Shown: piece by piece, positions 1 through 64,000 of the stretch
Layout: every line of letters starts with the position of its first letter
How positions within the stretch are numbered: the first letter of the stretch is position 1
Origin: a candidate division FCPU426 bacterium
Lineage (GTDB): Bacteria; Oederibacteriota; Muellerivitia; Muellerivitales; Muellerivitaceae
Assembly (NCBI GenBank): GCA_027452205.1
Contig: DAIDGV010000001.1
Location: forward strand, 1-64,000
Direction of reading: 5' to 3'
DNA length: 64,000 bases
The notes under the pieces: generated by a model
Database searches by the model: none
The model's input: only the letters and a program-made list of their open reading frames with translations
What the model was told of the DNA's origin: nothing
Made by a program: the position numbers and the translations under genes

Positions 1-140
1 TATCCCTTCGCCGTGGCCCAGCCCTTCTTGGCCAACACCGTCGTGATCGCCGCCGTCAAGCTCGTCTTCCCATGGTCGACGTGGCCGATCGTTCCGATAT
101 TCACATGCGGCTTGCTTCTTACGAATTTTTCTTTTGCCAT
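1..140 (-). CDS. tuf: Elongation factor Tu, N-terminal part (cut by window edge)
   Basis: Only the first 46 codons are inside the window. The reading starts [16 protein letters not shown] and continues into GHVDHGKTS, the P-loop of EF-Tu, the GTPase that delivers aminoacyl-tRNA to the ribosome. The ATG at 140 is preceded by AAGGAG seven bases upstream, so the start is firm. It lies 40 bases after the fusA stop, the usual last position of the rpsL-rpsG-fusA-tuf operon. The rest of the gene is beyond position 1. Confidence 0.95.
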
Positions 141-180
141 CGTCTATCTCCTTGGCGCTTCATCCAAAGCGCGGATTTAA

Positions 181-2259
181 TTAACCATTCACCTTAGCGA
201 TGATTTCCTGCTGTATCGACTTCGGCGTTTCTTCATAGAACGCGAACTGCATTGTATAAGTCGCGCGGCCTTGGGTCATGGACCGAAGGTTCGTGGAATA
301 ACCGAACATTTCGGATAGAGGAACCTTGGCACGAATGATCTGGGCATTACCGCGAAGTTCCATGCCCTCGATCTTCCCACGCTTCGACTGCAAATCTCCC
401 ATCACCGGGCCCATGAAATCATCCGGTGTTACCACCTCAACATCCATGACCGGCTCAAGAATAACAGGGCCAGCTTTGCCCATCGCTTCTTTAAAGGCCA
501 TCGAAGCGGCGATCTTGAACGCCATTTCATTCGAGTCCACATCGTGGTAGGAACCATCGGTCAAGGTCACTTTAAAGTCGACCACCGGATAACCGGCCAA
601 CACACCAGCATCCTTGGCTTCCATGATCCCCTTTTCAACCGCGGGGATATATTCACGCGGGACCGTTCCGCCTTTGACGGCATCCACGAACTCGATGCCT
701 TTGCCCGGTTCTTGAGGCTCCATCGTGATGTAAACATGCCCATATTGCCCACGACCACCGGTTTGACGGATGTATTTACCTTCTGCCTCGACCGTCTTGC
801 GGATCGTTTCACGGTAAGCCACTTGGGGTTTACCGACATTGGCTTGAACATTGAATTCACGCATCATACGGTCAACGATGATCTCCAAGTGGAGCTCACC
901 CATACCCGAGATGATCGTCTGCCCGGTCTCTTCGTCGCTCTTCACACGGAAAGAAGGATCTTCTTCAGCCAATTTGCTCAAAGCCAGACCCATTTTTTCT
1001 TGGTCCGATTTAGTCTTAGGTTCAATAGCGACCGAGATGACCGGCTCCGGGAACACCATGCGCTCCAGGATGATCGGCTTCGCTTCGTCACAGAGCGTAT
1101 CACCAGTCGTGATCGTCTTGATACCGACCGTTGCGGCGATGTCACCGGCATGAACTTCTTTGATCTCTTCGCGCTTGTTAGCATGCATTTGGAGCAAACG
1201 ACCGATACGTTCGCGGTTGCCCTTAGTAGAGTTATAGACATAGGACCCGGTCGTCACAATGCCCGAGTAGACACGGAAATAGACCAGCTTACCGACGTGC
1301 GGGTCGGTCATGATCTTGAAGGCCAAGCCCGAGAAAGGAGCTTCATCATTAGCTTCGCGAGTTTCTTCTTCGTTCGTGTCAGCGTTATGGCCCTTGACGG
1401 CAGGGATGTCCAACGGAGAGGGCAAGTAATTAATGACGGCATCCAACAAAGGTTGAACACCTTTGTTCTTGAAAGCCGAACCGCAGAAAACTGGATTGAA
1501 CTTGTTGGAGATAGTGCCTTTTCGAATGCAAGTTTGGATCTCTTCTTGGGTCAGCTCGTGACCGTCCAAGTACTTTTGCATGACCGCATCGTCAAATTCA
1601 GCGACCGCCTCAAGTAATTCTTTGTGGTATTTATCAGCAATTTCTTTCATCTCGGACGGGATCTCTTCGATCTCGAACTTAGCGCCGAGAGAGTCATCCA
1701 ACCAGCGATAGCGTTTCATTTCGACCAAGTGGATCAAACCATCGAATTTGTCTTCTTCACCCACCGGGATCGTCACAGCATGAGCATTCGCGTTCAAACG
1801 GCTGCGCATCTGAGCGATAGCGCCAAAAAAATCCGCGCCAACGCGGTCCATTTTATTCACAAAAGCGATACGAGGAACACCATAATTGGTCGCTTGACGC
1901 CAAACGGTTTCCGATTGAGGTTCAACCCCTTCGACCGCGCCGAAAACGCCGATGGCGCCATCAAGGACCCGCAAGGAACGTTCGACTTCAATAGTGAAGT
2001 CCACGTGACCCGGAGTATCAATGATATTGATGCGATTGGTCTTCCACGAGCAGGTAGTAGCGGCCGAAGTAATGGTGATGCCACGTTCTTGTTCTTGGGG
2101 CATCCAGTCCATGGTGGCGGCGCCGTCATGCACTTCACCGATCTTATGGGTACGGCCCGTATAGAACAAAATGCGCTCGGTCAACGTGGTTTTACCCGCG
2201 TCAATATGCGCCATGATGCCGATATTTCTGGTCTTCGCTAAAGGTACTTGTCGTGCCAA
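181..2259 (-). CDS. fusA: Elongation factor G
   Basis: A 692-residue translational GTPase that drives tRNA-mRNA translocation on the ribosome. The G1 motif AHIDAGKTT is near residue 17, followed by the switch-II DTPGH motif, NKMD, and the usual domain II-V sequence ending in the GxxxxxxYxMQF region. Length matches bacterial EF-G. The start codon is TTG, supported by GAGG eight bases upstream; no ATG fits better. The gene follows rpsG by 14 bases and precedes tuf, so it belongs to the str operon. Nothing suggests an EF-G2 paralogue instead: the operon context and full conservation favour the canonical factor. Confidence 0.98.
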
Positions 2260-2273
2260 TTTATTTTCCTCAA

Positions 2274-2744
2274 TTACCAGCGATAGTGGGCGAAAGCCTG
2301 GTTGGCTTCAGCCATCTTATGCGTATCTTCTTTTTTCTTGATCGCGGTGCCTTGGTTCTTGAAAGCATCGGTCAATTCAGCCGCCAATTTCTCGGCGACC
2401 GTCTTTTCTTTACGAGCGCGGGTAGCCGTGAGCACCCAGCGAATAGCTAACGATGTACGGCGTTCCGGACGGATCTCGACCGGCACTTGATAAGTAGCGC
2501 CACCAACCCGGCGGGATTTCACTTCCAAGACCGGCTTCACGTTATCCAACGCCGTCTTGAAAACATTCAAAGCGCCCTCACCGTGCTTTTCGCCAAGGAT
2601 GTCCATGGCGTCATAGAAGCTACGCGTGGCGACCATTTTTTGACCGTCGTACATCATCGAATTGATGAACTTGGTCACCAATTTGTTGTTGTAACGGGAA
2701 TCAGGAAGAACATCTCTTTTAGCGGCGACTTTCCGACGAGGCAT
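2274..2744 (-). CDS. rpsG: 30S ribosomal protein S7 (uS7)
   Basis: A 156-residue protein with the typical start [12 protein letters not shown] and the conserved [10 protein letters not shown] and [10 protein letters not shown] segments of S7, the assembly-initiating protein that binds the 3' major domain of 16S rRNA. ATG at 2744 has AAGGAG six bases upstream. It follows rpsL after 10 bases and precedes fusA by 14 bases, the standard str-operon order. In E. coli S7 represses this operon translationally; a matching site cannot be recognised here by eye. Confidence 0.98.
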
Positions 2745-2754
2745 TTCCTACTCC

Positions 2755-3144
2755 TTACTTTTTAGCTGCGGCTTCTTTAGGCCGCTTCATACCATATTTG
2801 GAACGTCCTTGACGACGATCAGCCACGCCAGCCGCATCCAAGCTGCCGCGAACAATGTGATAACGAACGCCCGGCAGGTCCTTCACACGACCCCCACGGA
2901 TGAGCACAATCGAGTGCTCTTGCAAGTTGTGTCCGACACCAGGGATATAACAGGTCACTTCCATCCCATTGGTCAAACGCACGCGGGCGATCTTCCGAAG
3001 GGCCGAGTTCGGCTTCTTCGGGGTCATGGTCGCCACTTTCACGCAAACACCGCGCTTTTGCGGGCTACCCTTGAGCGCCGGTGACTTGGTCTTCGATTTA
3101 CTTTTCGCACGGCCCATACGGACCAATTGATTTAACGTGGGCAA
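2755..3144 (-). CDS. rpsL: 30S ribosomal protein S12 (uS12), TTG start
   Basis: S12 of the decoding centre, 129 residues, with [11 protein letters not shown] and [11 protein letters not shown], the loops where streptomycin-resistance changes occur in other species. The open frame extends to a TTG at 3156, but a strong GGAGGGG lies inside that extension at 3148..3154. I therefore place the start at the TTG at 3144, giving M-PTLNQLVR, the N-terminus normal for the family. First gene of the str operon. A terminator-like hairpin with a T-run ends about 20 bases before this start, so expression probably depends on read-through or attenuation. Confidence 0.96.
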
Positions 3145-3164
3145 AGGCCCCTCCAAATCGCTCT

Positions 3165-3205
3165 AAAAATAAAAAAAGGCAAAGACAGTGAGCTCCGCCT
3201 TTGCC
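3165..3205 (-). terminator. Terminator-like hairpin in the rpsL leader (possible attenuator)
   Basis: On the minus strand GGCAAAG (3205..3199) pairs with CTTTGCC (3184..3178) around a 14-base loop and is followed directly by T7-A-T5. The rpsL Shine-Dalgarno begins about 10 bases later, leaving no room for another promoter. It can end rpoBC transcripts, but str-operon transcripts from upstream must also cross it. Confidence 0.75.
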
Positions 3206-3286
3206 ACATGAGTATTCCATTAAAACCCCGTGGCTTACGCCCCAGGGGGAATCATCAAGCAAAGCCCTCCTCAGCTCACAATTTCC

Positions 3287-3313
3287 GAGGGGAAAAATTA
3301 GCTTTTTCCCCTC
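3287..3313. repeat. Perfect inverted repeat between rpoC and rpsL
   Basis: GAGGGGAAAAA and TTTTTCCCCTC form perfect 11-base arms around a 5-base loop. It lies 72 bases past the rpoC stop in the rpoC-rpsL gap. The loop-proximal A5/T5 gives it terminator-like composition, but no T-run follows the hairpin on either strand. Confidence 0.6.
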
Positions 3314-3369
3314 AAAAACGAGGATTTCACTGCATTTTCAGCCAAAAACAGGCTCAAACGCGGACGGGT

Positions 3370-3398
3370 AAGGTACCAAAAGGCCTAGGCCTGGTCAA
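3370..3398 (-). promoter_or_regulatory. Candidate promoter for the rpsL-rpsG-fusA-tuf operon
   Basis: On the minus strand TTGACC (3398..3393) and TACCTT (3375..3370) are separated by 17 bases, with a TGG extended -10 element. The -35 box overlaps the last rpoC codons. Predicted start near 3363 would give a leader of about 220 bases that contains both hairpins listed here. The -10 is poor (3 of 6), so this is tentative. Confidence 0.4.
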
Positions 3399-6300
3399 GG
3401 CTTTTCTTAGAAGAAATCTCATCATCCGCCTTAAAATCATCATCTAAATCAGCGGAAGGAGGGGCTGCAATACCTTGCGGCAGCTCTTCTTCAGGTTCAT
3501 CCACCTTGATCTTGACGCCCTTATAGAAAGCACTGCCCGTACCAGCCGGGATCAAGTGCCCCATAATGACATTTTCCTTCAACCCGCGTAATTCGTCGAT
3601 CTTGCCCGAAACAGCGGCTTCGGTCAGGACCTTGGTCGTCTCTTGGAAACTAGCCGCCGAGATGAAGCTTTCGGTGCCCAAAGAAGCTTTGGTGATACCC
3701 AAAAGGATCGGACGAGCGGTCGCGGACTTTTGGTCCTTCTCTTCCACTCGGTCGTTCTCTTTCTTGAACTTGCCGCGATCGACCTGCTGTTTCGGCAAAA
3801 ATTCGGTATCGCCAGCGTCTTCAACGACCACTTTGCGCATCATCTGACGAACTATGACCTCGATATGCTTATCGTTGATCTTCACGCCTTGCAGACGGTA
3901 AACCTCTTGGACCTTGCTCAAGAGATACTCTTGAACCACCGCTTCACCTTGGACTTCCAAGATGTCATGCGGATCAACCGGTCCATCGGTCAAAGCGTCG
4001 CCGGGGCGAACATAGTCGCCTTCGTGAACGTTCATGTGCTTGCCATAAGGAATTGCGTACTCTTCCTCAATGGTCTTTTTACCCTCGGTATTGGTGATAA
4101 CGATCTTCTGGTAACCCTTCGAGGCGCCACCAAAAGTGACCGACCCGGCAATTTTCGCGATGACCGCGTTTCCCTTTGGACGACGCGCCTCGAACAACTC
4201 AGCGACGCGCGGCAGACCGCCGGTAATATCACGGGTTTTGGACATTTCACGGGGGATCTTGGCCAAGATATCACCCGCCATGATCTTGTCCCCGTCGCTC
4301 ACGTTGATCAAAGAACCCGTCGGCAAACGGTAGCTCTTCACCGCTTCTCCGGATTCATTCATGATCACACAGCGAGGAGAGAGATTCTCGTCCTTATATT
4401 CGATGATGGCGCGTTCTTTAAGACCCGTGGAAGAGTCGATCTCTTCACGGATGGTCACACCACGGACAACGTCTTGCAATTTCACCACACCACCGACTTC
4501 GGTGAAGATGGGGACTTTATAAAGATCCCAGTGGGCCACTAATTGGCCTTCGCGAACGGCTCCGTCTTCCTTGACCTTCAAGGTCGAGCCGAACGGAACC
4601 GTATGGGTTTCCAAAGTACGTCCCTTGTCGTCATAGATGGAGATCTCGCCATTACGGTTGAGAACGATCAATTCTTTATTGCGGTTTTCCACCAGCTTCA
4701 AGCCATGGAATTTCACCTTACCCGGCTTGCCCGCTTCGATCTTCGATTGTTCCAAGGCACGGCTGGCAGCACCGCCCACGTGGAAGGTACGAAGGGTCAA
4801 CTGGGTACCCGGCTCACCGATGGATTGGGCCGCAATGATGCCGACCGCTTCACCGATCTGGACCTCTTTACCGTCGGCCAAGTTCACGCCATAACATTTG
4901 GCACAAACACCGCGTTCGAGTTCGCAGGTCAGGACCGAGCGGACGCGGATCTGTTCGATACCGGCCTCATCCAAACGCTTCGCGATCTCTTCAGTGATGC
5001 CCTGGCCGGCCTTGATGATGACCTCGGAGGTCAACAAATTGGCCACGTTATCCACGGCCACACGGCCGGTGATACGGTCTTCCAGGGGCTCGATGATCTC
5101 AATGCCTTCCTTGATAGAACTCACCTTGATGCCATTGGTGGTTCCACAATCTTCGGCATTAATGATGACTTCTTGGGCCACGTCCACCAAACGACGGGTC
5201 AAATAACCCGCGTCAGCGGTCTTCAAGGCCGTGTCAGCCAGACCCTTACGGGCACCGTGGGTGGAAATGAAATATTCCAAGGCCGTTAACCCCTCGCGGA
5301 AGTTAGCGGTAATGGGGGATTCGATGATCTCACCGATGGAACCTGTGATCTTTTGCAGCGGTTTGGCCATCAAACCACGCATACCAGCCAACTGGCGGAT
5401 CTGCATCTTGGAACCGCGGGCTCCAGAATCGGCCATCATGTAGATGGGGTTGAAACCGTCATCGTCTTTTTTCAGGTTCTCGAACATCACTTCCGCGATC
5501 TCGTCGGTCGTGTGCGTCCAAATATCGATGACCTTGTTGTAACGCTCACCGGCGGTGATGATACCCTTCTTGTACTGGCTTTCGATCTCAGCCACTTCCT
5601 TGTAGGAGCGCTTCAAGATCTCGACCTTATCCTTCGGGATCAACATATCGTCGATCGACACCGTGATACCGGCGGCAGTGGCGAATCTGAATCCCAAGGC
5701 TTTAATATCATCCAAAAGCTTGACGGTGCGTTCTTGACCGATCTTCTCGTAGGACAACGCGACCAGGTCGCCCAACTCCTTCTTGGTCATGACACGGTTC
5801 ACGTAAGGGATCTCGCTCGGAATGACCTGGTTGAACAACACGCGTCCAACAGTGGTTTCCTGCAATTTGCCGTTACGGCGAACCTTGATCTTGGCGTGCT
5901 TGCCCACTTCTTTGGCTTCAAAAGCGATGACCACTTCTTGGGGGCTGGAGAAGATCTTCCCTTCACCCTTGTCACCCGGTTTTTCCTTGGTGATGTAATA
6001 AGAACCCAAAACGATGTCCTGCGTCGGGGTGACGATCGGACGGCCGTTCGAGGTCGAATTGATGTTATTGGTGGAGAGCATCAGGAAGCGGGCTTCCATT
6101 TGGGCTTCGCTGGACAACGGAACGTGGACGGCCATTTGATCGCCGTCGAAGTCCGCGTTGAAGGCCGTACAGACCAAAGGATGGATCTGCAAAGCGCGGC
6201 CCTCGATAAGGACCGGTTGGAAGGCCTGGATACCCTGGCGATGCAACGTCGGAGCGCGGTTCAGGAGCACATGATGGTCACGAATGACCTCGGCCAAGAT

Positions 6301-7617
6301 GTCCCACACTTCAGGCTTCACGCGTTCGACCATCTTGCGCGCGCTCTTGATGGTATGGACATAACCTCGGTCTTCGAGTTTCTTGATGATGAAGGGCTTG
6401 AACAATTCCAAGGCCATCTTCTTCGGCAGACCGCACTGGTTCATTTTCAGTTCAGGACCCACCACGATGACGGAACGGCCGGAATAATCGACGCGCTTCC
6501 CGAGTAAGTTCTGGCGGAAACGGCCTTGTTTCCCCTTCAACATATCGGAAAGGGACTTCAAGGGACGGTTGCCCGGCCCGCGAACAGCGTGACCGCGGCG
6601 GCCGTTATCTAAGAGAGCGTCGACCGCTTCTTGGAGCATGCGCTTTTCGTTACGCACGATGACTTCAGGAGCGTGTAGTTCCAACAGCTTCTTCAAGCGG
6701 TTGTTACGGTTGATCACGCGGCGATACAGGTCGTTCAAGTCGGAAGTGGCGAAACGGCCGCCATCCAAGGGAACGAGCGGACGAAGTTCCGGCGGAATGA
6801 CCGGCAAGACTTCGAGGAACATCCACTCAGCCTTGTTGTCGCTCTTACGGAAGCTTTCCAAGACCTTCAAGCGCTTGATGATCGTTTTCTTCTTTTGCTC
6901 GCTGGTGGTGGTCTTCATTTGGGCGCGTAATTTCTTGTCCAGATCGTCCATGTCGACCATACGGATCAGGTCACGGATAGCTTCCGCGCCCATCTTGGCC
7001 TTCAAAGCCGAACCATATTCGGTGCGAAGTTTTTGATATTCATCTTCGGACAACAATTGGCTCACTTCGACCGGGGCTTTGCCCGGATCGACCACAACAT
7101 AGGATTCGTAATAAATCACGCGTTCAAGGTTACGGGTGGACATTTCGAGCAAATAGCCCATACGGGAAGGAACACCCTTTAGGTACCAGATGTGCGAGAC
7201 CAAACAGGCCAATTCAATATGGCCCATGCGTTCACGGCGTACCTTGGCTTGGGTGACTTCCACTCCGCAACGGTCGCAAACGACGTCACGGTACTTGATG
7301 CGCTTGTACTTACCGCAGGCGCACTCCCAATCCTTGGTCGGCCCGAAGATCTTCTCGCAGAACAGACCGTTCTTTTCCGGTTTGAACGTACGATAGTTGA
7401 TGGTCTCCGGCTTTTTTACTTCGCCGTGGGACCAAGAACGGATGGTTTCCGGGGAAGAGAGACCGATCTTGATCGCATCGAAACGCGGAGTTTCCTTCAA
7501 GAGATTCTCCAAGACCGGCTTTTTTTCGGCCGTCATCAGCACCGGTTCGGGCGCCGAAATTTCGACAGCCTTTTCCGTATTTTCATTCTCGGGGGTGGTT
7601 GATTTGGTTTGGCTCAT
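3385..7617 (-). CDS. rpoC: DNA-directed RNA polymerase beta' subunit
   Basis: The 1410-residue catalytic beta' subunit. The N-terminal zinc site shows CACGKYK and CDRCGVE (about residues 78-98); the magnesium-binding NADFDGDQM motif is at about residues 487-493; the second zinc site [11 protein letters not shown] lies in the C-terminal half. ATG at 7617 has AAGGAGG five bases upstream. It follows rpoB by only 10 bases. A C-terminal acidic tail (EEELPQ to the end) is present. Length is like the proteobacterial protein. Assignment is certain. Confidence 0.99.
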
Positions 7618-7627
7618 GGTCCCCTCC

Positions 7628-11317
<3,690 letters not shown>

Positions 11318-11417
11318 AGAAAATCCTCCGGACAAAAAGAAATGCCAACTGAAAGAGCTTCTCTCAGACTCTTAAAATGAGAAAATAACTTTTCTGGTTT
11401 TGGGCTAAAGAGGGGTG

Positions 11418-11447
11418 AGTATACTGATTCCTTCCGAATAAAGTCAA
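11418..11447 (-). promoter_or_regulatory. Promoter of rpoB-rpoC
   Basis: On the minus strand TTGACT (11447..11442), an 18-base spacer and TATACT (11423..11418), both one base from consensus. Predicted transcription start is near 11411, giving a leader of roughly 90 bases before the rpoB GTG. It lies in the gap after the prmC stop. Confidence 0.75.
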
Positions 11448-11458
11448 TCAAGAAGGCC

Positions 11459-12337
11459 TTATTTTTCAACTCTCAGGACCCGCAGATAGCCCTGAAGGTC
11501 CGGGAAACTCTTTCCCTGAAACCCAGCCTTCTCAAAAAGGGCCAAGACCCCTTCTAAACCATGGGCGTGAAGCTCCAATAAACCGATTCCCCCGGGTGCT
11601 AACCAGTCCCCAAACGAATTTGCCAGCTTTTCATAGGCTTCGAACCCTGACTCCCCACCAAATAGGGCCATTTCTGGCTCAAAATCCCTAACTTGAGCCT
11701 CCATTCCGGCCTTTTCAGCCAAAGGAATATAGGGTGGATTGCTCAAGATCAGCTGAAACCGCCCCTTCTCCGTGGTCTCCAAGGCTGAAAACCAATTCCC
11801 TTGTCTCCATTGGATATTCGAAACCCCTAAATTATTAGCATTTTCTTGGGCAATCGCCAAAGCGGTCTCAGAAAGATCGACAGCCCAAGCCTGACAGGGC
11901 AAGGCTTTGGCCACTGAAAGGGCAATACAACCGCTCCCTGTCCCCAGGTCCAAGACTTGCCGTTTTTCTTCAGGCAGTGTTTCTAGGTGTTTTATCGCCA
12001 ATTCGACCAATTGCTCGGTTTCAGGCCGGGGAATCAAGACCCCCGGAGCCACCTTAAAGGAATGCCCATAAAACTCCCTGGTTCCTGTGATGTATTGGAT
12101 GGGTTCATGGCCAGCCCGGCGCTTCATATAGTCACGTATCAAAGCCAGTTCAGAAGGGTCTAGAGGACGATCAAATTGCAGGTAAACCTTCAGTCGGTCA
12201 ATCCCCAGGGCATGAGCCACTAACGACTCAGCGTCCAGCCGGGCATGAGGCAACCCCTTCTGCGTTAAATAAGGCACCGCCCATTGGACGATCTTCAGAG
12301 GGGTCCAGACAACTTTTTCGGATTCAGTCTCACCCAC
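11459..12337 (-). CDS. prmC: Release-factor glutamine methyltransferase PrmC
   Basis: Methylates the GGQ glutamine of peptide-chain release factors using S-adenosylmethionine. The SAM-binding motif VLDLGTGSGCIALS and the catalytic NPPY (about residues 200-203, in SNPPYIP) are present, with GGESGFEAYEKL near the end. The frame is open further upstream, but that part overlaps prfA. The GTG at 12337, with GAGG five bases upstream and 13 bases after the prfA stop, gives 292 residues, normal for the family. Its partner prfA is immediately upstream, the common prfA-prmC pairing. Confidence 0.95.
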   Translation of the reverse strand: MGETESEKVVWTPLKIVQWAVPYLTQKGLPHARLDAESLVAHALGIDRLKVYLQFDRPLDPSELALIRDYMKRRAGHEPIQYITGTREFYGHSFKVAPGVLIPRPETEQLVELAIKHLETLPEEKRQVLDLGTGSGCIALSVAKALPCQAWAVDLSETALAIAQENANNLGVSNIQWRQGNWFSALETTEKGRFQLILSNPPYIPLAEKAGMEAQVRDFEPEMALFGGESGFEAYEKLANSFGDWLAPGGIGLLELHAHGLEGVLALFEKAGFQGKSFPDLQGYLRVLRVEK

Positions 12338-12350
12338 AAGTGCCTCGGTT

Positions 12351-13418
12351 TTAGATCTGTTCTTGGAGCTGCTCTTCTTGGCGGGCCAAAGCGAGGGCCT
12401 CGATGAATTCATCCACATAGCCGTCCATGACCTTATCCAGTTGGTAGAGGGTCAATCCAATGCGGTGGTCCGTCACCCGGTTCTGAGGATAATTATAAGT
12501 GCGTATCTTTTCGCTACGGTCCCCGCTCCCCACTTGGCTCTTACGGGTGGCCGAAAGGCTCGCTTGTGCTTCTTGGTCCGCCTTTTCTTTAACACGGGCG
12601 TAAAGCACCTTCATCGCTTTCGCTTTGTTCTTTAATTGCGATCTTTCATCTTGGCACTGGACCACAATACCCGTGGGTATATGTGTCAAGCGGACCGCTG
12701 AATAAGTGGTATTGACGCTCTGTCCGCCAGCGCCCGAAGAGCAAAAAGTATCCAAACGGATATCCGAATCTTTGAGCTGGATTTCCACTTCATCCACTTC
12801 CGGAAGGACCGCGACCGTCACCGCGGAGGTATGAACCCGGCCCTGGGCCTCGGTTTTAGGCACCCGTTGCACCCGGTGGGTGCCGCTTTCGAATTGAAAC
12901 CGCCCATAAGCGCCTTTGCCATGGATCATGAAGATGATCTCTTTAAGGCCGCCTACTTCCGAGGGACTGGAATCCATCACTTCGATCTTCATTCCGATAC
13001 GCTCAATGTAACGGGAATACATGCGGTAAAGATCCGCAACGAAAAGCCCGGCCTCATCCCCACCGGTCCCGGCGCGGATCTCCATGATGGCGTTCCTGTT
13101 CCCGTTCGGGTCTTTCGGCACCAGCATTTTTTTGATCTCTTTTTCCACGACCGGCAACCGGGCTTCCAAACCAGGTAATTCAGCCTGGGCCAAAGCTTTC
13201 ATTTCGGCGTCACTTCCGCCGATAAAAGTCTTCGCTTCTTCGATATCTTTTTTGAGCTTCTGGTACTCTTGGCCCATCTCGACCAACGGCCCCAAGTCGG
13301 CGTGTTCCCGCGCGATCTTCTGCAATTCTTTCGAATCGGCAAAAGTATCCGGATGGATCAGTCGGTCGGACAGTTCCTGGTAACGCTTTTGAGCTTGTTG
13401 TATTTTGGCTTCGATCAT
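12351..13418 (-). CDS. prfA: Peptide chain release factor 1
   Basis: RF1, 355 residues, terminates translation at UAA and UAG. The GGQ loop (SSGAGGQSVN, about residues 231-233) and the stop-codon recognition P-x-T motif, here PKT in RVPKTEAQG, identify RF1 rather than RF2. ATG at 13418 has AGAAGG six bases upstream. It lies between rpmE and prmC; a terminator hairpin separates it from rpmE, so it may have its own start signal or rely on read-through. Confidence 0.98.
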   Translation of the reverse strand: MIEAKIQQAQKRYQELSDRLIHPDTFADSKELQKIAREHADLGPLVEMGQEYQKLKKDIEEAKTFIGGSDAEMKALAQAELPGLEARLPVVEKEIKKMLVPKDPNGNRNAIMEIRAGTGGDEAGLFVADLYRMYSRYIERIGMKIEVMDSSPSEVGGLKEIIFMIHGKGAYGRFQFESGTHRVQRVPKTEAQGRVHTSAVTVAVLPEVDEVEIQLKDSDIRLDTFCSSGAGGQSVNTTYSAVRLTHIPTGIVVQCQDERSQLKNKAKAMKVLYARVKEKADQEAQASLSATRKSQVGSGDRSEKIRTYNYPQNRVTDHRIGLTLYQLDKVMDGYVDEFIEALALARQEEQLQEQI

Positions 13419-13455
13419 AAAAAACCTTCTCGGTTGGACTTAGAACAGAAAACGC

Positions 13456-13491
13456 AAAAAGCCCCTGGAACAAAGGTTCCAAGGGCTTTTT
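13456..13491 (-). terminator. Rho-independent terminator after rpmE
   Basis: AAAAAGCCCCTGGAAC pairs with GTTCCAAGGGCTTTTT (one mismatch) around AAAG. On the minus strand the stem ends in CTTTTTGCGTTTTC, just after the rpmE stop at 13510. The A/T-symmetric stem could also work on the other strand. Confidence 0.85.
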
Positions 13492-13509
13492 AAAATGGAC
13501 GAAAAGGTT

Positions 13510-13821
13510 CTAAGCGTTCTTTTCGGCGGGAGGAGGAGCGGCTTGGCGCTTCGCCTTCTTGGCGGCAGCAGCCACGGCGCGGGCTTCTTCCCGGGCCTTC
13601 TCTTCGGCCTGGGCGGTAACGGCAACCGCAGTCTTCTTTTGGAACTTTTCAACGCGACCGGCCATATCCAACAGCTTGATCTTGCCGGTGAAGAAGGGGT
13701 GACAGGCCGAGCAAACTTCCACCGAAAAGGCCTCGCCTTTCGTGGATGAGGTTTCGATCACGTTCCCGCAGATGCAGGTGATCTTGGTTTTCCCGTACTT
13801 GGGATGGATTGCAGGTTTCAT
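13510..13821 (-). CDS. rpmE: 50S ribosomal protein L31 (bL31), zinc form with long C-terminal tail
   Basis: Residues 1-65 are a typical bL31 with zinc ligands C16, C18, C37 and C40 (TCICGN and VCSACHPF). Most bL31 proteins end near residue 70; this one runs to 103 residues with an Ala/Lys/Glu-rich tail ([19 protein letters not shown] and onwards) of low complexity and probable helical character. ATG at 13821 has GGAG six bases upstream. The four-cysteine form suggests that no zinc-free paralogue is implied at this locus. Confidence 0.95.
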
Positions 13822-13970
13822 TTCAGGCTCCGTTTTCTATGAATTCACCATTCTCTCTAAGACTTTTAGGGAGCGGTGACAACCCCTGGGACTTGGCTCA
13901 AGGGTCCGTTAGTTTATTCAAAATTATGAAAAAAGCAACCAAAAGCCCAAAAACCTTTCAAAACAAGCCC

Positions 13971-14900
13971 TTAGGGCACCAGGTATAAAAGGGGGTTTTG
14001 GGGCTTATCGTTCAGGCGAACCTCAAAATGCAAGTGGGGCCCTGTCACCCGTCCTGTGGCGCCAACCTTGCCGATCAGGTCACCTTTTTTAACGACCGCG
14101 CGGACCTTCACCAATATCTGGTCCAAATGCCCGTACCAGGTGGTCAATCCCTGGCCATGGTCCAGGATGATCAAATTGCCATACCCCGCGTGGAGGCCCG
14201 CGAAAATCACGGTTCCATCCTGGGCTGCCACCACCCGGGAGCCCCATCCAGGGGCCAGGTCCAATCCGGCATGGAACCGCACCTTACCGCTAATAGGGTC
14301 CTTCCGGTCGCCAAACCCATCGGCAAAACGACCCGTAGTGGGTTTCGTAAAGGTCTTTTGGAGTGTCAAGGAACGAAGGGTTAACCAACGAATATTGTGG
14401 TTCGTCAGGTAATTACCACCGGGTAAATAAAGCACTTCGCCCGAATAAAGGTCCCCGTTAGCGGCTTTGTGGTTCGCCTTTAATAAAGCGGCTAAAGAAA
14501 CACCGTAAGCCTTCGCGATATCGCTCAACCCCTGTCCCCGTTTGACCACATGAAAGATCCCGTCACAAGAAGGGATCAAAAGGGTCGTATCGGGCTTGGG
14601 CTCATTCTCGTTATTGAACTCATTAAGACTGCGTAAGGTCTCTTCGGAAAGTTTGAATTTTTGGGCCAGGAAAAAAAATGTATCGCCGGGAACGGTGTGA
14701 TATAGGAAAAACTCGAATCCGGGTACAGTGACTCCCGGCGCCGCCTCTAATTGGGAGAACACGGTCCGGGAACGGGGGGCGGAAAAAAGCTGTAGGAACT
14801 TTGGCGAAAAGATCCAAACGGCCCAAAGCACCATGCTGAACCAGAGGACCCCTAAAAAAAGAGCGACGGAGAAATAGGTCCGTCGCAATGGATCGCCCAT
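13971..14900 (-). CDS. Membrane-anchored LysM / M23 peptidoglycan endopeptidase
   Basis: A 309-residue cell-wall enzyme. One membrane segment is near residues 10-32, so the rest is periplasmic. Two LysM repeats follow (about 65-110 and 114-157), of the type that binds peptidoglycan glycan chains. The M23 domain (about 190-305) keeps the zinc ligands: FHAGLD (H and D near 209 and 213) and the HLHFEV motif (near 288-292). It is therefore likely an active endopeptidase, unlike the EnvC homologue at 45754..47013. ATG at 14900 lies 3 bases after the rho stop, so it is translated from the rho transcript. Confidence 0.9.
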
Positions 14901-14903
14901 GAT

Positions 14904-16163
14904 TTACTCGCTGGCGGAACCCTTCATCGATTCCAAGAAAGCTTTGTTGGACTTGGTGCGGCGCATCTTGTCCAAAAGGAACTCCATGGCATCCACCGGG
15001 TTGTTCGGGTTGAGGATCTTGCGGAGGATCCAGACCTTATTAAGTTCTTCTTCGGTCATCAACAATTCCTCGCGGCGAGTGCCGGACTTGGTGATATCGA
15101 TGGCCGGAAAAACGCGGCGCTCGGCCAATTTGCGGTCGAGGATGATCTCCATGTTACCCGTGCCCTTGAACTCTTCGAAAATGACCTCATCCATACGGCT
15201 TCCGGTGTCGATCAAGGCGGTGGCGATGATGGTCAAACTGCCTCCCTCTTCGATATCACGGGCCGCGCCAAAGAAGCGCTTCGGGCGTTGCAAGGCGTTG
15301 GAATCCACACCGCCGGAGAGCACTTTGCCCGACGAAGGGACGATGGTGTTATAAGCGCGTCCTAAACGGGTGATGGAATCGAGCAAGATGACCACGTCCT
15401 TCTTGTGTTCCACCAAGCGTTTGGCCTTCTCAATGATGATCTCGGCGACCGTCACGTGCCGTTCAGGTGGCTCGTCGAAAGTGGAAGAGACCACTTCGCC
15501 CTTCACGGACCGCTGCATGTCGGTGACTTCTTCCGGACGTTCGTCGATGAGCAGCACGATCAAATAAACTTCCGGGTGGTTCTTGGCGATGCTGTTGGCT
15601 ATCTTCTGCAACAGGATGGTCTTACCGGTACGGGGAGGGGCCACCACCAGCGCGCGCTGGCCTTTGCCCAGGGGGATCAAAAGATCCATCACCCGCATCG
15701 ACAGGTCGTCACCGGCCGTCTCCAGCCAGATACGCTTGTTGGGATAAATAGGCGTCAAGTTATCGAAAAGCACCTTTCCCTTGATGGCTTCAGGCGATTC
15801 AAAGTTGATGGTATCGACCTTGAGCAGGGCGAAGTAGCGCTCCCCTTCTTTGGGGGAACGGACTTGGCCGGTCACCGTATCGCCGGTACGAAGGCCAAAG
15901 CGGCGGATCTGCGAGGGAGAAACATAGATATCGTCAGGGCCGGGCAAGTAGTTGTAGTTGGCTGAGCGAAGGAAGCCGAAACCATCGGGCAGGATCTCCA
16001 GGACGCCTTCGGCGTTAATGACCCCGTTGCGTTGGGTCTGGGTCTCCAGGATCTTGAAGATCAGGTCCTGCTTCTTCATGGTGCCGATCTCTTCGAGATT
16101 CAGCCCCCGGGCCACCTCCGTCAACTCGGCGATGGTCTTCTTCTTCAGGTCCGTAATGTCCAT
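14904..16163 (-). CDS. rho: Transcription termination factor Rho
   Basis: Hexameric RNA-dependent ATPase that terminates transcription. From the ATG at 16163 the protein has 419 residues, like E. coli Rho. It shows the N-terminal [14 protein letters not shown] helical domain, the RNA-binding cold-shock domain ([18 protein letters not shown]), Walker A APPRTGKT and the RNA-contacting [20 protein letters not shown] region. The frame extends 11 codons to a TTG, but the ATG fits the family length and has AAGGA upstream. There is no long insertion of the kind seen in some Actinobacteria and Bacteroidetes. Confidence 0.98.
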
Positions 16164-16417
16164 AAAACTTAAGATCCTTTCAAAATGGGTGGCCAACCTT
16201 GAATCATTCCGGCCATTTTTGATGCTTGGTTTTTAAACTGACCCGCTTTTAAAACTTAAAAAACAAGATGATTTAAAGGGTTTTGTTGATGAACGACTTG
16301 GGGTTTCCGTTGATCTCGCTCAAAGTTCCTAGGGTATTCAGGTGATTCGGGTATTTTCGGCTTAGGAAGTGTTCCGCTGGGAGTTTTTGAGGAAAAGTAC
16401 TGATCTGCAGACGATTT

Positions 16418-16445
16418 ATCCTAGCATGACCCCCTTGGCTGTCAA
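16418..16445 (-). promoter_or_regulatory. Candidate promoter of rho, with a leader of about 250 bases
   Basis: On the minus strand a consensus TTGACA (16445..16440), a 16-base spacer and TAGGAT (16423..16418). Predicted start near 16411 gives an untranslated rho leader of about 250 bases (16164..16411). That leader has no convincing gene; an autoregulatory Rho-dependent leader, as in E. coli, is possible. The -35 box overlaps the stop of the upstream GGDEF gene. Confidence 0.6.
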
Positions 16446-17851
16446 CCCTTTTTTGCCTCGATGGGGTAGGCGATGACCTGGTCCCGGCCCTTATTTTTAG
16501 CGGCATAGAGGGCTTGGTCCGCGTTCCCGATCAGATCCGTACTGGTCTCAGCGTCCTTCGGAAAAGTCGCCACCCCAACAGAAACCGTCACTCCTGTCGT
16601 CTCCGCCCCCACGGCAAAAACGAACGCCTTGATCTTGACCCTTATCCTCTCGGCTAGCTCCAGGGCCTTTTCTTTGGTGGTCTCCGGGGCGATCACGACC
16701 ATCTCTTCCCCGCCATAACGGGCGACCAAATGGGTCACATCCGCTTGTTCTTTCAGGATATTCGCCACCTGCATCAGCACATGGTCGCCCGCCACATGGC
16801 CATAAGTGTCGTTGTACCGTTTGAAATGATCGATGTCCAGGATCAACAAACTCAGGGGCGAATCATAACGGCCCGCCAAGACCAGTTCCTCTTCCAAGCG
16901 CTGTTTGAAATAGCGGTGGGAATAAAGCTTGGTCAACCCGTCCGTAATGGAAAGTTTTTGGACCCTTTCATAAAGCAGGGATTTTTGAAGCCCGATAGCG
17001 ATCTGGTTGAAGAACACTTGGAAATTCGAGAATTTTTCTTCGTCCATAAAGTTAGGCTGCGGCGAATAGGAGCACAAGAAACCGATGACCTTGTCCTGGA
17101 TGATGAAAGGGATGAACAGGAATGATTGGATGGAAAGAGAACGAAGTTTCTCCAGCCGCGTGTCTTGTCCCAAGGACGATACCAGGACCGGTTTCCTTTC
17201 CCGGGCCAGCACCGCCAGTAATTGGCGGGTATCCACGTCTATCTCCGCCTTGCGCAAGAACAATTCGTCACAGCCCGATGTGACGCGCACATTGTATTTT
17301 TTGTGGTCCGGTGAAACGACCGCGATCACGAAGTGGGGCAGGTCGAAAGTGCGCTCGGTGAATTCTTTGATCAGGTCCAGCATCTCCTGGGCGTTCAGGG
17401 TGCTGCCTAGGTCTTTGATGACGTCGTACAAATGACCGATCTCCCGTAATTGCTTATCGATACGGCCATTCTCTTTTTTAAGCTTCTCGACGACCGCCTT
17501 GAAATCGGCAAACTCGGCCCTTTTGGCCTCGTTCTGGGATACGAACTCCCTTTCCATTTTGTGATACCGGTCCTTCGTGGAATAAGGCACCGCATATAAA
17601 AGCCACAAACTGAGCATCTCCGGCCAGACCCAAACCTCTTGGGCAGCGCCCAAGAAAAAGTGAAGGACTAAAACACCCACCGTATAAACGCTCAAGAACC
17701 AAAAGGCCATGACCCGGTAGTGGAAGCTGATATAAGAGATGAAGAAGACCGGAATGAACATCAAGAGGCTGCTGGAAGGACGCCACAATTCCAACGTCAG
17801 GATGCCCAAAGCCAGGGCCAGCCCCCTTAATTTTGGTGAAAGATCAGCCAT
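16442..17851 (-). CDS. Membrane GAF-GGDEF protein (putative diguanylate cyclase, GGEEM variant)
   Basis: A 469-residue protein. Several hydrophobic segments occupy residues 1-90, a coiled linker follows, then a GAF-like sensor domain (about 135-285) and a GGDEF domain (about 300-469), which makes cyclic di-GMP from GTP in active members. The active-site loop reads GGEEM (near 379-383) rather than GGDEF/GGEEF, and the position of the inhibitory RxxD I-site holds DVTH, so product inhibition at that site is unlikely. DIDHFKRYNDTYGH is intact. ATG at 17851 has GGAGG six bases upstream and overlaps the preceding GGDEF gene by 8 bases. Confidence 0.85.
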   Translation of the reverse strand: MADLSPKLRGLALALGILTLELWRPSSSLLMFIPVFFISYISFHYRVMAFWFLSVYTVGVLVLHFFLGAAQEVWVWPEMLSLWLLYAVPYSTKDRYHKMEREFVSQNEAKRAEFADFKAVVEKLKKENGRIDKQLREIGHLYDVIKDLGSTLNAQEMLDLIKEFTERTFDLPHFVIAVVSPDHKKYNVRVTSGCDELFLRKAEIDVDTRQLLAVLARERKPVLVSSLGQDTRLEKLRSLSIQSFLFIPFIIQDKVIGFLCSYSPQPNFMDEEKFSNFQVFFNQIAIGLQKSLLYERVQKLSITDGLTKLYSHRYFKQRLEEELVLAGRYDSPLSLLILDIDHFKRYNDTYGHVAGDHVLMQVANILKEQADVTHLVARYGGEEMVVIAPETTKEKALELAERIRVKIKAFVFAVGAETTGVTVSVGVATFPKDAETSTDLIGNADQALYAAKNKGRDQVIAYPIEAKKG

Positions 17852-19310
17852 GTTTGGCCTCCGGCTTGGGAGAGACCCTCACCAAATTACGGCCGTCGGC
17901 CTTGGCTTGGTAAAGCGCGTGGTCCGCTTGGTCAATGAAGGTTTCCGCGTCCCGGAATTGGGGTGTCAATTCAGCGATACCGATAGAGACCGTCACATGG
18001 GTCTTTTCACCCGCCGCGACCACCTCTTGCTCTTCCACCTTTTGGCGGATACGTTCCGCCACGGTCACCGCGCCATCCAAGGGCGTCTTTAAGAGAAGCA
18101 CGGAAAATTCCTCGCCGCCATAACGGGAAACCAGGTCCACCGTCCGCACGCTGTCCCGCAGCACCTGGGCGACCAGCTTGAGCACCTTGTCCCCCACCAA
18201 GTGGCCGTAAGTGTCGTTGTAGCGTTTGAAATGGTCCACGTCGATCATCATCACGCTCAGGGGCAGCTTGTGTTCCAACGCGCGGAAGATCTCGTCCCTC
18301 AAGCGGTCCTTGTAATGGCGCTGCACATAAAGGCCGGTCAGGCCATCGGTGGTGGCCAACTCGATGGTTTGGTAATAAAGGGCCACATGTTCCAAGGCGA
18401 CCGTTCCCAAGTCGCAGAAATTGGACAAAAGCCGGGCGTCTTCCTGCCGGAAAGAATTGGCCATCGAGCTTTCCATGCGGATAAGCCCCAACAATTCGTG
18501 GCCGCCCATCAGGGGCGCCGCCACGAGGCTTTTCACCTGGTTGTCCTCGGATATCTCCTGAAAGCGAAAATCATTGGCAAGATCGTTGATGACCAGGGGT
18601 TTCTTTTGGGCAATGACCCAGGCGTTGAAAGGATCCGTGGGATTTAATCGCTCCCGGTTGAGCCGAACGTCCATATCCGTATCCACGCTATACCGCACCG
18701 CGTGTAGGCTTTTGCTCACGCTGCTATCGAACAGCAAAAGGGTATAGACCCCTCCCGGCACCATGAAGGTCTTGGAAATGGTCTCGATCATCAGAACGAC
18801 CACCTCCTGGTTCTTGAAGGTCATAGCCAGGCTGCGGGCCAGTTCGTTCAAGGCCGTATAACGCTGGATCTTGACCTGGTTGGAGCCGTAGGAAAGCAGG
18901 ATCTTCTCATGATCGATCCGGCTGTCCGTCAGGTTCAGTTGGAGCTCTTCAGATTCCTTTTGGAGTTGGAACCGAGACAGTTCCCCGGTCTTGGCCCAAT
19001 TTTTCCAAAGGTAAACATTCACCGACAAACTGGTGATGAAGATCGCCAGGACCCAGGGCGACTCGCCCGCGACCAAAAGATTGATGACCGCCGTCAACAG
19101 CACCAACGAGGTCAGGATGGCCGTTTCGATCCAACCCAAGCAAATAGCCGAAAGGACGATGGGGATATAGAAAAGAAGAAGGCCGACCATCACGTCGCCC
19201 GAATGCTGTAACGCGATATAAGAAACCACCATCGCGGGAAAAGCGCTGCCCAGGACCAAGACCCAACGCTGGTATTGATTGAGGTTTTCTAGTTTTTCGG
19301 TGAGTTGCAT
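17844..19310 (-). CDS. Membrane GAF-GGDEF diguanylate cyclase with I-site
   Basis: A 488-residue paralogue of the following gene with the same layout: hydrophobic N-terminal region (about 15-105), coiled linker, GAF domain (about 150-310) and GGDEF domain (about 320-480). The catalytic loop is GGEEF (near 397-401) and is preceded by RTVD, a proper RxxD inhibitory I-site five residues before the loop. This looks like an active, feedback-inhibited diguanylate cyclase. The tandem pair (8-base overlap) may form a coupled sensor set. It lies 39 bases after coaE. Confidence 0.88.
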   Translation of the reverse strand: MQLTEKLENLNQYQRWVLVLGSAFPAMVVSYIALQHSGDVMVGLLLFYIPIVLSAICLGWIETAILTSLVLLTAVINLLVAGESPWVLAIFITSLSVNVYLWKNWAKTGELSRFQLQKESEELQLNLTDSRIDHEKILLSYGSNQVKIQRYTALNELARSLAMTFKNQEVVVLMIETISKTFMVPGGVYTLLLFDSSVSKSLHAVRYSVDTDMDVRLNRERLNPTDPFNAWVIAQKKPLVINDLANDFRFQEISEDNQVKSLVAAPLMGGHELLGLIRMESSMANSFRQEDARLLSNFCDLGTVALEHVALYYQTIELATTDGLTGLYVQRHYKDRLRDEIFRALEHKLPLSVMMIDVDHFKRYNDTYGHLVGDKVLKLVAQVLRDSVRTVDLVSRYGGEEFSVLLLKTPLDGAVTVAERIRQKVEEQEVVAAGEKTHVTVSIGIAELTPQFRDAETFIDQADHALYQAKADGRNLVRVSPKPEAKHG

Positions 19311-19349
19311 GATCGAGTCTTTTCGGTCTGGCTAGAAATTTTGGCAGAC

Positions 19350-20012
19350 CTATAGATTCAAGAAAGGTGCCATCCATTGATATAAGGCATATTTTAGGTC
19401 TTTTTCGCCCTTTTGGTTGTAAATAACCCAGTCCGCCCGGATGTCCTTGCGCTTTTGCGGCCACTGAAGTTTCGTTCGTTGGCGGATTTCTGCCAGACTC
19501 CAACCCCGCTTTTTAAGCCTTTTCTGCCGAATTATGTCGTTCGCCGAGATGGAAAGCACCGCGTCAAAGGAACGATTGAAACCCCGTTCGAACAACAAAG
19601 GCACTTCGACCACCACGAAAACAGGTTGAGGCTTTCGCTTCGCCTGTTGGGCGATCCAATCCCCCACGGCCTTTCGCACCGCCGGGTGCATGATGCCGTT
19701 CAACTTATTTTGACGTGAGGACGACTGAAAAGCAGCCCGGGCCAGCTTTTTTCGGTCAACTTGGCCCTTTTCGCTCAGGATGCCTTTGCCAAAAGCCCTC
19801 ACCAATTGGGCAATGACCTTTTTGTTTTCCAACAACTGATGGCTCAAGTGGTCCGTTTGCAGGATCGGTATTTTCTTGGACGCGAAAAAAGCCAAGGCCA
19901 CACTCTTCCCCGCGCCGATCCCGCCTGTTAGGCCTATCCGTAAAGGACGCGGCCTTTTCAAAAGGCGGCTGAACTTCGCCGGGGATAAGTTCGACTGGTA
20001 GGGCTTTTTCAA
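19350..20012 (-). CDS. coaE: Dephospho-CoA kinase
   Basis: Last step of coenzyme A synthesis: phosphorylates the 3'-hydroxyl of dephospho-CoA. Walker A GGIGAGKS is at residues 30-37, followed by QTDHLSHQLL and the LID-region sequence RLKKRGWS. With the TTG at 20012, which directly follows the folD TAA, the protein has 220 residues and an N-terminal extension of about 18. A second TTG at 19961 would give the more usual MKRPRPLRIGLTGG start, but neither has a strong Shine-Dalgarno site, so the start is uncertain. Confidence 0.92.
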   Translation of the reverse strand: MKKPYQSNLSPAKFSRLLKRPRPLRIGLTGGIGAGKSVALAFFASKKIPILQTDHLSHQLLENKKVIAQLVRAFGKGILSEKGQVDRKKLARAAFQSSSRQNKLNGIMHPAVRKAVGDWIAQQAKRKPQPVFVVVEVPLLFERGFNRSFDAVLSISANDIIRQKRLKKRGWSLAEIRQRTKLQWPQKRKDIRADWVIYNQKGEKDLKYALYQWMAPFLNL

Positions 20013-20864
20013 TTACAGGCCTGTTTGCTGTTGAAAGGCTTGAAAGGTGTTCTTCATCAATAGGGCAATGGTCATCGGTCCCACGCCGCCGGGCACCGGG
20101 GTAATGGCCGAGGCCTTGGGGGCAATGGCTTCATAATCCACGTCACCCACCAGCTTGCCTTCGGGGGTGCGGTTAATTCCCACATCCACCACCACCGCCC
20201 CCTCTTTCACCCATTCCCCTTTGACGAATTTGGGCTTGCCGATAGCGGCCACCACAATGTCGGCCTGCTTGATGACGTCCCCGATGTTCTGGGTCTTGCT
20301 ATGGCAAACGGTCACCGTCGCGTTGGCTTCTAACAATAAAAGGGCCATGGGCTTGCCCACCATGATGCTGCGGCCAATGACCACCACGTTCTTTCCGGCC
20401 ACTGGGATCTTGTAATGGTCCAGCATCACCATCACCCCCGCCGGGGTGCAAGACCGCAACCCGGGCAGACCCGCCACTAACTTGCCCAGGCTGGCCGGGT
20501 GCATGCCATCCACGTCCTTTTTCGGGTCGATGGTTTCGATCACCTTTTGTTGGTTCAGCCCATTGGGCAAGGGGAATTGCACCAAAATACCATGCACTTC
20601 GGGCTTGGCATTGAGGGTGCGGATGAGGGAAAGGAGGTCTTCTTCTTTGGTATCCGCGGGCAGTTTGTATTCTTCGGAATAATAGCCCAGCGTATCACAG
20701 GCCTTCTTTTTGCGGCCCACATAGACCTTCGAAGCCGGGTCTTCGCCCACCAGCACCACCGCCAGACCAGGCCTTTTGCCGGTCGGCTTGAGCTTTTCAA
20801 CGTCCAGCGCCAGCTTCTCTTGAACCGCCTTCGCGGTCGCGTTGCCATCCATGATCAAGGCCAT
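20013..20864 (-). CDS. folD: Methylene-THF dehydrogenase / methenyl-THF cyclohydrolase
   Basis: Bifunctional one-carbon enzyme, 283 residues, interconverting 5,10-methylene- and 10-formyl-tetrahydrofolate. The YVGRKKKACDTLGY segment carries the catalytic Tyr/Lys, DVDGMHPASLGKL and the NADP-binding GRSIMVGKP are present, and PVPGGVGPMT is the family signature. ATG at 20864 has AGGAG five bases upstream. It is one of five folate or one-carbon loci in this window (with pabB/pabC, folE, folP and metF). Confidence 0.97.
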   Translation of the reverse strand: MALIMDGNATAKAVQEKLALDVEKLKPTGKRPGLAVVLVGEDPASKVYVGRKKKACDTLGYYSEEYKLPADTKEEDLLSLIRTLNAKPEVHGILVQFPLPNGLNQQKVIETIDPKKDVDGMHPASLGKLVAGLPGLRSCTPAGVMVMLDHYKIPVAGKNVVVIGRSIMVGKPMALLLLEANATVTVCHSKTQNIGDVIKQADIVVAAIGKPKFVKGEWVKEGAVVVDVGINRTPEGKLVGDVDYEAIAPKASAITPVPGGVGPMTIALLMKNTFQAFQQQTGL

Positions 20865-20996
20865 GTTGTCTCCTAAAAGTAGTAAAGCATTCTCGTATTC
20901 GAGGCTAACCTTTGTCTATCCCAAGACGAATTACTGATGTTCTTTCCAATCATTAAAATTCGGTCGCTTCGATTTCACTTCTCAAAATTACTTAAC

Positions 20997-21695
20997 TTAG
21001 CTAGCCCCAGGCGGAGGCTTCATCTCATAGGTAACCGTTCCATCCAAAGCATTGATAAAAACAGTACCATCATCTGTATCCGCCTTATAAACCGGAACCA
21101 TTAATTGCATCTTGTCCTGCATTTGATCAGAACGAAGTAATTTGGGAGCTACTGATGGAATCTTATAACCCTTTTGATTTGCGATTTTAACCGCTTCTTG
21201 AGCCGAAATTATCCGAGAGGCCTCATAAGGAGCAATAAAAAAGGTACCGTACCAGAATTTTAATTGTCCACAACCATCAGTATTAACGTCGTCCAAAAAG
21301 AAATCAAAGGTTGGGCCTCTTCCAAAACTTCGCCCGCGGCCATTCGACTTAGTGTAAGAATAATTTAATTCTTCGAAATTACCGGGACCCGAGAAGTTGT
21401 AGGAAACATGCAGATCATATTTGTGCCCCGGAAAATGATTACTTACATCCCATCTTTTAATACCCTTCGGATCAATATAAGGAGCGTAATACTTTGCCCA
21501 TTTTTCCCCAAATTGCTTTACTAAGTATTGATAACAAATGTCATAAATTTGTTGATCCTTACAAACCATTCCCCAGCTAACCGCAGAAGAAACATTGGTT
21601 ACATCTGGCTTGGTAGAATCAGCTGTATTTGAACTTTCAGCAAAAACAAAGTTCACATTAAAAAAACAAAACAAGATCAATAATGTCTTTAGCAT
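20997..21695 (-). CDS. Secreted protein of unknown function, PepSY-like C-terminus
   Basis: I do not recognise the family. From the ATG at 21695 (GAGGGGG five bases upstream) the product has 232 residues with a clear signal peptide, MLKTLLILFCFFNVNFVFA. The frame stays open much further upstream, but that part overlaps the DUF2784 gene and lacks a start signal. The mature protein is rich in Tyr, Asn and Gly. Its last 60 residues (AVKIANQKGYKIP to VFINALDGTVTYEM) resemble a PepSY-type repeat. The gene is visibly more AT-rich than its neighbours, which may reflect transfer or relaxed constraint. Confidence 0.7.
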   Translation of the reverse strand: MLKTLLILFCFFNVNFVFAESSNTADSTKPDVTNVSSAVSWGMVCKDQQIYDICYQYLVKQFGEKWAKYYAPYIDPKGIKRWDVSNHFPGHKYDLHVSYNFSGPGNFEELNYSYTKSNGRGRSFGRGPTFDFFLDDVNTDGCGQLKFWYGTFFIAPYEASRIISAQEAVKIANQKGYKIPSVAPKLLRSDQMQDKMQLMVPVYKADTDDGTVFINALDGTVTYEMKPPPGAS

Positions 21696-21730
21696 TAAAA
21701 CCCCCTCACACGAATCTCGAGCAAAAACGA

Positions 21731-22123
21731 TTAGTTCTTCTCCCTCCTCGGCTTCACATACCAAAAGCTCAAAACCAACGCCGTAAAGAACAAGACATAA
21801 ACGATCATAAAGGTTTGGGGGCTGAAGTCGTAATACATGATCCGATGGACCCAGAACTCCATAAAAGTCACTTGGTAAACCCCGCCGCCCGCGGTCATCC
21901 GCAATTGGTTTTCCCAGGTGGTTAGGGGGCAATCCCGGTTGCTGAGCGACTCATAAACCACATAGCCCATGGCCACTAGATGCAACAAACGAAACTTTAA
22001 ATTGTGAACAAAGTCCCACTTCAAGAAATACCCGATCCAAACTACTGCCAAACCCAGTACCACAAAGAGCACATAAGAAAAATGTACCAACAATACAATA
22101 TCGGCTAAGGTGCTATCGCCCAT
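21731..22123 (-). CDS. DUF2784-family membrane protein
   Basis: A 130-residue membrane protein with three or four hydrophobic segments. The sequence ADIVLLVHFSYVLFVVLG, a central NRDCPLTTWENQLR and the final FVHRI-type segment match the DUF2784 pattern (CPLTxxEN). The function is unknown. I place the start at the ATG at 22123, which has GAGG upstream and overlaps the end of pabC by 11 bases; an ATG at 22153 in the same frame is possible. It is probably co-transcribed with pabB-pabC without a known functional link. Confidence 0.8.
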   Translation of the reverse strand: MGDSTLADIVLLVHFSYVLFVVLGLAVVWIGYFLKWDFVHNLKFRLLHLVAMGYVVYESLSNRDCPLTTWENQLRMTAGGGVYQVTFMEFWVHRIMYYDFSPQTFMIVYVLFFTALVLSFWYVKPRREKN

Positions 22124-22964
22124 GTGGGTCCAAAACCTCAACTCGGTAAGCATCCCATAATCTTTGGATCATTTCCCCGTTGCCCTTCAGCTTTTTGCCG
22201 TTGATATGCGATATCCCCAGCACCCCCACGCCGGACCCGGCCATGATCACCTCGCCCTTTTTCAAAGCGTCCGCGGGTTTCCAGGCCTTCACCACCATCG
22301 GGATACGGTACTCTTTACATATCTTCCAGATCTTGATGCGGGTCACGCTGGCCAGGCCCCCCAGTTCCAGGGGCGAGAAGCAAAGCTTTTTGCCGTCGAA
22401 CCAAAGCGGGGTCGAGGAACCCCCATCGACCACAAAACCTTTTTCATCCAACCGAAGGATGTCCGCCCATTCGGGATGGTCGCGAAAGACCGCCCGGGTG
22501 GTCATATAGATGGCCGCTTTGAAATGATTGGGAAATACCCGTGGGCTGGAAGCCACCCAGGGGCTGACCCCCACTTTGCCCATCAAGACCGCCGTTTGTT
22601 GGATGTTATGCCGTAAAGGCCGGGCGGTCGCGTAAAGGGTAGGTGGATGGTTCTCGAATTGCCGGGGACTGGGCGCGACCAGGGTTTCTTGGGTCAGGTT
22701 GAACCGCACCATGAAATCCTGTCCGATCTCTTTATGGAATAAGGCGATGCCTTTGAGGAGATCGGCTTTCGAGGGGGCCGTCCAACGCAAAAAGGCACAA
22801 CCCTTCTTGAGCCGGGCGTAATGTTCGGCAAAGCCGAAGGCCTTGCCCTGATAGACCGGAATGGCCTCAAAGAGGCTTTCCCCATAGAAAAGCCCGGTGT
22901 TGACCGGTGAGATGCGCACCTGGTCGGCGTTCTGTATCTTGCCCTTCCAATAGACCCTGATCAT
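22113..22964 (-). CDS. pabC: Aminotransferase class IV, probably aminodeoxychorismate lyase
   Basis: A 283-residue PLP enzyme of fold type IV. NTGLFYGESLFEAIPV matches the family N-terminal motif, and the PLP lysine is in NHFKAAIYMTTR. GGSSTPLWFDG and LGGLASVTR are the phosphate-binding regions. The family includes branched-chain aminotransferase and D-amino-acid aminotransferase; the position downstream of a PabB-like gene favours 4-amino-4-deoxychorismate lyase, which makes p-aminobenzoate for folate. ATG at 22964 has GGGGAG five bases upstream. Confidence 0.8.
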   Translation of the reverse strand: MIRVYWKGKIQNADQVRISPVNTGLFYGESLFEAIPVYQGKAFGFAEHYARLKKGCAFLRWTAPSKADLLKGIALFHKEIGQDFMVRFNLTQETLVAPSPRQFENHPPTLYATARPLRHNIQQTAVLMGKVGVSPWVASSPRVFPNHFKAAIYMTTRAVFRDHPEWADILRLDEKGFVVDGGSSTPLWFDGKKLCFSPLELGGLASVTRIKIWKICKEYRIPMVVKAWKPADALKKGEVIMAGSGVGVLGISHINGKKLKGNGEMIQRLWDAYRVEVLDPHGR

Positions 22965-22997
22965 CGAAACTCCCCAGATCAATTCTTACGCCTATGC

Positions 22998-23185
22998 CGT
23001 CATTGCGAGGAATGGCCCCCGAATAGGGGGACGTTCATGACGAAACAATCTCAGTTTAAATAAGCCGTTAACCAACACCCAAACAACCCATGAACTGAGA
23101 TTGTAATTGGCCTTCGGCCAATCATGCTTGGCCCAAAGGGCCAACGCACCACAATCTTGCCGCACAGTTCGCGGCTCGCAATGAC
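22998..23185. repeat. CGTCATTGCGAG-type palindromic element
   Basis: The element opens with CGTCATTGCGAGG (22998..23010) and closes with CTCGCAATGAC (23175..23185). Inside, ACAATCTCAGTT (23045..23056) pairs with AACTGAGATTGT (23093..23104), and smaller hairpins (GGCCTTCGGCC, TTGGCCCAAAGGGCCAA) follow. This nested layout matches a dispersed, MITE-like repeat I know from many environmental genomes. It fills the gap between pabB and pabC. No protein is encoded. Confidence 0.75.
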
Positions 23186-23193
23186 ACCAACAT

Positions 23194-24558
23194 CTATTTA
23201 GGCAATAACGATGCGCCCAAAGCCTGGGCCAGCGCCTCGACTTTATAAAGTGTTTCCAGATACTCCTGTCGGGGATTCGAATCAGCCACAATGCCCGCTC
23301 CGGCGTAAAAATCCAGCGAGCCATTGTCCCATAAAGTGAAAGTGCGGATTAGGATATTGAAGTCGAACGAGGGGCCCGGGCCTACATAGCCCATGCTGCC
23401 GGTGTAAAAGCCCCGGGGGGAAGGTTCCAGTTCTTGGATGATCTCCATACAGCGGATCTTGGGGCAGCCCGTAATGGTTCCCGCCGGGAAAAGGGCCTTC
23501 AACACATCGCTGACCCCTATACCCTTGGCCCGCCAGCCCTGCACCGTGGAGACCAAATGCTGCACCCGGGCGTAGCTTTCCACATCCGCGTATTTCTTCA
23601 CTTCCACCGTGCCATAGCGGGATACCCGGCCAAGGTCATTGCGGGCCAAGTCCACCAGCATCAAATGTTCCGCTTGTTCTTTCGCGTTGGTCTTCAAATC
23701 TTGCCGTAATTGCAGGTCTTCCAGTTCGGTCTTGCCCCGCCGACGCGTCCCCGCGATGGGTTTGGCTTCAAGAAGATTACCCTGCCCCGACACCAATCTT
23801 TCAGGTGAAGAGGAAACAACCGTAAAACCCCGGCCCCGGAAGAGACCCATAAATGGGCCCGGGTTCATTTCCCGCAGGGTGCGGTAAAGGGTGGAGGCAC
23901 GACCGCTCCAGGAAGCCTTAAAGGATTGGGCCAGGTTGGCTTGGTAAATATCCCCGGCGGCGATATAAGCCTGGGCCTTTTGCACCATTGCTTCATATTG
24001 GTTTGAGGACACTTGGGCTTGGACCGGGCCCACTTTGAACTCAGGCGCTGAATGCCCCACTCCTATTTCGCCGGTCTCGCCGAATTGATGCAATTCTTTT
24101 TGCTGGCGGTCATAGACCCAAAGCCGGGTGGGTTTGAAAAAGTAATAGTCCGGGGTTTGTGGGTTGTTATGGGCGGAGCCCTTGGGCACCGTTAGCCGAT
24201 GGCCATATTCGTAGCTGAAAAGCCCGAACCAACTTTGGGAAAGACGCAGGGGGAAAGATTCTAAAGAGTCCTGCTCAACGCCCACTTGGTCCAACAGGTG
24301 CCAAATGCCCTTCTCATACAAAGAGCGTTCACCTTGCTTGATCCAGTAACAGTTTCCCTGTTCCCCGATCACTTCTTGGGCCGCGCCCGCGGCCAAGATG
24401 ACCCACCTGCCCGCCTCATTCAAAAGCCCGGCACTTTCAAAAAGGGCCACCGGCCCCAGGGCAGACCATTGTTCGGCCAGAGCGGCCCAATCCAGAGGTA
24501 TGTCGAGGGTTCGAGTTGAGATGAGAGATAAAGCGGTTCGGTTGAGGGAGGACGGCAT
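23194..24558 (-). CDS. pabB: Chorismate-utilising enzyme, probably aminodeoxychorismate synthase component I
   Basis: A 454-residue member of the TrpE/PabB family, which aminates chorismate. The C-terminal catalytic half shows PIAGTRRRGKT, VDLARNDLGRVS, the FPAGTITGCPK motif and YAGAGIVADSNP. E. coli PabB has Lys in PIKGT, whereas this protein has Ala, as TrpE does, so an anthranilate synthase role cannot be excluded from sequence alone. The adjacent pabC-like gene and the several folate genes in the window favour PabB. ATG at 24558 has GAAGG six bases upstream. No PabA/TrpG glutaminase gene is adjacent. Confidence 0.82.
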   Translation of the reverse strand: MPSSLNRTALSLISTRTLDIPLDWAALAEQWSALGPVALFESAGLLNEAGRWVILAAGAAQEVIGEQGNCYWIKQGERSLYEKGIWHLLDQVGVEQDSLESFPLRLSQSWFGLFSYEYGHRLTVPKGSAHNNPQTPDYYFFKPTRLWVYDRQQKELHQFGETGEIGVGHSAPEFKVGPVQAQVSSNQYEAMVQKAQAYIAAGDIYQANLAQSFKASWSGRASTLYRTLREMNPGPFMGLFRGRGFTVVSSSPERLVSGQGNLLEAKPIAGTRRRGKTELEDLQLRQDLKTNAKEQAEHLMLVDLARNDLGRVSRYGTVEVKKYADVESYARVQHLVSTVQGWRAKGIGVSDVLKALFPAGTITGCPKIRCMEIIQELEPSPRGFYTGSMGYVGPGPSFDFNILIRTFTLWDNGSLDFYAGAGIVADSNPRQEYLETLYKVEALAQALGASLLPK

Positions 24559-24595
24559 AGTTTGCCTTCACGAAAGATGAGGCATTATAAAACAA

Positions 24596-24626
24596 AAAAG
24601 CCGCCCTTAGGGAAAGGGCGGCTTTT
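24596..24626 (-). terminator. Rho-independent terminator after yajC
   Basis: AAAAGCCGCCCTT (24596..24608) pairs perfectly with AAGGGCGGCTTTT (24614..24626) around five bases. On the minus strand the tail reads CGGCTTTTTTGTTTT. It begins 17 bases after the yajC stop. Confidence 0.92.
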
Positions 24627-24643
24627 GCGAACAGCCTGATTTA

Positions 24644-24973
24644 TTAAGCTTTCACGACCGTTTCAATGAAGGCACGGTCCACTTCGACCTTGGTGTTTTC
24701 GCTGACCTTCAGGATCAAAATATTGTCCTTAATGTCGGCGACGATGCCGTAGATGCCGCCCCGGGTCAAAACCTTGTCGCCCCGGTTGATGGCCGCCAGC
24801 ATCTCATCCCGCTTTTTGCGTTCTTTGCCCTGGGGATAGATCATCAGGAAATAGAACAAGATCATGATGACAATGAAAGGCGCGAATTGAATGACACCCG
24901 CCAAGGCCGTCGGCGGCCCGGCCGGGGCCGAAGCCGCGGCGGTGGAAGCGGTAGTGGTGGAAACGTCAGCCAT
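24644..24973 (-). CDS. yajC: Preprotein translocase accessory subunit YajC
   Basis: A 109-residue single-pass inner-membrane protein that associates with SecDF. A low-complexity Ala/Thr/Pro N-terminus (residues 2-25) precedes the membrane segment FAPFIVIMILFYFLMIYPQ (about 30-48). The cytosolic QGKERKKRDEMLAAINRGDK and VLTRGGIYGIVADIK are family hallmarks. ATG at 24973 has GAGGTG four bases upstream. secD and secF are not adjacent; the gene stands alone before a strong terminator. Confidence 0.95.
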   Translation of the reverse strand: MADVSTTTASTAAASAPAGPPTALAGVIQFAPFIVIMILFYFLMIYPQGKERKKRDEMLAAINRGDKVLTRGGIYGIVADIKDNILILKVSENTKVEVDRAFIETVVKA

Positions 24974-25065
24974 GGATCACCTCGTAAAGTTATTGGTGCG
25001 TCATAAGCCCCTCAGCGACGGGGCGTATCTTAGCAAAAAGCTCCTGAAAACTTACTATCCAAGGG

Positions 25066-26661
25066 TCAAAAATCGATGCTGACCGACCCCAGAAAAGCCG
25101 GCTGAATATAAGAAGCGGCCAAGAGAGGTATCTGGCTCTTTTCCAATTCCCGCCCCGGGCCTACCGGATAGTTGGGGAAGGCCGAATTGGAAGCATTCAG
25201 GCGGTTCAAGGTGAAATCATCCATGTTGTTAGTGACCGCAAAGGTCAGAAAAATGGCGTGGATACGGAATTTTGTGTCGGCATACCAAGAAGCTTGGGTA
25301 TTACCCGCTTGCGCCGGGTTAAAAGGGTTGCCGCCTGAGAAAGCGTTGTTCGGATCATTCCCCAAGGGTTCTTGAAGCTCCACACAGATTTCATCCACCG
25401 AAACGGCGCCCCAGGTCCGTATCTTTTGAACCTTCAACCCTACCCCCAAAACATCCGTGCTGTTCAACAGGTTGATGTTCTGATCGCCCAATTCGCCGTA
25501 TAACGAGAACTCGTCGTCGATCGTGATCTCCCCTGTTGCCGACAAAGCCGTCCCTCCGTTCAAGCTGGAATAAGTGAAATAATCCGTGTCGGTAAAAGCC
25601 GCGTTGAAAGCCCAGGAGCTTTCCAAACCACCGATCGTGAACTTGGCCCGGGCCTGGGTGAGCAGGAAGGATTGCTGGGTATCCAGGGTCACATTACTCG
25701 CTTCCAAAAGACTTGGTGTATAGAAAACAGTAAGAGATGTCGGCAAAGAACTGTACGAGGGACCATTCTTCGCGCCGAATTCAAAGAAAATGGGGATCGT
25801 CGCCATCACCCCATCCACTCGGTGAATGCCCATATCCAGGTAAGACCCGAAGAAGTTCATCGGGGTAAAAGTCGGGAAAACATCCAATCGTCCGGCCGAG
25901 ACCCGTAACCAAGGCTCGACATAAGTAATGCGGGCTATCCGAAGATCGACCGTATTGGCCGAATCGCTGGTGGAAAGGTTCTTAGAAAAACGCACTTGAA
26001 GATCCGCCGTCGTGGAAGATTCGTCCAATTTTCTTCTGGCATACATATCCGCTATGGAAAAAAGTTCGGCTCCCGCCGATGCGTTCTCGTAAACCGAATA
26101 AATATCAAAATAGAGGTTACGGGAGTCGGCTTTAGGCAAAGGCGCCGGCTTCCAATGAGGCTGGGGCTGAGAATCCAGGACAAGATCGTCGGAACTTAAC
26201 GCTGTCGTCGTTTCTTTTTGCGAGGCCGCCAAGTCATCCGCGGACTTCTTCGCGGAAGGGAGACCTTGCATGTATTGCTTTTCGGTGACTGAATTTGGGT
26301 CCCGTTCCGCGGCCATGGAGTAATACATATAGGCCAACGTTTTATGGTTAGGATCCGAGCTATGAAATTCATAGATTGCGCCGAGTGTTTTATAGGCGCT
26401 CACATACCATTTTTGCCAGGGAAACTTGGTCTTTACCGCCGTGGCGGCTTTCAACTCGTTGATAGCCACCTTAAAACTATCCAAAGAGAAAGCTTCCATC
26501 CCCTTGGTGAAGTGTTGTTTCATCAACTCTTGGACCGAAACATCGATATTTTCTTCGGTCGGCGTATTGACCGGGGTAGTGGTCTTCTCGACCGCGCTTT
26601 TACCCTGCGCGAAAGGGGCAAAAGTCAGCACGAAAACGCTCACCAGCAATATCCTTTTCAT
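25066..26661 (-). CDS. Secreted TPR-like protein with outer-membrane-barrel-like C-terminal half
   Basis: Not a family I can name. The ATG at 26661 (AAGGGA eight bases upstream) gives 531 residues with a signal peptide, MKRILLVSVFVLTFAPFAQG. Residues about 45-140 form a helical TPR-like domain (QHFTKGMEAFSLDSFKVAI, WYVSAYKTLGAIYEFH) that is clearly related to the gene just upstream. From about residue 180 to the end the sequence alternates short amphipathic strands and Asn/Ser/Gly turns and ends in SVSIDF, with a terminal Phe as in many outer-membrane beta-barrels. It overlaps the upstream gene by the 4-base ATGA, so the two are co-translated and may form one envelope complex. Confidence 0.75.
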   Translation of the reverse strand: MKRILLVSVFVLTFAPFAQGKSAVEKTTTPVNTPTEENIDVSVQELMKQHFTKGMEAFSLDSFKVAINELKAATAVKTKFPWQKWYVSAYKTLGAIYEFHSSDPNHKTLAYMYYSMAAERDPNSVTEKQYMQGLPSAKKSADDLAASQKETTTALSSDDLVLDSQPQPHWKPAPLPKADSRNLYFDIYSVYENASAGAELFSIADMYARRKLDESSTTADLQVRFSKNLSTSDSANTVDLRIARITYVEPWLRVSAGRLDVFPTFTPMNFFGSYLDMGIHRVDGVMATIPIFFEFGAKNGPSYSSLPTSLTVFYTPSLLEASNVTLDTQQSFLLTQARAKFTIGGLESSWAFNAAFTDTDYFTYSSLNGGTALSATGEITIDDEFSLYGELGDQNINLLNSTDVLGVGLKVQKIRTWGAVSVDEICVELQEPLGNDPNNAFSGGNPFNPAQAGNTQASWYADTKFRIHAIFLTFAVTNNMDDFTLNRLNASNSAFPNYPVGPGRELEKSQIPLLAASYIQPAFLGSVSIDF

Positions 26662-27086
26662 TTCGATTTTCCCTTTGATCCGATTTTTCCCAAGAAATAT
26701 TTCGCCGACTTTGTTTGAGGGTCCCTTTTGAGCGCGAGAGAATAATATTGGCGGGCGATATCTGAATGACCCGGTTCCGTAATATGGAATTCGTAAATGA
26801 TCCCCAGGGTCGCGTATGCCTCGGCATACCAATAGTTCCAGGTGAAGGGATCGACAATCATGGTCGCGGCGATTAGTTCGGGGATCGCCTTATTGTAATG
26901 ATGCTCCGTGTAAAAGCGCATTCCCTTATGGAAATGGCCTTTCATGGTGCCTTTAGTCGAAAGATTAGCCGCGATCTCCGAAAAGTTGGGAGTGGGCTTT
27001 AGGGTCGGCCGGGTTTCCTGGGCACGGGCCATCGCGCCGAATCCATAGATGATTGAACTGATCAAGAACCAACGCCAAAAGAACAT
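26658..27086 (-). CDS. Small secreted TPR-like protein, paralogous to the next gene's N-terminus
   Basis: A 142-residue protein with a signal peptide (MFFWRWFLISSIIYGFGAMARAQ) and one helical domain. HFHKGMRFYTEHHYNKAIPE and WYAEAYATLGIIYEFH closely parallel the N-terminal domain of the protein encoded at 25066..26661, so the pair arose by duplication followed by gain or loss of the barrel-like half. ATG at 27086 has AGAGG four bases upstream. Function unknown; a periplasmic partner of its neighbour is the simplest reading. Confidence 0.72.
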   Translation of the reverse strand: MFFWRWFLISSIIYGFGAMARAQETRPTLKPTPNFSEIAANLSTKGTMKGHFHKGMRFYTEHHYNKAIPELIAATMIVDPFTWNYWYAEAYATLGIIYEFHITEPGHSDIARQYYSLALKRDPQTKSAKYFLGKIGSKGKSK

Positions 27087-27313
27087 AGTTCCTCTTAAGA
27101 TAGTCAGCGGATGGGCCAGATAACGAAACGAATAATATTGGGAAATTCGTTTAGCGCAAGATATTTTTCCTTAAAACGACTCAAATAATTATTCACGGCA
27201 ACCTAAAATCGTTTGAAACAAATGGCACAATAATCAATTTGCTATTTGATATGTTTTCGTTTATCTATCTTCTTTGCTTCTCGATCTTTATTTCTTTACT
27301 GAGGATTTATCTA

Positions 27314-28411
27314 GTGAACCGTTCTCTTACTCTCCTCTTATTCGCGGCCATGCTTTCCCTCCATTCCGTCGTTATGGCCCAAAGCGATCCATTAACCCCC
27401 TCGGCCCCGCACGCCTACCATTTCACCGCCGAGACCGTCTGGGCCAAGATATCGGTCTTGGTCATCGACCTGAACGGCAAGTTCCAACTGGAATGCACCG
27501 GGGATAATCCTCTTGAAGGCTGGGTTCTGACGCACCGACCGACCAATACCGTCGTGAACGATAACCAAGATAACGAAACGGACAATTTTAGGATCAAAGT
27601 GAATAAGCCTTTCGACGATTACGAGCTGACGGTCTTCGTGAATGGCCAAGACGCCCAGATTCCCATGATCGTCAACTTGGCGCCCGACAAAAAGACCGCT
27701 TATACCCTGCCCCTTTACGCGCCCTTCCAAGAAAACCCCAACCGGCCCTATAACACCCTGGTCAAAAGCCTCTATGACCAAGCGGGGCAAGCCTATATCC
27801 AAGGCGACACCGCGGCCGCCATCGATTTTTTGGAAAAGGCCCTCAAAGTGGATTCCACCGAACCCCAGGTCTTGGCCTTCTTGAACAAGCTGCAGCCCCA
27901 ATCCCCCACGGACAACTCCTCGGAACAATTCATCGCCAATACGCTGGCCAAAGCCCAAAAAGCGGAGGCTGAAAAGAATTTTCACGATGCCCGCAGTTCC
28001 TTCGCCGACGTGCTGAAAGTAGACCCGAAGAATAGCGCCGCCCGGGAAGGCATGCAACGGATCGAGGCCCATCTCTTGGAAGACGCGGCCAAGTTTTTAG
28101 AGGGTTATATCAAGGACGGGGACTATCAGAAGGCCAAGCCGATCCTGGCCAAGATCAAACAGGCTTTCCCTAATGACGGGCGTATCAAAGGATGGCAGGA
28201 AAAGATCGATCAGCTGGCTAATGCCAGCAGCCCCAGTGACCGCAAGGCCAAGGCTGACGAAACCTATAATTTGGGGTTGGAAAGCTACCGGAAAGATGAT
28301 TTCGCCTCGGCGAAAAAGTTCTGGGAAGAGACCCTGCAGATCGACCCTCAATATATCCAGGCCCAGCAGAACCTGAACCGCTTGACCGAGGAACACCCGG
28401 GACTACAGTGA
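27314..28411 (+). CDS. Secreted tetratricopeptide-repeat protein (plus strand)
   Basis: The only clear plus-strand gene in the window. The GTG at 27314 with GAGGA eight bases upstream gives 365 residues and a signal peptide ending VVMAQ; an ATG at 27239 or 27251 would add a hydrophobic stretch and is less likely. Residues about 25-135 look like a beta-rich domain. Three TPR-type repeats follow: about 155-190 (QAYIQGDTAAAIDFLEKALK), 210-280 and 325-360 (GLESYRKDDFASAKKFWEE). Such proteins usually scaffold envelope complexes. It is transcribed divergently from the TPR/barrel pair across a gap of 227 bases. Confidence 0.8.
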   Translation: MNRSLTLLLFAAMLSLHSVVMAQSDPLTPSAPHAYHFTAETVWAKISVLVIDLNGKFQLECTGDNPLEGWVLTHRPTNTVVNDNQDNETDNFRIKVNKPFDDYELTVFVNGQDAQIPMIVNLAPDKKTAYTLPLYAPFQENPNRPYNTLVKSLYDQAGQAYIQGDTAAAIDFLEKALKVDSTEPQVLAFLNKLQPQSPTDNSSEQFIANTLAKAQKAEAEKNFHDARSSFADVLKVDPKNSAAREGMQRIEAHLLEDAAKFLEGYIKDGDYQKAKPILAKIKQAFPNDGRIKGWQEKIDQLANASSPSDRKAKADETYNLGLESYRKDDFASAKKFWEETLQIDPQYIQAQQNLNRLTEEHPGLQ

Positions 28412-28415
28412 ACAC

Positions 28416-28524
28416 AATTAAGAATTATGAATTAAAAATTAAGAATTATTCGTCTTTTAAAAAATAAACAATTTTCATCAAAATTGCTCATCAATTCATA
28501 ATTCAAAATTATTAATTCTTAATT
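28416..28524. repeat. AT-rich inverted-repeat unit, non-coding copy A
   Basis: Both ends read inward as AATTAAGAATTA (28416..28427 and, on the other strand, 28524..28513). The interior is composed of AATTATGAATT-like words with a central CAATTTT/AAAATTG palindrome. The right end provides the TAA stop of rsmA (28519..28521). Related units lie at 35445..35905 and 52909..53012. Confidence 0.75.
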
Positions 28525-29355
28525 GCCGTTATCAAACGCCTGGGCCAACTCCATTAACTTTGCCAAGCCTAACTCTTCTCCCCGGATCTGGGGATCGATA
28601 CCGGTCTTTTGAAGGGCCGCGTTCACTTCTTCGGTCGGTTTGCCCAAGAACTTGAGCGAATTGGTGATCACCTTCCGGCGACTTTGAAAGATGGCCCGGC
28701 TGATGGCGAAAAGGCGTTTCTCGACGGCCCCGGACAGGGGCAATTCCCTTTTCAGGTCCAGTACCACGAAGGCCGAAGCCACCTTGGGGGCCGGCCGAAA
28801 ACAGCGGGCCGGTACATCCACTAGTTTTTTCACGTCACAGTAATAATTGGTACAGACCGTCAGGGCGCCATAGCTCTTACTGCCCGGCTTGGCCACCAAG
28901 CGGTCCGCCACTTCCTTTTGGATCATTAAATAGACCCGTCGGACGATCGGTTGATACTGGGTCAAAAGGCGGATAATGAGCGGCGTGGTCAGGTAATAGG
29001 GAATATTCCCCGCCACCGTGATCAACCCGGGTGCCGGCGGGGCCAGGGGAGCTATGTCCAATTTCATGATGTCGGCTTTAATAAGTCCAAAGCCAGGGGT
29101 CTTGGCAAAACGTCTTTCCAGCATGGCGTGAAGTTTGTGATCCGGTTCGACCACCGTTAAAAGCCGGCCCTTTTTGACCAATCTTTCGGTCAAAGCCCCA
29201 TACCCGCCGCCCACTTCCAACAACACATCCCCTTCGGGGCACTCGATGGCCTTTTCGATGTTATCGACGATCTTATTGTCGGTCAGGAAGTTTTGCCCCA
29301 TGGATTTACGGGGGCGATAGGAGAATTCTTCAAAAAGAGCGGAGATGGATTCCAT
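28519..29355 (-). CDS. rsmA: 16S rRNA dimethyladenosine transferase
   Basis: Dimethylates A1518 and A1519 (E. coli numbering) of 16S rRNA; also called KsgA. The N-terminal RPRKSMGQNFLTD, SAM motif LEVGGGYGALTERL and catalytic NIPYYLTTP are present. From the ATG at 29355 it has 278 residues, normal for the family; the open frame upstream overlaps a terminator and is rejected. No clear Shine-Dalgarno is visible. The last codons, GGC AAT TAA, run into the AT-rich repeat at 28416..28524, which supplies the stop codon. Confidence 0.95.
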   Translation of the reverse strand: MESISALFEEFSYRPRKSMGQNFLTDNKIVDNIEKAIECPEGDVLLEVGGGYGALTERLVKKGRLLTVVEPDHKLHAMLERRFAKTPGFGLIKADIMKLDIAPLAPPAPGLITVAGNIPYYLTTPLIIRLLTQYQPIVRRVYLMIQKEVADRLVAKPGSKSYGALTVCTNYYCDVKKLVDVPARCFRPAPKVASAFVVLDLKRELPLSGAVEKRLFAISRAIFQSRRKVITNSLKFLGKPTEEVNAALQKTGIDPQIRGEELGLAKLMELAQAFDNGN

Positions 29356-29391
29356 GGGCGCATTATGGCAAACCCCAGGGCTTCCACAAAC

Positions 29392-29425
29392 AAAAAAGCC
29401 TCCCAGGTTCCCCCAAGAGGCTTTT
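29392..29425 (-). terminator. Rho-independent terminator after the first Thr-rich lipoprotein
   Basis: AAAAGCCTC (29394..29402) pairs with GAGGCTTTT (29417..29425). On the minus strand the stem ends GGCTTTTTTGTTTG. It lies 22 bases after the stop at 29447 and separates this island from rsmA. Confidence 0.88.
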
Positions 29426-29446
29426 GAAAAACTGACCAACTGACTT

Positions 29447-30457
29447 TTATTGACACATCAAATAGATGTCATCAATAAAGAAGTCGTAGGCACCAGCAAC
29501 AGAGGTAAAATCGAATCCGATTGCATGCGTATCAGTAAAGTTCATACCAGTGCCCGCCGCATTGCTCCAAGGCGCAGTATCAGCCACACCTGCTTGCAAA
29601 TGCGTGCCGATCGGGATGACCACGTTCGTCCAAACACCAGCTGGAACCACCCCGTTAACGCCAGTGTAGGTTGAATGATTACTCGAATCCCAGATAAAGG
29701 CATTCGCGACAGTAACAGGATTGGTTGCCGAGTAAACCATTAAACTCAGAACCATCGTCGAGCCGGCAACACTCGAGAAGTCTTGGTCGGTACCATAATT
29801 CGCACCATTTTCAGTAACGATTTCCGTGACATCGCCCGCGGTAACAAAGTTACCCGAGAGTTCCAAACCTTGTGGCGGAGTAACACCACCCGCCGGAGTA
29901 CTAGGATCTGTATTAACCTTAATGGTTTGCGTATCACCAGCCGTCACATAACCATTCGTCAAGTAACCAGCAGGCGTGAATGGAACCGTTCCCGTCCAAC
30001 CACCCTCATCAAAGTCATTCCACGGAGTGACTGCACAAACTGGTGTATTAGTCGGAGCTGGCGGGACCGTATTGGTCATCGTGCAGGTGGCTGTCGCGGT
30101 ATTGGTGTTGCCCGCAGTGTTGGTGCTGGTTTGCGTGGCCGTCGGAGGCGCTGGTGTATCAGTATTCGTCACGGTTTGTGTGGCGGTTGCGGTGTAGGTA
30201 TTACCCAGCGGCGTGACCGTCGAAGTGCTGGTTTGAGTATTCGTAACGGTCGAGGTATTGGTACAAGTAGCCGTGTTGCCAAGAGGAGTATTCGTTGAAG
30301 TACTGGTTTGTGTGCTGGTGATGGCCTGTTGGGTCGGCGTGGCCGTATTGACCGAAGCCCCCACAGGTATGCCTAAAGGACGGCTGCAACTGACGAAAAC
30401 TGACACAACCAATATCAAAGCTGACAGAACACCCACAGCCGAAACGGACTTTCGCAC
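29447..30457 (-). CDS. Thr-rich lipoprotein, copy 1
   Basis: The GTG at 30457 with GGAGG six bases upstream gives 336 residues. A lipoprotein-type signal ends at SVFVSC (Cys 24). Residues about 35-140 are a low-complexity linker of NTxTxTxT words, probably extended and possibly O-glycosylated. The remaining 195 residues (WNDFDEGGWTGTVPF to the end) look like a beta-sandwich of the carbohydrate-binding type, ending FFIDDIYLMCQ. It is a paralogue of the protein at 32574..33680: same signal type, same linker and the same DDF opening and IDSIY-like ending. Probably surface-exposed; ligand unknown. Confidence 0.78.
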   Translation of the reverse strand: MRKSVSAVGVLSALILVVSVFVSCSRPLGIPVGASVNTATPTQQAITSTQTSTSTNTPLGNTATCTNTSTVTNTQTSTSTVTPLGNTYTATATQTVTNTDTPAPPTATQTSTNTAGNTNTATATCTMTNTVPPAPTNTPVCAVTPWNDFDEGGWTGTVPFTPAGYLTNGYVTAGDTQTIKVNTDPSTPAGGVTPPQGLELSGNFVTAGDVTEIVTENGANYGTDQDFSSVAGSTMVLSLMVYSATNPVTVANAFIWDSSNHSTYTGVNGVVPAGVWTNVVIPIGTHLQAGVADTAPWSNAAGTGMNFTDTHAIGFDFTSVAGAYDFFIDDIYLMCQ

Positions 30458-30560
30458 GTTTAACCTCCAAAAACACAGATGGACCAAAATGGTTTCATTT
30501 TGTAGTGCATCAAACGTGCCAGAACATTTAGAAGTCAAAGCGGGATGGAGTGGCCCGAAA

Positions 30561-30595
30561 ACAAAAAAGCCCCCTGGGTTTCCCCCAGAGGGCTT
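30561..30595 (-). terminator. Rho-independent terminator after the beta-helix gene
   Basis: AAGCCCCCTGGG (30567..30578) pairs with CCCAGAGGGCTT (30584..30595), one mismatch. The minus-strand tail is GGGCTTTTTTGTTTTC. It begins 15 bases after the stop at 30611. Confidence 0.9.
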
Positions 30596-30610
30596 CAAAA
30601 CACTTAAAGA

Positions 30611-32377
30611 TCAGGCGTCATATTCACACCAAACCGCATTGACAATCATCGCTTCAGCCGCCGAAGTCGATGTCGCAATTTGAATGATAAAACCTAAATC
30701 ATAGTTGGACGCAGGTATATTACTGCTACCCGACGATACCACCGTATTTCCATCTAATTGAAACAACACCCTACTATTCGACAAATCAAGAGTGATCTTT
30801 AAAGTATGCGTATTGGTGTCGCCGGCTATTCCAGAACTGACAGTGTGTTGCGCGCTACTACCGTACGTAACATATTGCCAATCAGTGTCGGTATGGTAAA
30901 GTCTTAAAGCTGCACCATCAGACGTTAGGGTTGTGCCACTTGGAGCGGCATTAAACAGTCCACACCAAAAATCAGTATTTGCCGTTTGATTAAGGCTGAA
31001 CTTCACATACAAAGATGGGTTTTGGGCGCCCCGCACCACATTCAAATTCGTATCCGTTTGAATGACAGCCGTATTACCAGAAACAGACCCCGTCGTCATA
31101 GTCACTCCGGGGCCATTGGCAGTGGTATTCCCCGTACTGATACTCCCACTCGTGACCGAAGCATCACAACCAACGCTGTTAACAACATTACCGTTCAAAT
31201 TAATGGCAAACCAGCGTTTCTGGCTGTATCCCTTGGCCAAACCTATTGTGGTTCCATTTAAACCTTTGTCGGTTAAGGTAGCCGCAGGATCAATTGGACA
31301 GTTTGAGGCTATATTAGCAATGGCTACCCCGTACCCAACAGAACCCGAGAGAGAAATACAGTAACCCCCACTACCACTGTTTAGCATGCTGGCATCGGCT
31401 ATTTGTGTTCCATTCCCAACATTCTTGCAAATATCCGAAGCATTACTCAATTGAAGAAACGTACTATTGGTAATCGTTCCAGCTCCACCATTGAAATCAA
31501 CTGATGATTGACTTGAACTCGTATTTTGAAAATAGCATTCATCAACAGTCCCGCTACTGCCTAATTTCAGAACAACCGAAGAAACACAAGACGACTTCAC
31601 CCACAAATGATTGTAACTATCTCCAACGTTGCTTAAAGCTCCTCCAATAGAAAAACGACAATACGAAACCACTCCTCCCAAAACACCTCCAGCTTTAATG
31701 CCATCCGTTTCTACATTTGTATTCAAAGTAACATTACAATATTCCAACACTCCGTACCCTCCTGCTCCTGCACCCGCCTGCATGGCTGCAATAGCCGAAC
31801 CACCTGAAGCTAAAGAACTTGCTGTCAAAATACTATTCGCAATTCTTCCGCCTAAAATCTGAACAATGCCTTCGGCATTTGAAGCTGTGCTCGTTAAAAC
31901 ACTATTGGAAATAACTGCCGGGGAATAAAGACTTCCAATGCAACCTTGCGTACTAGTAATCTCACAGTTGTCAAAAACAACCCCATTGTTATTCTGAACA
32001 ACAATCGCGTTATTACCCAGTGTCGAAGCTCCCGTATAACTAATAGTCATATTGTTGAATCGATTTTCAGCCGTTGTCATTGTTCCTGAACCAATAGATA
32101 TAAAACCCGTAGTCGTGTTTTCGATGATGGTGTCATTGATCCCTGCCCCCACAAAATCGATGAACCGGGTCGCGTCAGCGGTATTAATGGTGATCGTTTC
32201 GCTCCAAGTACCTGGACCAATATTGATCGTCCCATGTAAGCCGGACGCTAAATAGGACGAAAAGTTATTCTTCATGTAGGTGATTGCCGCATTGATAGTC
32301 AAAAACGGTCCGGCGGGCGAGGCATCATCCCCGTTTTTAATAACATCACAAGAATAAAGCGTATTGAATGACGACAT
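30611..32377 (-). CDS. Beta-helix protein with lectin-like C-terminal domain, no signal peptide
   Basis: A 588-residue protein starting MSSFNTLYSCDVIKNG; GGGAGG precedes the ATG. Residues about 25-340 have the short, Asn/Ser/Gly/Thr-rich repeating strands of a right-handed parallel beta-helix (for example FDNCEITSTQGCIG, ISNSVLTSTASNAEG, ITNSTFLQLSNASD). Residues about 445-588 look like a jelly-roll domain (LYVKFSLNQTANTDFWCGLF, LKITLDLSNSRVLFQLDG). There is no signal peptide or lipobox, unlike both neighbours, so export would need another route. The gene is visibly more AT-rich than most of the window. Phage tail-spike-like or surface-fibre origin is possible; I see no other phage genes. Confidence 0.72.
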   Translation of the reverse strand: MSSFNTLYSCDVIKNGDDASPAGPFLTINAAITYMKNNFSSYLASGLHGTINIGPGTWSETITINTADATRFIDFVGAGINDTIIENTTTGFISIGSGTMTTAENRFNNMTISYTGASTLGNNAIVVQNNNGVVFDNCEITSTQGCIGSLYSPAVISNSVLTSTASNAEGIVQILGGRIANSILTASSLASGGSAIAAMQAGAGAGGYGVLEYCNVTLNTNVETDGIKAGGVLGGVVSYCRFSIGGALSNVGDSYNHLWVKSSCVSSVVLKLGSSGTVDECYFQNTSSSQSSVDFNGGAGTITNSTFLQLSNASDICKNVGNGTQIADASMLNSGSGGYCISLSGSVGYGVAIANIASNCPIDPAATLTDKGLNGTTIGLAKGYSQKRWFAINLNGNVVNSVGCDASVTSGSISTGNTTANGPGVTMTTGSVSGNTAVIQTDTNLNVVRGAQNPSLYVKFSLNQTANTDFWCGLFNAAPSGTTLTSDGAALRLYHTDTDWQYVTYGSSAQHTVSSGIAGDTNTHTLKITLDLSNSRVLFQLDGNTVVSSGSSNIPASNYDLGFIIQIATSTSAAEAMIVNAVWCEYDA

Positions 32378-32524
32378 AGATTCCTCCCAATAGATATTTA
32401 AAACCTATTGAAAGCTTAGTGAGTCGCTCTGAAGTGTTTCAAGGATGGTTATTTGAATTTACTAAAGAAAATATCTTACTCAATATGACGTGTGATTTAA
32501 AACCAATGAAACTTAACCCTAAAA

Positions 32525-32559
32525 CAAAAAAGGCCCTCTGGGTTACCCAGAGGGCCTTT
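32525..32559 (-). terminator. Rho-independent terminator after the second Thr-rich lipoprotein
   Basis: AAAGGCCCTCTGGGT and ACCCAGAGGGCCTTT form a nearly uninterrupted hairpin (32529..32559) with a one-base loop. On the minus strand the tail is GGCCTTTTTTGTTTT. It starts 14 bases after the stop at 32574. Confidence 0.93.
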
Positions 32560-32573
32560 GACTGAGTTTTGGT

Positions 32574-33680
32574 TTAGTAGAAATAAATACTATCGATATA
32601 AATTTGAGCCGAACCGTTTGGCGCACCGATGAAAGCCGGTGCAACCCATGTCAACTTAGTCCAACCGCCGCCGTTGCTTCCCGTATCACCCAAAATACCC
32701 GTGCCTGACCCAACCGTACCCATGCCTACTCCACCCGCGGTGGTCCAACCCGTCGGAGAAGAAACTTGAACCGTGAAGTTGGTCCATTGGCCATTCGGGC
32801 AATTGAACGTAAGACCCGATTGCACAGCTTTGTTACCCGCGCCATCAAGCATATATATGTCGGCCAAAGTGACTGGGCCACCGGCCGAGTAGATCATCAT
32901 GCTCAAGGTCGATGGCGTCAGCGAACCGGTCGTGCCGCTGTAACCCGTGGTCACGTCGATATTACCGCCGTTGTACTGCCAAGTATCGGTATTGGTGGTC
33001 TGGGTCACGTTATCCCAATCATAAGGATCAGAACACTCGAATTCGCAGATCGCGTAACCCGCACTCGGGCCTGATCCAGCACCCCAGCTAGTAACGTTGA
33101 TCTCGAAAGATTGCGCCGTGCTGTTGTACGTGGTTGAGCTCGACATCAGGAAGGTGCCCGATGCGCCGCTGTTATAGCTCGGTCCGCTCTGATAGTTACC
33201 GGTGTTCGTCGAAGATCCGGTCACCCAGCCACCAGTATAGTCAAAGTCGTCCCAATCAAAATAATTGGTCGGGGTGTTCGTCGGCACCGGCGGGGCCGTA
33301 TTGGTCATGGTGCAAGTGGCCGTCGCGGTATTGGTATTACCCGCGGTGTTGGTGCTGGTTTGCGTGGCCGTCGGAGGCGCCGGCGTGCTCGTATTGGTCA
33401 CGGTTTGCGTAGAGGTTGACGTATAAGTGTTACCGGGAGGCGTAACCGTTGAAGTGCTGGTCGCGGTATTAGTGCTCGTCTGGGTATTAGCCGGAGTGCT
33501 GGTATTGGTCATGGTGGCTGTCGAGGCCAACGAGGTCGGGGTCTTGGTCACCGTCGGGGTAGCCGTATTGACCAACGCCGCCACGGGGACGGATAAATTA
33601 CGGGTACAGCTGACCACCGCCGCTACTAAGAGCAGGGCTAGCGTACTGAACATTGCTTTCGTCTGATTCGAGTTTTTCAC
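32574..33680 (-). CDS. Thr-rich lipoprotein, copy 2
   Basis: The GTG at 33680 with GGAGG five bases upstream gives 368 residues. The signal sequence ends LLLVAAVVSC, a good lipobox with the modified Cys at 25. The Thr-rich linker (about 35-140) shares long words with copy 1, including PAPPTATQTSTNTAGNTNTA. The C-terminal 225 residues (DWDDFDYTGGWVTG to YIDSIYFY) form a separate beta-rich domain. Its linker DNA is nearly identical to that of the gene at 29447..30457 over more than 100 bases. Probably a surface-displayed binding protein; no enzymatic motif seen. Confidence 0.78.
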   Translation of the reverse strand: MKNSNQTKAMFSTLALLLVAAVVSCTRNLSVPVAALVNTATPTVTKTPTSLASTATMTNTSTPANTQTSTNTATSTSTVTPPGNTYTSTSTQTVTNTSTPAPPTATQTSTNTAGNTNTATATCTMTNTAPPVPTNTPTNYFDWDDFDYTGGWVTGSSTNTGNYQSGPSYNSGASGTFLMSSSTTYNSTAQSFEINVTSWGAGSGPSAGYAICEFECSDPYDWDNVTQTTNTDTWQYNGGNIDVTTGYSGTTGSLTPSTLSMMIYSAGGPVTLADIYMLDGAGNKAVQSGLTFNCPNGQWTNFTVQVSSPTGWTTAGGVGMGTVGSGTGILGDTGSNGGGWTKLTWVAPAFIGAPNGSAQIYIDSIYFY

Positions 33681-33793
33681 ATCTTCCTCCCCGGCAGGTT
33701 ACTGGAACTTAACACTTAGTTGACGTTGAGCGGATCGCTACCAAAGCGCTTTTAAAAGACCTCACCCGGTAGTAACGGCTTTAGAGTGCAGGA

Positions 33794-33799
33794 ATTATA
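33794..33799 (-). promoter_or_regulatory. Extended -10 promoter element of the surface-lipoprotein island
   Basis: A consensus TATAAT preceded by TGG (extended -10) reads toward the gene starting at 33680; the -35 region is weak. The implied leader is about 105 bases. The rest of the 289-base gap to the next gene (33681..33969) shows nothing else convincing. Confidence 0.55.
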
Positions 33800-33969
33800 C
33801 CACATGCCTTTTTTCGGTCTAGGAGAAAGGGCTTAGGCCGTAACTGGGCCTTTTAAAGGCTTTTTGAGGTTCTCCTCTTATCCAACCACCGAACAATAAT
33901 CCTTTCGACAACCCAGTTTTCGGCCAGATCTGGCCAAAAGACTGACAAATTGTCATATTTAGACCACTT

Positions 33970-34185
33970 TTAACTTACCAAATGCCTGGGCGAGATCCAG
34001 CGGTTCACAATGGCGATCCCCTTTGGAAGAGCGACACCCCACCGTTCCAACCCGGGGTACTTTTCAGCCTTTTCCGGGCTGACAAAGCAAGGATGGACCA
34101 AAATGGCCTCTCCCTCATAACCCCTTTCCGATTGGGGATCTTCATAGACTTTTACTTTTACATAGGGTTTTAGGTCGTAGTGCAT
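33970..34185 (-). CDS. Small hypothetical protein
   Basis: A 71-residue protein (MHYDLKPYVKVKVYEDPQSE to RHLVS) that I cannot assign. It is likely real because AGGAGG stands six bases before the ATG, one of the best ribosome sites in the window. It is basic and rich in Pro, Lys and Tyr, with no membrane segment or signal peptide; ILVHPCFVSPEKAEKYPGLE suggests a compact cytosolic fold. It lies 138 bases downstream of a palindromic repeat and is not tightly coupled to a neighbour. Confidence 0.6.
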   Translation of the reverse strand: MHYDLKPYVKVKVYEDPQSERGYEGEAILVHPCFVSPEKAEKYPGLERWGVALPKGIAIVNRWISPRHLVS

Positions 34186-34323
34186 CGCTTTCCTCCTGAA
34201 CTCATCGTTGGAACGGATAGACCCGTTCGATCGACGTTCTTTTAGAGAAGAGCAGAAAGGATGCCAACTTTTAAAAGCGAATAAAATTAGGGATTTGAAA
34301 ACTTAAATTGCTAAAACAAAGCA

Positions 34324-34426
34324 ACCGCCGATCAAGACGGATAAACGCCGATAACTCCTGAGTTCTTTATCGGCGTCAATCTGCGTTCATGCCGATTCTG
34401 GCGGGGTATCGGCGGCTAAAAGAACT
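34324..34426. repeat. CCGCCGAT-type palindromic element, copy 1
   Basis: The left arm starts ACCGCCGATCAAGACGGATA and continues to 34354; the right arm ends TATCGGCGGCT and returns as AGCCGCCGATA on the other strand. The first 31 bases are identical to those of the copy at 38006..38094. It fills the gap behind the pdxA stop (34454). Confidence 0.8.
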
Positions 34427-34453
34427 CCAGAAATCGTTTAATCTTTTGAGGGG

Positions 34454-35431
34454 TTAAACCAACTTATCCGCCAGTTTCAAGGCGGCGATCATGCTTTGGG
34501 GGCGGGCGATACCCTTCCCCGCGATGTCAAAAGCCGTACCATGGTCCGGCGAAGTTCTGACATAGGGCAGCCCCAAGGTCATGTTCACGCCGTTCTCGAA
34601 GGCCACAAGCTTAAAAGGGATCAGTCCCTGGTCGTGGTTCATGCAAAGGACCGCGTCGTACATGCCCGCCGCCGCCCAGTAATAAAGCGTATCCGGGGGA
34701 TGGGGGCCGGACACTTTCCAGCCCTTGCGTTGGAATTTGGCGATGACCGGCTTTAGAATTTTGATCTCTTCTTTACCAAAAGCGCCGTTCTCCCCGGCGT
34801 GAGGATTGACCCCCGCTACCGCGATGCGGGGCTGCTTGATGCCGAACCATTGGCGAAGGCTTTTCTGGGTCAGTTCTAATTTTTCAGCGACCAGGGTAGG
34901 CGTGACATAACGAACGGAGTCTTTAAGCGCCACATGGATGGATTGAAGAACGATCTTGTAAGGTCCACCCACCATCATCATGGCAAAGGTCTTGGTCTTA
35001 GATAAATGAGCTAAAAGTTCTGTGTGACCCGGGAAAACGCAACCCGCTTTATGGATGGCTTCTTTGTTGATCGGGGCCGTCACGATGGCTTTCACCTTGC
35101 CCGCCAAAGCCAATTTGGAAGCTTCGTAGATATAGTCCACCGCCGCGGTGCCGCAAGCCGCCGATACTTTTCCCATCTCCACTTTCTCAGCGCCGCCCAG
35201 GTCCAACACACCCACCTGGCCTTTCAAGAATCGGGCATCTTCCGCCTTTTGGATCTGGGTCAGGGATATCTTGATGCGGAACAGCTTGGCCATTTGGACG
35301 AGGTAATCAAAATCCCCCACAATCACATAACGAGAAGCCTCAGCCTTCGCAAAGGAAGCCAAAGCTTTTAAGGTCACTTCCCCGCCGACCCCGGCGGGAT
35401 CGCCCATCGTTACCGCGATCAACTTTCCCAT
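34454..35431 (-). CDS. pdxA: 4-hydroxythreonine-4-phosphate dehydrogenase
   Basis: Vitamin B6 (deoxyxylulose-5-phosphate-dependent) pathway enzyme that oxidises 4-phospho-hydroxy-L-threonine; its partner PdxJ is encoded at 53852..54592. MGDPAGVGGEV, the metal-site FPGHTE, VNPHAGENG and MNHDQGLIPFK are family motifs. The ATG at 35431 (GAGG five bases upstream) gives 325 residues. The ribosome site sits about 6 bases from the end of the AT-rich unit at 35445..35905, so any transcript from upstream must run through that unit. Confidence 0.96.
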   Translation of the reverse strand: MGKLIAVTMGDPAGVGGEVTLKALASFAKAEASRYVIVGDFDYLVQMAKLFRIKISLTQIQKAEDARFLKGQVGVLDLGGAEKVEMGKVSAACGTAAVDYIYEASKLALAGKVKAIVTAPINKEAIHKAGCVFPGHTELLAHLSKTKTFAMMMVGGPYKIVLQSIHVALKDSVRYVTPTLVAEKLELTQKSLRQWFGIKQPRIAVAGVNPHAGENGAFGKEEIKILKPVIAKFQRKGWKVSGPHPPDTLYYWAAAGMYDAVLCMNHDQGLIPFKLVAFENGVNMTLGLPYVRTSPDHGTAFDIAGKGIARPQSMIAALKLADKLV

Positions 35432-35444
35432 AAACACCTCACGG

Positions 35445-35905
35445 AAATTAAGAATTTTGAATTAAGAATGATGAATTACGGTACAAAAGCTTCGCTTTTT
35501 TCTTTTGTCGTTTTAACGATCGAACCCATGATACGAATGATCTCATCGACATCACGAACATATTCAGAATAGTTGCCTTTAACGATCTGCGACTCTTGAA
35601 GCAACTTCAACCAATAGCGGGTCTCACGGCTTTCTTTGAGCGCGATGGTCATCTTGGAGACAAAATCCTTTCGGCTTTGACCCGCCAAGGCTTCCTCAAC
35701 ATTGGCCCCAATGCTCGTCCCACTCCTCAACATCTGCCTTGAAAGCACATATTCGGACGACTGTTGAAGCGTTTTCGAAAGATTTATGACCTTAATATCG
35801 AACTGAAAGGTCTTTTCTTGAATGACGTTTTTCTTCATTTTTGAAGCCCTATTTCCGGGACGGAAATTTCCATAATTATTAATTCATCACTCTTAATTCT
35901 TAATT
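35445..35905. mobile_element. AT-rich inverted-repeat unit enclosing a four-helix-bundle gene, copy B
   Basis: The left end begins AATTAAGAATTTTGAATTAA and the right end, read inward, TAATTAAGAATTAAGAGTGA. Together they flank only the gene at 35476..35838. The unit fills the whole space between the phoH2 stop (35912) and the pdxA ribosome site. No transposase and no clear target duplication are visible. Calling it mobile is inference from the matching ends and the non-coding relatives at 28416..28524 and 52909..53012. Confidence 0.5.
35476..35838 (-). CDS. Four-helix-bundle protein (IVP / S23-like family)
   Basis: A 120-residue all-helical protein. KTFQFDIKVINLSKTLQ, the RSGTSIGANVEEALAGQSRKD motif and the ALKESRETRYWLKLL helix match the four-helix-bundle family that includes proteins encoded by 23S rRNA intervening sequences and the Avd accessory proteins of diversity-generating retroelements. 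No reverse transcriptase or variable repeat is present here. Its TAA stop (35476..35478) is supplied by the AT-rich repeat arm. ATG at 35838 has AGGG eight bases upstream. The function of stand-alone members is unclear. Confidence 0.9.
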   Translation of the reverse strand: MKKNVIQEKTFQFDIKVINLSKTLQQSSEYVLSRQMLRSGTSIGANVEEALAGQSRKDFVSKMTIALKESRETRYWLKLLQESQIVKGNYSEYVRDVDEIIRIMGSIVKTTKEKSEAFVP

Positions 35906-35911
35906 AGGTTT

Positions 35912-37237
35912 TCAGAGCACTTTCGCCGCTAGCGCCGCCAACGGCGAGCGCTCGCTCTTCGACAGGGTGATATGCCCGAACAGCGCGTTGCCTTTGAACC
36001 GCTCCGCCAAGTAAACGATACCGTTGGAAGAAGCATCCAAATAGGGGTTATCGATCTGGTAGGGGTCGCCGGTCAGGATGATCTTGGTGCCCACCCCGGC
36101 CCGTGAAACGATGGTCTTGATCTCATGGGGCGTCAGGTTCTGGGCCTCATCCACGATCATGTATTGCTTGGGGATGGAACGCCCACGGATATAGGTAAGG
36201 GCTTCCATTTCCAGTTTGTGGGAATCCAACAGGTATTGGACCTTGTCATCCACCTCTTCGGTGTCGTTCTGCAAGTGCCCCTTATCCAGGATGAATTCCA
36301 GGTTATCGAAAATGGGCTGCATCCAGTTCATGAGCTTTTCATCTTTAGTACCCGGCAAATAGCCGATGTCCTTGCCCAATGGCACGATGGGCCGGGAAAC
36401 CAGCACCCGGCGGTATTTCTTTTCGTCCAGGGTCTTGAGCAACCCAGCCGCCAGGGCCAAAAGGGTCTTCCCCGTACCCGCCGACCCGACCAGCGTCACC
36501 ATAGGGATACGGTCGTTCAAAAGAAGGTTCAGGGCGAAGTGTTGCTCACGATTGAGAGCCTTGATGCCCCAGGACTCCGGGTCTTTGAACCAAAGGGGCT
36601 GGGCTTGTTTGGCGTCGTCTTTATAGATCGCCAGGGCGCTTTTGCCTTCGTGGATATTGCTCTTTAAAAGCAAGAACTCGTTCTCATAAAGCTTTTGATC
36701 GGCGTAATCGGCCAGCGAAAGCTTGCCGGTCTTATAGAACTCGTCGATGCCCGCGTCGGGCACTTGCACCGTCGTCCAGCCCGAATAAAGCTCGTCGATA
36801 TTGACCTTATTGGTCTCGTAATCTTCCGAAGGCACGCCCAAGGCGTCCGCCTTGATGCGGACGTTGATGTCCTTCGTGATGAACCGGACATTTTCGCCCT
36901 TTTGTTTCAAGGTCAGGGCGATACCGATGATGTTGTTGTCGATCTTCATGTGCGAAAGGGCCGCCGGCAATTGGCCGGTCGGGGTGCTGATATCCACCCG
37001 CAGATTACCGCCATTAGGCAGGGCTACCCCCTCTTGCAGGTTGCCTTTCTTGCGCAAGGCGTCCAGGAACCGGGCCACTTCCCGAGCGTTACGGCCGCGC
37101 TCATCCTCGTATTTTTTGAACGTGTCCAACTCCTCAATGACCCCCAGGGGAATGACAACCTTGTTATCTTCAAAGGTCTCCAGGGCCCGGGGATTGTGGA
37201 TAAGGACGTTGGTATCGAGAACGAAGGTTTTGATCAT
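35912..37237 (-). CDS. PhoH2-type PIN-PhoH RNA helicase/nuclease
   Basis: A 441-residue fusion. The N-terminal PIN-type nuclease domain (about 1-140) has the acidic residues of FVLDTNVLIHNP and FITKDINVRIKADALG. The C-terminal PhoH ATPase domain has Walker A GSAGTGKT (about 248-255) and Walker B YMIVDEAQN. Family members unwind and cut RNA. ATG at 37237 has GGGAGG nine bases upstream and overlaps the stop of the M50-like gene (ATGA). This is the large fused form, distinct from the PhoH usually next to ybeY. Confidence 0.92.
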   Translation of the reverse strand: MIKTFVLDTNVLIHNPRALETFEDNKVVIPLGVIEELDTFKKYEDERGRNAREVARFLDALRKKGNLQEGVALPNGGNLRVDISTPTGQLPAALSHMKIDNNIIGIALTLKQKGENVRFITKDINVRIKADALGVPSEDYETNKVNIDELYSGWTTVQVPDAGIDEFYKTGKLSLADYADQKLYENEFLLLKSNIHEGKSALAIYKDDAKQAQPLWFKDPESWGIKALNREQHFALNLLLNDRIPMVTLVGSAGTGKTLLALAAGLLKTLDEKKYRRVLVSRPIVPLGKDIGYLPGTKDEKLMNWMQPIFDNLEFILDKGHLQNDTEEVDDKVQYLLDSHKLEMEALTYIRGRSIPKQYMIVDEAQNLTPHEIKTIVSRAGVGTKIILTGDPYQIDNPYLDASSNGIVYLAERFKGNALFGHITLSKSERSPLAALAAKVL

Positions 37238-37968
37238 GAAGCGCGACCTCCCAGATGGGAAAGATAGGGTGATGCCCAGGACCAAAAGCGGAACCCCAGG
37301 TGAGCCACCCATTGCGACGTTTCAGAAAAAGCGACCGACCACGGCAATACAGTAGGCCATATCAAACAAATGAGCATCAGGAGAACGATTATATTTCCCG
37401 TCAAAATGAAGATCACTGAGAAGATCACTCCACCTTCCTGAAGGTCCGGCTGGTGGTGAGACAGCGAATAGAGGGTCAGGGCGATATGGAAAGCGTAGGT
37501 GAACCCGATCAAGCCGAGGAAGTAGATTCTATGCTGGGGCGCGGCCACTAGATAGAAGAGGACCGTAACGGCGGTGTAAAAAGGGAAAACATAAGGGGCG
37601 AGGCTGATGAGGACGTGGGACTTGTTGACCACCGTCGTGCCGCCCTTGTCGGATGCCTCTAAAGAAGAAACCTTGCCGCCCATCATCACCGCCGCCAAGG
37701 CATGGGTCAGTTCGTGGGCCAGAACGTGGCTGAAGATGGGCTTATAGAGCAGGAAGTGGATCAGCAGATAGACCGCGAAACCGCCGAAAAAGACGCCGGA
37801 TTCGACCGAAGCCCAAGGAAGAAGGGGTAGGGTTTGCCAAAGCACACAGGCGACGGCCGAGCCGAGCCAGATAAGAAGGATGCCGATGATGATCTTAAGA
37901 AAAAATCCGAGGATCGAATTTTTTAGGGCCAAAGGGCTTATGTCCAAGAGCAGGAATAGAACCAACAA
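37234..37968 (-). CDS. Integral-membrane metalloprotease, M50-like
   Basis: A 244-residue membrane protein with about six hydrophobic segments. FSHVLAHELTHALAAVMMGG carries an HExxH zinc site (about residues 84-88) inside a membrane segment, as in site-2-type proteases. A second-ligand motif is not obvious, and there is no PDZ domain; CPBP-type or other HExxH membrane families remain possible. The frame begins with a TTG at 37968 without a good ribosome site, so the start is uncertain. It overlaps phoH2 by four bases. Confidence 0.65.
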   Translation of the reverse strand: MLVLFLLLDISPLALKNSILGFFLKIIIGILLIWLGSAVACVLWQTLPLLPWASVESGVFFGGFAVYLLIHFLLYKPIFSHVLAHELTHALAAVMMGGKVSSLEASDKGGTTVVNKSHVLISLAPYVFPFYTAVTVLFYLVAAPQHRIYFLGLIGFTYAFHIALTLYSLSHHQPDLQEGGVIFSVIFILTGNIIVLLMLICLIWPTVLPWSVAFSETSQWVAHLGFRFWSWASPYLSHLGGRAS

Positions 37969-38005
37969 TCGGCAACAATATGCTTTTACAAAGCAAAAAG
38001 CTTTT

Positions 38006-38094
38006 ACCGCCGATCAAGACGGATAAACGCCGATAAAACCCGATACTTTTAAAGTCATCATCCTTATCGGCGTTCATTCGATTTTATCGGCGGT
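38006..38094. repeat. CCGCCGAT-type palindromic element, copy 2
   Basis: The left arm ACCGCCGATCAAGACGGATA (continuing to 38036) and the right arm, TTATCGGCGTTC to TTTATCGGCGGT, form an imperfect hairpin. It lies behind the rsmI stop (38132) and before the M50-like gene. The left arm is identical over 31 bases to the copy at 34324..34426. Confidence 0.82.
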
Positions 38095-38131
38095 TACGGA
38101 AATAGATTTTTTCTAAATCCTAAGTTATAGC

Positions 38132-39040
38132 TTAATCCAAGCCCCGGTCAGAATCCATCGACTTTTGCTCTGAGAACCTCGGTAAGGTCGTCGCCACCTT
38201 GTAAACTTCGTCCCGGGAAAGTCCCCGGGCCTTGGCGACCCGCTTCGCCGCCTCGGTCTTGGTCGCGCCCTCTTGAAGAAGCTGGGCTAGGTGGTCCTCG
38301 ACCGAAAGTCCCTGCCAATCCGGTTCAGGCCGGTCCGTGCCCTCCGCCGCGCCTTCGACCATCACCACGATCTCACCCAAAGGTTCCTGCGCCTCAAAGT
38401 GCTTAAGCAGCTCATCCAAGCTTCCCCGCACGAACTCTTCGTGGAGTTTGGTCAATTCCCGGGCTACCACCGCCCGCCGGGGACCCAATACATCCAAAGC
38501 GTCCCTCAAAAGATCGGTCAAACGGTGAGGCGCTTCATAAAGGACTAAGGTCTGTTCCAAGATCTTCAGCCGGGCAAGCTCCCCCCGGCGGTCCGAGGCC
38601 TTGGAGGACAAGAAACCCACAAAGGTAAAGGGCGTCGGGGTCAAACCCGAGGCGGCTACTGCGGTCACCACCGCGGAGGGGCCGGGGATAGGCACTACCT
38701 TGAAACCTTTTTCCAAGGCCGCTTGGACCAAGGGATAACCCGGGTCCGAAATGCCCGGCATACCCGCGTCGGTCGCCAAGGCCACCGAGCCGCCTTGGGA
38801 AAGTGTTTCGAGTATCTCATCCACCCGGGCCATTTGATTGTGTTCAAAGCAAGAGATCAACTTGGCGGCTTTGATACCGAAGTGCGCCAAGAGTTTGGAG
38901 GTATTACGGGTGTCTTCCGCGGCGATCAAGCTGGCTTCTTTGAAGACCTTTAAGGCCCGAAAGGTCATATCGTCCAAATTACCGATGGGCGTTCCCACCA
39001 AATAGAGAGTGGAGGGTTGGATGGCGTTCTTTTCAGCCAC
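38132..39040 (-). CDS. rsmI: 16S rRNA (cytidine-1402-2'-O)-methyltransferase
   Basis: A 302-residue SAM-dependent tetrapyrrole-methylase-fold enzyme that methylates the ribose of C1402 in 16S rRNA. LYLVGTPIGNLDDMTFRA, AAEDTRNTSKLLAHF, ATDAGMPGISDPG and PGPSAVVTAVAASGL are the family motifs. GTG at 39040 has GAGG seven bases upstream and overlaps the PAP2 gene by 8 bases. A C-terminal helix-rich tail (VEDHLAQLLQEGATKTEAAK) is typical. Confidence 0.96.
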   Translation of the reverse strand: MAEKNAIQPSTLYLVGTPIGNLDDMTFRALKVFKEASLIAAEDTRNTSKLLAHFGIKAAKLISCFEHNQMARVDEILETLSQGGSVALATDAGMPGISDPGYPLVQAALEKGFKVVPIPGPSAVVTAVAASGLTPTPFTFVGFLSSKASDRRGELARLKILEQTLVLYEAPHRLTDLLRDALDVLGPRRAVVARELTKLHEEFVRGSLDELLKHFEAQEPLGEIVVMVEGAAEGTDRPEPDWQGLSVEDHLAQLLQEGATKTEAAKRVAKARGLSRDEVYKVATTLPRFSEQKSMDSDRGLD

Positions 39041-39632
39041 GTTTCTTCCTCTTTTTCTTGGCGGTCTTTTTCACCGGGACCGGTTTGGACACGAAAAGGG
39101 ATTTTAGTTTTTCCATACCCAACCAAACGCTATAACCGACGGGAACACCCACTAAATAACCGCTTAACACATCTGAGGGATAATGAAGTCCTAAATAAAT
39201 ACGGGACAAACCCACAAGAAGGGCTATCACGACGAACAAAGGGGTCCAGGGCAGGAAAGCCATCGAAAGCAGGAACATGGAAGAACCCATATTGGCCGCA
39301 TGGCTGGATGGAAAGGAAAAAGCCTGGCTCTTACCAATGGGGGTCAGCACCCCTTCCAAAGCGTTGCAGGGCCGCACCCTTTCAAAAACGAACTTCAGGA
39401 TGTGAGAAGAAATTTGATCCGATAGGGTTACCCCAACGATCAAACTCAATACCAGCCAGCGGTGTTTGGACTTTCCCCGGACGAGCCAATAAAGGAGCAG
39501 TGGCGCCAAGACCCAGTAAAAATGCCGAATATCGGTGATGAAAGCGAAAAAAGCGTCCAAGGAAGGACTGGACCAACCCTCGTTGATCCAGCGAAAGACG
39601 GCTACATCGACACTATATAAGAAGGGTCCCAA
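39033..39632 (-). CDS. PAP2-family membrane phosphatase
   Basis: A 199-residue membrane protein with the three PAP2 motifs: KFVFERVRP (KxxxxxxRP), FPSSHAAN (PSGH variant) and SRIYLGLHYPSDV (SRxxxxxHxxxD). Such enzymes act on lipid phosphates, including undecaprenyl diphosphate (BacA-independent recycling) or lipid A; the substrate cannot be told here. The C-terminus is Lys/Arg-rich. It follows dusB by 3 bases and overlaps rsmI, so it lies in the mgtC-dusB-pap2-rsmI unit. Confidence 0.9.
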   Translation of the reverse strand: MGPFLYSVDVAVFRWINEGWSSPSLDAFFAFITDIRHFYWVLAPLLLYWLVRGKSKHRWLVLSLIVGVTLSDQISSHILKFVFERVRPCNALEGVLTPIGKSQAFSFPSSHAANMGSSMFLLSMAFLPWTPLFVVIALLVGLSRIYLGLHYPSDVLSGYLVGVPVGYSVWLGMEKLKSLFVSKPVPVKKTAKKKRKKRG

Positions 39633-39635
39633 GGC

Positions 39636-40742
39636 TTAAGCGACCGGGAGGGCCGGATCTTCTTCCGGTAAGGCGTTATAGAGATCTTCCAGGGTCTTCA
39701 GGACCCAAACCGAGTCTTGGGAGGTCAACAAACTGCCACGGATATCTTTGGCGCCCTCAAACCCTTTCAAGTAATGGGTCAGGTGTTTACGCATCTCCAA
39801 AAGGCCCATGCGCTCCCCCTTCACTTCGATGGAGCATTTCAATTGTTCCAGGGCCACCCCCACACGGAATTTCAGGGAGGGCGACTTCATCGGTTTACCC
39901 GTCTCCAGGTAATGGTTGATCTCCTCGAAGATCCAGGGCGATCCCATGCTGCCCCGGCCGATCATGATGCCGTCGCAGTTGGTCTGGCGGAACAGGTTAT
40001 AAGCATCCTCGGCTGTCTTCACGTCGCCGTTGCCGATGATGGGGATCCGGGCCTTTTTCTTGATCTGGGTGATGATGTCCCAGTTCGCTTTGCCCTCGAA
40101 CATTTGGTTCCGGGTCCGGGCATGGATGGCCAGGGCCGAGGCCCCCGCGTTCTCAACCGCCTCCAGCAATTCGAAGACCGCGTTGTCCATGGCGTCATAG
40201 CCCGCCCGGGTCTTGACCGTAATGGGCACTTTGCCCTCGGTGGCTTTGACCATGGCTTCCACGATCCAGCCCGCCCTTTGGGGTTCTTTTAATACGGAAG
40301 CGCCCGCGTCACACTTGAGAATCTTGCCGACAGGGCAGCCAAAATTGATGTCGATAATATCGGGATGGACCTCGTCCATCACTTTTTTGGCGGCGTCACC
40401 CATGATCTTGGGATCACCGCCGAAAAGCTGAACGCCCACCGGGCGCTCGGGTTCGGTGAACTCCATCAACTCGTGGCTCTTCTCCACCCCCGATCCGAAC
40501 AAGGCCCGGGAACTGACCATTTCGGTCACCACCATGGCCGCGCCATGCCGGCGGGCCAAACGGCGGAAAGCCGTGTCCGTATAACCCGCCATGGGGGCCA
40601 AAAAAACCCGGCCATCCAATTTCACGCTGCCTACGCTCAATTCCCGGGCGGGTTTGCCCAAAGAGCTCCAGGGCGCTTCCGAAAGTTCGGGCGTCGGTTT
40701 GGGAATGTCTTGGATGAGGGGATTCTTGGGTAATACGCTCAT
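39636..40742 (-). CDS. dusB: tRNA-dihydrouridine synthase, DusB type
   Basis: A 368-residue FMN enzyme that reduces uridines in the tRNA D-loop. LAPMAGYTDTAFRRLARRHG, DINFGCPVGKILKCDAGASV (with the catalytic Cys), AIHARTRNQMFEGKANW and IPIIGNGDV are present. An N-terminal Pro-rich extension of about 35 residues precedes the barrel. ATG at 40742 overlaps the mgtC stop (ATGA), so the two are translationally coupled. Confidence 0.95.
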   Translation of the reverse strand: MSVLPKNPLIQDIPKPTPELSEAPWSSLGKPARELSVGSVKLDGRVFLAPMAGYTDTAFRRLARRHGAAMVVTEMVSSRALFGSGVEKSHELMEFTEPERPVGVQLFGGDPKIMGDAAKKVMDEVHPDIIDINFGCPVGKILKCDAGASVLKEPQRAGWIVEAMVKATEGKVPITVKTRAGYDAMDNAVFELLEAVENAGASALAIHARTRNQMFEGKANWDIITQIKKKARIPIIGNGDVKTAEDAYNLFRQTNCDGIMIGRGSMGSPWIFEEINHYLETGKPMKSPSLKFRVGVALEQLKCSIEVKGERMGLLEMRKHLTHYLKGFEGAKDIRGSLLTSQDSVWVLKTLEDLYNALPEEDPALPVA

Positions 40743-41425
40743 GAGTTGAAAGTGACCTCTTTAACACCAGGTAATTTTTCTAAGCGGCGTCCCAGGGATT
40801 TCCCCGATGCCGTCGGGATCGGCTTGAAATGGATCACCACGTATTTATCGTCGTGGCCCAGCAATTGGGTCTCGGTCCGCACGATGTGCAGGCCCTCTTC
40901 CCGCAGGATCTCCTTGGCGCTTTCCGTCAAATGGGCGCTTATCTTAGCATGGAGGGTCACATGGTGATAAAGCTGGCCCTCGATGCTGTCGTCCAGCCAG
41001 CCCATTAAATAAAGCACACCCATGACCAAGACCGTGGTCAATACCGCGCCCGAATAGAATCCGCAACCCGCCGCCAGGCCGATACAAGCCACGACCCATA
41101 ACGTGGCTGCGGTGGTCAGGCCTGATACCAAGCCGTCTTTATAGTGAAGGATGGTCCCCGCGCCCAAAAAGCCGATACCGGTCAGCACATTGGCCACGAT
41201 CCGGGGCTCCACCTTGCCGTTCACCGTCTCCGGCCCGGTCAGCACCGAAAGCAGCATCACCAGGCAGGAACCCAAACCCACTAAGACATGGGTCCGAAGG
41301 CCGGCGGGTTTATGGAACCTTTCCCGGTCCCAGCCGATGATGCCGGTCAGCACCACCGTTAAAAGAAGCCGGAGGAGGATCGGAAGCCAATTTTGGTCAA
41401 AAGGAATGTCAGTCATGAGGTTCAT
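40739..41425 (-). CDS. MgtC/SapB-family membrane protein
   Basis: A 228-residue protein. Four or five membrane segments (residues 15-140) carry the family signatures IGWDRERFHKPAGLRTHVLV and NVLTGIGFLGAGTI. The C-terminal cytosolic part (about 150-228) is ACT-like. Related proteins modulate P-type ATPases and ATP synthase under magnesium stress in pathogens, but most environmental homologues are uncharacterised. No clear Shine-Dalgarno precedes either ATG (41425 or 41416). A palindromic repeat lies upstream. Confidence 0.88.
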   Translation of the reverse strand: MNLMTDIPFDQNWLPILLRLLLTVVLTGIIGWDRERFHKPAGLRTHVLVGLGSCLVMLLSVLTGPETVNGKVEPRIVANVLTGIGFLGAGTILHYKDGLVSGLTTAATLWVVACIGLAAGCGFYSGAVLTTVLVMGVLYLMGWLDDSIEGQLYHHVTLHAKISAHLTESAKEILREEGLHIVRTETQLLGHDDKYVVIHFKPIPTASGKSLGRRLEKLPGVKEVTFNS

Positions 41426-41512
41426 TGTAAGCGCAAACTAACTGTTCGCTCAATCAATGAAATCCCTCGAAGATCGGTCTTGTTAAAAAGAAAAGTCGAT
41501 TTAGCCGCAGAT

Positions 41513-41598
41513 ACGCAGATAGTTGAAATTTGATCGGGATTTGAATCTCTTGTTTCAGATTTTGGTTTCATCCCATGTATCCGCTGCATCTGTGGCTC
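41513..41598. repeat. CCGCAGAT-type palindromic element, copy 3 (divergent)
   Basis: The left arm AGCCGCAGATACGCAGATAG and the right arm TATCCGCTGCATCTGTGGCT form an imperfect palindrome of the same design as the copies at 34324..34426 and 38006..38094 but with GCAGAT words. It lies between the tsaD stop (41610) and mgtC. Confidence 0.65.
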
Positions 41599-41609
41599 AT
41601 CATCCTTTT

Positions 41610-42617
41610 TCAATAAAAGGCGGCCCGGGGGATGGCAGTGGTGGAAAGATCGGCCCTTTTTCCCTGGGAAAGCTGATAAGCGCCCAGCCCCGCGATCATG
41701 GCGGCGTTGTCCGAGCAGTATTTCGGGGGCGGCACCCGCAGGTCGATCCCGAAGGAACCCGTCATTTTACCCAAATGATCCCTCAAGGCTTGGTTGCAGG
41801 CCACCCCGCCACCCACGATCAAACTTTTATAAGTCCCCGCTTCCAAGGCGTTTTGGACGCGGCTGCCTATCTCGAGCAGGACGGTGTTCTGGAACTTGGC
41901 CGCCAGGTTCCGCTGGTCGGTCTCGTTCTGGACCGGGTTCTTTTGCAATTCTAGTGAGACAGCGGTCTTGAGACCGCTGAAAGAAAAATCCTGGGTGCCG
42001 TCGCTCATCCGCGCCCGGGTGAAATGCGATTTTTTATCCGGTGAAAGTTTCGCCAGTTTTTCGATCATCGGCCCGCCGGGATAACCCAAGCCCATCAGCT
42101 TCGCCACTTTATCGAAAGCCTCCCCCGCCGCGTCATCCCGGGTCGAGGCCAGTAAGCGGTACTTCCCCCAATCCTGTATGTCATAGATCTCCGTATGTCC
42201 CCCGGAGACTACCAATCCCAGGGCCGGAAAAACGATCGGTTCGGTGTCCAATTGGGCCGCGTAAAGATGGGCCTCGATATGGTGAACGGCGGCCAGGGGC
42301 AGGTCCAGTCGAAAGGCCAATCCCTTGGCGGCGGAAAGGCCCACTAACAAAGCGCCGATAAGGCCCGGCGCGGCGGTGACCGCGATACCGGTCAGGTCCC
42401 CATATCCCACACCGGCCTTTTGAAAGGCCGCCTCCACCAAGAACGGAAGGCTTTCTAAATGTTGGCGTGAAGCGACCTCCGGCACCACGCCGCCATAACG
42501 GCGGTGGGTGTCGACCTGGGAAGAGACCTCATTGGCCAAGACTTGGGTCGCGTTACGCACGACCGCCACCGCCGTCTCGTCACAGGAGGATTCGATACCT
42601 AGGACCAAACTATTCAC
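41610..42617 (-). CDS. tsaD: tRNA N6-threonylcarbamoyladenosine transferase
   Basis: TsaD, 335 residues, transfers the threonylcarbamoyl group to A37 of ANN-decoding tRNAs with TsaB and TsaE. The N-terminal LGIESSCDETAVAVV, the metal-binding HHIEAH, VSGGHTEIYD and GGGVACNQALRDHL mark the ASKHA fold. GTG at 42617 has GAGG nine bases upstream. A good promoter lies 30 bases before the start. tsaB and tsaE are not in the window. Confidence 0.97.
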   Translation of the reverse strand: MNSLVLGIESSCDETAVAVVRNATQVLANEVSSQVDTHRRYGGVVPEVASRQHLESLPFLVEAAFQKAGVGYGDLTGIAVTAAPGLIGALLVGLSAAKGLAFRLDLPLAAVHHIEAHLYAAQLDTEPIVFPALGLVVSGGHTEIYDIQDWGKYRLLASTRDDAAGEAFDKVAKLMGLGYPGGPMIEKLAKLSPDKKSHFTRARMSDGTQDFSFSGLKTAVSLELQKNPVQNETDQRNLAAKFQNTVLLEIGSRVQNALEAGTYKSLIVGGGVACNQALRDHLGKMTGSFGIDLRVPPPKYCSDNAAMIAGLGAYQLSQGKRADLSTTAIPRAAFY

Positions 42618-42646
42618 TTGGAGGAACCTCGGGAAAAAGTGGGAGC

Positions 42647-42675
42647 AATCTATCAGAACCGGGACTTGGGGTCAA
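42647..42675 (-). promoter_or_regulatory. Promoter of tsaD
   Basis: On the minus strand TTGACC (42675..42670), a 17-base spacer and TAGATT (42652..42647). Predicted start near 42640 gives a leader of about 23 bases. Confidence 0.62.
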
Positions 42676-42793
42676 AAGGGGCCACAAAGGCCAGCAAACA
42701 ACCACGGTCTGCTTCGATCGGGGGCTAAGACTTGATCAGGTAAATTTGATAAACGAGAACCCGGCCATCCTGTTCGTCCTTGCCGCACTAATA

Positions 42794-42818
42794 GGGATGA
42801 AAAATCATTTTTCATCCC
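42794..42818. repeat. Perfect inverted repeat in the yibQ-tsaD gap
   Basis: GGGATGAAAAA and TTTTTCATCCC are perfect 11-base arms around TCA. It has the same design (GC-rich outside, A5/T5 next to the loop) as the repeat at 3287..3313. The 310-base gap 42618..42927 holds this, the tsaD promoter and a weak hairpin AGTCCA/TGGACT at 42898..42914; I see no gene in it. Confidence 0.6.
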
Positions 42819-42927
42819 GTCAACAACCACGGGCTGGGATCGAATAGAATTTAAATGCCTTTTTCAAGGGATCGATTCGCGATCCAGATAGGAAACAGTC
42901 CAGTTTTTGGACTTTTTCATCGTCCTG

Positions 42928-44151
42928 TTAAGGCTCCCTGACAACTTCGGAAGCGTAAACGAATTGGAACCCTTGCGATTCCAATTTTTGGACCTCGACC
43001 TTCAATGTCTTCAAAGTGATCACGTTGAAATGACCGATCGCCACTGCCAATCCATGCTTCAACGCGTAATCCTTCGTGCGTCTCATCTGACGGATCACCG
43101 TCGCGGGCGTCTTTTGGTTATCCAAGAAAAATTCCCGCTGGGCCACTGGCAGTCCCACCAACTTGGCCGCCTTGCCCACTACCGCCTTGGGCGAGGTTTT
43201 GGAGTCGATGATGAACATGTTCTGTGACTTCAATTCTTCACATACCGCTTCCATCAAACGGAGGTCTGTCGTTGCCACCGAACCCATGTGGTTGTTCAAG
43301 CCCTTGCAATTGGGCAGGTCCGCCAATCCTCTTTTAAGTTCGACCTTGGCCGTCTCCACGTCCATCCCTTTTTTCAAGAACTCCTGATAAGCCCCCGCGG
43401 GCACCCGCTCGTGGCCTTCCATCGGTAAATGGCACATGACCTCGACCCCATGGGACGGGAAATCCTCGGCCAAGAAATGGGAGTACTGGGTATGCGGGAT
43501 GAGGGAACAAGTGACCGGCACTTTGAAATCATAAAGGGCCTCCAGGGCCGCTCCCTTTTGATATCCACCGTCGTCGATGATCAGACAGATCCTGGGCTTG
43601 GAAGTGGCTACCCAGTCGATCTGCACGGCGTTGTATTGGGGCCCTTTGGCGTAAAGACAGGAATAGACCTTGCCCACTCCCTCCTGATCCACTGCCGTGA
43701 CCGGCGCTACCAGCGTCGCCCCAAGGGATGAGGCCGCCGAACCCAGGACATCCGCCAGCTGTTGGGGCGTGTAAAGATCGGGCAGGCGATAAGTTTCCAC
43801 ATGGGTCGCCACGTTCTTGCCGTCAATGACATCGGTCTTGATCTCGGCGCGGACTTGGAGCTTCGCCATGTCCATTTTTTGGAGCTGGTCGTTGAGAACT
43901 TTCCACAAGGCCTCGTCGGAGCCTACCACCGCTACCGAAGCCGGGGTCGGGATTAAAGCCGTTCCCTTCGCGGGGATCAGCGTGGGAACATTTGATAGAT
44001 TGGAAGAGACCGGACCGCCCAAGAACCAATGGGCCAACAACCCCAGGACACCCGCGATCAGGATAAGGGTCAAAAGAACTAAGGGGAACCCCGAGAGGGT
44101 CCCCCTTTCATTTTGGATCGCGGTCAGGGAACGACGATTATTCATCCGCAT
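42928..44151 (-). CDS. YibQ-like divergent polysaccharide deacetylase
   Basis: A 407-residue membrane-anchored protein. One membrane segment lies near residues 25-47, then a periplasmic N-terminal part (about 60-180), then a divergent deacetylase domain (about 185-405) with RICLIIDDGGYQKG, VEVMCHLPMEGHERV and LNNHMGSVATTD. The family has conserved Asp/His positions of polysaccharide deacetylases, but its substrate is unknown. It overlaps ctpA by 14 bases. In E. coli yibQ is next to envC, and here both lie in the same run of genes. Confidence 0.88.
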   Translation of the reverse strand: MRMNNRRSLTAIQNERGTLSGFPLVLLTLILIAGVLGLLAHWFLGGPVSSNLSNVPTLIPAKGTALIPTPASVAVVGSDEALWKVLNDQLQKMDMAKLQVRAEIKTDVIDGKNVATHVETYRLPDLYTPQQLADVLGSAASSLGATLVAPVTAVDQEGVGKVYSCLYAKGPQYNAVQIDWVATSKPRICLIIDDGGYQKGAALEALYDFKVPVTCSLIPHTQYSHFLAEDFPSHGVEVMCHLPMEGHERVPAGAYQEFLKKGMDVETAKVELKRGLADLPNCKGLNNHMGSVATTDLRLMEAVCEELKSQNMFIIDSKTSPKAVVGKAAKLVGLPVAQREFFLDNQKTPATVIRQMRRTKDYALKHGLAVAIGHFNVITLKTLKVEVQKLESQGFQFVYASEVVREP

Positions 44152-45700
44152 CCGTCTTGTGTTTCGCCCGTTCTTGTTCCAATTTCTTCTCCCCGGCCAG
44201 TTCCGTGTCCTTCTTCTTGGGATATTTGGCCGCTAATTGGGGGCTGATCTTGCCATTATTCTTGATGATCTGCTCAGCCACGGCCACCTGCGGGTCGTGA
44301 ATGACCGCCAACCTTTGGGCTTCTTTTTCGCCCAGTTTTTCCCGGATAAGCTCCACATAGAGGCTGTCCTTGAGATAATCAGCGTCCTTGGCCAGTTCCT
44401 CTCGGTCGATCTTTTTGACGTTCTTGACGGCATAGTCATAGAACTCGTTCAAAAGTTCTTTGCTGATGACCATTCCCTCGGTCACTTCCAATCCCGCCTT
44501 GACCTGCTCCTCGGCGAATTTGGCCGGCAGTTGCTTGGTATAGACCTTGACCGTGGATTCGGAGATCTCATGGTCCTTCAGGTTCAGGTCAGGCTCGATC
44601 CCGATACCATGGATGCAAACCCCCGAGGGCGTGTAGTACTTAGCCATCGTCAGCCGCAAGGCCGCTCCATCGCTGTTCTCTAAGGGCAGGATGGTCTGGA
44701 CAGATCCTTTACCGAAGGTCTTCTCACCGATCAAGACCGCGCGCTTCCAATCCTTCAGGGCGCCCGCCACGATCTCCGCGCCCGAGGCGCTACCCGAGTT
44801 GACCATGACCACTACCGGCTTCTTGGGGTCGAACTTATCGCTGTCGTCCACGCGGAATTCCTGCGTTTGGTAAGCGCTGCGTCCCTTCGTGGAGACGATC
44901 ATCTTTCCCTTTTCACCGAAATAATCGCCCACGCCCACCGCTTCATTGAGGAGACCGCCCGGATCATTGCGCAGGTCGATGACCAAACCCTTCAGGGCGT
45001 GCTGTTTTTGCAGGTCTTCCACGGCCTTGACGAAATCATCGGTGGTGTTGTCGATGAACTCGGTGATCCGCACATAACCGATGTTGTCCGGCAACATATA
45101 AGAGTGGATGCTCTCGATCTTGATATTCTCCCGGACCAGGGTCACGTCGAAAGGCTCGGCCAATCCCGGGCGGACGATGGTGATCGTCACCTTGGTGCCT
45201 ACCTTGCCGCGCAAGCGTTTGACCGCGTCATTGATGCCCATGCCATCGGTCTCTTCGGCGCCGATCTTGACGATCTTATCCCCGGACTTGATGCCCGCCT
45301 TGTCCGCCGGCGTTCCTTCGATGGGCGAGATAACGGTCAGGTGATCATCCTTCATGGAGATCTCGATGCCCAATCCCCCGAATTGACCCGAGGTCTCGGT
45401 CTGCATTTGCTTGTACTCTTCGGGCGGCATGAATTGGCTGAAAGGGTCCAGGGTGTTCACCATACCCTGCAAGGCGCCATAGATCAGGTCCTTGGGGTTG
45501 GTCTTGTCGATGTCGACATACTTCTCGCGGATGATGGCCAAGGCATCGACAAAGGGATTCAGGTATTTATAAACATCCTCGTTGCTGACCTGGGGGTGTG
45601 TCCCCGAGGGGGCTTGAGTAGCCGCTCCGGCGGCGAAGCTGACCATCGACAGGGCGATCAGCAGCAAGGCGGTGGTCAACAGGGATGGGCGGCGGTCCAT
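44138..45700 (-). CDS. ctpA: C-terminal processing peptidase, S41 family
   Basis: A 520-residue periplasmic protease with a signal peptide (MDRRPSLLTTALLLIALSMVS). A PDZ domain spans about 105-190 (GGLGIEISMKDDHLTVISP). The catalytic Ser is in the NSGSASGAEIVAG segment and the Lys in GEKTFGKGSVQT. The C-terminal region is long and charged, ending KHKTDADE. In other bacteria such enzymes trim peptidoglycan hydrolases and their regulators, consistent with its place after envC. ATG at 45700 has GGAGG five bases upstream. Confidence 0.94.
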   Translation of the reverse strand: MDRRPSLLTTALLLIALSMVSFAAGAATQAPSGTHPQVSNEDVYKYLNPFVDALAIIREKYVDIDKTNPKDLIYGALQGMVNTLDPFSQFMPPEEYKQMQTETSGQFGGLGIEISMKDDHLTVISPIEGTPADKAGIKSGDKIVKIGAEETDGMGINDAVKRLRGKVGTKVTITIVRPGLAEPFDVTLVRENIKIESIHSYMLPDNIGYVRITEFIDNTTDDFVKAVEDLQKQHALKGLVIDLRNDPGGLLNEAVGVGDYFGEKGKMIVSTKGRSAYQTQEFRVDDSDKFDPKKPVVVMVNSGSASGAEIVAGALKDWKRAVLIGEKTFGKGSVQTILPLENSDGAALRLTMAKYYTPSGVCIHGIGIEPDLNLKDHEISESTVKVYTKQLPAKFAEEQVKAGLEVTEGMVISKELLNEFYDYAVKNVKKIDREELAKDADYLKDSLYVELIREKLGEKEAQRLAVIHDPQVAVAEQIIKNNGKISPQLAAKYPKKKDTELAGEKKLEQERAKHKTDADE

Positions 45701-45753
45701 AACTTCCTCCGAAGAACGGCAAATGTATTCACGAAAAGGTGAATTTTAGACGC

Positions 45754-47013
45754 TTAGTTGCGGTATTTCAGCCATCGCAGGGGGTCTTGGGGGACTCCAT
45801 TTTTGCGGATCTCAAAGTATAAACTGCTGCCCACCAGCGAATCCGTGTCGCCCACCAGGCCCAAAACTTGGCCTGCCGCTACCGAATCCCCCTCCGAAAC
45901 CTTCAATTCCGAGGCTTGGGCATAGAGAGAATAATACCCCCTCCCATGGTCCAAAATCACTAGCTTTCCAAAGCCTTTGAACCAATCGGCGTACTTCACG
46001 ACCCCTGCGGATACCGCGTGAATAGGGCTTCCCATGGGGGCCTGGATCTGGATACCCGAGTTATCCACCTCGAGGTGGAACTGGGGGTCCTTGCTCTTGC
46101 CAAAGTAAGAAATGATCTTACCCGACACCGGCCAGGGCACCCGGCCACGGATGACCTGAAGTCCCTTTCCTTCGGGGACCGCTTCCAGCACGGTGACCAC
46201 TGTAGCCGGCGCGGAAGCGGTCGCCTTGACCTTTTTGGTGACCTTCCGTTTTTTGGGCGCCTTTGCTTCTTCCCGGATGATCTGCGCGACTTTGTTCTGA
46301 AGCTCATGGGCCGACTGGGTCAGCTTTTGGATGGTCTTTTCCCTCTCTTCTTTTCCCTGACGGATCTTTTCCAAAGCCGCGGCGCGGGTCTTTTTTTCTT
46401 GGTCATAGTTCTTTTCTTTTTGATCGAGACGGACCAGCATCTTTTGCTTTTGATCCGCTTCGATCTGCAGCCGGGCCGAATCCCGTTTTAGGCGGGCCTC
46501 ATCCTCGACGGTTTGGGCCAAAAGTTTTTCGTTGCTACGGGCCAGCATCAGGCTGAATTTCAACTTGCGGGAAAGATCGGCCACATTGTCCGAATCCAAA
46601 AGGCCGTCCAGGACCGGGTGCTGGAAGGACATGCGGTAAAGGTCCCGGAGACGCTGGGCCAGCATCCGCCGGCTGCGTTCCAACTCCGCCCTTTTTTCCT
46701 CCGCTTGTTCTTGGAGCTGATCCCCTTGGGCCTCGGTGCGCTTGAGGGCGATCTTGTTGGATTCTTTGACCCGGCGTAATTTATGGAGCTTTTGATCGAC
46801 CCGGTGGATGCGGTTCAGGACATGCTTCTCTTTGAGCTCGTCCTGCCTTTGTTTTTTCTTTTCTTCTTTTATTTTCTTTTGGATGTCCGCCAAACCCTTT
46901 TTGTTGCTCTGCAGGGTCCCTGGCGTCGTTTCGTTGTCCTGGGCCAGCGCGAAGGACAAGCCGAGAAGGAAAAGAATTAGGGGTAAAAAAGAAAATCGGG
47001 AGAAAAATTTCAC
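45754..47013 (-). CDS. envC: EnvC-type murein hydrolase activator with degenerate LytM domain
   Basis: The GTG at 47013 overlaps the ftsX stop (GTGA) and starts directly with a signal peptide, FFSRFSFLPLILFLLGLSFA. It gives 419 residues. Residues about 30-255 form two long coiled coils (KKQRQDELKEKHVLNRIHRV onward); a Lys/Ala linker follows; the LytM domain occupies about 310-415. Its zinc ligands are gone: the HxGxD site is replaced by NSGIQIQAP and HLHFE by SLYFEI. It should therefore activate amidases rather than cut peptidoglycan. Position after ftsE-ftsX fits E. coli EnvC, which is controlled by FtsEX. A longer start at the ATG at 47031 is possible. Confidence 0.92.
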   Translation of the reverse strand: MKFFSRFSFLPLILFLLGLSFALAQDNETTPGTLQSNKKGLADIQKKIKEEKKKQRQDELKEKHVLNRIHRVDQKLHKLRRVKESNKIALKRTEAQGDQLQEQAEEKRAELERSRRMLAQRLRDLYRMSFQHPVLDGLLDSDNVADLSRKLKFSLMLARSNEKLLAQTVEDEARLKRDSARLQIEADQKQKMLVRLDQKEKNYDQEKKTRAAALEKIRQGKEEREKTIQKLTQSAHELQNKVAQIIREEAKAPKKRKVTKKVKATASAPATVVTVLEAVPEGKGLQVIRGRVPWPVSGKIISYFGKSKDPQFHLEVDNSGIQIQAPMGSPIHAVSAGVVKYADWFKGFGKLVILDHGRGYYSLYAQASELKVSEGDSVAAGQVLGLVGDTDSLVGSSLYFEIRKNGVPQDPLRWLKYRN

Positions 47014-47912
47014 AAAAGTTCTTTCACCCATTTTTTCTGTAGGGCCCAAAAAGCGCCCAAAAGTCCAAGCACGGCCCCGATCACGATCAGGTTCAGGTAA
47101 AGGCTGAGCCATTCTTGGAAAGGCAGGGTCGCCAAGATATCGAAACCGCCATATCGCTGCAGGGCCTGGCCCGCGAAGCGGCGGACCGCTTCCAGGAAGA
47201 CCATCACCAAAAAAGCCCCGAAAAAACCCTGAAAGATCCCCTCACAAAGATAGGGACCCCAACGCATCCAGGTCGGCGCGCCCAAACGCACCATGGCGAT
47301 CATGTCTTCCCGGCGAGCCCAAAGGGCCAGGGTCAGGGTATTGGCCACGATGAAAAGCGCGGTCAAAAAGACCACACTGGCCATGATAAGGCCCGACCAA
47401 CGGATGACCCGGGCCAGGTTGGACACCGCTTCCCATTGGCCTTTGCCGTAACTGACATCCTCGACCCCCGCTTCTTTCTTGAGCGCGGTCGCCAGCGCGT
47501 CCACTTGATCGGCCGTTTCAGGCTTTAGGATCAGGGTGAAAGAATCGGTCAAGGGATTCTCTCCTAGGGCGCGGACCATTTGGTCGATCGCCGGATCCCG
47601 GCGGAATTCTTGCAAAGCTTGTTCCTTGGTGACCAATTGGGCGGATTGCACCCTTTCGTCCTGGCTCAAGACCGATTGAAGATGCTCGGTCTCGGACCGG
47701 GTCGCTGAGGCTGAAAGAAAAACCGCCATTTCCAGCTTTTGATTGGTCGAGGCGAAAGCATGGTCCAAAACCCGGGAAATGCCCAGAAAAAGCGATAATT
47801 GCAGCAGGGTCGCCGCCACGATGATGATGACCGCCACCGACAAACCGCCGGATCGGAGGACCTGGAGGAACCCTTCCCGGAACACATAGCCTAATCGGGA
47901 TATCCAATTCAT
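47010..47912 (-). CDS. ftsX: Cell-division ABC-transporter-like membrane protein FtsX
   Basis: A 300-residue type-VII ABC-like membrane protein. The first membrane segment is near residues 22-45, the periplasmic domain follows (about 50-165, MAVFLSASATRSETEHLQ), then three segments with the conserved ARREDMIAMVRLGAP coupling region. FtsX passes a signal from the cytosolic FtsE to EnvC in the periplasm. ATG at 47912 overlaps the ftsE stop by four bases. FtsX itself looks normal, in contrast to FtsE. Confidence 0.94.
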   Translation of the reverse strand: MNWISRLGYVFREGFLQVLRSGGLSVAVIIIVAATLLQLSLFLGISRVLDHAFASTNQKLEMAVFLSASATRSETEHLQSVLSQDERVQSAQLVTKEQALQEFRRDPAIDQMVRALGENPLTDSFTLILKPETADQVDALATALKKEAGVEDVSYGKGQWEAVSNLARVIRWSGLIMASVVFLTALFIVANTLTLALWARREDMIAMVRLGAPTWMRWGPYLCEGIFQGFFGAFLVMVFLEAVRRFAGQALQRYGGFDILATLPFQEWLSLYLNLIVIGAVLGLLGAFWALQKKWVKELL

Positions 47913-48604
47913 GAGACCTTCTCCTCAAGGGGATAAAGCTTGCCGCCGTCCAATTGGATCCAACGGATGGCCAGGTCTTCCCCGCTTTTTTTGACTTCAT
48001 CCAAGAATGCCGTCTGCCGGGCCGACAGAACGATGGTCGTGCCCGTCTTATTGAGCTCCCTCAAGAACTTGAACAAAAGACCGAAAGCTTCCCCTTCCAC
48101 ATTTTGGAAAGGATCATCCGCCACCAAGAGCCGGGGACGGAAGATCATAGCCCGCAGCGCCATGACCAGTTGGTTCTCCCCATCGGTCAATTCGCTGGGC
48201 CGCATTTGGGACTTGTGGGCCAAACCCGCTTTGGACAGGAGGATATCCACCGCCGAGAGCGAATCCTCATCCCAAAAACCTTTGGCGCGCAGGGTAAAGA
48301 GGATGTTCTCCTCGATACTGCGGTCTGAGAACAGCTTGAAGTCGGAAAAGACCATCCCCACGTCGGACAGCCAGCGATTGCGTTGAGAAGGGGTAAAAGC
48401 GAAAGGATCTTGATGGCCGATACGCAGGGTACCCGCCGCAGGGCGTTTTTCCCCGGCGAGGATCTTCAGGAAAGCCGTGGCAGCCAGCACGTTTTCGGAC
48501 AAAAGGACGGTGTAAGAGCCCTCAGGGAAGGAGAAATAGACGTCATCCAGCAGGGGGAGGCCCGTTTCGTCCATTTGGAAAAGGTGAAAACCTTGGATGA
48601 GCAT
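47909..48604 (-). CDS. ftsE: FtsE homologue with all ATPase motifs altered (probable pseudo-ATPase)
   Basis: A 231-residue ABC-type nucleotide-binding domain that aligns over its length with FtsE: FPEGSYTVLL, ILAGEKRPAAGTL, LSDVGMVFSDFKLF, RPRLLVADDP. The catalytic motifs are changed. Walker A (GHSGAGKST in E. coli) is SENVLAATA (residues 36-44); the Q-loop Gln is Ser (GMVFSD); the LSGGE signature is LTDGE; Walker B has DD instead of DE; the H-loop His is Arg (SARQ). The translation was checked base by base across the Walker A region (48473..48499) and shows no frameshift. The ATG at 48604 is preferred over an upstream TTG. It is coupled to ftsX, so it is probably still expressed and used, perhaps as a structural adaptor. 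Confidence 0.85.
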   Translation of the reverse strand: MLIQGFHLFQMDETGLPLLDDVYFSFPEGSYTVLLSENVLAATAFLKILAGEKRPAAGTLRIGHQDPFAFTPSQRNRWLSDVGMVFSDFKLFSDRSIEENILFTLRAKGFWDEDSLSAVDILLSKAGLAHKSQMRPSELTDGENQLVMALRAMIFRPRLLVADDPFQNVEGEAFGLLFKFLRELNKTGTTIVLSARQTAFLDEVKKSGEDLAIRWIQLDGGKLYPLEEKVS

Positions 48605-48652
48605 GGCCTTTAAATTAAGCCAGGAACCACCCAATCGCAAGGGGAATCAAGC

Positions 48653-49669
48653 TCAGGAAGCGGGGGCCGCCTGGGCTTTTTTGGCCCGCCGCGCCTTCTT
48701 AGCGAGCCTCACGTTCTTCTCGTGTTCCGCGAAGGTCGTGGCAAAAAGGTGGGAACCATCCCCGGCGGCTACATAGTAAAGGTAGGGTACGTCTGCGGGC
48801 TCCAGAACGGCGTTCAAGGAAGCGAGACCCGGATTACAAATGGGCGTCGGCGGCAGACCCCGGTGCATATAGGTGTTATAGGGCGAGTCGGTGTTGTGGA
48901 TCTGGTCGGTGGTCAGCCAGGCGTGCTTGGTATTGAGGATATAGTTCAGGGTGGCGTTCACCTGCAGGCGCATCTTTTGGCGCAGACGGTTATACATGAC
49001 CCCCGCGATGATGGGCCGTTCATCGGCGTTGTGCGCCTCTTTCTCCACGATCGAGGCCAGGATGACCGCCCGATAGGGGGTCAAGCCCTGCTTCTGGCAC
49101 TTCTTCTCGAAATCCGGTCCCACTTCTTGCCAGAATTGTCTCACCATCAGTTCGATCAGTTCATCACAGCTGGCGCCCAGGGGCAGGCTGTAGGTCTCGG
49201 GGAACAGGAACCCCTCGGCGGTCGGCCCCACGATCTTCAGGTTCTTTAAAGCCACTTGGTTCTGGGTGGCCTTCAAGAAATCATCACTGGATCCCACATT
49301 GAGCTTTTGGAATTCCTCGGCGATCTGCTCGACTGTATAGCCCTCCGGCACCTTCAGGGCCATCAAAGTGCTCCTCCCTTCGGACAGGGTGGTCATGACA
49401 TCCCACAGGCTCATCTGCCCGTTCAAACGATAAAGCCCTGCCTTCAAATGCCGGTCGGCGTGGGTCAGTTTGGCCAGGACCAGGAAGGGGGTCTTGAAGT
49501 GAATGATGCCCTTTTCTTGCAGTTGTTTCACGATCTCCCGGGCGCTGGTCTTGGAATAAACGGGAAGGTCCACATCCTCGCTTGAAGCGAAGAAATTAGG
49601 TATCAGGATAAAAGCGAGAGCGGCGAAAAAGAGGCCGCCGAAGAGCATGTAGATACGGAATATTTTCAT
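48653..49669 (-). CDS. mltG: Endolytic murein transglycosylase MltG
   Basis: A 338-residue inner-membrane enzyme (YceG) that cuts nascent glycan strands. A membrane segment is near residues 5-27. VPEGYTVEQIAEEFQKL is a LysM-like part. The catalytic Glu is in ASIVEKEAHNADERP, followed by VMYNRLRQKM and the SPYNTYMHRGLPPTPICNPG signature. The tail is Lys/Ala-rich. ATG at 49669 overlaps ruvX by four bases. mltG-ruvX linkage with alaS is a common arrangement. Confidence 0.96.
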   Translation of the reverse strand: MKIFRIYMLFGGLFFAALAFILIPNFFASSEDVDLPVYSKTSAREIVKQLQEKGIIHFKTPFLVLAKLTHADRHLKAGLYRLNGQMSLWDVMTTLSEGRSTLMALKVPEGYTVEQIAEEFQKLNVGSSDDFLKATQNQVALKNLKIVGPTAEGFLFPETYSLPLGASCDELIELMVRQFWQEVGPDFEKKCQKQGLTPYRAVILASIVEKEAHNADERPIIAGVMYNRLRQKMRLQVNATLNYILNTKHAWLTTDQIHNTDSPYNTYMHRGLPPTPICNPGLASLNAVLEPADVPYLYYVAAGDGSHLFATTFAEHEKNVRLAKKARRAKKAQAAPAS

Positions 49670-50100
49670 GCTCGGGGAACCTCGGTCAGGGGCGCGCCTT
49701 TGAGGGCTGAGTCCAAAAGGATGGCCGCGGCCACTTGGTCGACCTTGCCCCTTTGGTTCTCGACTTTGACGCCGCTGTCCCTCATCATCCGCTCCGCTTG
49801 CTTGCTGGTCAAACGCTCATCGACGAAAAAAAGCGGGATGCTCAGGCGGTTCGCCAGTTTGCCCGCGAAGTCCCTGATCTTTTGGGTTTGTTTGCTCTCG
49901 GTTCCATCCATATTGATGGGAAGTCCCACGATGACCTGGGAAACTTGGTGTTCATCGACCAATTGGCCGATGGCGATCAGGTCTTGCTGGGTACCCTGGG
50001 ATTGAAGGACCTTCAGAGGCTGGGCCGTGAGCCCTAAGGGGTCGGACAAGGCCACACCGATACGCACATGCCCAAGATCCAGTCCCAACCAACGTTTCAT
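49666..50100 (-). CDS. ruvX: YqgF/RuvX-type Holliday-junction resolvase-like nuclease
   Basis: A 144-residue RNase H-fold protein. WLGLDLGHVRIGVALSDP carries the first catalytic Asp, VGLPINMDG and VDERLTSKQAE the other conserved acidic sites. E. coli YqgF acts in 16S rRNA 5'-end maturation; related proteins cut branched DNA. The ATG at 50100 with GGAAGG five bases upstream is preferred over an upstream in-frame start that falls in the repeat region. Confidence 0.95.
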   Translation of the reverse strand: MKRWLGLDLGHVRIGVALSDPLGLTAQPLKVLQSQGTQQDLIAIGQLVDEHQVSQVIVGLPINMDGTESKQTQKIRDFAGKLANRLSIPLFFVDERLTSKQAERMMRDSGVKVENQRGKVDQVAAAILLDSALKGAPLTEVPRA

Positions 50101-50124
50101 ATTGTCCTTCCAAAATGAAAAGGA

Positions 50125-50200
50125 ACCACGGATGAACACGGATGCACACGGATTTCTTCAATACCAAGATATCTGTGTTTATCTGTGTGCATCTGCAGTT
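50125..50200. repeat. CCACGGAT-type palindromic element, copy 4
   Basis: ACCACGGATGAACACGGATG on the left answers to GTGTGCATCTGCAGTT on the right, with GTGTTTATCTGTGT inside. The same design as the CCGCCGAT elements but with CACGGAT words. It lies between the alaS stop (50216) and the ruvX ribosome site (50106..50111). Confidence 0.78.
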
Positions 50201-50215
50201 CCCATGAATTTGGTT

Positions 50216-52888
50216 TTAAGAATTCATCTTCTCAATAAGACCCGCGACCAGTTTCAGGGCCTCATCCACCTTGGAAGCGTCCTTGCCCCCGGCTTGGGCC
50301 ATATCCGGGCGTCCGCCACCCCCGCCACCGGCGACCTTGGCGACTTCTTTTACGATATCCCCTGCCTTGATCTTGCCCGTCAGGTCCTTGGTAACCCCGG
50401 CGATGAAGGAAACTTGATTGGGTTTGCCGCTACCCAGCACGATGACTCCGCTGCCCAGCTTGGCCTTGAGGGTATCCACCAATTGGCGCATTCCTTCAGG
50501 ATCCAGATCGTCCGTGCGGGAAACCAGCACTTGAATCCCTTTAACGTCCTTCTTTTGGGCCATGACCTCGTCGGCCAAGCTGCCCGCCAGTTTTGACTTG
50601 AGCGCGGTCAGTTCTTTTTCTTTGTTCTTCATCTCATCCAGCAAGGCTTGGACCTTGCTCTTGAGCTCGTTTTCGGGGCTCTTCAAGAGCTGGGCCACGT
50701 CGCCCAGGATGTCCTCTTCCTCACGGATCTTCCACAAGGAACCCTCGCCAGTAACCGCCTCGATACGGCGCACGCCCGAAGCCACCGAGGATTCACTCTC
50801 GATCTTGAACAGGCCAATATCGCCCGTGCGATTCACATGGGTGCCGCCGCAAAGTTCCATGGAAAAGCCCGGCACATCCACGACCCTCACCTTATCGCCG
50901 TACTTTTCGCTGAACATAGCCATAGCGCCCTTTTTCTTGGCGTCGTCAAAGGACATCTCTTGTTTGGTGACCTCAATATTGTCCAGGATGCGGCGGTTGA
51001 CCAGGTCCTCGATCTGCCGCAACTGTTCAGGTTTTACCCCTTCGAAATGGGTGAAGTCGAAGCGCAACCGATCCGGCCCTACATAGCTGCCCGCTTGGCC
51101 CACGTGGTTACCCAAAATAGCCCGCAAGGCGGCATGCAGAAGATGGGTGCCGGTATGATTGCGCATGGTCGAGCGGCGTTCACTCTCTTCCACGGTCGCC
51201 TCGACCTTTTGACCCTTTTCCAACTTACCCCGTTTCATGAAAACCCAATGCCCGACGAGGGTATCGGAAACCATTTGAGTATCGAGCACATCCGCCCAGG
51301 AAACCTCAGCGCTATTGAAACCCTGCAGCACACCTTTATCGCCCACCTGGCCGCCCTTTTCGGCATAGAAAGGGGTTTGGTTGAGAAGGATGAAGGCATA
51401 TTCCCCTTCAGCCAGCTTATCTACTTGTTCGTGTTTCTTGTCTTTCACCCGCACGATCTCGACCACTTCGCCCAGCTCCTTCATCTTCTCGTAACCTTTG
51501 AAGACCGTCGGGGGAAGTTTCACAGAGATCTCTTTATAGAGCTGGGGCAAGAAAGCTTCCCCGCTGCCCTTCCAGGCCGACCGGGCTTTCTCGCGTTGCC
51601 CTTCCATGGCGGTCTGAAAACCCGCCTCATCTACCGACAAACCCTGTTCTTTGAGCATTTCCTTGGTCAGGTCCAGGGGGAACCCGTAAGTGTCGTACAA
51701 CATGAAGGCTTCATCGCCCGACAAGGTGGTCGATTTGGCCTTTTTGAGCGCTTCGATCTTTTCGCCCAGGCGTTCGGTACCCAAGGCGAGGGTTTCGTAA
51801 AACCTTTCTTCCTCGGCCCGGACCACATTGACGATATGGGTTTGACGGTCTTTTACTTCGGGATAAACCGAGCCCATCAGCTTGCCCACTTCAGGAACGA
51901 GCTTGTTGAGGAAGGGCGCTTCAAAACCCAAAAGCTTGCCGTGGCGGATGGCCCGGCGTAGGATGCGGCGCAACACATAACCCCGGCCTTCGTTGGAAGG
52001 AAGGACCCCGTCAGCGATGAGGAAAGTCGTGGCGCGCAAGTGGTCACTGATGACCTTGAGGGACGTATAGGTCTGGGTCGGACCAACTTCATATTTAATG
52101 TTCCCCGCCTTGGCGATGGCAATGACCAGGGAGGCCATCAGGTCGGTCTCATAGTTGGAGGGGACCTTTTGCATGACGCTGGCGACCCGTTCCAGGCCCA
52201 TACCGGTGTCGATATTGGGTTTAGGCAGTGGCTTCAGGCTGCCATCTTCTTGACGGTCGAATTGGGTAAAGACCAGGTTCCATATCTCCAGGAAGCGGCC
52301 GCTTTCAGCTCCATCTTGGAAGCTTTTGGGGGCCGGGGCCGTCGGGTCCAGGTCCACATAGATCTCTGAACAGGGACCGCAGGGGCCGGTAGGGCCCATG
52401 GTCCAGAAGTTATCGTCCGCGCCCAGGCGGACGATCCGCTCCGGTGGTAATCCGGCGATGTTCTTCCAAAGCTCGATGGCCTCATCGTCATTCTCGAATA
52501 CGGAGACCCACAGACGGTCCTTTTCCAGTTTCAGGATCTCGGTCACGAATTCCCAAGCCCAGGTGATGGCCTCCTTCTTGAAGTAGCCGCCGAAAGAGAA
52601 GTTCCCCAGCATTTCAAAAAAGGTGTGGTGCCGGGCCGTATAACCCACCCGTTCCAGGTCGCCGGTACGGAAACATTTCTGGCAGGACGCCGCGTAAGGG
52701 ACCGTGTGCGGGAAAGGGATGGTCCCCAGGAAGTAAGGTTTGAATTGGTTCATCCCCGCGTTGGACAAGAGCAGGGTCGGGTCGTTCTCGGGCACCAAGG
52801 AGGAGGAAGGAACCACCTTATGGTTCTTGGACTTGAAGAAGTCCAGGTAAGCTTGTCGGATTTCACTACCGGTCGTCGGAACACCCAT
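50216..52888 (-). CDS. alaS: Alanyl-tRNA synthetase
   Basis: Class II synthetase, 890 residues. The aminoacylation domain begins IRQAYLDFFKSKNHKVVPSS; the editing domain has HTGTHLLHAALRAILG and the distal ELCGGTHVNRTGDIG zinc-type motif; a glycine-rich C-Ala region (AGGGGGGRPDMAQAGG) ends the protein. ATG at 52888 has GAGGG seven bases upstream. The gap to recX is filled by the AT-rich unit C; no T-box leader is visible. Confidence 0.98.
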   Translation of the reverse strand: MGVPTTGSEIRQAYLDFFKSKNHKVVPSSSLVPENDPTLLLSNAGMNQFKPYFLGTIPFPHTVPYAASCQKCFRTGDLERVGYTARHHTFFEMLGNFSFGGYFKKEAITWAWEFVTEILKLEKDRLWVSVFENDDEAIELWKNIAGLPPERIVRLGADDNFWTMGPTGPCGPCSEIYVDLDPTAPAPKSFQDGAESGRFLEIWNLVFTQFDRQEDGSLKPLPKPNIDTGMGLERVASVMQKVPSNYETDLMASLVIAIAKAGNIKYEVGPTQTYTSLKVISDHLRATTFLIADGVLPSNEGRGYVLRRILRRAIRHGKLLGFEAPFLNKLVPEVGKLMGSVYPEVKDRQTHIVNVVRAEEERFYETLALGTERLGEKIEALKKAKSTTLSGDEAFMLYDTYGFPLDLTKEMLKEQGLSVDEAGFQTAMEGQREKARSAWKGSGEAFLPQLYKEISVKLPPTVFKGYEKMKELGEVVEIVRVKDKKHEQVDKLAEGEYAFILLNQTPFYAEKGGQVGDKGVLQGFNSAEVSWADVLDTQMVSDTLVGHWVFMKRGKLEKGQKVEATVEESERRSTMRNHTGTHLLHAALRAILGNHVGQAGSYVGPDRLRFDFTHFEGVKPEQLRQIEDLVNRRILDNIEVTKQEMSFDDAKKKGAMAMFSEKYGDKVRVVDVPGFSMELCGGTHVNRTGDIGLFKIESESSVASGVRRIEAVTGEGSLWKIREEEDILGDVAQLLKSPENELKSKVQALLDEMKNKEKELTALKSKLAGSLADEVMAQKKDVKGIQVLVSRTDDLDPEGMRQLVDTLKAKLGSGVIVLGSGKPNQVSFIAGVTKDLTGKIKAGDIVKEVAKVAGGGGGGRPDMAQAGGKDASKVDEALKLVAGLIEKMNS

Positions 52889-52908
52889 TTCGAACCCCTC
52901 AATAAACA

Positions 52909-53012
52909 AATTCAGAATGATGAATTAAAAATTATGAATTTCAGTTAATTTTCGATGTCAAAACATCGAAAATTTTCAATCATTCAAAATTCAAAATTAA
53001 TAATTCTTAATT
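52909..53012. repeat. AT-rich inverted-repeat unit, non-coding copy C
   Basis: The right end reads inward as AATTAAGAATTA (53012..53001) and provides the recX stop (53007..53009). The left end is a diverged match (TTCAGAATGATGAATT). The centre is a palindrome, AATTTTCGATG/CATCGAAAATT. On the minus strand it contains TTGACA (52961..52956) and CATAAT (52936..52931) 19 bases apart, a possible but poorly spaced promoter for alaS. Confidence 0.72.
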
Positions 53013-53522
53013 ATCCTCACTAAGAGGGTCGGGATTATAGCGGAAAACTCGCTCCACCGCGAGACGGGCCGCGCTCAAGGAATAACCTTTTCGCACCAGG
53101 AATTCGAGGGCTTGACGGGTCCTTTGACCCGGTTTCTTCTCTTTTTTTCTCAAAAACCTCTGCTTTTGGCGTTCCAGCAATTCCACCGCCTGACGGGCCT
53201 CGTCCGCTTGAGGGTAGGAAGCTTTCAGGGTCTGGTCGATGATCTCTCGGGGCACTTTTTTCTGGAAAAGCCCCATACGGATCTTGGTCGGGCCCCAATT
53301 TTGGGCCATCTTGAAATGGACGAAGGACTCGGCATAGGTCTTGTCGTTGACGTATTTCTTGGCGATGAGCTTTTGAAGGACGGCCTGCGCGATATCGTTC
53401 GGCAGGGACCGAAGGCGAAATTTCTCGAGCAGGGCGCCTTGGGTATAAGGTCTTTTACCCAGGAGCCACAGGGCATAGCGCAGGGCGCCGGCCTCATCTT
53501 GAAGCGGTTTGGACTTTTTCAA
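53007..53522 (-). CDS. recX: RecX-family regulatory protein
   Basis: A 171-residue, helix-rich, basic protein. ALRYALWLLGKRPYTQGALL, the KKYVNDKTYAESFVH segment and WGPTKIRMGLFQKKVPREII are RecX repeats; RecX limits RecA filament growth. recA is not in the window. The frame opens with a TTG at 53522 lacking a strong ribosome site. The last codons (GAT AAT TAA) fall inside the AT-rich repeat unit at 52909..53012, so the C-terminus may have been reset by it. Confidence 0.9.
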   Translation of the reverse strand: MKKSKPLQDEAGALRYALWLLGKRPYTQGALLEKFRLRSLPNDIAQAVLQKLIAKKYVNDKTYAESFVHFKMAQNWGPTKIRMGLFQKKVPREIIDQTLKASYPQADEARQAVELLERQKQRFLRKKEKKPGQRTRQALEFLVRKGYSLSAARLAVERVFRYNPDPLSEDN

Positions 53523-53537
53523 TTGGGACTCGGAAGG

Positions 53538-53855
53538 TTATTGGGCGGCGGAAACAATACCGGTGGTGCTGTCATATTGAAGCCCCCCGGGAACATGGTC
53601 CATGTAAGTCGGCACCAGGTCTTGAAGGGAGGACGGCAAGGTTCCCTTGTCATCTTTATACTTATTGACCGCTTGCTGCATCGTGCCCACGTTAGCCGAG
53701 CCGGCCACTACCTGGGCCCTTACCTCGTCGTTATGGAGGGTCTGGGTATAACCGGTCAAGGTCGCATCCTTGGGGGTATCGGGGATCTGTTTCCATAAGA
53801 AATAAGCGCCGCCACCAAGGGCTAATAGGCCTAGGACCCAAATGAGCTTGTTCAT
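53538..53855 (-). CDS. Small membrane-anchored protein, pseudopilin-like C-terminal region
   Basis: A 105-residue protein of unknown function. MNKLIWVLGLLALGGGAYFL is a signal or membrane anchor. The C-terminal part (MQQAVNKYKDDKGTLPSSLQ, then LVP and a final YDSTTG) resembles the region after the first helix in type II secretion pseudopilins, where residues AVxxYxxDxGxYPxxLxxL are common. The N-terminal pilin cleavage motif is missing. ATG at 53855 has GGAGG upstream and overlaps pdxJ by four bases. Confidence 0.65.
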   Translation of the reverse strand: MNKLIWVLGLLALGGGAYFLWKQIPDTPKDATLTGYTQTLHNDEVRAQVVAGSANVGTMQQAVNKYKDDKGTLPSSLQDLVPTYMDHVPGGLQYDSTTGIVSAAQ

Positions 53856-54592
53856 TTTCTCCTCCCTGATTTGGCTTTTTGGAGCAGGATCAGCATTTCT
53901 TTGACTGCCCTCTCCAATCCTACCATGGAAGCCCGTGCGATGATGTTATGGCCGATGTTCAGGTCCTCGATCTCCGGGATCGCCGCGATGGGCAGGACGT
54001 TTTGATAGGTCAGCCCATGACCCCCATGGACCCGAAGGCCCACTTCCTTGGCCAGTTTGGCCGCTGAAACGATAGTAGCCAATTCTTTGTCCGTCTTGTC
54101 CTTGAGCCGGAAGGCTTGGCTGTATTCTCCAGTGTGGATCTCGATGAAGGTCGCGCCTAACCAAGCGGATAGTTTGATGGACTGGGCATCGGGATAGATG
54201 AAGAGGGAAACGGGGATCTGTTTGGCTTGGAGCCGGTCAATGGCCTTCTCGAACCGCTCCGGGTCCTTCACGAGGTTCAAACCACCCTCGGTGGTCAGTT
54301 CTTGCCGCTTCTCAGGCACCAATGTGACCTGGTCGGGCCGCACTTTCAAAGCGAAACGGACCATTTCGTCGGTAGCGGCCATTTCTAAATTGAGCCGGGT
54401 TTCGATGCTTTTTCGAAGACCAGTGACATCGGCATCCTGAATATGGCGGCGGTCTTCCCGCAAATGCACGGTGATCCCATGGGCGCCGGCCTTTTCAACG
54501 ATCCGCGCCGCTTCCAGAACGCTCGGTTCCTCTTCCCGACGAGCCTGCCGCAGGGTGGCGATATGGTCGATATTGACGCCTAAAGTGGCCAT
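53852..54592 (-). CDS. pdxJ: Pyridoxine 5'-phosphate synthase
   Basis: A 246-residue TIM-barrel enzyme that joins deoxyxylulose phosphate and the PdxA product to make pyridoxine phosphate. LGVNIDHIATLRQARR, the HGITVHLREDRRHIQD segment, VTLVPEKRQELTTEGG and VHGGHGLTYQNV are family motifs. Its partner pdxA is at 34454..35431, so the pathway is split in this genome. Start ATG overlaps the cdaR stop by one base (TAATG). Confidence 0.97.
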   Translation of the reverse strand: MATLGVNIDHIATLRQARREEEPSVLEAARIVEKAGAHGITVHLREDRRHIQDADVTGLRKSIETRLNLEMAATDEMVRFALKVRPDQVTLVPEKRQELTTEGGLNLVKDPERFEKAIDRLQAKQIPVSLFIYPDAQSIKLSAWLGATFIEIHTGEYSQAFRLKDKTDKELATIVSAAKLAKEVGLRVHGGHGLTYQNVLPIAAIPEIEDLNIGHNIIARASMVGLERAVKEMLILLQKAKSGRRK

Positions 54593-54993
54593 TATCGGGA
54601 ACTCCGTTTATGCTTTTTCGCGTTCTCGGCTATGGGGACCAAACGGATGGTCACGTCCGGGGTATTGACACTGACACCGTTGGGCAGCGGCTGAATATGG
54701 GGATGGACGCTGATCTCTTTTTGTCCCGATTGGACGTTCTTGAGGCTTACCACCGCGTGCAATTCTTGCGGATCGATATCCAGGATACGGTCCTTACGGC
54801 CGATCAAGGTGGCCGAGATGTTGGTGTGGATATTGGGGTCCAGGGTCATTCCCACGGGCATATCGGCGAATTCCAAGTGCAGGTTAACACGCTGTTCCAA
54901 CACTTGCCGGGAACCCACATAGGCCCAAAGCGCGAAAGCGATCAGTACCGAAAGCAGTTTGAGCCCGATATTTTGGAACAACCAACGTTTCAT
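54592..54993 (-). CDS. cdaR: YbbR-like regulator of CdaA
   Basis: A 133-residue membrane protein: one segment near residues 8-28 (NIGLKLLSVLIAFALWAYVG) and a single YbbR domain outside (about 35-115). Firmicute CdaR has several YbbR repeats; this one has a single repeat. Adjacent to cdaA as in Bacillus, where it modulates c-di-AMP synthesis. ATG at 54993 has AAAGG six bases upstream. The C-terminus is very basic. Confidence 0.85.
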   Translation of the reverse strand: MKRWLFQNIGLKLLSVLIAFALWAYVGSRQVLEQRVNLHLEFADMPVGMTLDPNIHTNISATLIGRKDRILDIDPQELHAVVSLKNVQSGQKEISVHPHIQPLPNGVSVNTPDVTIRLVPIAENAKKHKRSSR

Positions 54994-55003
54994 AAAGGAC
55001 CTT

Positions 55004-55768
55004 TCAATCGACCTTGGCGCCGTAAAGCGTCAGCATTTCTTCGAGTGTCTCCGAGTCGATCTCCGGCGTGATCTTCCCAGCCATGGTGAAGGAAATGGTG
55101 TGGTTCTCCTCGGAGACCACCACCGCCAAAGCGTCGGTCTCCTCGGTGATACCCACCGCCGCCCGGTGGCGCGTGCCATAGGATCTGCTCAGGTTGGGGT
55201 TCTGGCTCAAGGGCAGGATGCAGCCTGCCGCGGCGATCTTGCCGCCGCGGACAACGACCGCGCCGTCATGCAAGGGAGAGCTGGGAACGAAAAGGGTGAC
55301 CAATAATTCGCTGGTGACCTCGGCCTCGATCTTGGTGCCGCTGTCGATGATGCCCTGTAGGCTGTCTTCCCGTTCGATCACTACAATGGCTCCCCGACGG
55401 CTCTTGACCATGCTCTGCATGGCGTTGCTGATGTTCTTGAAAAGCACCGCGTCGCCTTGGAAAACCCCGCCCCAAAAACCACCCCGGCCGATCTGGGAAA
55501 TAAGACGGCGAAGGTCCGGCTGGAAGACGACCACAAAAGCGATGAGCAGGAAAGGCCCCAAGCTGCTCAAAAGCCAATCGAGGGTCAAGAGATGGAACTG
55601 GCCCGCGATGACCGAGACCAGGAAAAGGACGGCAAAACCCAGGACGATACGATTTGCGCGCACTTCCCGGATGAGTAAAAGTAATTGGTACGTAATGATC
55701 GCTACCAGCAGAATGTCGAAAATATCCGCCAGGCGGAAACTGGAAAAGAGGGTTATAAGACTGTTCAT
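55004..55768 (-). CDS. cdaA: Diadenylate cyclase CdaA
   Basis: A 254-residue protein that makes cyclic di-AMP from ATP. Three membrane segments (residues about 15-85) precede the DAC domain. The catalytic DGA (LHDGAVVVRGG, about 166-168) and RHR (GTRHRAAVG, about 198-200) motifs are intact. It precedes cdaR by 10 bases; glmM, the usual third gene in Firmicutes, is absent and folP stands upstream instead. c-di-AMP commonly controls potassium and osmolyte transport. Confidence 0.96.
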   Translation of the reverse strand: MNSLITLFSSFRLADIFDILLVAIITYQLLLLIREVRANRIVLGFAVLFLVSVIAGQFHLLTLDWLLSSLGPFLLIAFVVVFQPDLRRLISQIGRGGFWGGVFQGDAVLFKNISNAMQSMVKSRRGAIVVIEREDSLQGIIDSGTKIEAEVTSELLVTLFVPSSPLHDGAVVVRGGKIAAAGCILPLSQNPNLSRSYGTRHRAAVGITEETDALAVVVSEENHTISFTMAGKITPEIDSETLEEMLTLYGAKVD

Positions 55769-55776
55769 GGAGCGGT

Positions 55777-56931
55777 TTAACCCCCGTATCGAATAGCGTC
55801 AGCTATTTTAACCACACGGGCCATGCTTTGAACATCATGGACGCGGACAAAATCGGCCCCCTTGAGCACCGAAACAGTGACCGCCGCGGCCGTTCCCTCG
55901 ACCCTTTGGTCCGGGGGTAAACCGCCCAAAAGTCGTCCGATCATGGCTTTGCGGGAAGGTCCGCTGAGGATGGGTTTTCCCAGCACTTTGAACTCCCAAA
56001 GACGGCGCAAAAGCTCCAAGTTATGCGCGTCCGTCTTGCCGAAACCCAGGCCCGGATCGATCAAAAGCCTCTCCTCCGCGATTCCGGCCTGCCTAGCCAC
56101 TTCCAGTCTCCTTCGCAGGTAAGAAAGCACTTCTCCGACCACGTCCAAATAAGCGGGGTTCTTTTGCATGGTGCGGGGCTTCCCCTTCATATGCATTAGC
56201 ACTACCGGCACCTTCAGGGCCGCGATCGTCTTGGCCATCCGCTTGTCCAGGGTCATGGCGCTGATATCGTTGATCATTTGGGCTCCCTCGCCTACCGCCG
56301 CCCGGGCCACTTCTGATTTATAAGTATCGACCGAAATGGGAACTCGGAGCCTTTTGGCGCAAGCCTTCAGGACCGGCAGGACTCTTTTCTTTTCTTCCGC
56401 CGCGGAAACCGACCGGGCCCCAGGCCGAGTGGATTCACCCCCTACATCGATCCAATCCGCTCCTTCTTTTTCCAACCGCAAAGCCTGTTCCAAGGCCTTT
56501 GTCGGGTTCAGATATCGACCACCGTCGGAGAAGGAATCCGGCGTGATGTTGAGGACCCCCATTATTTGGGTCTGACGGTTCCAGGAATATTCCTTGTTCT
56601 TGAGCCTCAGTTTCCAAAAGCCCTCTTGGTTATAACCCTTAAGTCCTAACTCGATCTGCCGGGCGATCAAGGGTAGGCTCGTCAGGCTTTTGTGGATCAA
56701 AAAAGATTGGGCCCAGGAAACCGACCAACTGACACGGAAGGGTTTGGGTCCTTCCAAACGGACTTGTCGCAGATAGGAAAGGCCACGAAGGATCTTTTGG
56801 AACTGGGACGCCGAGGAGGAAGAGGAGAATTCCATCCGACAATGAAGGTCCGGCGCCAGGGAGACAGACCTGAAAAAATCGACCGGATCTGGATGAAGGA
56901 TGCGGAAAGAAAGCTTTTCACTTTCCGCCAT
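55777..56931 (-). CDS. folP: Dihydropteroate synthase with N-terminal extension
   Basis: Joins p-aminobenzoate to the pterin pyrophosphate in folate synthesis. The TIM-barrel core begins near residue 120 with IMGVLNITPDSFSDGG, then GGESTRPGA, DPGLGFGKTDAHN, and SGPSRKAMIG. The first ~118 residues are an extra domain not found in E. coli FolP; its function is unknown to me. Total 384 residues. It follows folE by 6 bases, so the two folate genes are co-transcribed, and pabB/pabC at 22-24.5 kb would supply its substrate. Confidence 0.95.
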   Translation of the reverse strand: MAESEKLSFRILHPDPVDFFRSVSLAPDLHCRMEFSSSSSASQFQKILRGLSYLRQVRLEGPKPFRVSWSVSWAQSFLIHKSLTSLPLIARQIELGLKGYNQEGFWKLRLKNKEYSWNRQTQIMGVLNITPDSFSDGGRYLNPTKALEQALRLEKEGADWIDVGGESTRPGARSVSAAEEKKRVLPVLKACAKRLRVPISVDTYKSEVARAAVGEGAQMINDISAMTLDKRMAKTIAALKVPVVLMHMKGKPRTMQKNPAYLDVVGEVLSYLRRRLEVARQAGIAEERLLIDPGLGFGKTDAHNLELLRRLWEFKVLGKPILSGPSRKAMIGRLLGGLPPDQRVEGTAAAVTVSVLKGADFVRVHDVQSMARVVKIADAIRYGG

Positions 56932-56937
56932 AAGGTC

Positions 56938-57495
56938 TTATTTCCCGATGAGTTGAAGGGCTTCGGCCCGGGTCGCCGCGCTCTTACGGAAAACGCCGCG
57001 GATGGCCGAGGTGGTCATGAAAGAACCCGGCTTTTTCACGCCCCGCATGGTCATGCACAAATGTTCCGCTTCAACGATGACCAAGGTGCCATAAGGCTTG
57101 AGGACCTTCATGATGGTGTCGGCCACTTGGGTCGTGATGCGTTCCTGCAATTGGGGCCGGCGGGAGATCGTCTCCACGATACGGGCCAGCTTAGAAAGAC
57201 CCGACAACCGGTCCTTGCGGGGGATATAGGCCACATGGGCCTTGCCGTAGAAAGGAAGCAGATGGTGCTCACACATGGAATAAAAAGGGATGTCCCGGAG
57301 AATGACCATTTCCTCATGACCTTCAGTGGTGAAGACCGTCATGACATCCTTGGCGTCCACCGCGATGCCCGAGAAAACCTCCTCGTACATTTTGGCCACG
57401 CGTTTGGGGGTCTCTTTCAGCCCTTCCCGGTTGGGATTATCCCCAATGGCCAGCAGGATCTCACGGACAGCCTTTTCGATACGGGCTTTATCCAA
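56938..57495 (-). CDS. folE: GTP cyclohydrolase I
   Basis: First enzyme of folate pterin synthesis, 185 residues, of the zinc-dependent FolE1 type. [20 protein letters not shown] and the later [15 protein letters not shown] contain the Cys/His zinc ligands and active site; [16 protein letters not shown] is represented by [16 protein letters not shown]. The start is TTG at 57495 with AAGGA ten bases upstream, overlapping the ftsH end by 8 bases. Confidence 0.97.
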
Positions 57496-59419
57496 GACGG
57501 TTCTTTCCTTGAATGGCCGAAGGGGCTGCCTGGGGTTTCAAGGCCACGTTCGGGGTCACCGGCGAAGCGGAGGGAGTGGAAGGCGTGTTGTTGGTTGGGC
57601 TCTTGGGAGCCGGTTTAGGGCCCAATTTGCGTCCGGCCATGATGTCGTCCACATCGGATGAATCGAGGACCTCGCGGTCCAACAAAGCCTCCGCCATGAT
57701 CTTGAGAAACTTACGGTTCTTCTTGAGTATCTCCGTGGCCCGCTTGTGGCAGGTCTCGACGATGCGTTTGACCTCGCCGTCGATGAGCTGGGCGGTCTGT
57801 TCCGAATAATTCTTGTCTTTCATCATGTCCCGGCCGATGAAGACCATCTCATCTTTCTTGCCCAGGGTGATGGAACCTAATTTTTCGCTCATGCCATATT
57901 CGCAGACCATGGCCCGGGCGATGTCGGTCGCGCGGTTCAAGTCATCACCGGCACCGGTGGTCACATCGCCAAAGGTCAATTCCTCGGCGGTACGGCCGCC
58001 CAAAAGGGCTGTGATGCGGTTATAAAGCTCGGTCCTGGAGGCCAGGAACTTTTCTTCATTCGGCAGGTACCAGGTAGCGCCCAGGGCAGCGTGACCCCGG
58101 GGAATGATGGAAACTTTATGCACCGAGTGGGACTTGTCGATCATCTTACCCACGATGGTGTGTCCCGATTCGTGATAGGCCACGATCTTCTTTTCTTCGT
58201 CCGAAATGACGCGAGTGCGGCGTTCTGGTCCGGCCATGACACGGTCGATCGCTTCTTCGAGCTCCTCGATTTGGATAGCCTTTTTATTGCGACGTGCCGC
58301 TAAGAGGGCCGATTCATTGATCAGGTTCGCTAAGTCCGCGCCGGAAAAACCCGGCGTGCGACGGGCGATGACGGCCAGATCCGTGCCTTCGGCCAGCTTC
58401 ACGTTGCGCGAGTGAACTTTGAGGATAGCTTCACGGCCGTTCAAGTCGGGACGGTCCACCACCACTTGACGGTCGAAACGGCCCGGACGAAGCAAAGCCG
58501 GGTCCAGCACGTCCATACGGTTGGTCGCGGCGATCAGGATGACACCGGTGTTGGTATTGAATCCGTCCATCTCAACCAGCATCGCATTCAAGGTCTGCTC
58601 GCGCTCATCATGTCCGCCACCTAAGCCGGCACCGCGTTGACGGCCCACCGCGTCGATCTCATCGATGAAGATGATGCAGGGAGCGTGTTTTTTGCCTTGT
58701 TCGAACAGGTCGCGGACACGAGCGGCGCCCACGCCGACGAACATTTCAACAAAGTCCGAACCCGAGATAGAGAAGAAAGGAACACCCGCTTCCCCGGCCA
58801 CAGCTTTAGCTAAGAGGGTCTTACCCGTGCCCGGAGGGCCCAGAAGAATGACACCCTTAGGTATCTTGCCACCCAAGTTTTGGTATTTTTTGGGATCTTT
58901 TAAAAAGTCGACCACTTCCATCAATTCGGTCTTGGCCTCTTCCACGCCCGCCACGTCGGCAAAGGTAACCTTTTGCTGGCCTGAGGTGACCAAGCGGGCC
59001 CGACTCTTACCGAAAGCCATCGCTCCACCGCCCGATTGGGCCTGGCGGGACATATAAACGAACCAAACGATAAGGATGATATAGGGACCAAAGTTCAGGA
59101 GGATCAGCCAAAAACTGAATTTGGCCGGGGCCTCGATCTTGACCTGCACTTTTTTATCGAGCAATTGGTTCATCAACACTTGGTTGGGATCGTCCGGCAC
59201 GACCACCTTGAACTTGCTATCGTCTCCGGCCGTACCCAGGGCCACATGGTCCTCCGGGTGGAATTCCACGTCCTTGACGTTGCCCTTATCGATCTGGGCG
59301 ATGAATTGGGAATAGTCCCAATCGGCTTGGGGCTTGAGATTTTGCGTCTGGCGGACAAAGAACATAACGGCCATGAAGACCAAAGCCCAGAGGGCGAAAC
59401 CTTTGAAGAAGTTATTCAC
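57488..59419 (-). CDS. ftsH: ATP-dependent zinc metalloprotease FtsH
   Basis: A 643-residue membrane AAA+ protease for quality control. Two membrane segments (about 5-23 and 103-122) bracket a small periplasmic domain. Walker A GPPGTGKT is near 193-200, the zinc motif HESGH near 416-420. The C-terminal tail (about 600-643) is Pro/Thr/Asn-rich and disordered-looking. GTG at 59419 has GAGGAG six bases upstream. The order tilS-ftsH-folE-folP resembles a known conserved cluster in Firmicutes. Confidence 0.98.
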
Positions 59420-59499
59420 GGGAGGCTCCTCGACTGTAATGGCTCAAAAACTAGGAAAATCCAAGTTAGGAATGAGTCCCTGGGAAAGCAAGGAACCGT

Positions 59500-59529
59500 A
59501 TCATAGCCGAGCCTCTTTTCTATTTGCAA
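59500..59529 (-). promoter_or_regulatory. Candidate promoter of ftsH
   Basis: On the minus strand TTGCAA (59529..59524), an 18-base spacer and TATGAT (59505..59500). Predicted start near 59493 leaves a leader of about 75 bases. It would drive ftsH-folE-folP independently of tilS. Confidence 0.55.
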
Positions 59530-59571
59530 GCAAGGGCAACCCGGCAAAACCGTTCGTTTTAAAGGAAAAAC

Positions 59572-60600
59572 TCAAGGAGAGCGACGACGGTTCTTGGACA
59601 ACAACCCGAGATCTTTAAGGAAGACCCATCCCTTCGATTGACCGGCGGAAAGACCATAACCCACATCTCGCGGGCCTTTCTCCTGACCTTGCCATAAACG
59701 AAGGATCAGCTCGACCCGGTCAAAGGAGATGCCTCGGGCATCAGGTGTGATCTTCTCCGCCACTTGTTTCACCCAGCGCCGTCGAAAAGCCAGCGGATGG
59801 TTGAAGAACGTTTTTTGAGCGCAAGCATAGCTTTTGGGGGTCCAACGGCCTTTGAGCTTCGAACCCTTTTCGGTCACCCATTGGTCCAAGAACTCATCCT
59901 CCGCCGCGGCCGCTTCCCCCGTTCGCGCGAGGGTCTCGACCAACTGCGGATTCCATTTTTGAAGGAACGGCACGACCTGATGACGGATCTGATTGCGTCG
60001 GTAATCCAATTTTTGGTTCGACCGGTCTTCCCGCCATGGAATATCCCGGGATCGCAAATAAGCTTTGAGGTCTTCTTTGGTATAGGCCAAGAAAGGCCGC
60101 CACACCCTCAAGGGTTTTTCAAAGGAGAAGCGAAGAGCTTGAAATGACCGAAGACCCGAAAGCCCCTTGGCCCCGGCGCCCCGGAGGAACCGGTCCAGGA
60201 TCGTCTCCGCTTGATCTTCCAAATGATGGGCCACCGCCACGCCCCAGGCCTTTTCTTTTTGGGTCAATTTGGCAAAAAAATCATAACGGACACGACGGGC
60301 CTCGTCTTGTAGGGAAAGTTTTTGGGCATTGACGCGTTTTTTGAACCCGGTCAACCGAAGCACCTTGAGCGGGACATTCCATTGAACGCAAAGTTTACGG
60401 ACCAGGGCCTCATCCGCCCGGGAATCTTTCCCGCGAAGGCCGTAATTGACATGGGCCGCCATGATGTTCTTGAAAAGGAAAGGTCGAAGTTCGGACAGGA
60501 GGTGGAGCAATGCCAATGAATCACAGCCACCAGAGATCGCGACGATCAGGGTGGAACGGCTAGAAAGACCAGGAGGTAAGGTTAACCGGGGATGGGCCAT
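59572..60600 (-). CDS. tilS: tRNA(Ile)-lysidine synthetase
   Basis: A 342-residue enzyme that changes C34 of the CAU-anticodon isoleucine tRNA to lysidine. The PP-loop ATP motif SGGCDSLALLHLL is near residues 26-38, followed by AAHVNYGLRGKDSRADE and AHHLEDQAETILDRFLRG. The C-terminal half is shorter than in E. coli TilS. It begins 24 bases after a tRNA with a CAU anticodon, with which it appears to be co-transcribed. Confidence 0.95.
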   Translation of the reverse strand: MAHPRLTLPPGLSSRSTLIVAISGGCDSLALLHLLSELRPFLFKNIMAAHVNYGLRGKDSRADEALVRKLCVQWNVPLKVLRLTGFKKRVNAQKLSLQDEARRVRYDFFAKLTQKEKAWGVAVAHHLEDQAETILDRFLRGAGAKGLSGLRSFQALRFSFEKPLRVWRPFLAYTKEDLKAYLRSRDIPWREDRSNQKLDYRRNQIRHQVVPFLQKWNPQLVETLARTGEAAAAEDEFLDQWVTEKGSKLKGRWTPKSYACAQKTFFNHPLAFRRRWVKQVAEKITPDARGISFDRVELILRLWQGQEKGPRDVGYGLSAGQSKGWVFLKDLGLLSKNRRRSP

Positions 60601-60623
60601 GGGACTGATCTTAAGGAAGATAT

Positions 60624-60700
60624 TGGTAGCGGGGGAGAGATTCGAACTCTCGACCTACGGATTATGAGACCGTCGCTCTAACCAACTGAGCTACCCCGCC
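60624..60700 (-). tRNA. tRNA-Met (CAU), probably elongator; CCA encoded
   Basis: The 74-base cloverleaf (60700..60627) plus an encoded CCA (60626..60624). Acceptor GGCGGGG pairs with CCCCGCU (first pair G-U); D-arm GCUC/GAGC; anticodon loop CUCAUAA; T-arm GAGAG-UUCGAAU-CUCUC. The last anticodon-stem pair (31-39) is U-U. The paired first base rules out an initiator tRNA. G1-U72 and the GGCGG/CCGCU acceptor resemble Bacillus elongator tRNA-Met; a tRNA-Ile2 with unmodified CAU cannot be fully excluded. Confidence 0.93.
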
Positions 60701-60763
60701 CCGAATCGAACGCTTGGGTTTGACCCGAGACCTTCCGGACCGGAAAAGCCTCAAGGGCCAGTG

Positions 60764-60792
60764 AATATGCCAATGTTCCGATGGCTTGTCAA
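60764..60792 (-). promoter_or_regulatory. Promoter of tRNA-Met and probably tilS
   Basis: A consensus TTGACA (60792..60787), a 17-base spacer and CATATT (60769..60764) on the minus strand. Predicted start near 60757, about 57 bases before the mature tRNA. Confidence 0.72.
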
Positions 60793-60814
60793 GAAAGACC
60801 CGAGGGGATACGAC

Positions 60815-61240
60815 CTACTTCTTGCGCTCTAAAAAGGCCTTTTTCAGCTCCAGGGCGATGACCGGGTTCTTCAAAAGGATCTTCTCGAAATCGTAACGTT
60901 GGAGCACGAAAAGTTCGGTCACTTCTTCCGCCACAATGGTCGCGTTGCGCGGTTCGTTGGACATCAAGGCCATCTCACCGAAGAACTGGTCCTCTCCCAG
61001 GTCCGCCACCTTGGTCTTGCCCAGGGGCTTCTTTTTCCAGACCGAAACCTTGCCCGAGGCGATCAGATAAAAAGCATCCCCCGGATCGCCTTGCTTGATG
61101 ATCTCATAGCCTTTTTGGACCCGGATCATCCGCAAGTGACCGATCAACTCATCCAATTCGCTCATTTTCAAGGATTGAAAGAAATAGGTGTTCTGAAGAA
61201 CGCTCCGAAGACGGCCAAAAATGGAATTAGTGTCGCTCAT
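60815..61240 (-). CDS. Cyclic-nucleotide-binding-domain protein
   Basis: A 141-residue single cNMP-binding domain of the CRP/PKA fold (about 20-130). VQKGYEIIKQGDPGDAFYLI, then the phosphate-binding cassette FFGEMALMSNEPRNATIVA with the Glu and Arg that bind cyclic nucleotides. No DNA-binding or catalytic domain is attached, so it is a stand-alone regulator or adaptor. ATG at 61240 has AAGGGG seven bases upstream. The ligand could be cAMP, cGMP or another nucleotide. Confidence 0.9.
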   Translation of the reverse strand: MSDTNSIFGRLRSVLQNTYFFQSLKMSELDELIGHLRMIRVQKGYEIIKQGDPGDAFYLIASGKVSVWKKKPLGKTKVADLGEDQFFGEMALMSNEPRNATIVAEEVTELFVLQRYDFEKILLKNPVIALELKKAFLERKK

Positions 61241-61274
61241 GGTTTTGCCCCTTATATGCCTCTTTTAACCCGGC

Positions 61275-61303
61275 TATTAGTATATAGCTTCAACTCATGT
61301 CAA
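61275..61303 (-). promoter_or_regulatory. Candidate promoter of the cyclic-nucleotide-binding gene
   Basis: TTGACA (61303..61298) with CTAATA (61280..61275) at 17 bases on the minus strand. The -35 is consensus, the -10 is weak; TATACT also occurs nearby at too short a spacing. Confidence 0.42.
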
Positions 61304-61319
61304 AGCATTCCTTTTTAGG

Positions 61320-62201
61320 TCAGCCAAAAAGGATGTTCTTTTCCCGTAACCTTCCCAACACCTGTTGCACCGAATGACTGCGGTTCATCACGTAAAAATG
61401 GATGCCTGGTGCGCCTTTTCGGATCAATTCTTCACATTGCGATGCCGCATAATGAATGCCCGCTTCGGCCACTTTTTCCTTATCGGACTTGATCGGCTCA
61501 ACGATGTCCTTCAAAGCTTGGGGATATTTCGCCCCGGACAAATGACAGATCTTCTCGATCTGTACATAATCGGTCAGCAGCCAGATCCCTGGCTGGATGG
61601 GTGTGGATATGCCCATTGCCCGGACTTGATCCACATAGCGGAAATAGTCGGCGTTATCAAAGAACAGCTGAGTGACGATAAAGTCACCGCCCGCCTGGAC
61701 TTTACGTTTGATGTTCTGAAGGTCCTCTTCCCGGCTAAGAGCCTCTGGGTGTCCTTCCGGATAGCCCGCCACACCCAGGCAAAAGTCATATTTTTCCGAA
61801 CGAATGAATTGGACCAACTCACTGGCATAACGGAACCCGTCCGGCGCCGGGACAAAGGTCGTTTCACCCTTGGGCGGATCGCCGCGCAGGGCTAAGAGAT
61901 TCTCGATCCCGGCGGCCTTGAGCTTGTCCAATAATTGCTTGATCTCCGAACGGGAATGGCCCACACAGGTGAAATGGACCAAAGGCAAAAGACTCGTTTC
62001 TTTCAAGCGCACCGCGATGTCATAGGTCATGTCCCGGGTCGAACCGCCCGCGCCATAGGTGATCGAAACATAGTCGGGCGAAAGTTTTTTCAGTTGATCA
62101 ACCGTCTGGAAAAGCGCCTCGATATTCCCATCCCTTTTTGGGGGGAAAAGCTCGAAGGACAGGACACGCTTCTGGGTAGTGAAAAGTTGTTTGATCTTCA
62201 T
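61320..62201 (-). CDS. metF: 5,10-methylenetetrahydrofolate reductase
   Basis: FAD enzyme that reduces methylene-THF to methyl-THF for methionine synthesis. RVLSFELFPPKRDGN, SITYGAGGSTRDMTYDIA, LALRGDPPKGE and DFIVTQLFFDNADYFRYVD are family motifs. The ATG at 62201 gives 293 residues, the usual size; longer frames run into the preceding gene. It overlaps that gene by ATGA, so it is translated by coupling and lacks its own ribosome site. Confidence 0.97.
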   Translation of the reverse strand: MKIKQLFTTQKRVLSFELFPPKRDGNIEALFQTVDQLKKLSPDYVSITYGAGGSTRDMTYDIAVRLKETSLLPLVHFTCVGHSRSEIKQLLDKLKAAGIENLLALRGDPPKGETTFVPAPDGFRYASELVQFIRSEKYDFCLGVAGYPEGHPEALSREEDLQNIKRKVQAGGDFIVTQLFFDNADYFRYVDQVRAMGISTPIQPGIWLLTDYVQIEKICHLSGAKYPQALKDIVEPIKSDKEKVAEAGIHYAASQCEELIRKGAPGIHFYVMNRSHSVQQVLGRLREKNILFG

Positions 62202-64000
62202 GCGGTAAAAGCCGGTCCCATATTTTTGTTTCTTCGACGAACGGCCAGTAGTATAGCAACATAGGCAAAACAAGAAAGCAAGGAAACCCACTTCCCCACT
62301 TCAAAGCCCCAGGGACGATACCGAAGTATCAAATGATGGTAACCCGGTTGTAATGGAATGGCCCTTAGGAAATAGTCGCCGGGCAGGACGCGATAGTCTT
62401 TTTGCCCGCTTCCCTCCAACGCTTCCGCCTTCCAACCCGGATCATAGTTGTCCGTGACCAAAAGGACGCAGGGCTGGGTCGTATCCGCCTCGATCTCGAT
62501 CTCGTCCGTGGAATGATCCATCCATCGAAGCTTTCCTTGGTTTGCGACCTTAGATATAGAAAGACCCGGGTCCGTCTCTAAAACCACCTCTTGGGCCGGA
62601 TCGAATCGATCCTCATTAACTCTCTTTAACTCGGCTGTAGCGTCGTTTTGAAGGGTCCAACGGGATACCAACGCCATCCGGGGCATGTCTTTGAAGGCCA
62701 ACTCCATAGCGGAAAACCCGTTGTTCCCTTCGGACAAAATGTATTTCAAACGGATCAACCCATAGGTTTTTTTGAATTTGGAAAAAACAGGCGATGTCGA
62801 AAAGAATCGGTCTTGCGGAATTCCTTGTGTGTAACCGACAAACTCCGCATAGCGGCGGGGGACGATCGGCTCATCCTCCCAAATATCCGCGCCGGGCGTA
62901 TTCATCGCCAAAGCCCCAACACCATAAACTCGGTAATCCCCTGGGTGTTGGAGAAAGAATTGGTCCAATTGCGCTTGTTTCGACCGGAACGAGTCGATAT
63001 CAAAGACAGGCCGGTAGGCACGAGCGAATAGGAAAAGTTCCAGGACCGCTAAAAGAACGACCCCATAGAAAGCTTGAGACCGCGTTTTTCCCCAAAGAAG
63101 AAGACCCGCTAGGACCAACGCGGTCCCACCCGCTTTGACCAGGCTCCAAGCCGCCTGAACACCGCAATCTGCGATATAAGATTGTCGGAAAGGATCGGTC
63201 ATTCCTTGGATCGAGGCAGCCAGCCAGGGCAACTGGACAAAGGTCTTCGACCACAAGCCTTGGGCACCATCCAACGTAGACCCAAAGACAAAACGACCCA
63301 ACACCAATAGAACGATCCCGGCAACCAACACCGCTCCGATGGCTCGGTCATGGTGTCGCGGCCGGGAAGACCATTGATCCAAACCCATCCCCGCTAGGAT
63401 CGAAAGGAACAAACTGGTCAAGAAAACGAATTTTCCCATTCCCCTCATACCGCTAAAAAAAGGCAACCAATGATAAAGGACAGGATAAAGAGGTGTATAA
63501 GCGCCAAAAGCCAAGATCAGGGTGAGGAGAAGCATGCCAAGCCACAGACGCCGTTGGGATCCTTCAAAAAGGCCTATCACCGCCAACACCAGGGACGTGA
63601 ACCCGATGAACAGTGAACCTTCCCAAAAATACCAACTGCTCCAATAACTGCCATTTTGCAGCCGCCCAAAAAAATCGGGCATGAAGGATGTCAAGAGGTT
63701 CTGCGGAGGAAAAGAAAAAGACCCGGCGGCCTTTGGATCAAGCGCCACATGGCGGGCACTGTTCAACAATGCTCCGAACCCGGTCCAAGATTGGGCCGCC
63801 GTCAGTAAAAGGGCGCCTACATAAAAAAGAGAGAAACTACCAAAAGACCGCCAAGGCCGGACGCTTCCCGACAGGCGAACAAGAAGATAAAGAAGAGCGA
63901 CCAATCCGGTGAAATATACATATTGAGGATGGCCCGCCAGAATTTGCATCGAGACCGAGAACGCGCCCAACAATATCCAAGAGATGCTACCTAGGTCTAT
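62198..64000 (-). CDS. YfhO-like multi-spanning membrane protein (5' end beyond window)
   Basis: At least 600 codons; the frame has no stop up to position 64000, so the N-terminus is outside the window. About ten membrane segments are visible. AGHPQYVYF, FMPDFFG, YFWEGSLFIGF and GMRGMGKFVFLTSLFLSIL fit the YfhO family, GT-C-type membrane proteins that in Bacillus act in lipoteichoic acid glycosylation. The C-terminal part (about the last 150 residues, with VLLVTDNYDPGWKAE) is a soluble beta-rich domain typical of the family. Substrate unknown. It is followed directly by metF. Confidence 0.8.
   Translation of the reverse strand: MDLGSISWILLGAFSVSMQILAGHPQYVYFTGLVALLYLLVRLSGSVRPWRSFGSFSLFYVGALLLTAAQSWTGFGALLNSARHVALDPKAAGSFSFPPQNLLTSFMPDFFGRLQNGSYWSSWYFWEGSLFIGFTSLVLAVIGLFEGSQRRLWLGMLLLTLILAFGAYTPLYPVLYHWLPFFSGMRGMGKFVFLTSLFLSILAGMGLDQWSSRPRHHDRAIGAVLVAGIVLLVLGRFVFGSTLDGAQGLWSKTFVQLPWLAASIQGMTDPFRQSYIADCGVQAAWSLVKAGGTALVLAGLLLWGKTRSQAFYGVVLLAVLELFLFARAYRPVFDIDSFRSKQAQLDQFFLQHPGDYRVYGVGALAMNTPGADIWEDEPIVPRRYAEFVGYTQGIPQDRFFSTSPVFSKFKKTYGLIRLKYILSEGNNGFSAMELAFKDMPRMALVSRWTLQNDATAELKRVNEDRFDPAQEVVLETDPGLSISKVANQGKLRWMDHSTDEIEIEADTTQPCVLLVTDNYDPGWKAEALEGSGQKDYRVLPGDYFLRAIPLQPGYHHLILRYRPWGFEVGKWVSLLSCFAYVAILLAVRRRNKNMGPAFTA

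Follow-up and report, generated by a model that had tools for sequence, protein, structure and literature searches.

Anatomy of the unit between phoH2 and pdxA

The window analyzed here is a stretch of 64,000 nucleotides from a candidate division FCPU426 bacterium. It includes a unit (35446-35905) consisting of one IVP/S23 gene placed between two inverted 32-nt arms. The features of the locus are the following:

34454-35437, minus strand: pdxA, downstream neighbor (ORF; junction compared with relatives)
35446-35477, plus strand: five-box arm on the 3′ side of the IVP gene, AATTAAG AATTTTG AATTAAG AATGATG AATT
35476-35838, minus strand: IVP/S23/four-helix-bundle gene, 120 aa (profiles, AF2 model, PDB match)
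35485-35499, no strand: small hairpin AAAAGCTTCGCTTTT directly inward of the 3′ arm; it overlaps the final IVP codons (from sequence)
35852-35871, no strand: small palindromes TTTCCGggaCGGAAA and GGAAATTTCC just inside the 5′ arm (from sequence)
35874-35905, minus strand: inverted five-box arm on the 5′ side of the IVP gene, one box degenerate
35912-37312, minus strand: phoH2-type PIN-PhoH gene, upstream neighbor, start codon uncertain

The start of pdxA (35437) and the stop of phoH2 (35912) delimit a gap that is filled by the unit, in agreement with the original prediction. That prediction also described inverted AT-rich ends flanking a single 120-residue IVP/S23-like gene, and both the repeat count and the protein profiles bear this out: with at most one mismatch, AATTAAGAATT occurs 16 times in the window versus 1.4 times expected (0 of 100 shuffles reached this count). 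The repeat ends are real, but they are not the simple 11-mers first described; each arm is built of five AATT-type boxes at a spacing of 7 nt. The IVP stop codon is located inside the arm at 35446-35477. The palindrome region at 35852-35871 is paired in the predicted fold, and a hairpin similar to AAAAGCTTCGCTTTT, AAAAGC..GCTTTT, is found at the same place in the units of the related genomes G001 and G002.

The IVP ORF matches both PF05635 (E 5.1e-24, 85 bits versus a curated cut-off of 33.8) and TIGR02436 (E 2.6e-29, 101.6 bits versus a cut-off of 24). Its AF2 model consists of four helices (pLDDT 94); the best PDB match is 2rld (BT_0352; TM 0.83), with 2gsc (Xcc0516) also close, whereas Avd chains of diversity-generating retroelements match the model less well. 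Both 2rld and 2gsc contain five identical chains, and PMC10053308, citing Lin 2006, describes Xcc0516 as an assembly of five four-helix bundles. By homology to these two structures, the window protein may be a pentamer.

Five-box arrays elsewhere in the genome

Arrays of the own genome were gathered by pattern search combined with inspection of the regions. The box consensus is AATTNNG, with variable spacers. A genome-wide pattern search yielded 52 strict triple-box matches, while the reversed box pattern gave 0 matches in the same kind of search. With loci selected through a three-box pattern and one mismatch permitted in inner boxes, 46 arrays were counted: five boxes are present in 42 of them, four in 3 and three in 1, and none of the 46 exceeds five. 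Five boxes are again the commonest number in ten related genomes, where a single array lies above five (six boxes); loci were chosen there by a four-box pattern, so that shorter arrays are under-sampled.

Two non-coding units with the same ends as the IVP unit had been predicted in the window, and both are confirmed:

28415-28525, no strand: a short hairpin enclosed by arms 28416-28447 and 28493-28524; the neighboring genes are convergent
52909-53012, no strand: a perfect hairpin enclosed by arms 52909-52940 and about 52981-53012, in the recX/alaS gap

Tabulated genome-wide, one repeat-bounded unit encloses an IVP gene and all the other units found are non-coding; nearly all arrays are non-coding because this genome has just one IVP gene. 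The non-coding arrays comprise two-armed hairpins as well as arrays that stand alone, many of the latter lying within another palindrome. About ten single five-box AATT arrays are situated inside the palindrome GCCACAGATGCAGGGGATA...TATCCCCTGAATCCCCTGTATCTGTGGC (e.g., G000:C24:350835, 510342 and 633570, and C8:15027 and 25727; L104, L107, L110, L012 and L013), an arrangement suggestive of one repeat family having inserted into the loop of a second.

The predicted RNA fold of these elements is better than that of shuffled sequences, both for the IVP unit (z -3.5) and for the short units (z -3.9). This agrees with the main rival to the reading that we prefer, namely that the unit acts at the RNA level as an mRNA analog of the intervening sequence (IVS) of 23S rRNA, a known element with the same layout (PMC4990558). 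Arms would pair in the transcript, RNase III would cut, IVP binding would protect or regulate the transcript, and uptake of DNA followed by recombination would spread the unit. The better-than-shuffle folding can, however, come from complementary AATT boxes alone. In addition, the arms are not matched in register: when 14 two-armed units were compared in the own genome, spacer agreement was 0.53 between the same positions of the two arms versus 0.57 between other positions. As agreement is no better in register, what is kept is the boxes and not an in-register stem, and this comparison does not support such a stem as the conserved feature. The location of one non-coding unit between convergent genes (28415-28525) also speaks against an RNA-level element, which we consider rather unlikely overall.

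Presence and absence of the unit at phoH2-pdxA in related genomes

Comparison of the phoH2-pdxA junction with relatives, as had been proposed, revealed sites that lack the unit, though no close empty site for the window's own copy. Four family members from three genera carry the unit (G000, the own genome; G001; G002; and G007, whose copy is truncated at a contig end). G004 and G006 lack it, and G006 is congeneric with G002 and G007. In G005 there is no IVP gene, and a stretch resembling the 3′ hairpin of the unit is kept. A repeat-less IVP gene at the same locus was sought as well; five-box arms are present at all four filled loci, where sequence is available. With four carriers and two non-carriers, one of them congeneric with two carriers, the unit is either old or repeatedly lost, and the pattern could be that of an old insertion with loss. 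In G001 and G002 (L117 and L116) the start of the PdxA reading frame lies within the unit (MKSEAFLPKFKIKNLKFRIRQPPLIAVTMGDPAG in G002); judging from the reading frames, the arm may be translated there as a new PdxA N-terminus.

Concerning mobility of the window's own unit, one family locus bears on it and the unit looks old. Because it is present in three genera, recent hopping at phoH2-pdxA is unsupported. The idea that the gene forms part of a mobile unit is partly supported, by the relatives in which the unit is absent from this site and by the plasmid insertions described below.

Another rival reading is an ordinary autoregulated gene: a resident nucleic-acid-binding IVP, with the arrays as its operators, inherited vertically and occasionally lost. 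In chromosomal pairs the IVP gene is under purifying selection, with a low dN/dS of about 0.05-0.2, and some positions are long conserved (gene names by eye from translations): MCP|IVP|cheA-like in Nostoc relatives, IVP before moaC in Polaribacter and Tenacibaculum, and thiolase|IVP|acyl-CoA dehydrogenase in Flavobacterium. Operators would hardly account for arrays on both sides of the gene plus dozens of non-coding copies, nor for the disruption of dcm and HNH-like genes by insertion, and we regard autoregulation as improbable.

Filled and empty sites in Nostoc plasmids

In plasmid pNsp_c and two relatives, a unit with AATTCGC arms lies inside a cytosine methyltransferase gene (dcm), where it replaced 333 nt present in other plasmids. 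In pC052_A, about 188 nt gave way to a unit, among them part of a gene that looks HNH-like by eye; these nucleotides are kept in six other plasmids, with flanks up to 95% identical. The ancestral state is the intact gene, as found in several plasmids, and in both the methyltransferase and the HNH-like cases the left junction is a native AATT. In pTCL26-01_B, the cas2-cas1 gap holds a unit in antisense orientation, which replaces about 60 nt found in a related plasmid; this orientation is a further point against the RNA-level reading. The IVP unit between cas2 and cas1 (L235, 2489-2845) belongs to a type III-B CRISPR locus of a Nostoc plasmid.

The original prediction had proposed looking for a target duplication and had suggested that the short units may be MITE-like derivatives. 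No clear duplication is seen at the three plasmid pairs of filled and empty sites; target DNA is replaced instead, although the replaced DNA could be a later deletion. The own genome carries one full IS200/IS605-type Y1 transposase (G000:C16:144-503) and two small fragments. Classical MITEs with a parent element and a transposase acting in trans would fit the short dispersed units with the same ends, and this full TnpA might be named as a source. The replaced target, the turnover of arm sequence between orthologous elements and the lack of any transposase linked to the units make that version very unlikely, and classical mobilization of the short units is not upheld. Mobilization of the short units in trans, as such, would be consistent with the observations.

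Box arrays beside IVP genes across phyla

The genome set comprised 39 genomes including the own genome, with IVP genes in 28. We examined 67 IVP loci from the host phylum and 78 window-type loci obtained by scanning named genomes; the scan covers Bacteroidota, Cyanobacteria, Chloroflexi, Elusimicrobia, CPR, Verrucomicrobia, Planctomycetes and Proteobacteria. Of the 145 IVP genes, 104 are accompanied by flanking arrays whose periodicity exceeds the 99% shuffle level, where 1% is expected (50/67 host-phylum and 54/78 window-type loci). All array-bearing window-type loci, 54 in number, show a period of 7. At the same loci, arrays are found at 11 of 125 distal flanks versus 68 of 134 flanks beside IVP genes. 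The number of periods per IVP arm has its mode at about 4.5. Cyanobacterial arrays are looser (3 to about 24 units), and five boxes as a strict universal rule are therefore rejected.

The association has exceptions on either side. One IVP clade (PRGNYY type) is mostly without arrays, and arrays also occur in genomes without IVP of the window type (G004 and G013). As to whether the repeats are independent of IVP genes, they do extend genome-wide in the presence of a single IVP gene and persist in G004, but most IVP genes bear arrays. Side observations include a helicase|IVP|methyltransferase segment of pAfl69 (L253, 27263-33647) with about a dozen heptamer arrays clustered in and near it, some within coding sequences, and an IVP unit with several array types between drmD and pglX-like defense genes in Planktothrix plasmids (L238). 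Gene orientation is in line with the RNA-level reading: 64 of 82 array-bearing IVP genes have both neighbors on their own strand. Array-less IVP genes are, however, just as codirectional (30/33).

The unit sequence varies by element (GTTGCCG, AGTTCGC, GGTTACA, AAGTTTT, GATGCTTG, GTTTATAAG and others) but is common to the two arms of one element. Arms match their own partner better than the arms of other elements in 40 of 67 cases above the 95% level, and in 28 of 78 when the same test is applied to the named genomes. At orthologous-looking loci, judged by eye from the flanks, both arms can differ together (e.g., L044 versus L054; L031, L033 and L058).

When box-unit length (6 to 10 nt) was placed on the IVP tree, which has about 120 columns and is weakly resolved, 8 changes were counted. 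Random label shuffles require 21.5 on average (minimum 17), and shuffles within genomes 17.6 (minimum 13). This shows that unit length tracks the IVP protein clade rather than the host genome; genome G010 has units of four lengths (7, 8, 9 and 10 nt), every one paired with an IVP of its own. The match could reflect mere co-inheritance of arms and gene; unit length, however, is retained even as the sequences of the units turn over. IVPs of Cyanobacteria and Chloroflexi fall together in one clade, and such cross-phylum clades indicate horizontal movement, contrary to what is expected from a vertically inherited, autoregulated gene.

The same data bear on whether the arrays are simple repeats grown by slippage and unrelated to the IVP gene. 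Heptamer repeats are over-represented in many bacteria (PMC4692102). Slippage is contradicted by the fixed number of boxes despite diverged spacers, by the link of unit length to IVP clade and by the enrichment of arrays beside IVP genes, and we give it hardly any credence.

A proposed mechanism of insertion

Taking these data together, we propose that the window unit belongs to a widespread family of minimal insertion units, "five-box IVP units", whose protein would be a pentamer that binds box arrays; we hold this to have about an even chance of being correct. As the solved relatives are pentamers, one box per subunit is proposed: an IVP pentamer would bind a five-box array on single-stranded DNA or RNA. 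The loaded arm might then anneal to a box-like site, most simply at a replication fork, and the target stretch between two annealing points would be replaced. IVP would guide the insertion and host replication or repair would carry it out; since no nuclease is encoded, joining would be left to host enzymes. Arms-only units might be passengers or relics recognized by the same protein.

We put forward more tentatively, as possible but well short of probable, that this is a categorically new mobile unit free of nuclease and polymerase, in which a five-fold ring reads a five-box array with clade-matched spacing and annealing insertion replaces the target. If this is true, the IVP/S23 family gains a function and many unexplained heptamer repeats of bacteria are accounted for. 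Anatomy, box number and unit length tie IVP to heptamer repeats and lead to a simple prediction: five subunits, five boxes.

Comparison with known systems

The closest known kind of element is the 23S rRNA intervening sequence. IVS with an S23/IVP ORF, from Leptospira, Coxiella and others, have long been suspected to be mobile or selfish (PMC4990558), and IVP was called functionally uncharacterized in 2024 (PMC11270868). IVS have a similarly short size, terminal inverted repeats and a single IVP ORF in the loop (PMC4990558). Unlike them, five-box units lie between or inside protein-coding genes and not in rRNA, the window unit between pdxA and phoH2, and they have arms that are arrays of about five boxes as well as dozens of arms-only copies.

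Avd (4DWL, 8UB7) belongs to the same fold family and is likewise a nucleic-acid partner protein, but the window IVP is only about 18-20% identical to it in fold alignments. A reverse transcriptase acting in trans was discarded, since PF00078 has no match in the own genome, which is 99.4% complete. Like MITEs and REP/RAYT elements, five-box units are short, dispersed and palindromic; they differ in that the target is replaced with no clear duplication and in that the protein is neither a nuclease nor a transposase. The proposed logic of one repeat per subunit is shared with TRAP and other ring proteins, whose targets are short RNA sites in repeated series; in five-box units the boxes are five and of 7-10 nt, the protein is encoded inside the element and its binding is putative.

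Heptanucleotide repeats resemble the five-box units in being period-7 arrays in intergenic DNA. Examples are the Xanthomonas GGGAATC and Nostoc GGGGA(C/T)T heptamers; those of Xanthomonas have mostly four units and often form inverted pairs, and heptamer over-representation in bacteria is given no known cause (PMC4692102). Two other papers describe P6b hairpins of the Nostoc trnL intron made of degenerate heptamers (PMC3488679) and a Beggiatoaceae repeat, TAACTGA (PMC4679880). In the open-access papers searched we found no link between heptamer or five-box repeats and IVP genes, and AATT box strings gave chance matches only. The solved IVP pentamer Xcc0516 comes from the same Xanthomonas species as the GGGAATC repeat.

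What the first reader, a model, noticed from the sequence alone, without database searches (positions are those of the whole stretch)
47909..48604. FtsE homologue that has lost every ABC-ATPase motif but stays in a coupled ftsE-ftsX-envC unit
Seen: the protein aligns end to end with FtsE, yet Walker A is SENVLAATA instead of GxSGAGKST, the Q-loop Gln is Ser, LSGGE is LTDGE, Walker B DE is DD and the H-loop His is Arg. The frame is intact and overlaps ftsX by ATGA. Known: FtsEX needs ATP hydrolysis to activate EnvC in E. coli. Inference: in this lineage FtsX-EnvC signalling may be ATP-independent, or another NBD supplies catalysis, with this protein kept as a scaffold.
Basis: partly seen in the sequence, partly recalled or inferred. 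Interest (0 to 1): 0.85.

Follow-up and report, generated by a model that had tools for sequence, protein, structure and literature searches.

The report
Naturally ATP-dead FtsE beside FtsX and EnvC
In a group of uncultured bacteria (candidate division FCPU426), the motor protein of a conserved cell-splitting switch has lost its ATP-handling residues step by step, yet the gene is still kept next to its partners, which suggests that the switch can run there without burning ATP.

Summary
The 231-aa ORF at 47909-48604 (-) is FtsE by best match and position, but Walker A, Q-loop Gln, signature, catalytic Glu, D-loop, A-loop and switch His are all altered. There is no frameshift and no intact FtsE elsewhere in the 99.4%-complete genome. 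Relatives change the picture. Most other families of the phylum have textbook FtsE, but the window's order is degenerate in a graded way. Seven sister species lack the Q-loop Gln, switch His, A-loop aromatic and mostly the catalytic Glu, yet keep Walker A. Only the window's lineage has also lost Walker A. Two other families carry ftsX-envC with no ftsE at all. The window gene is not a plain pseudogene: core kept, 4-bp gene overlaps, FtsX coupling helix kept, changes concentrated on ATP motifs. But it evolves about twice as fast as ftsX. Best reading: a hydrolysis-dead lineage in which this species has moved on to a nucleotide-free pseudo-NBD that holds FtsX-EnvC as a scaffold. Biochemistry is untested. 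A new variant of a known kind.

The parts
47909..48604 (-). pseudo-ATPase FtsE homologue (231 aa)
   Evidence: open frame; TIGR02673 110.5 bits; best PDB matches FtsE
48473..48499 (-). Walker A position, SENVLAATA (GESRTGKST in six of seven family relatives, GDSRAGKST in one)
   Evidence: alignment
48344..48346 (-). Q-loop Gln replaced by Ser87 (Pro in 6/7, Ser in 1/7 relatives; Gln in canonical members)
48176..48190 (-). signature LTDGE (LSSGE in family, LSGGE canonical)
48110..48127 (-). Walker B LVADDP: Mg Asp kept, catalytic Glu is Asp164
48095..48106 (-). D-loop QNVE; the order shares DDPFQ or DEPFQ in place of DEPTG
48017..48019 (-). switch His replaced by Arg196 (Gln in family)
47010..47912 (-). 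ftsX, 300 aa; only FtsX_ECD protein in the genome; start overlaps ftsE stop (ATGA)
   Evidence: PF18075 57.6 bits, one copy in genome, overlap
47277..47318 (-). FtsX coupling helix ARREDMIAMVRLGA, the FtsE-docking segment, kept
   Evidence: FtsX alignment; role from PMC7468199 and PMC11139282
45754..47013 (-). envC, GTG start overlapping ftsX stop (GTGA); LytM domain lacks the HxH zinc ligands (LYFE), i.e. an amidase activator
   Evidence: NF008644 135.9 bits, PF01551, alignment, overlap
48653..49669 (-). mltG (YceG family), upstream neighbour on the same strand
   Evidence: PF02618 296 bits
44138..45700 (-). CtpA-type S41 peptidase, downstream neighbour on the same strand
   Evidence: PF03572 183 bits

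Best explanation
This is the orthologue of FtsE turned into a pseudo-ATPase. Shown by sequence: throughout this order the switch His and A-loop aromatic are lost, and the catalytic Glu is Asp in most members. In the family the Q-loop Gln is gone too, while Walker A stayed. In the window's lineage Walker A and the signature then eroded as well. Inferred: most of the family still binds ATP, as a structural ligand, with little or no hydrolysis. In the window species FtsE binds no ATP and acts as a nucleotide-free NBD dimer docked on the FtsX coupling helices. It stabilises and places FtsX-EnvC at the septum, and control of the amidase comes from septal recruitment and from EnvC/amidase autoinhibition rather than from an ATP cycle.
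For: Motif loss and graded series. Canonical FtsE in most other families of the phylum: 23 genomes at 254-282 bits next to ftsX, against at most 223 bits, the level of other NBDs, in the degenerate or FtsE-less families (second query). Single ftsX and no intact ftsE in a 99.4%-complete genome. The best other NBDs inspected belong to units of their own. Retention: open frame with ATGA and GTGA overlaps; 60/70 core hydrophobic columns kept, as in relatives (56-62); order-specific DDPFQ kept; FtsX coupling helix and ECD kept. Changes at columns invariant in seven relatives hit ATP motifs 19/32 against 23/83 elsewhere, p=0.002. Non-catalytic LytM EnvC, Amidase_3 and FtsA present. Literature: E. 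coli D162N FtsEX supports EnvC-dependent separation; V. cholerae cited as nucleotide-independent; Fusobacterium FtsX-EnvC is needed for cytokinesis without an adjacent ftsE.
Against: No biochemistry. The window-lineage branch of FtsE is about twice that of FtsX (0.81 against 0.39 substitutions/site, the two genes near-equal on other branches within the family), so constraint is relaxed at least in part. Third positions are saturated, so branch dN/dS is not usable. In E. coli K41A and E163Q block amidase activation, so an ATP-free complex would need compensating changes that I could not identify. The structure model was too poor to use (mean pLDDT 57).
Confidence: 0.65

Rival explanations
1. 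Gene on its way out: FtsE became dispensable once hydrolysis was lost, and in the window species the protein drifts under weak constraint, as an intermediate before the complete loss seen in two other families that keep ftsX-envC alone.
For: Faster FtsE branch in this species; ATP motifs hit hardest; families f4/f5 have ftsX-envC with no ftsE.
Against: Neutral drift to about 54% identity leaves about 5 stops on average (no stop in 1% of simulations); codon-position differences of about 0.37/0.29/0.59 still show constraint; hydrophobic core and DDPFQ kept; strict 4-bp overlaps kept.
Confidence: 0.22
2. Another NBD supplies ATPase activity, by replacing FtsE on FtsX or by pairing with the pseudo-FtsE as in heterodimeric ABC transporters with one degenerate site.
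For: The genome has dozens of FtsE-like NBD matches; a Fusobacterium FtsX pulldown recovered an ABC ATP-binding protein (PMC5915739).
Against: Five of the best-scoring other NBDs inspected sit beside their own permease or system genes; none scores like FtsE; the FtsE signature motif is also damaged, so a hybrid would have at most one weak composite site.
Confidence: 0.1
3. Artefact: sequencing error or assembly chimera in the motif region.
For: The genome is a draft of 28 contigs and the genus has a single genome in the collection.
Against: Substitutions are in frame, multi-nucleotide and spread over the gene; other frames do not restore the motifs; relatives already lack several of the same motifs; GC3 0.69 is equal in ftsE and ftsX.
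Confidence: 0.02

Closest known systems
FtsEX-EnvC-AmiA/B of Escherichia coli / FtsEX-EnvC of Pseudomonas aeruginosa
   Same: ftsE-ftsX-EnvC partnership, FtsX ECD, coupling helix, catalytically dead LytM EnvC, Amidase_3 in the genome, FtsA present
   Different: FtsE lacks the ATP-binding and hydrolysis residues; in E. coli K41A and E163Q mutants are defective (PMC12505981)
FtsX-EnvC of Fusobacterium nucleatum without an adjacent ftsE (PMC5915739)
   Same: FtsX-EnvC apparently working without a normal FtsE
   Different: There no ftsE lies at the locus; here a degenerate FtsE is kept in an overlapping gene unit. The FtsE-less families f4/f5 of this phylum are the closer match
ABC proteins with a degenerate nucleotide-binding site (TAP, CFTR NBS1, TM287/288; review PMC7756269)
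   Same: Loss of catalytic and signature residues with protein retention
   Different: Those keep one canonical site in a heterodimer or full transporter and bind ATP at the degenerate one; here, if a homodimer, both sites are lost including Walker A

Membership tests
FtsE | best family match FtsE and score over the curated cut-off (TIGR02673, 264.85 bits) | tested here: not met
   FtsE is the best of 131 families but at 110.5 bits
FtsE | encoded directly upstream of ftsX (orthology by position and sequence) | tested here: met
   same place as in the degenerate and canonical relatives; 45-52% identity to seven family members
FtsE | Walker A GxxxxGKS/T, Q-loop Gln, LSGGE, Walker B DE, switch His | tested here: not met
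   SENVLAATA, S87, LTDGE, D163-D164, R196
FtsE | docks on the FtsX coupling helix | tested here: inconclusive
   the coupling helix is kept in FtsX and the cavity Phe (F86) is kept; binding itself not tested
FtsE | ATP binding and hydrolysis | not testable with these tools
   needs purified protein
ABC_tran (Pfam PF00005) | match over the gathering score | tested here: met
   55 bits against 25, residues 19-166
FtsX | FtsX extracellular domain PF18075 over cut-off, one per genome | tested here: met
   57.6 bits; single copy
EnvC (non-catalytic LytM activator) | coiled coil plus LytM domain without zinc ligands | tested here: met
   PF01551 100.8 bits, LYFE in place of HLHFE, coiled-coil region
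heterodimeric ABC with one degenerate site | a paired NBD with a canonical site in the same unit | tested here: not met
   no second NBD in the unit, no intact FtsE in the genome

The most novel reading that the evidence does not exclude
A type VII ABC mechanotransmitter that works with no ATP at all: a symmetric NBD pair with both nucleotide sites gone still holds and gates FtsX-EnvC. The phylum would preserve the stages in living species: ATPase FtsE, ATP-binding but hydrolysis-dead FtsE, nucleotide-free FtsE, and FtsX-EnvC without FtsE.
Probability: 0.45. Interest if true: 0.8.

Novelty: new variant of a known kind. Interest (0 to 1): 0.62.

Why it matters
Whether FtsEX needs ATP binding, hydrolysis or neither to switch on septal amidases is reported differently for different species. 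A natural series from intact to ATP-dead to absent FtsE, with FtsX and EnvC kept throughout, gives ready-made constructs to test which step matters. A symmetric ABC unit with both ATP sites erased would also be unusual for the superfamily. I found no paper describing a naturally degenerate FtsE, within the limits of an open-licence library.

Tried and rejected
Compensating frameshifts in the motif regions: rejected. A relocated intact ftsE: not found with two different queries. The best-scoring NBDs inspected in the own genome and in G003 and G008 sit in units of their own. Branch-specific codon model: unusable because the window branch is saturated; the fitted omega is not meaningful, so I relied on protein branch lengths, codon-position differences and site patterns. 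Structure prediction from the five sequences allowed gave mean pLDDT 57; I did not use it and ran no fold search. Enrichment of changes at ATP motifs against the FtsX-coupling cavity alone is not significant (p=0.096); only the tests against the rest of the protein are. The number of independent losses in the phylum stays open: the AlaS tree is weakly resolved at the base.

Full report
What is there. The ORF 47909-48604 (-) encodes 231 aa without stops. FtsE is its best NCBIfam match, at 110.5 bits against a cut-off of 264.85, and the best solved structures are FtsE proteins. It lies between mltG and ftsX-envC on the same strand. ftsE/ftsX overlap by ATGA and ftsX/envC by GTGA, so the three genes look translationally coupled. 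The Walker B Asp is kept.

Is it real. The motif regions align with relatives without gaps, other frames do not restore the motifs, and several codons differ at two or three bases. GC3 is 0.69 in both ftsE and ftsX. The genome is 2.89 Mb, 28 contigs, 99.4% complete with 0 contamination. It has one FtsX_ECD gene and no canonical FtsE. Five of the best-scoring other FtsE-like NBDs sit with an 866-aa ABC permease, a LolC/E-like permease, a MacB-like permease with a membrane-fusion protein, Mla-type genes, and a sulfate-type permease pair (names for these neighbours are my reading of the sequences).

Relatives. The nearest relatives outside the window's genome include records named candidate division FCPU426. 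The collection holds 45 genomes of the phylum; 43 have an FtsX match. In 23 genomes a textbook FtsE scores 254-282 bits beside ftsX. In the families f1 (the window's), f2, f3, f4, f5 and f10 the best NBD anywhere is at most 223 bits, the level of other NBDs; a canonical FtsE protein as query gives the same split, 212-232 bits against at most 163. In one further genome (G012) the ftsE at ftsX is cut by the contig end.

The graded series (invariant-column table). Other families with FtsE: GPSGAGKST or GPSGAGKTT, VFQ, LSGGE, ADEPTGNLD, switch His (a few single-residue variants, e.g. one LSCGE). f2 (one genome, G023): GVNQVGKTS intact as a P-loop, Q kept, LSFSE, DD, His lost. f1 relatives (seven genomes): GESRTGKST (one GDSRAGKST), Q replaced by P (6) or S (1), LSSGE, DD in 5 and DE in 2, His replaced by Gln in all. 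Window: SENVLAATA, S, LTDGE, DD, R. All nine share DDPFQ or DEPFQ in place of DEPTG. So hydrolysis residues are lost across the lineage, while the ATP-binding P-loop is lost only here. In f4/f5 the place before ftsX-envC is taken by a Crp/Fnr regulator and no FtsE is found. In f3 (G002) an FtsE-like gene before ftsX has GSGQSL, no DE and no His, and in f10 (G022) the signature is LARGE and the His is gone. The AlaS tree puts f1+f2 in one clade and f4+f5 in another, each with full support; deeper branches are weak, so the number of independent losses is not settled.

Is it kept or decaying. For: intact frame; codon-position differences to relatives of about 0.37/0.29/0.59; core hydrophobic columns 60/70, relatives 56-62; simulated neutral drift to about 54% identity leaves about five stops on average and an open frame in 1% of runs; FtsX coupling helix ARREDMIAMVRLGA kept. 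Of columns invariant in the seven relatives, 19 of 32 in ATP motifs changed in the window protein against 23 of 83 elsewhere (Fisher p=0.002), which points to release of the ATP site rather than uniform decay. Against: on a fixed tree the window branch is 0.81 for FtsE and 0.39 for FtsX, while other branches within the family are near-equal between the two. Constraint is thus looser here, and dN/dS cannot be estimated because third positions are saturated.

Partners. EnvC in the window and across the sampled phylum has LYFE (LYFQ in one) where catalytic LytM domains have HLHFE, so it should be an activator, not a hydrolase. Amidase_3 genes are present in all 45 genomes, in G000 close to ftsA on contig C10. 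The order, f1 and f2, shares an Arg two residues before the coupling-helix Gly-Ala (RLGA, RMGA), where most others have a hydrophobic residue, a possible co-adaptation with the altered FtsE. The window EnvC also carries an insert of some 20 residues between coiled coil and LytM domain that its relatives lack.

Mechanism. Literature: ATP binding drives displacement of the EnvC restraining arm, and hydrolysis resets it (PMC12505981). E. coli D162N complex still supports EnvC-dependent separation, less well without NlpD (PMC7343993). E163Q complex with ATP activates AmiB in vitro, FtsX-EnvC alone does not add significantly, and V. cholerae is cited as nucleotide-independent (PMC11139282). K41A and E163Q are reported as blocking (PMC12505981). 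Fusobacterium FtsX and EnvC are needed for cytokinesis with no adjacent ftsE (PMC5915739). On this basis I propose, as inference, that the family first fixed FtsE in a hydrolysis-poor, ATP-bound state and that the window species then dispensed with ATP, FtsE serving as a structural partner of FtsX. The rival that the gene is drifting towards the FtsE-less state of f4/f5 stays open at about one in five.

Verdict. Observation confirmed. Interpretation partly supported, with the important correction that P-loop loss is seen in this species only and the rest is lineage-level. A new variant of a known system, with a good natural series for testing the role of ATP in FtsEX-EnvC.

Noticed in passing
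L079:1638-2318, L080, L081, L083, L084:1607-2287, L085, L086: In families f4 and f5 of the phylum a Crp/Fnr-type regulator (cNMP_binding + HTH_Crp_2) sits directly upstream of ftsX-envC where ftsE lies in relatives, and no FtsE was found in these genomes.
   Followed up: partly
L087:1685-2407 (G002) and L077:1338-1997 (G022): Two further families have an altered FtsE before ftsX: G002 with GPSGSGQSL (Lys to Gln), no DE, no switch His; G022 with an intact P-loop and DE but signature LARGE and no switch His.
   Followed up: partly
window 47277-47318 (FtsX coupling helix) and f1/f2 relatives: The order carries an Arg two residues before the Gly-Ala of the coupling helix, where most other members of the phylum have a hydrophobic residue; possibly co-adapted with the altered FtsE.
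   Followed up: no
window 45754-47013 (EnvC): The window's EnvC has a Lys/Ala-rich insert of about 20 residues between coiled coil and LytM domain that its family relatives lack, in the one species that also lost Walker A.
   Followed up: no
L088 (G011): ftsX in the f5 genome G011 directly follows a UvrA-like gene and runs off the contig end; no ftsE or Crp/Fnr gene is seen between them.
   Followed up: no
L123 (G025): AlaS of relative G025 has an internal TAA within the match, possibly an error in a 65%-complete draft.
   Followed up: no
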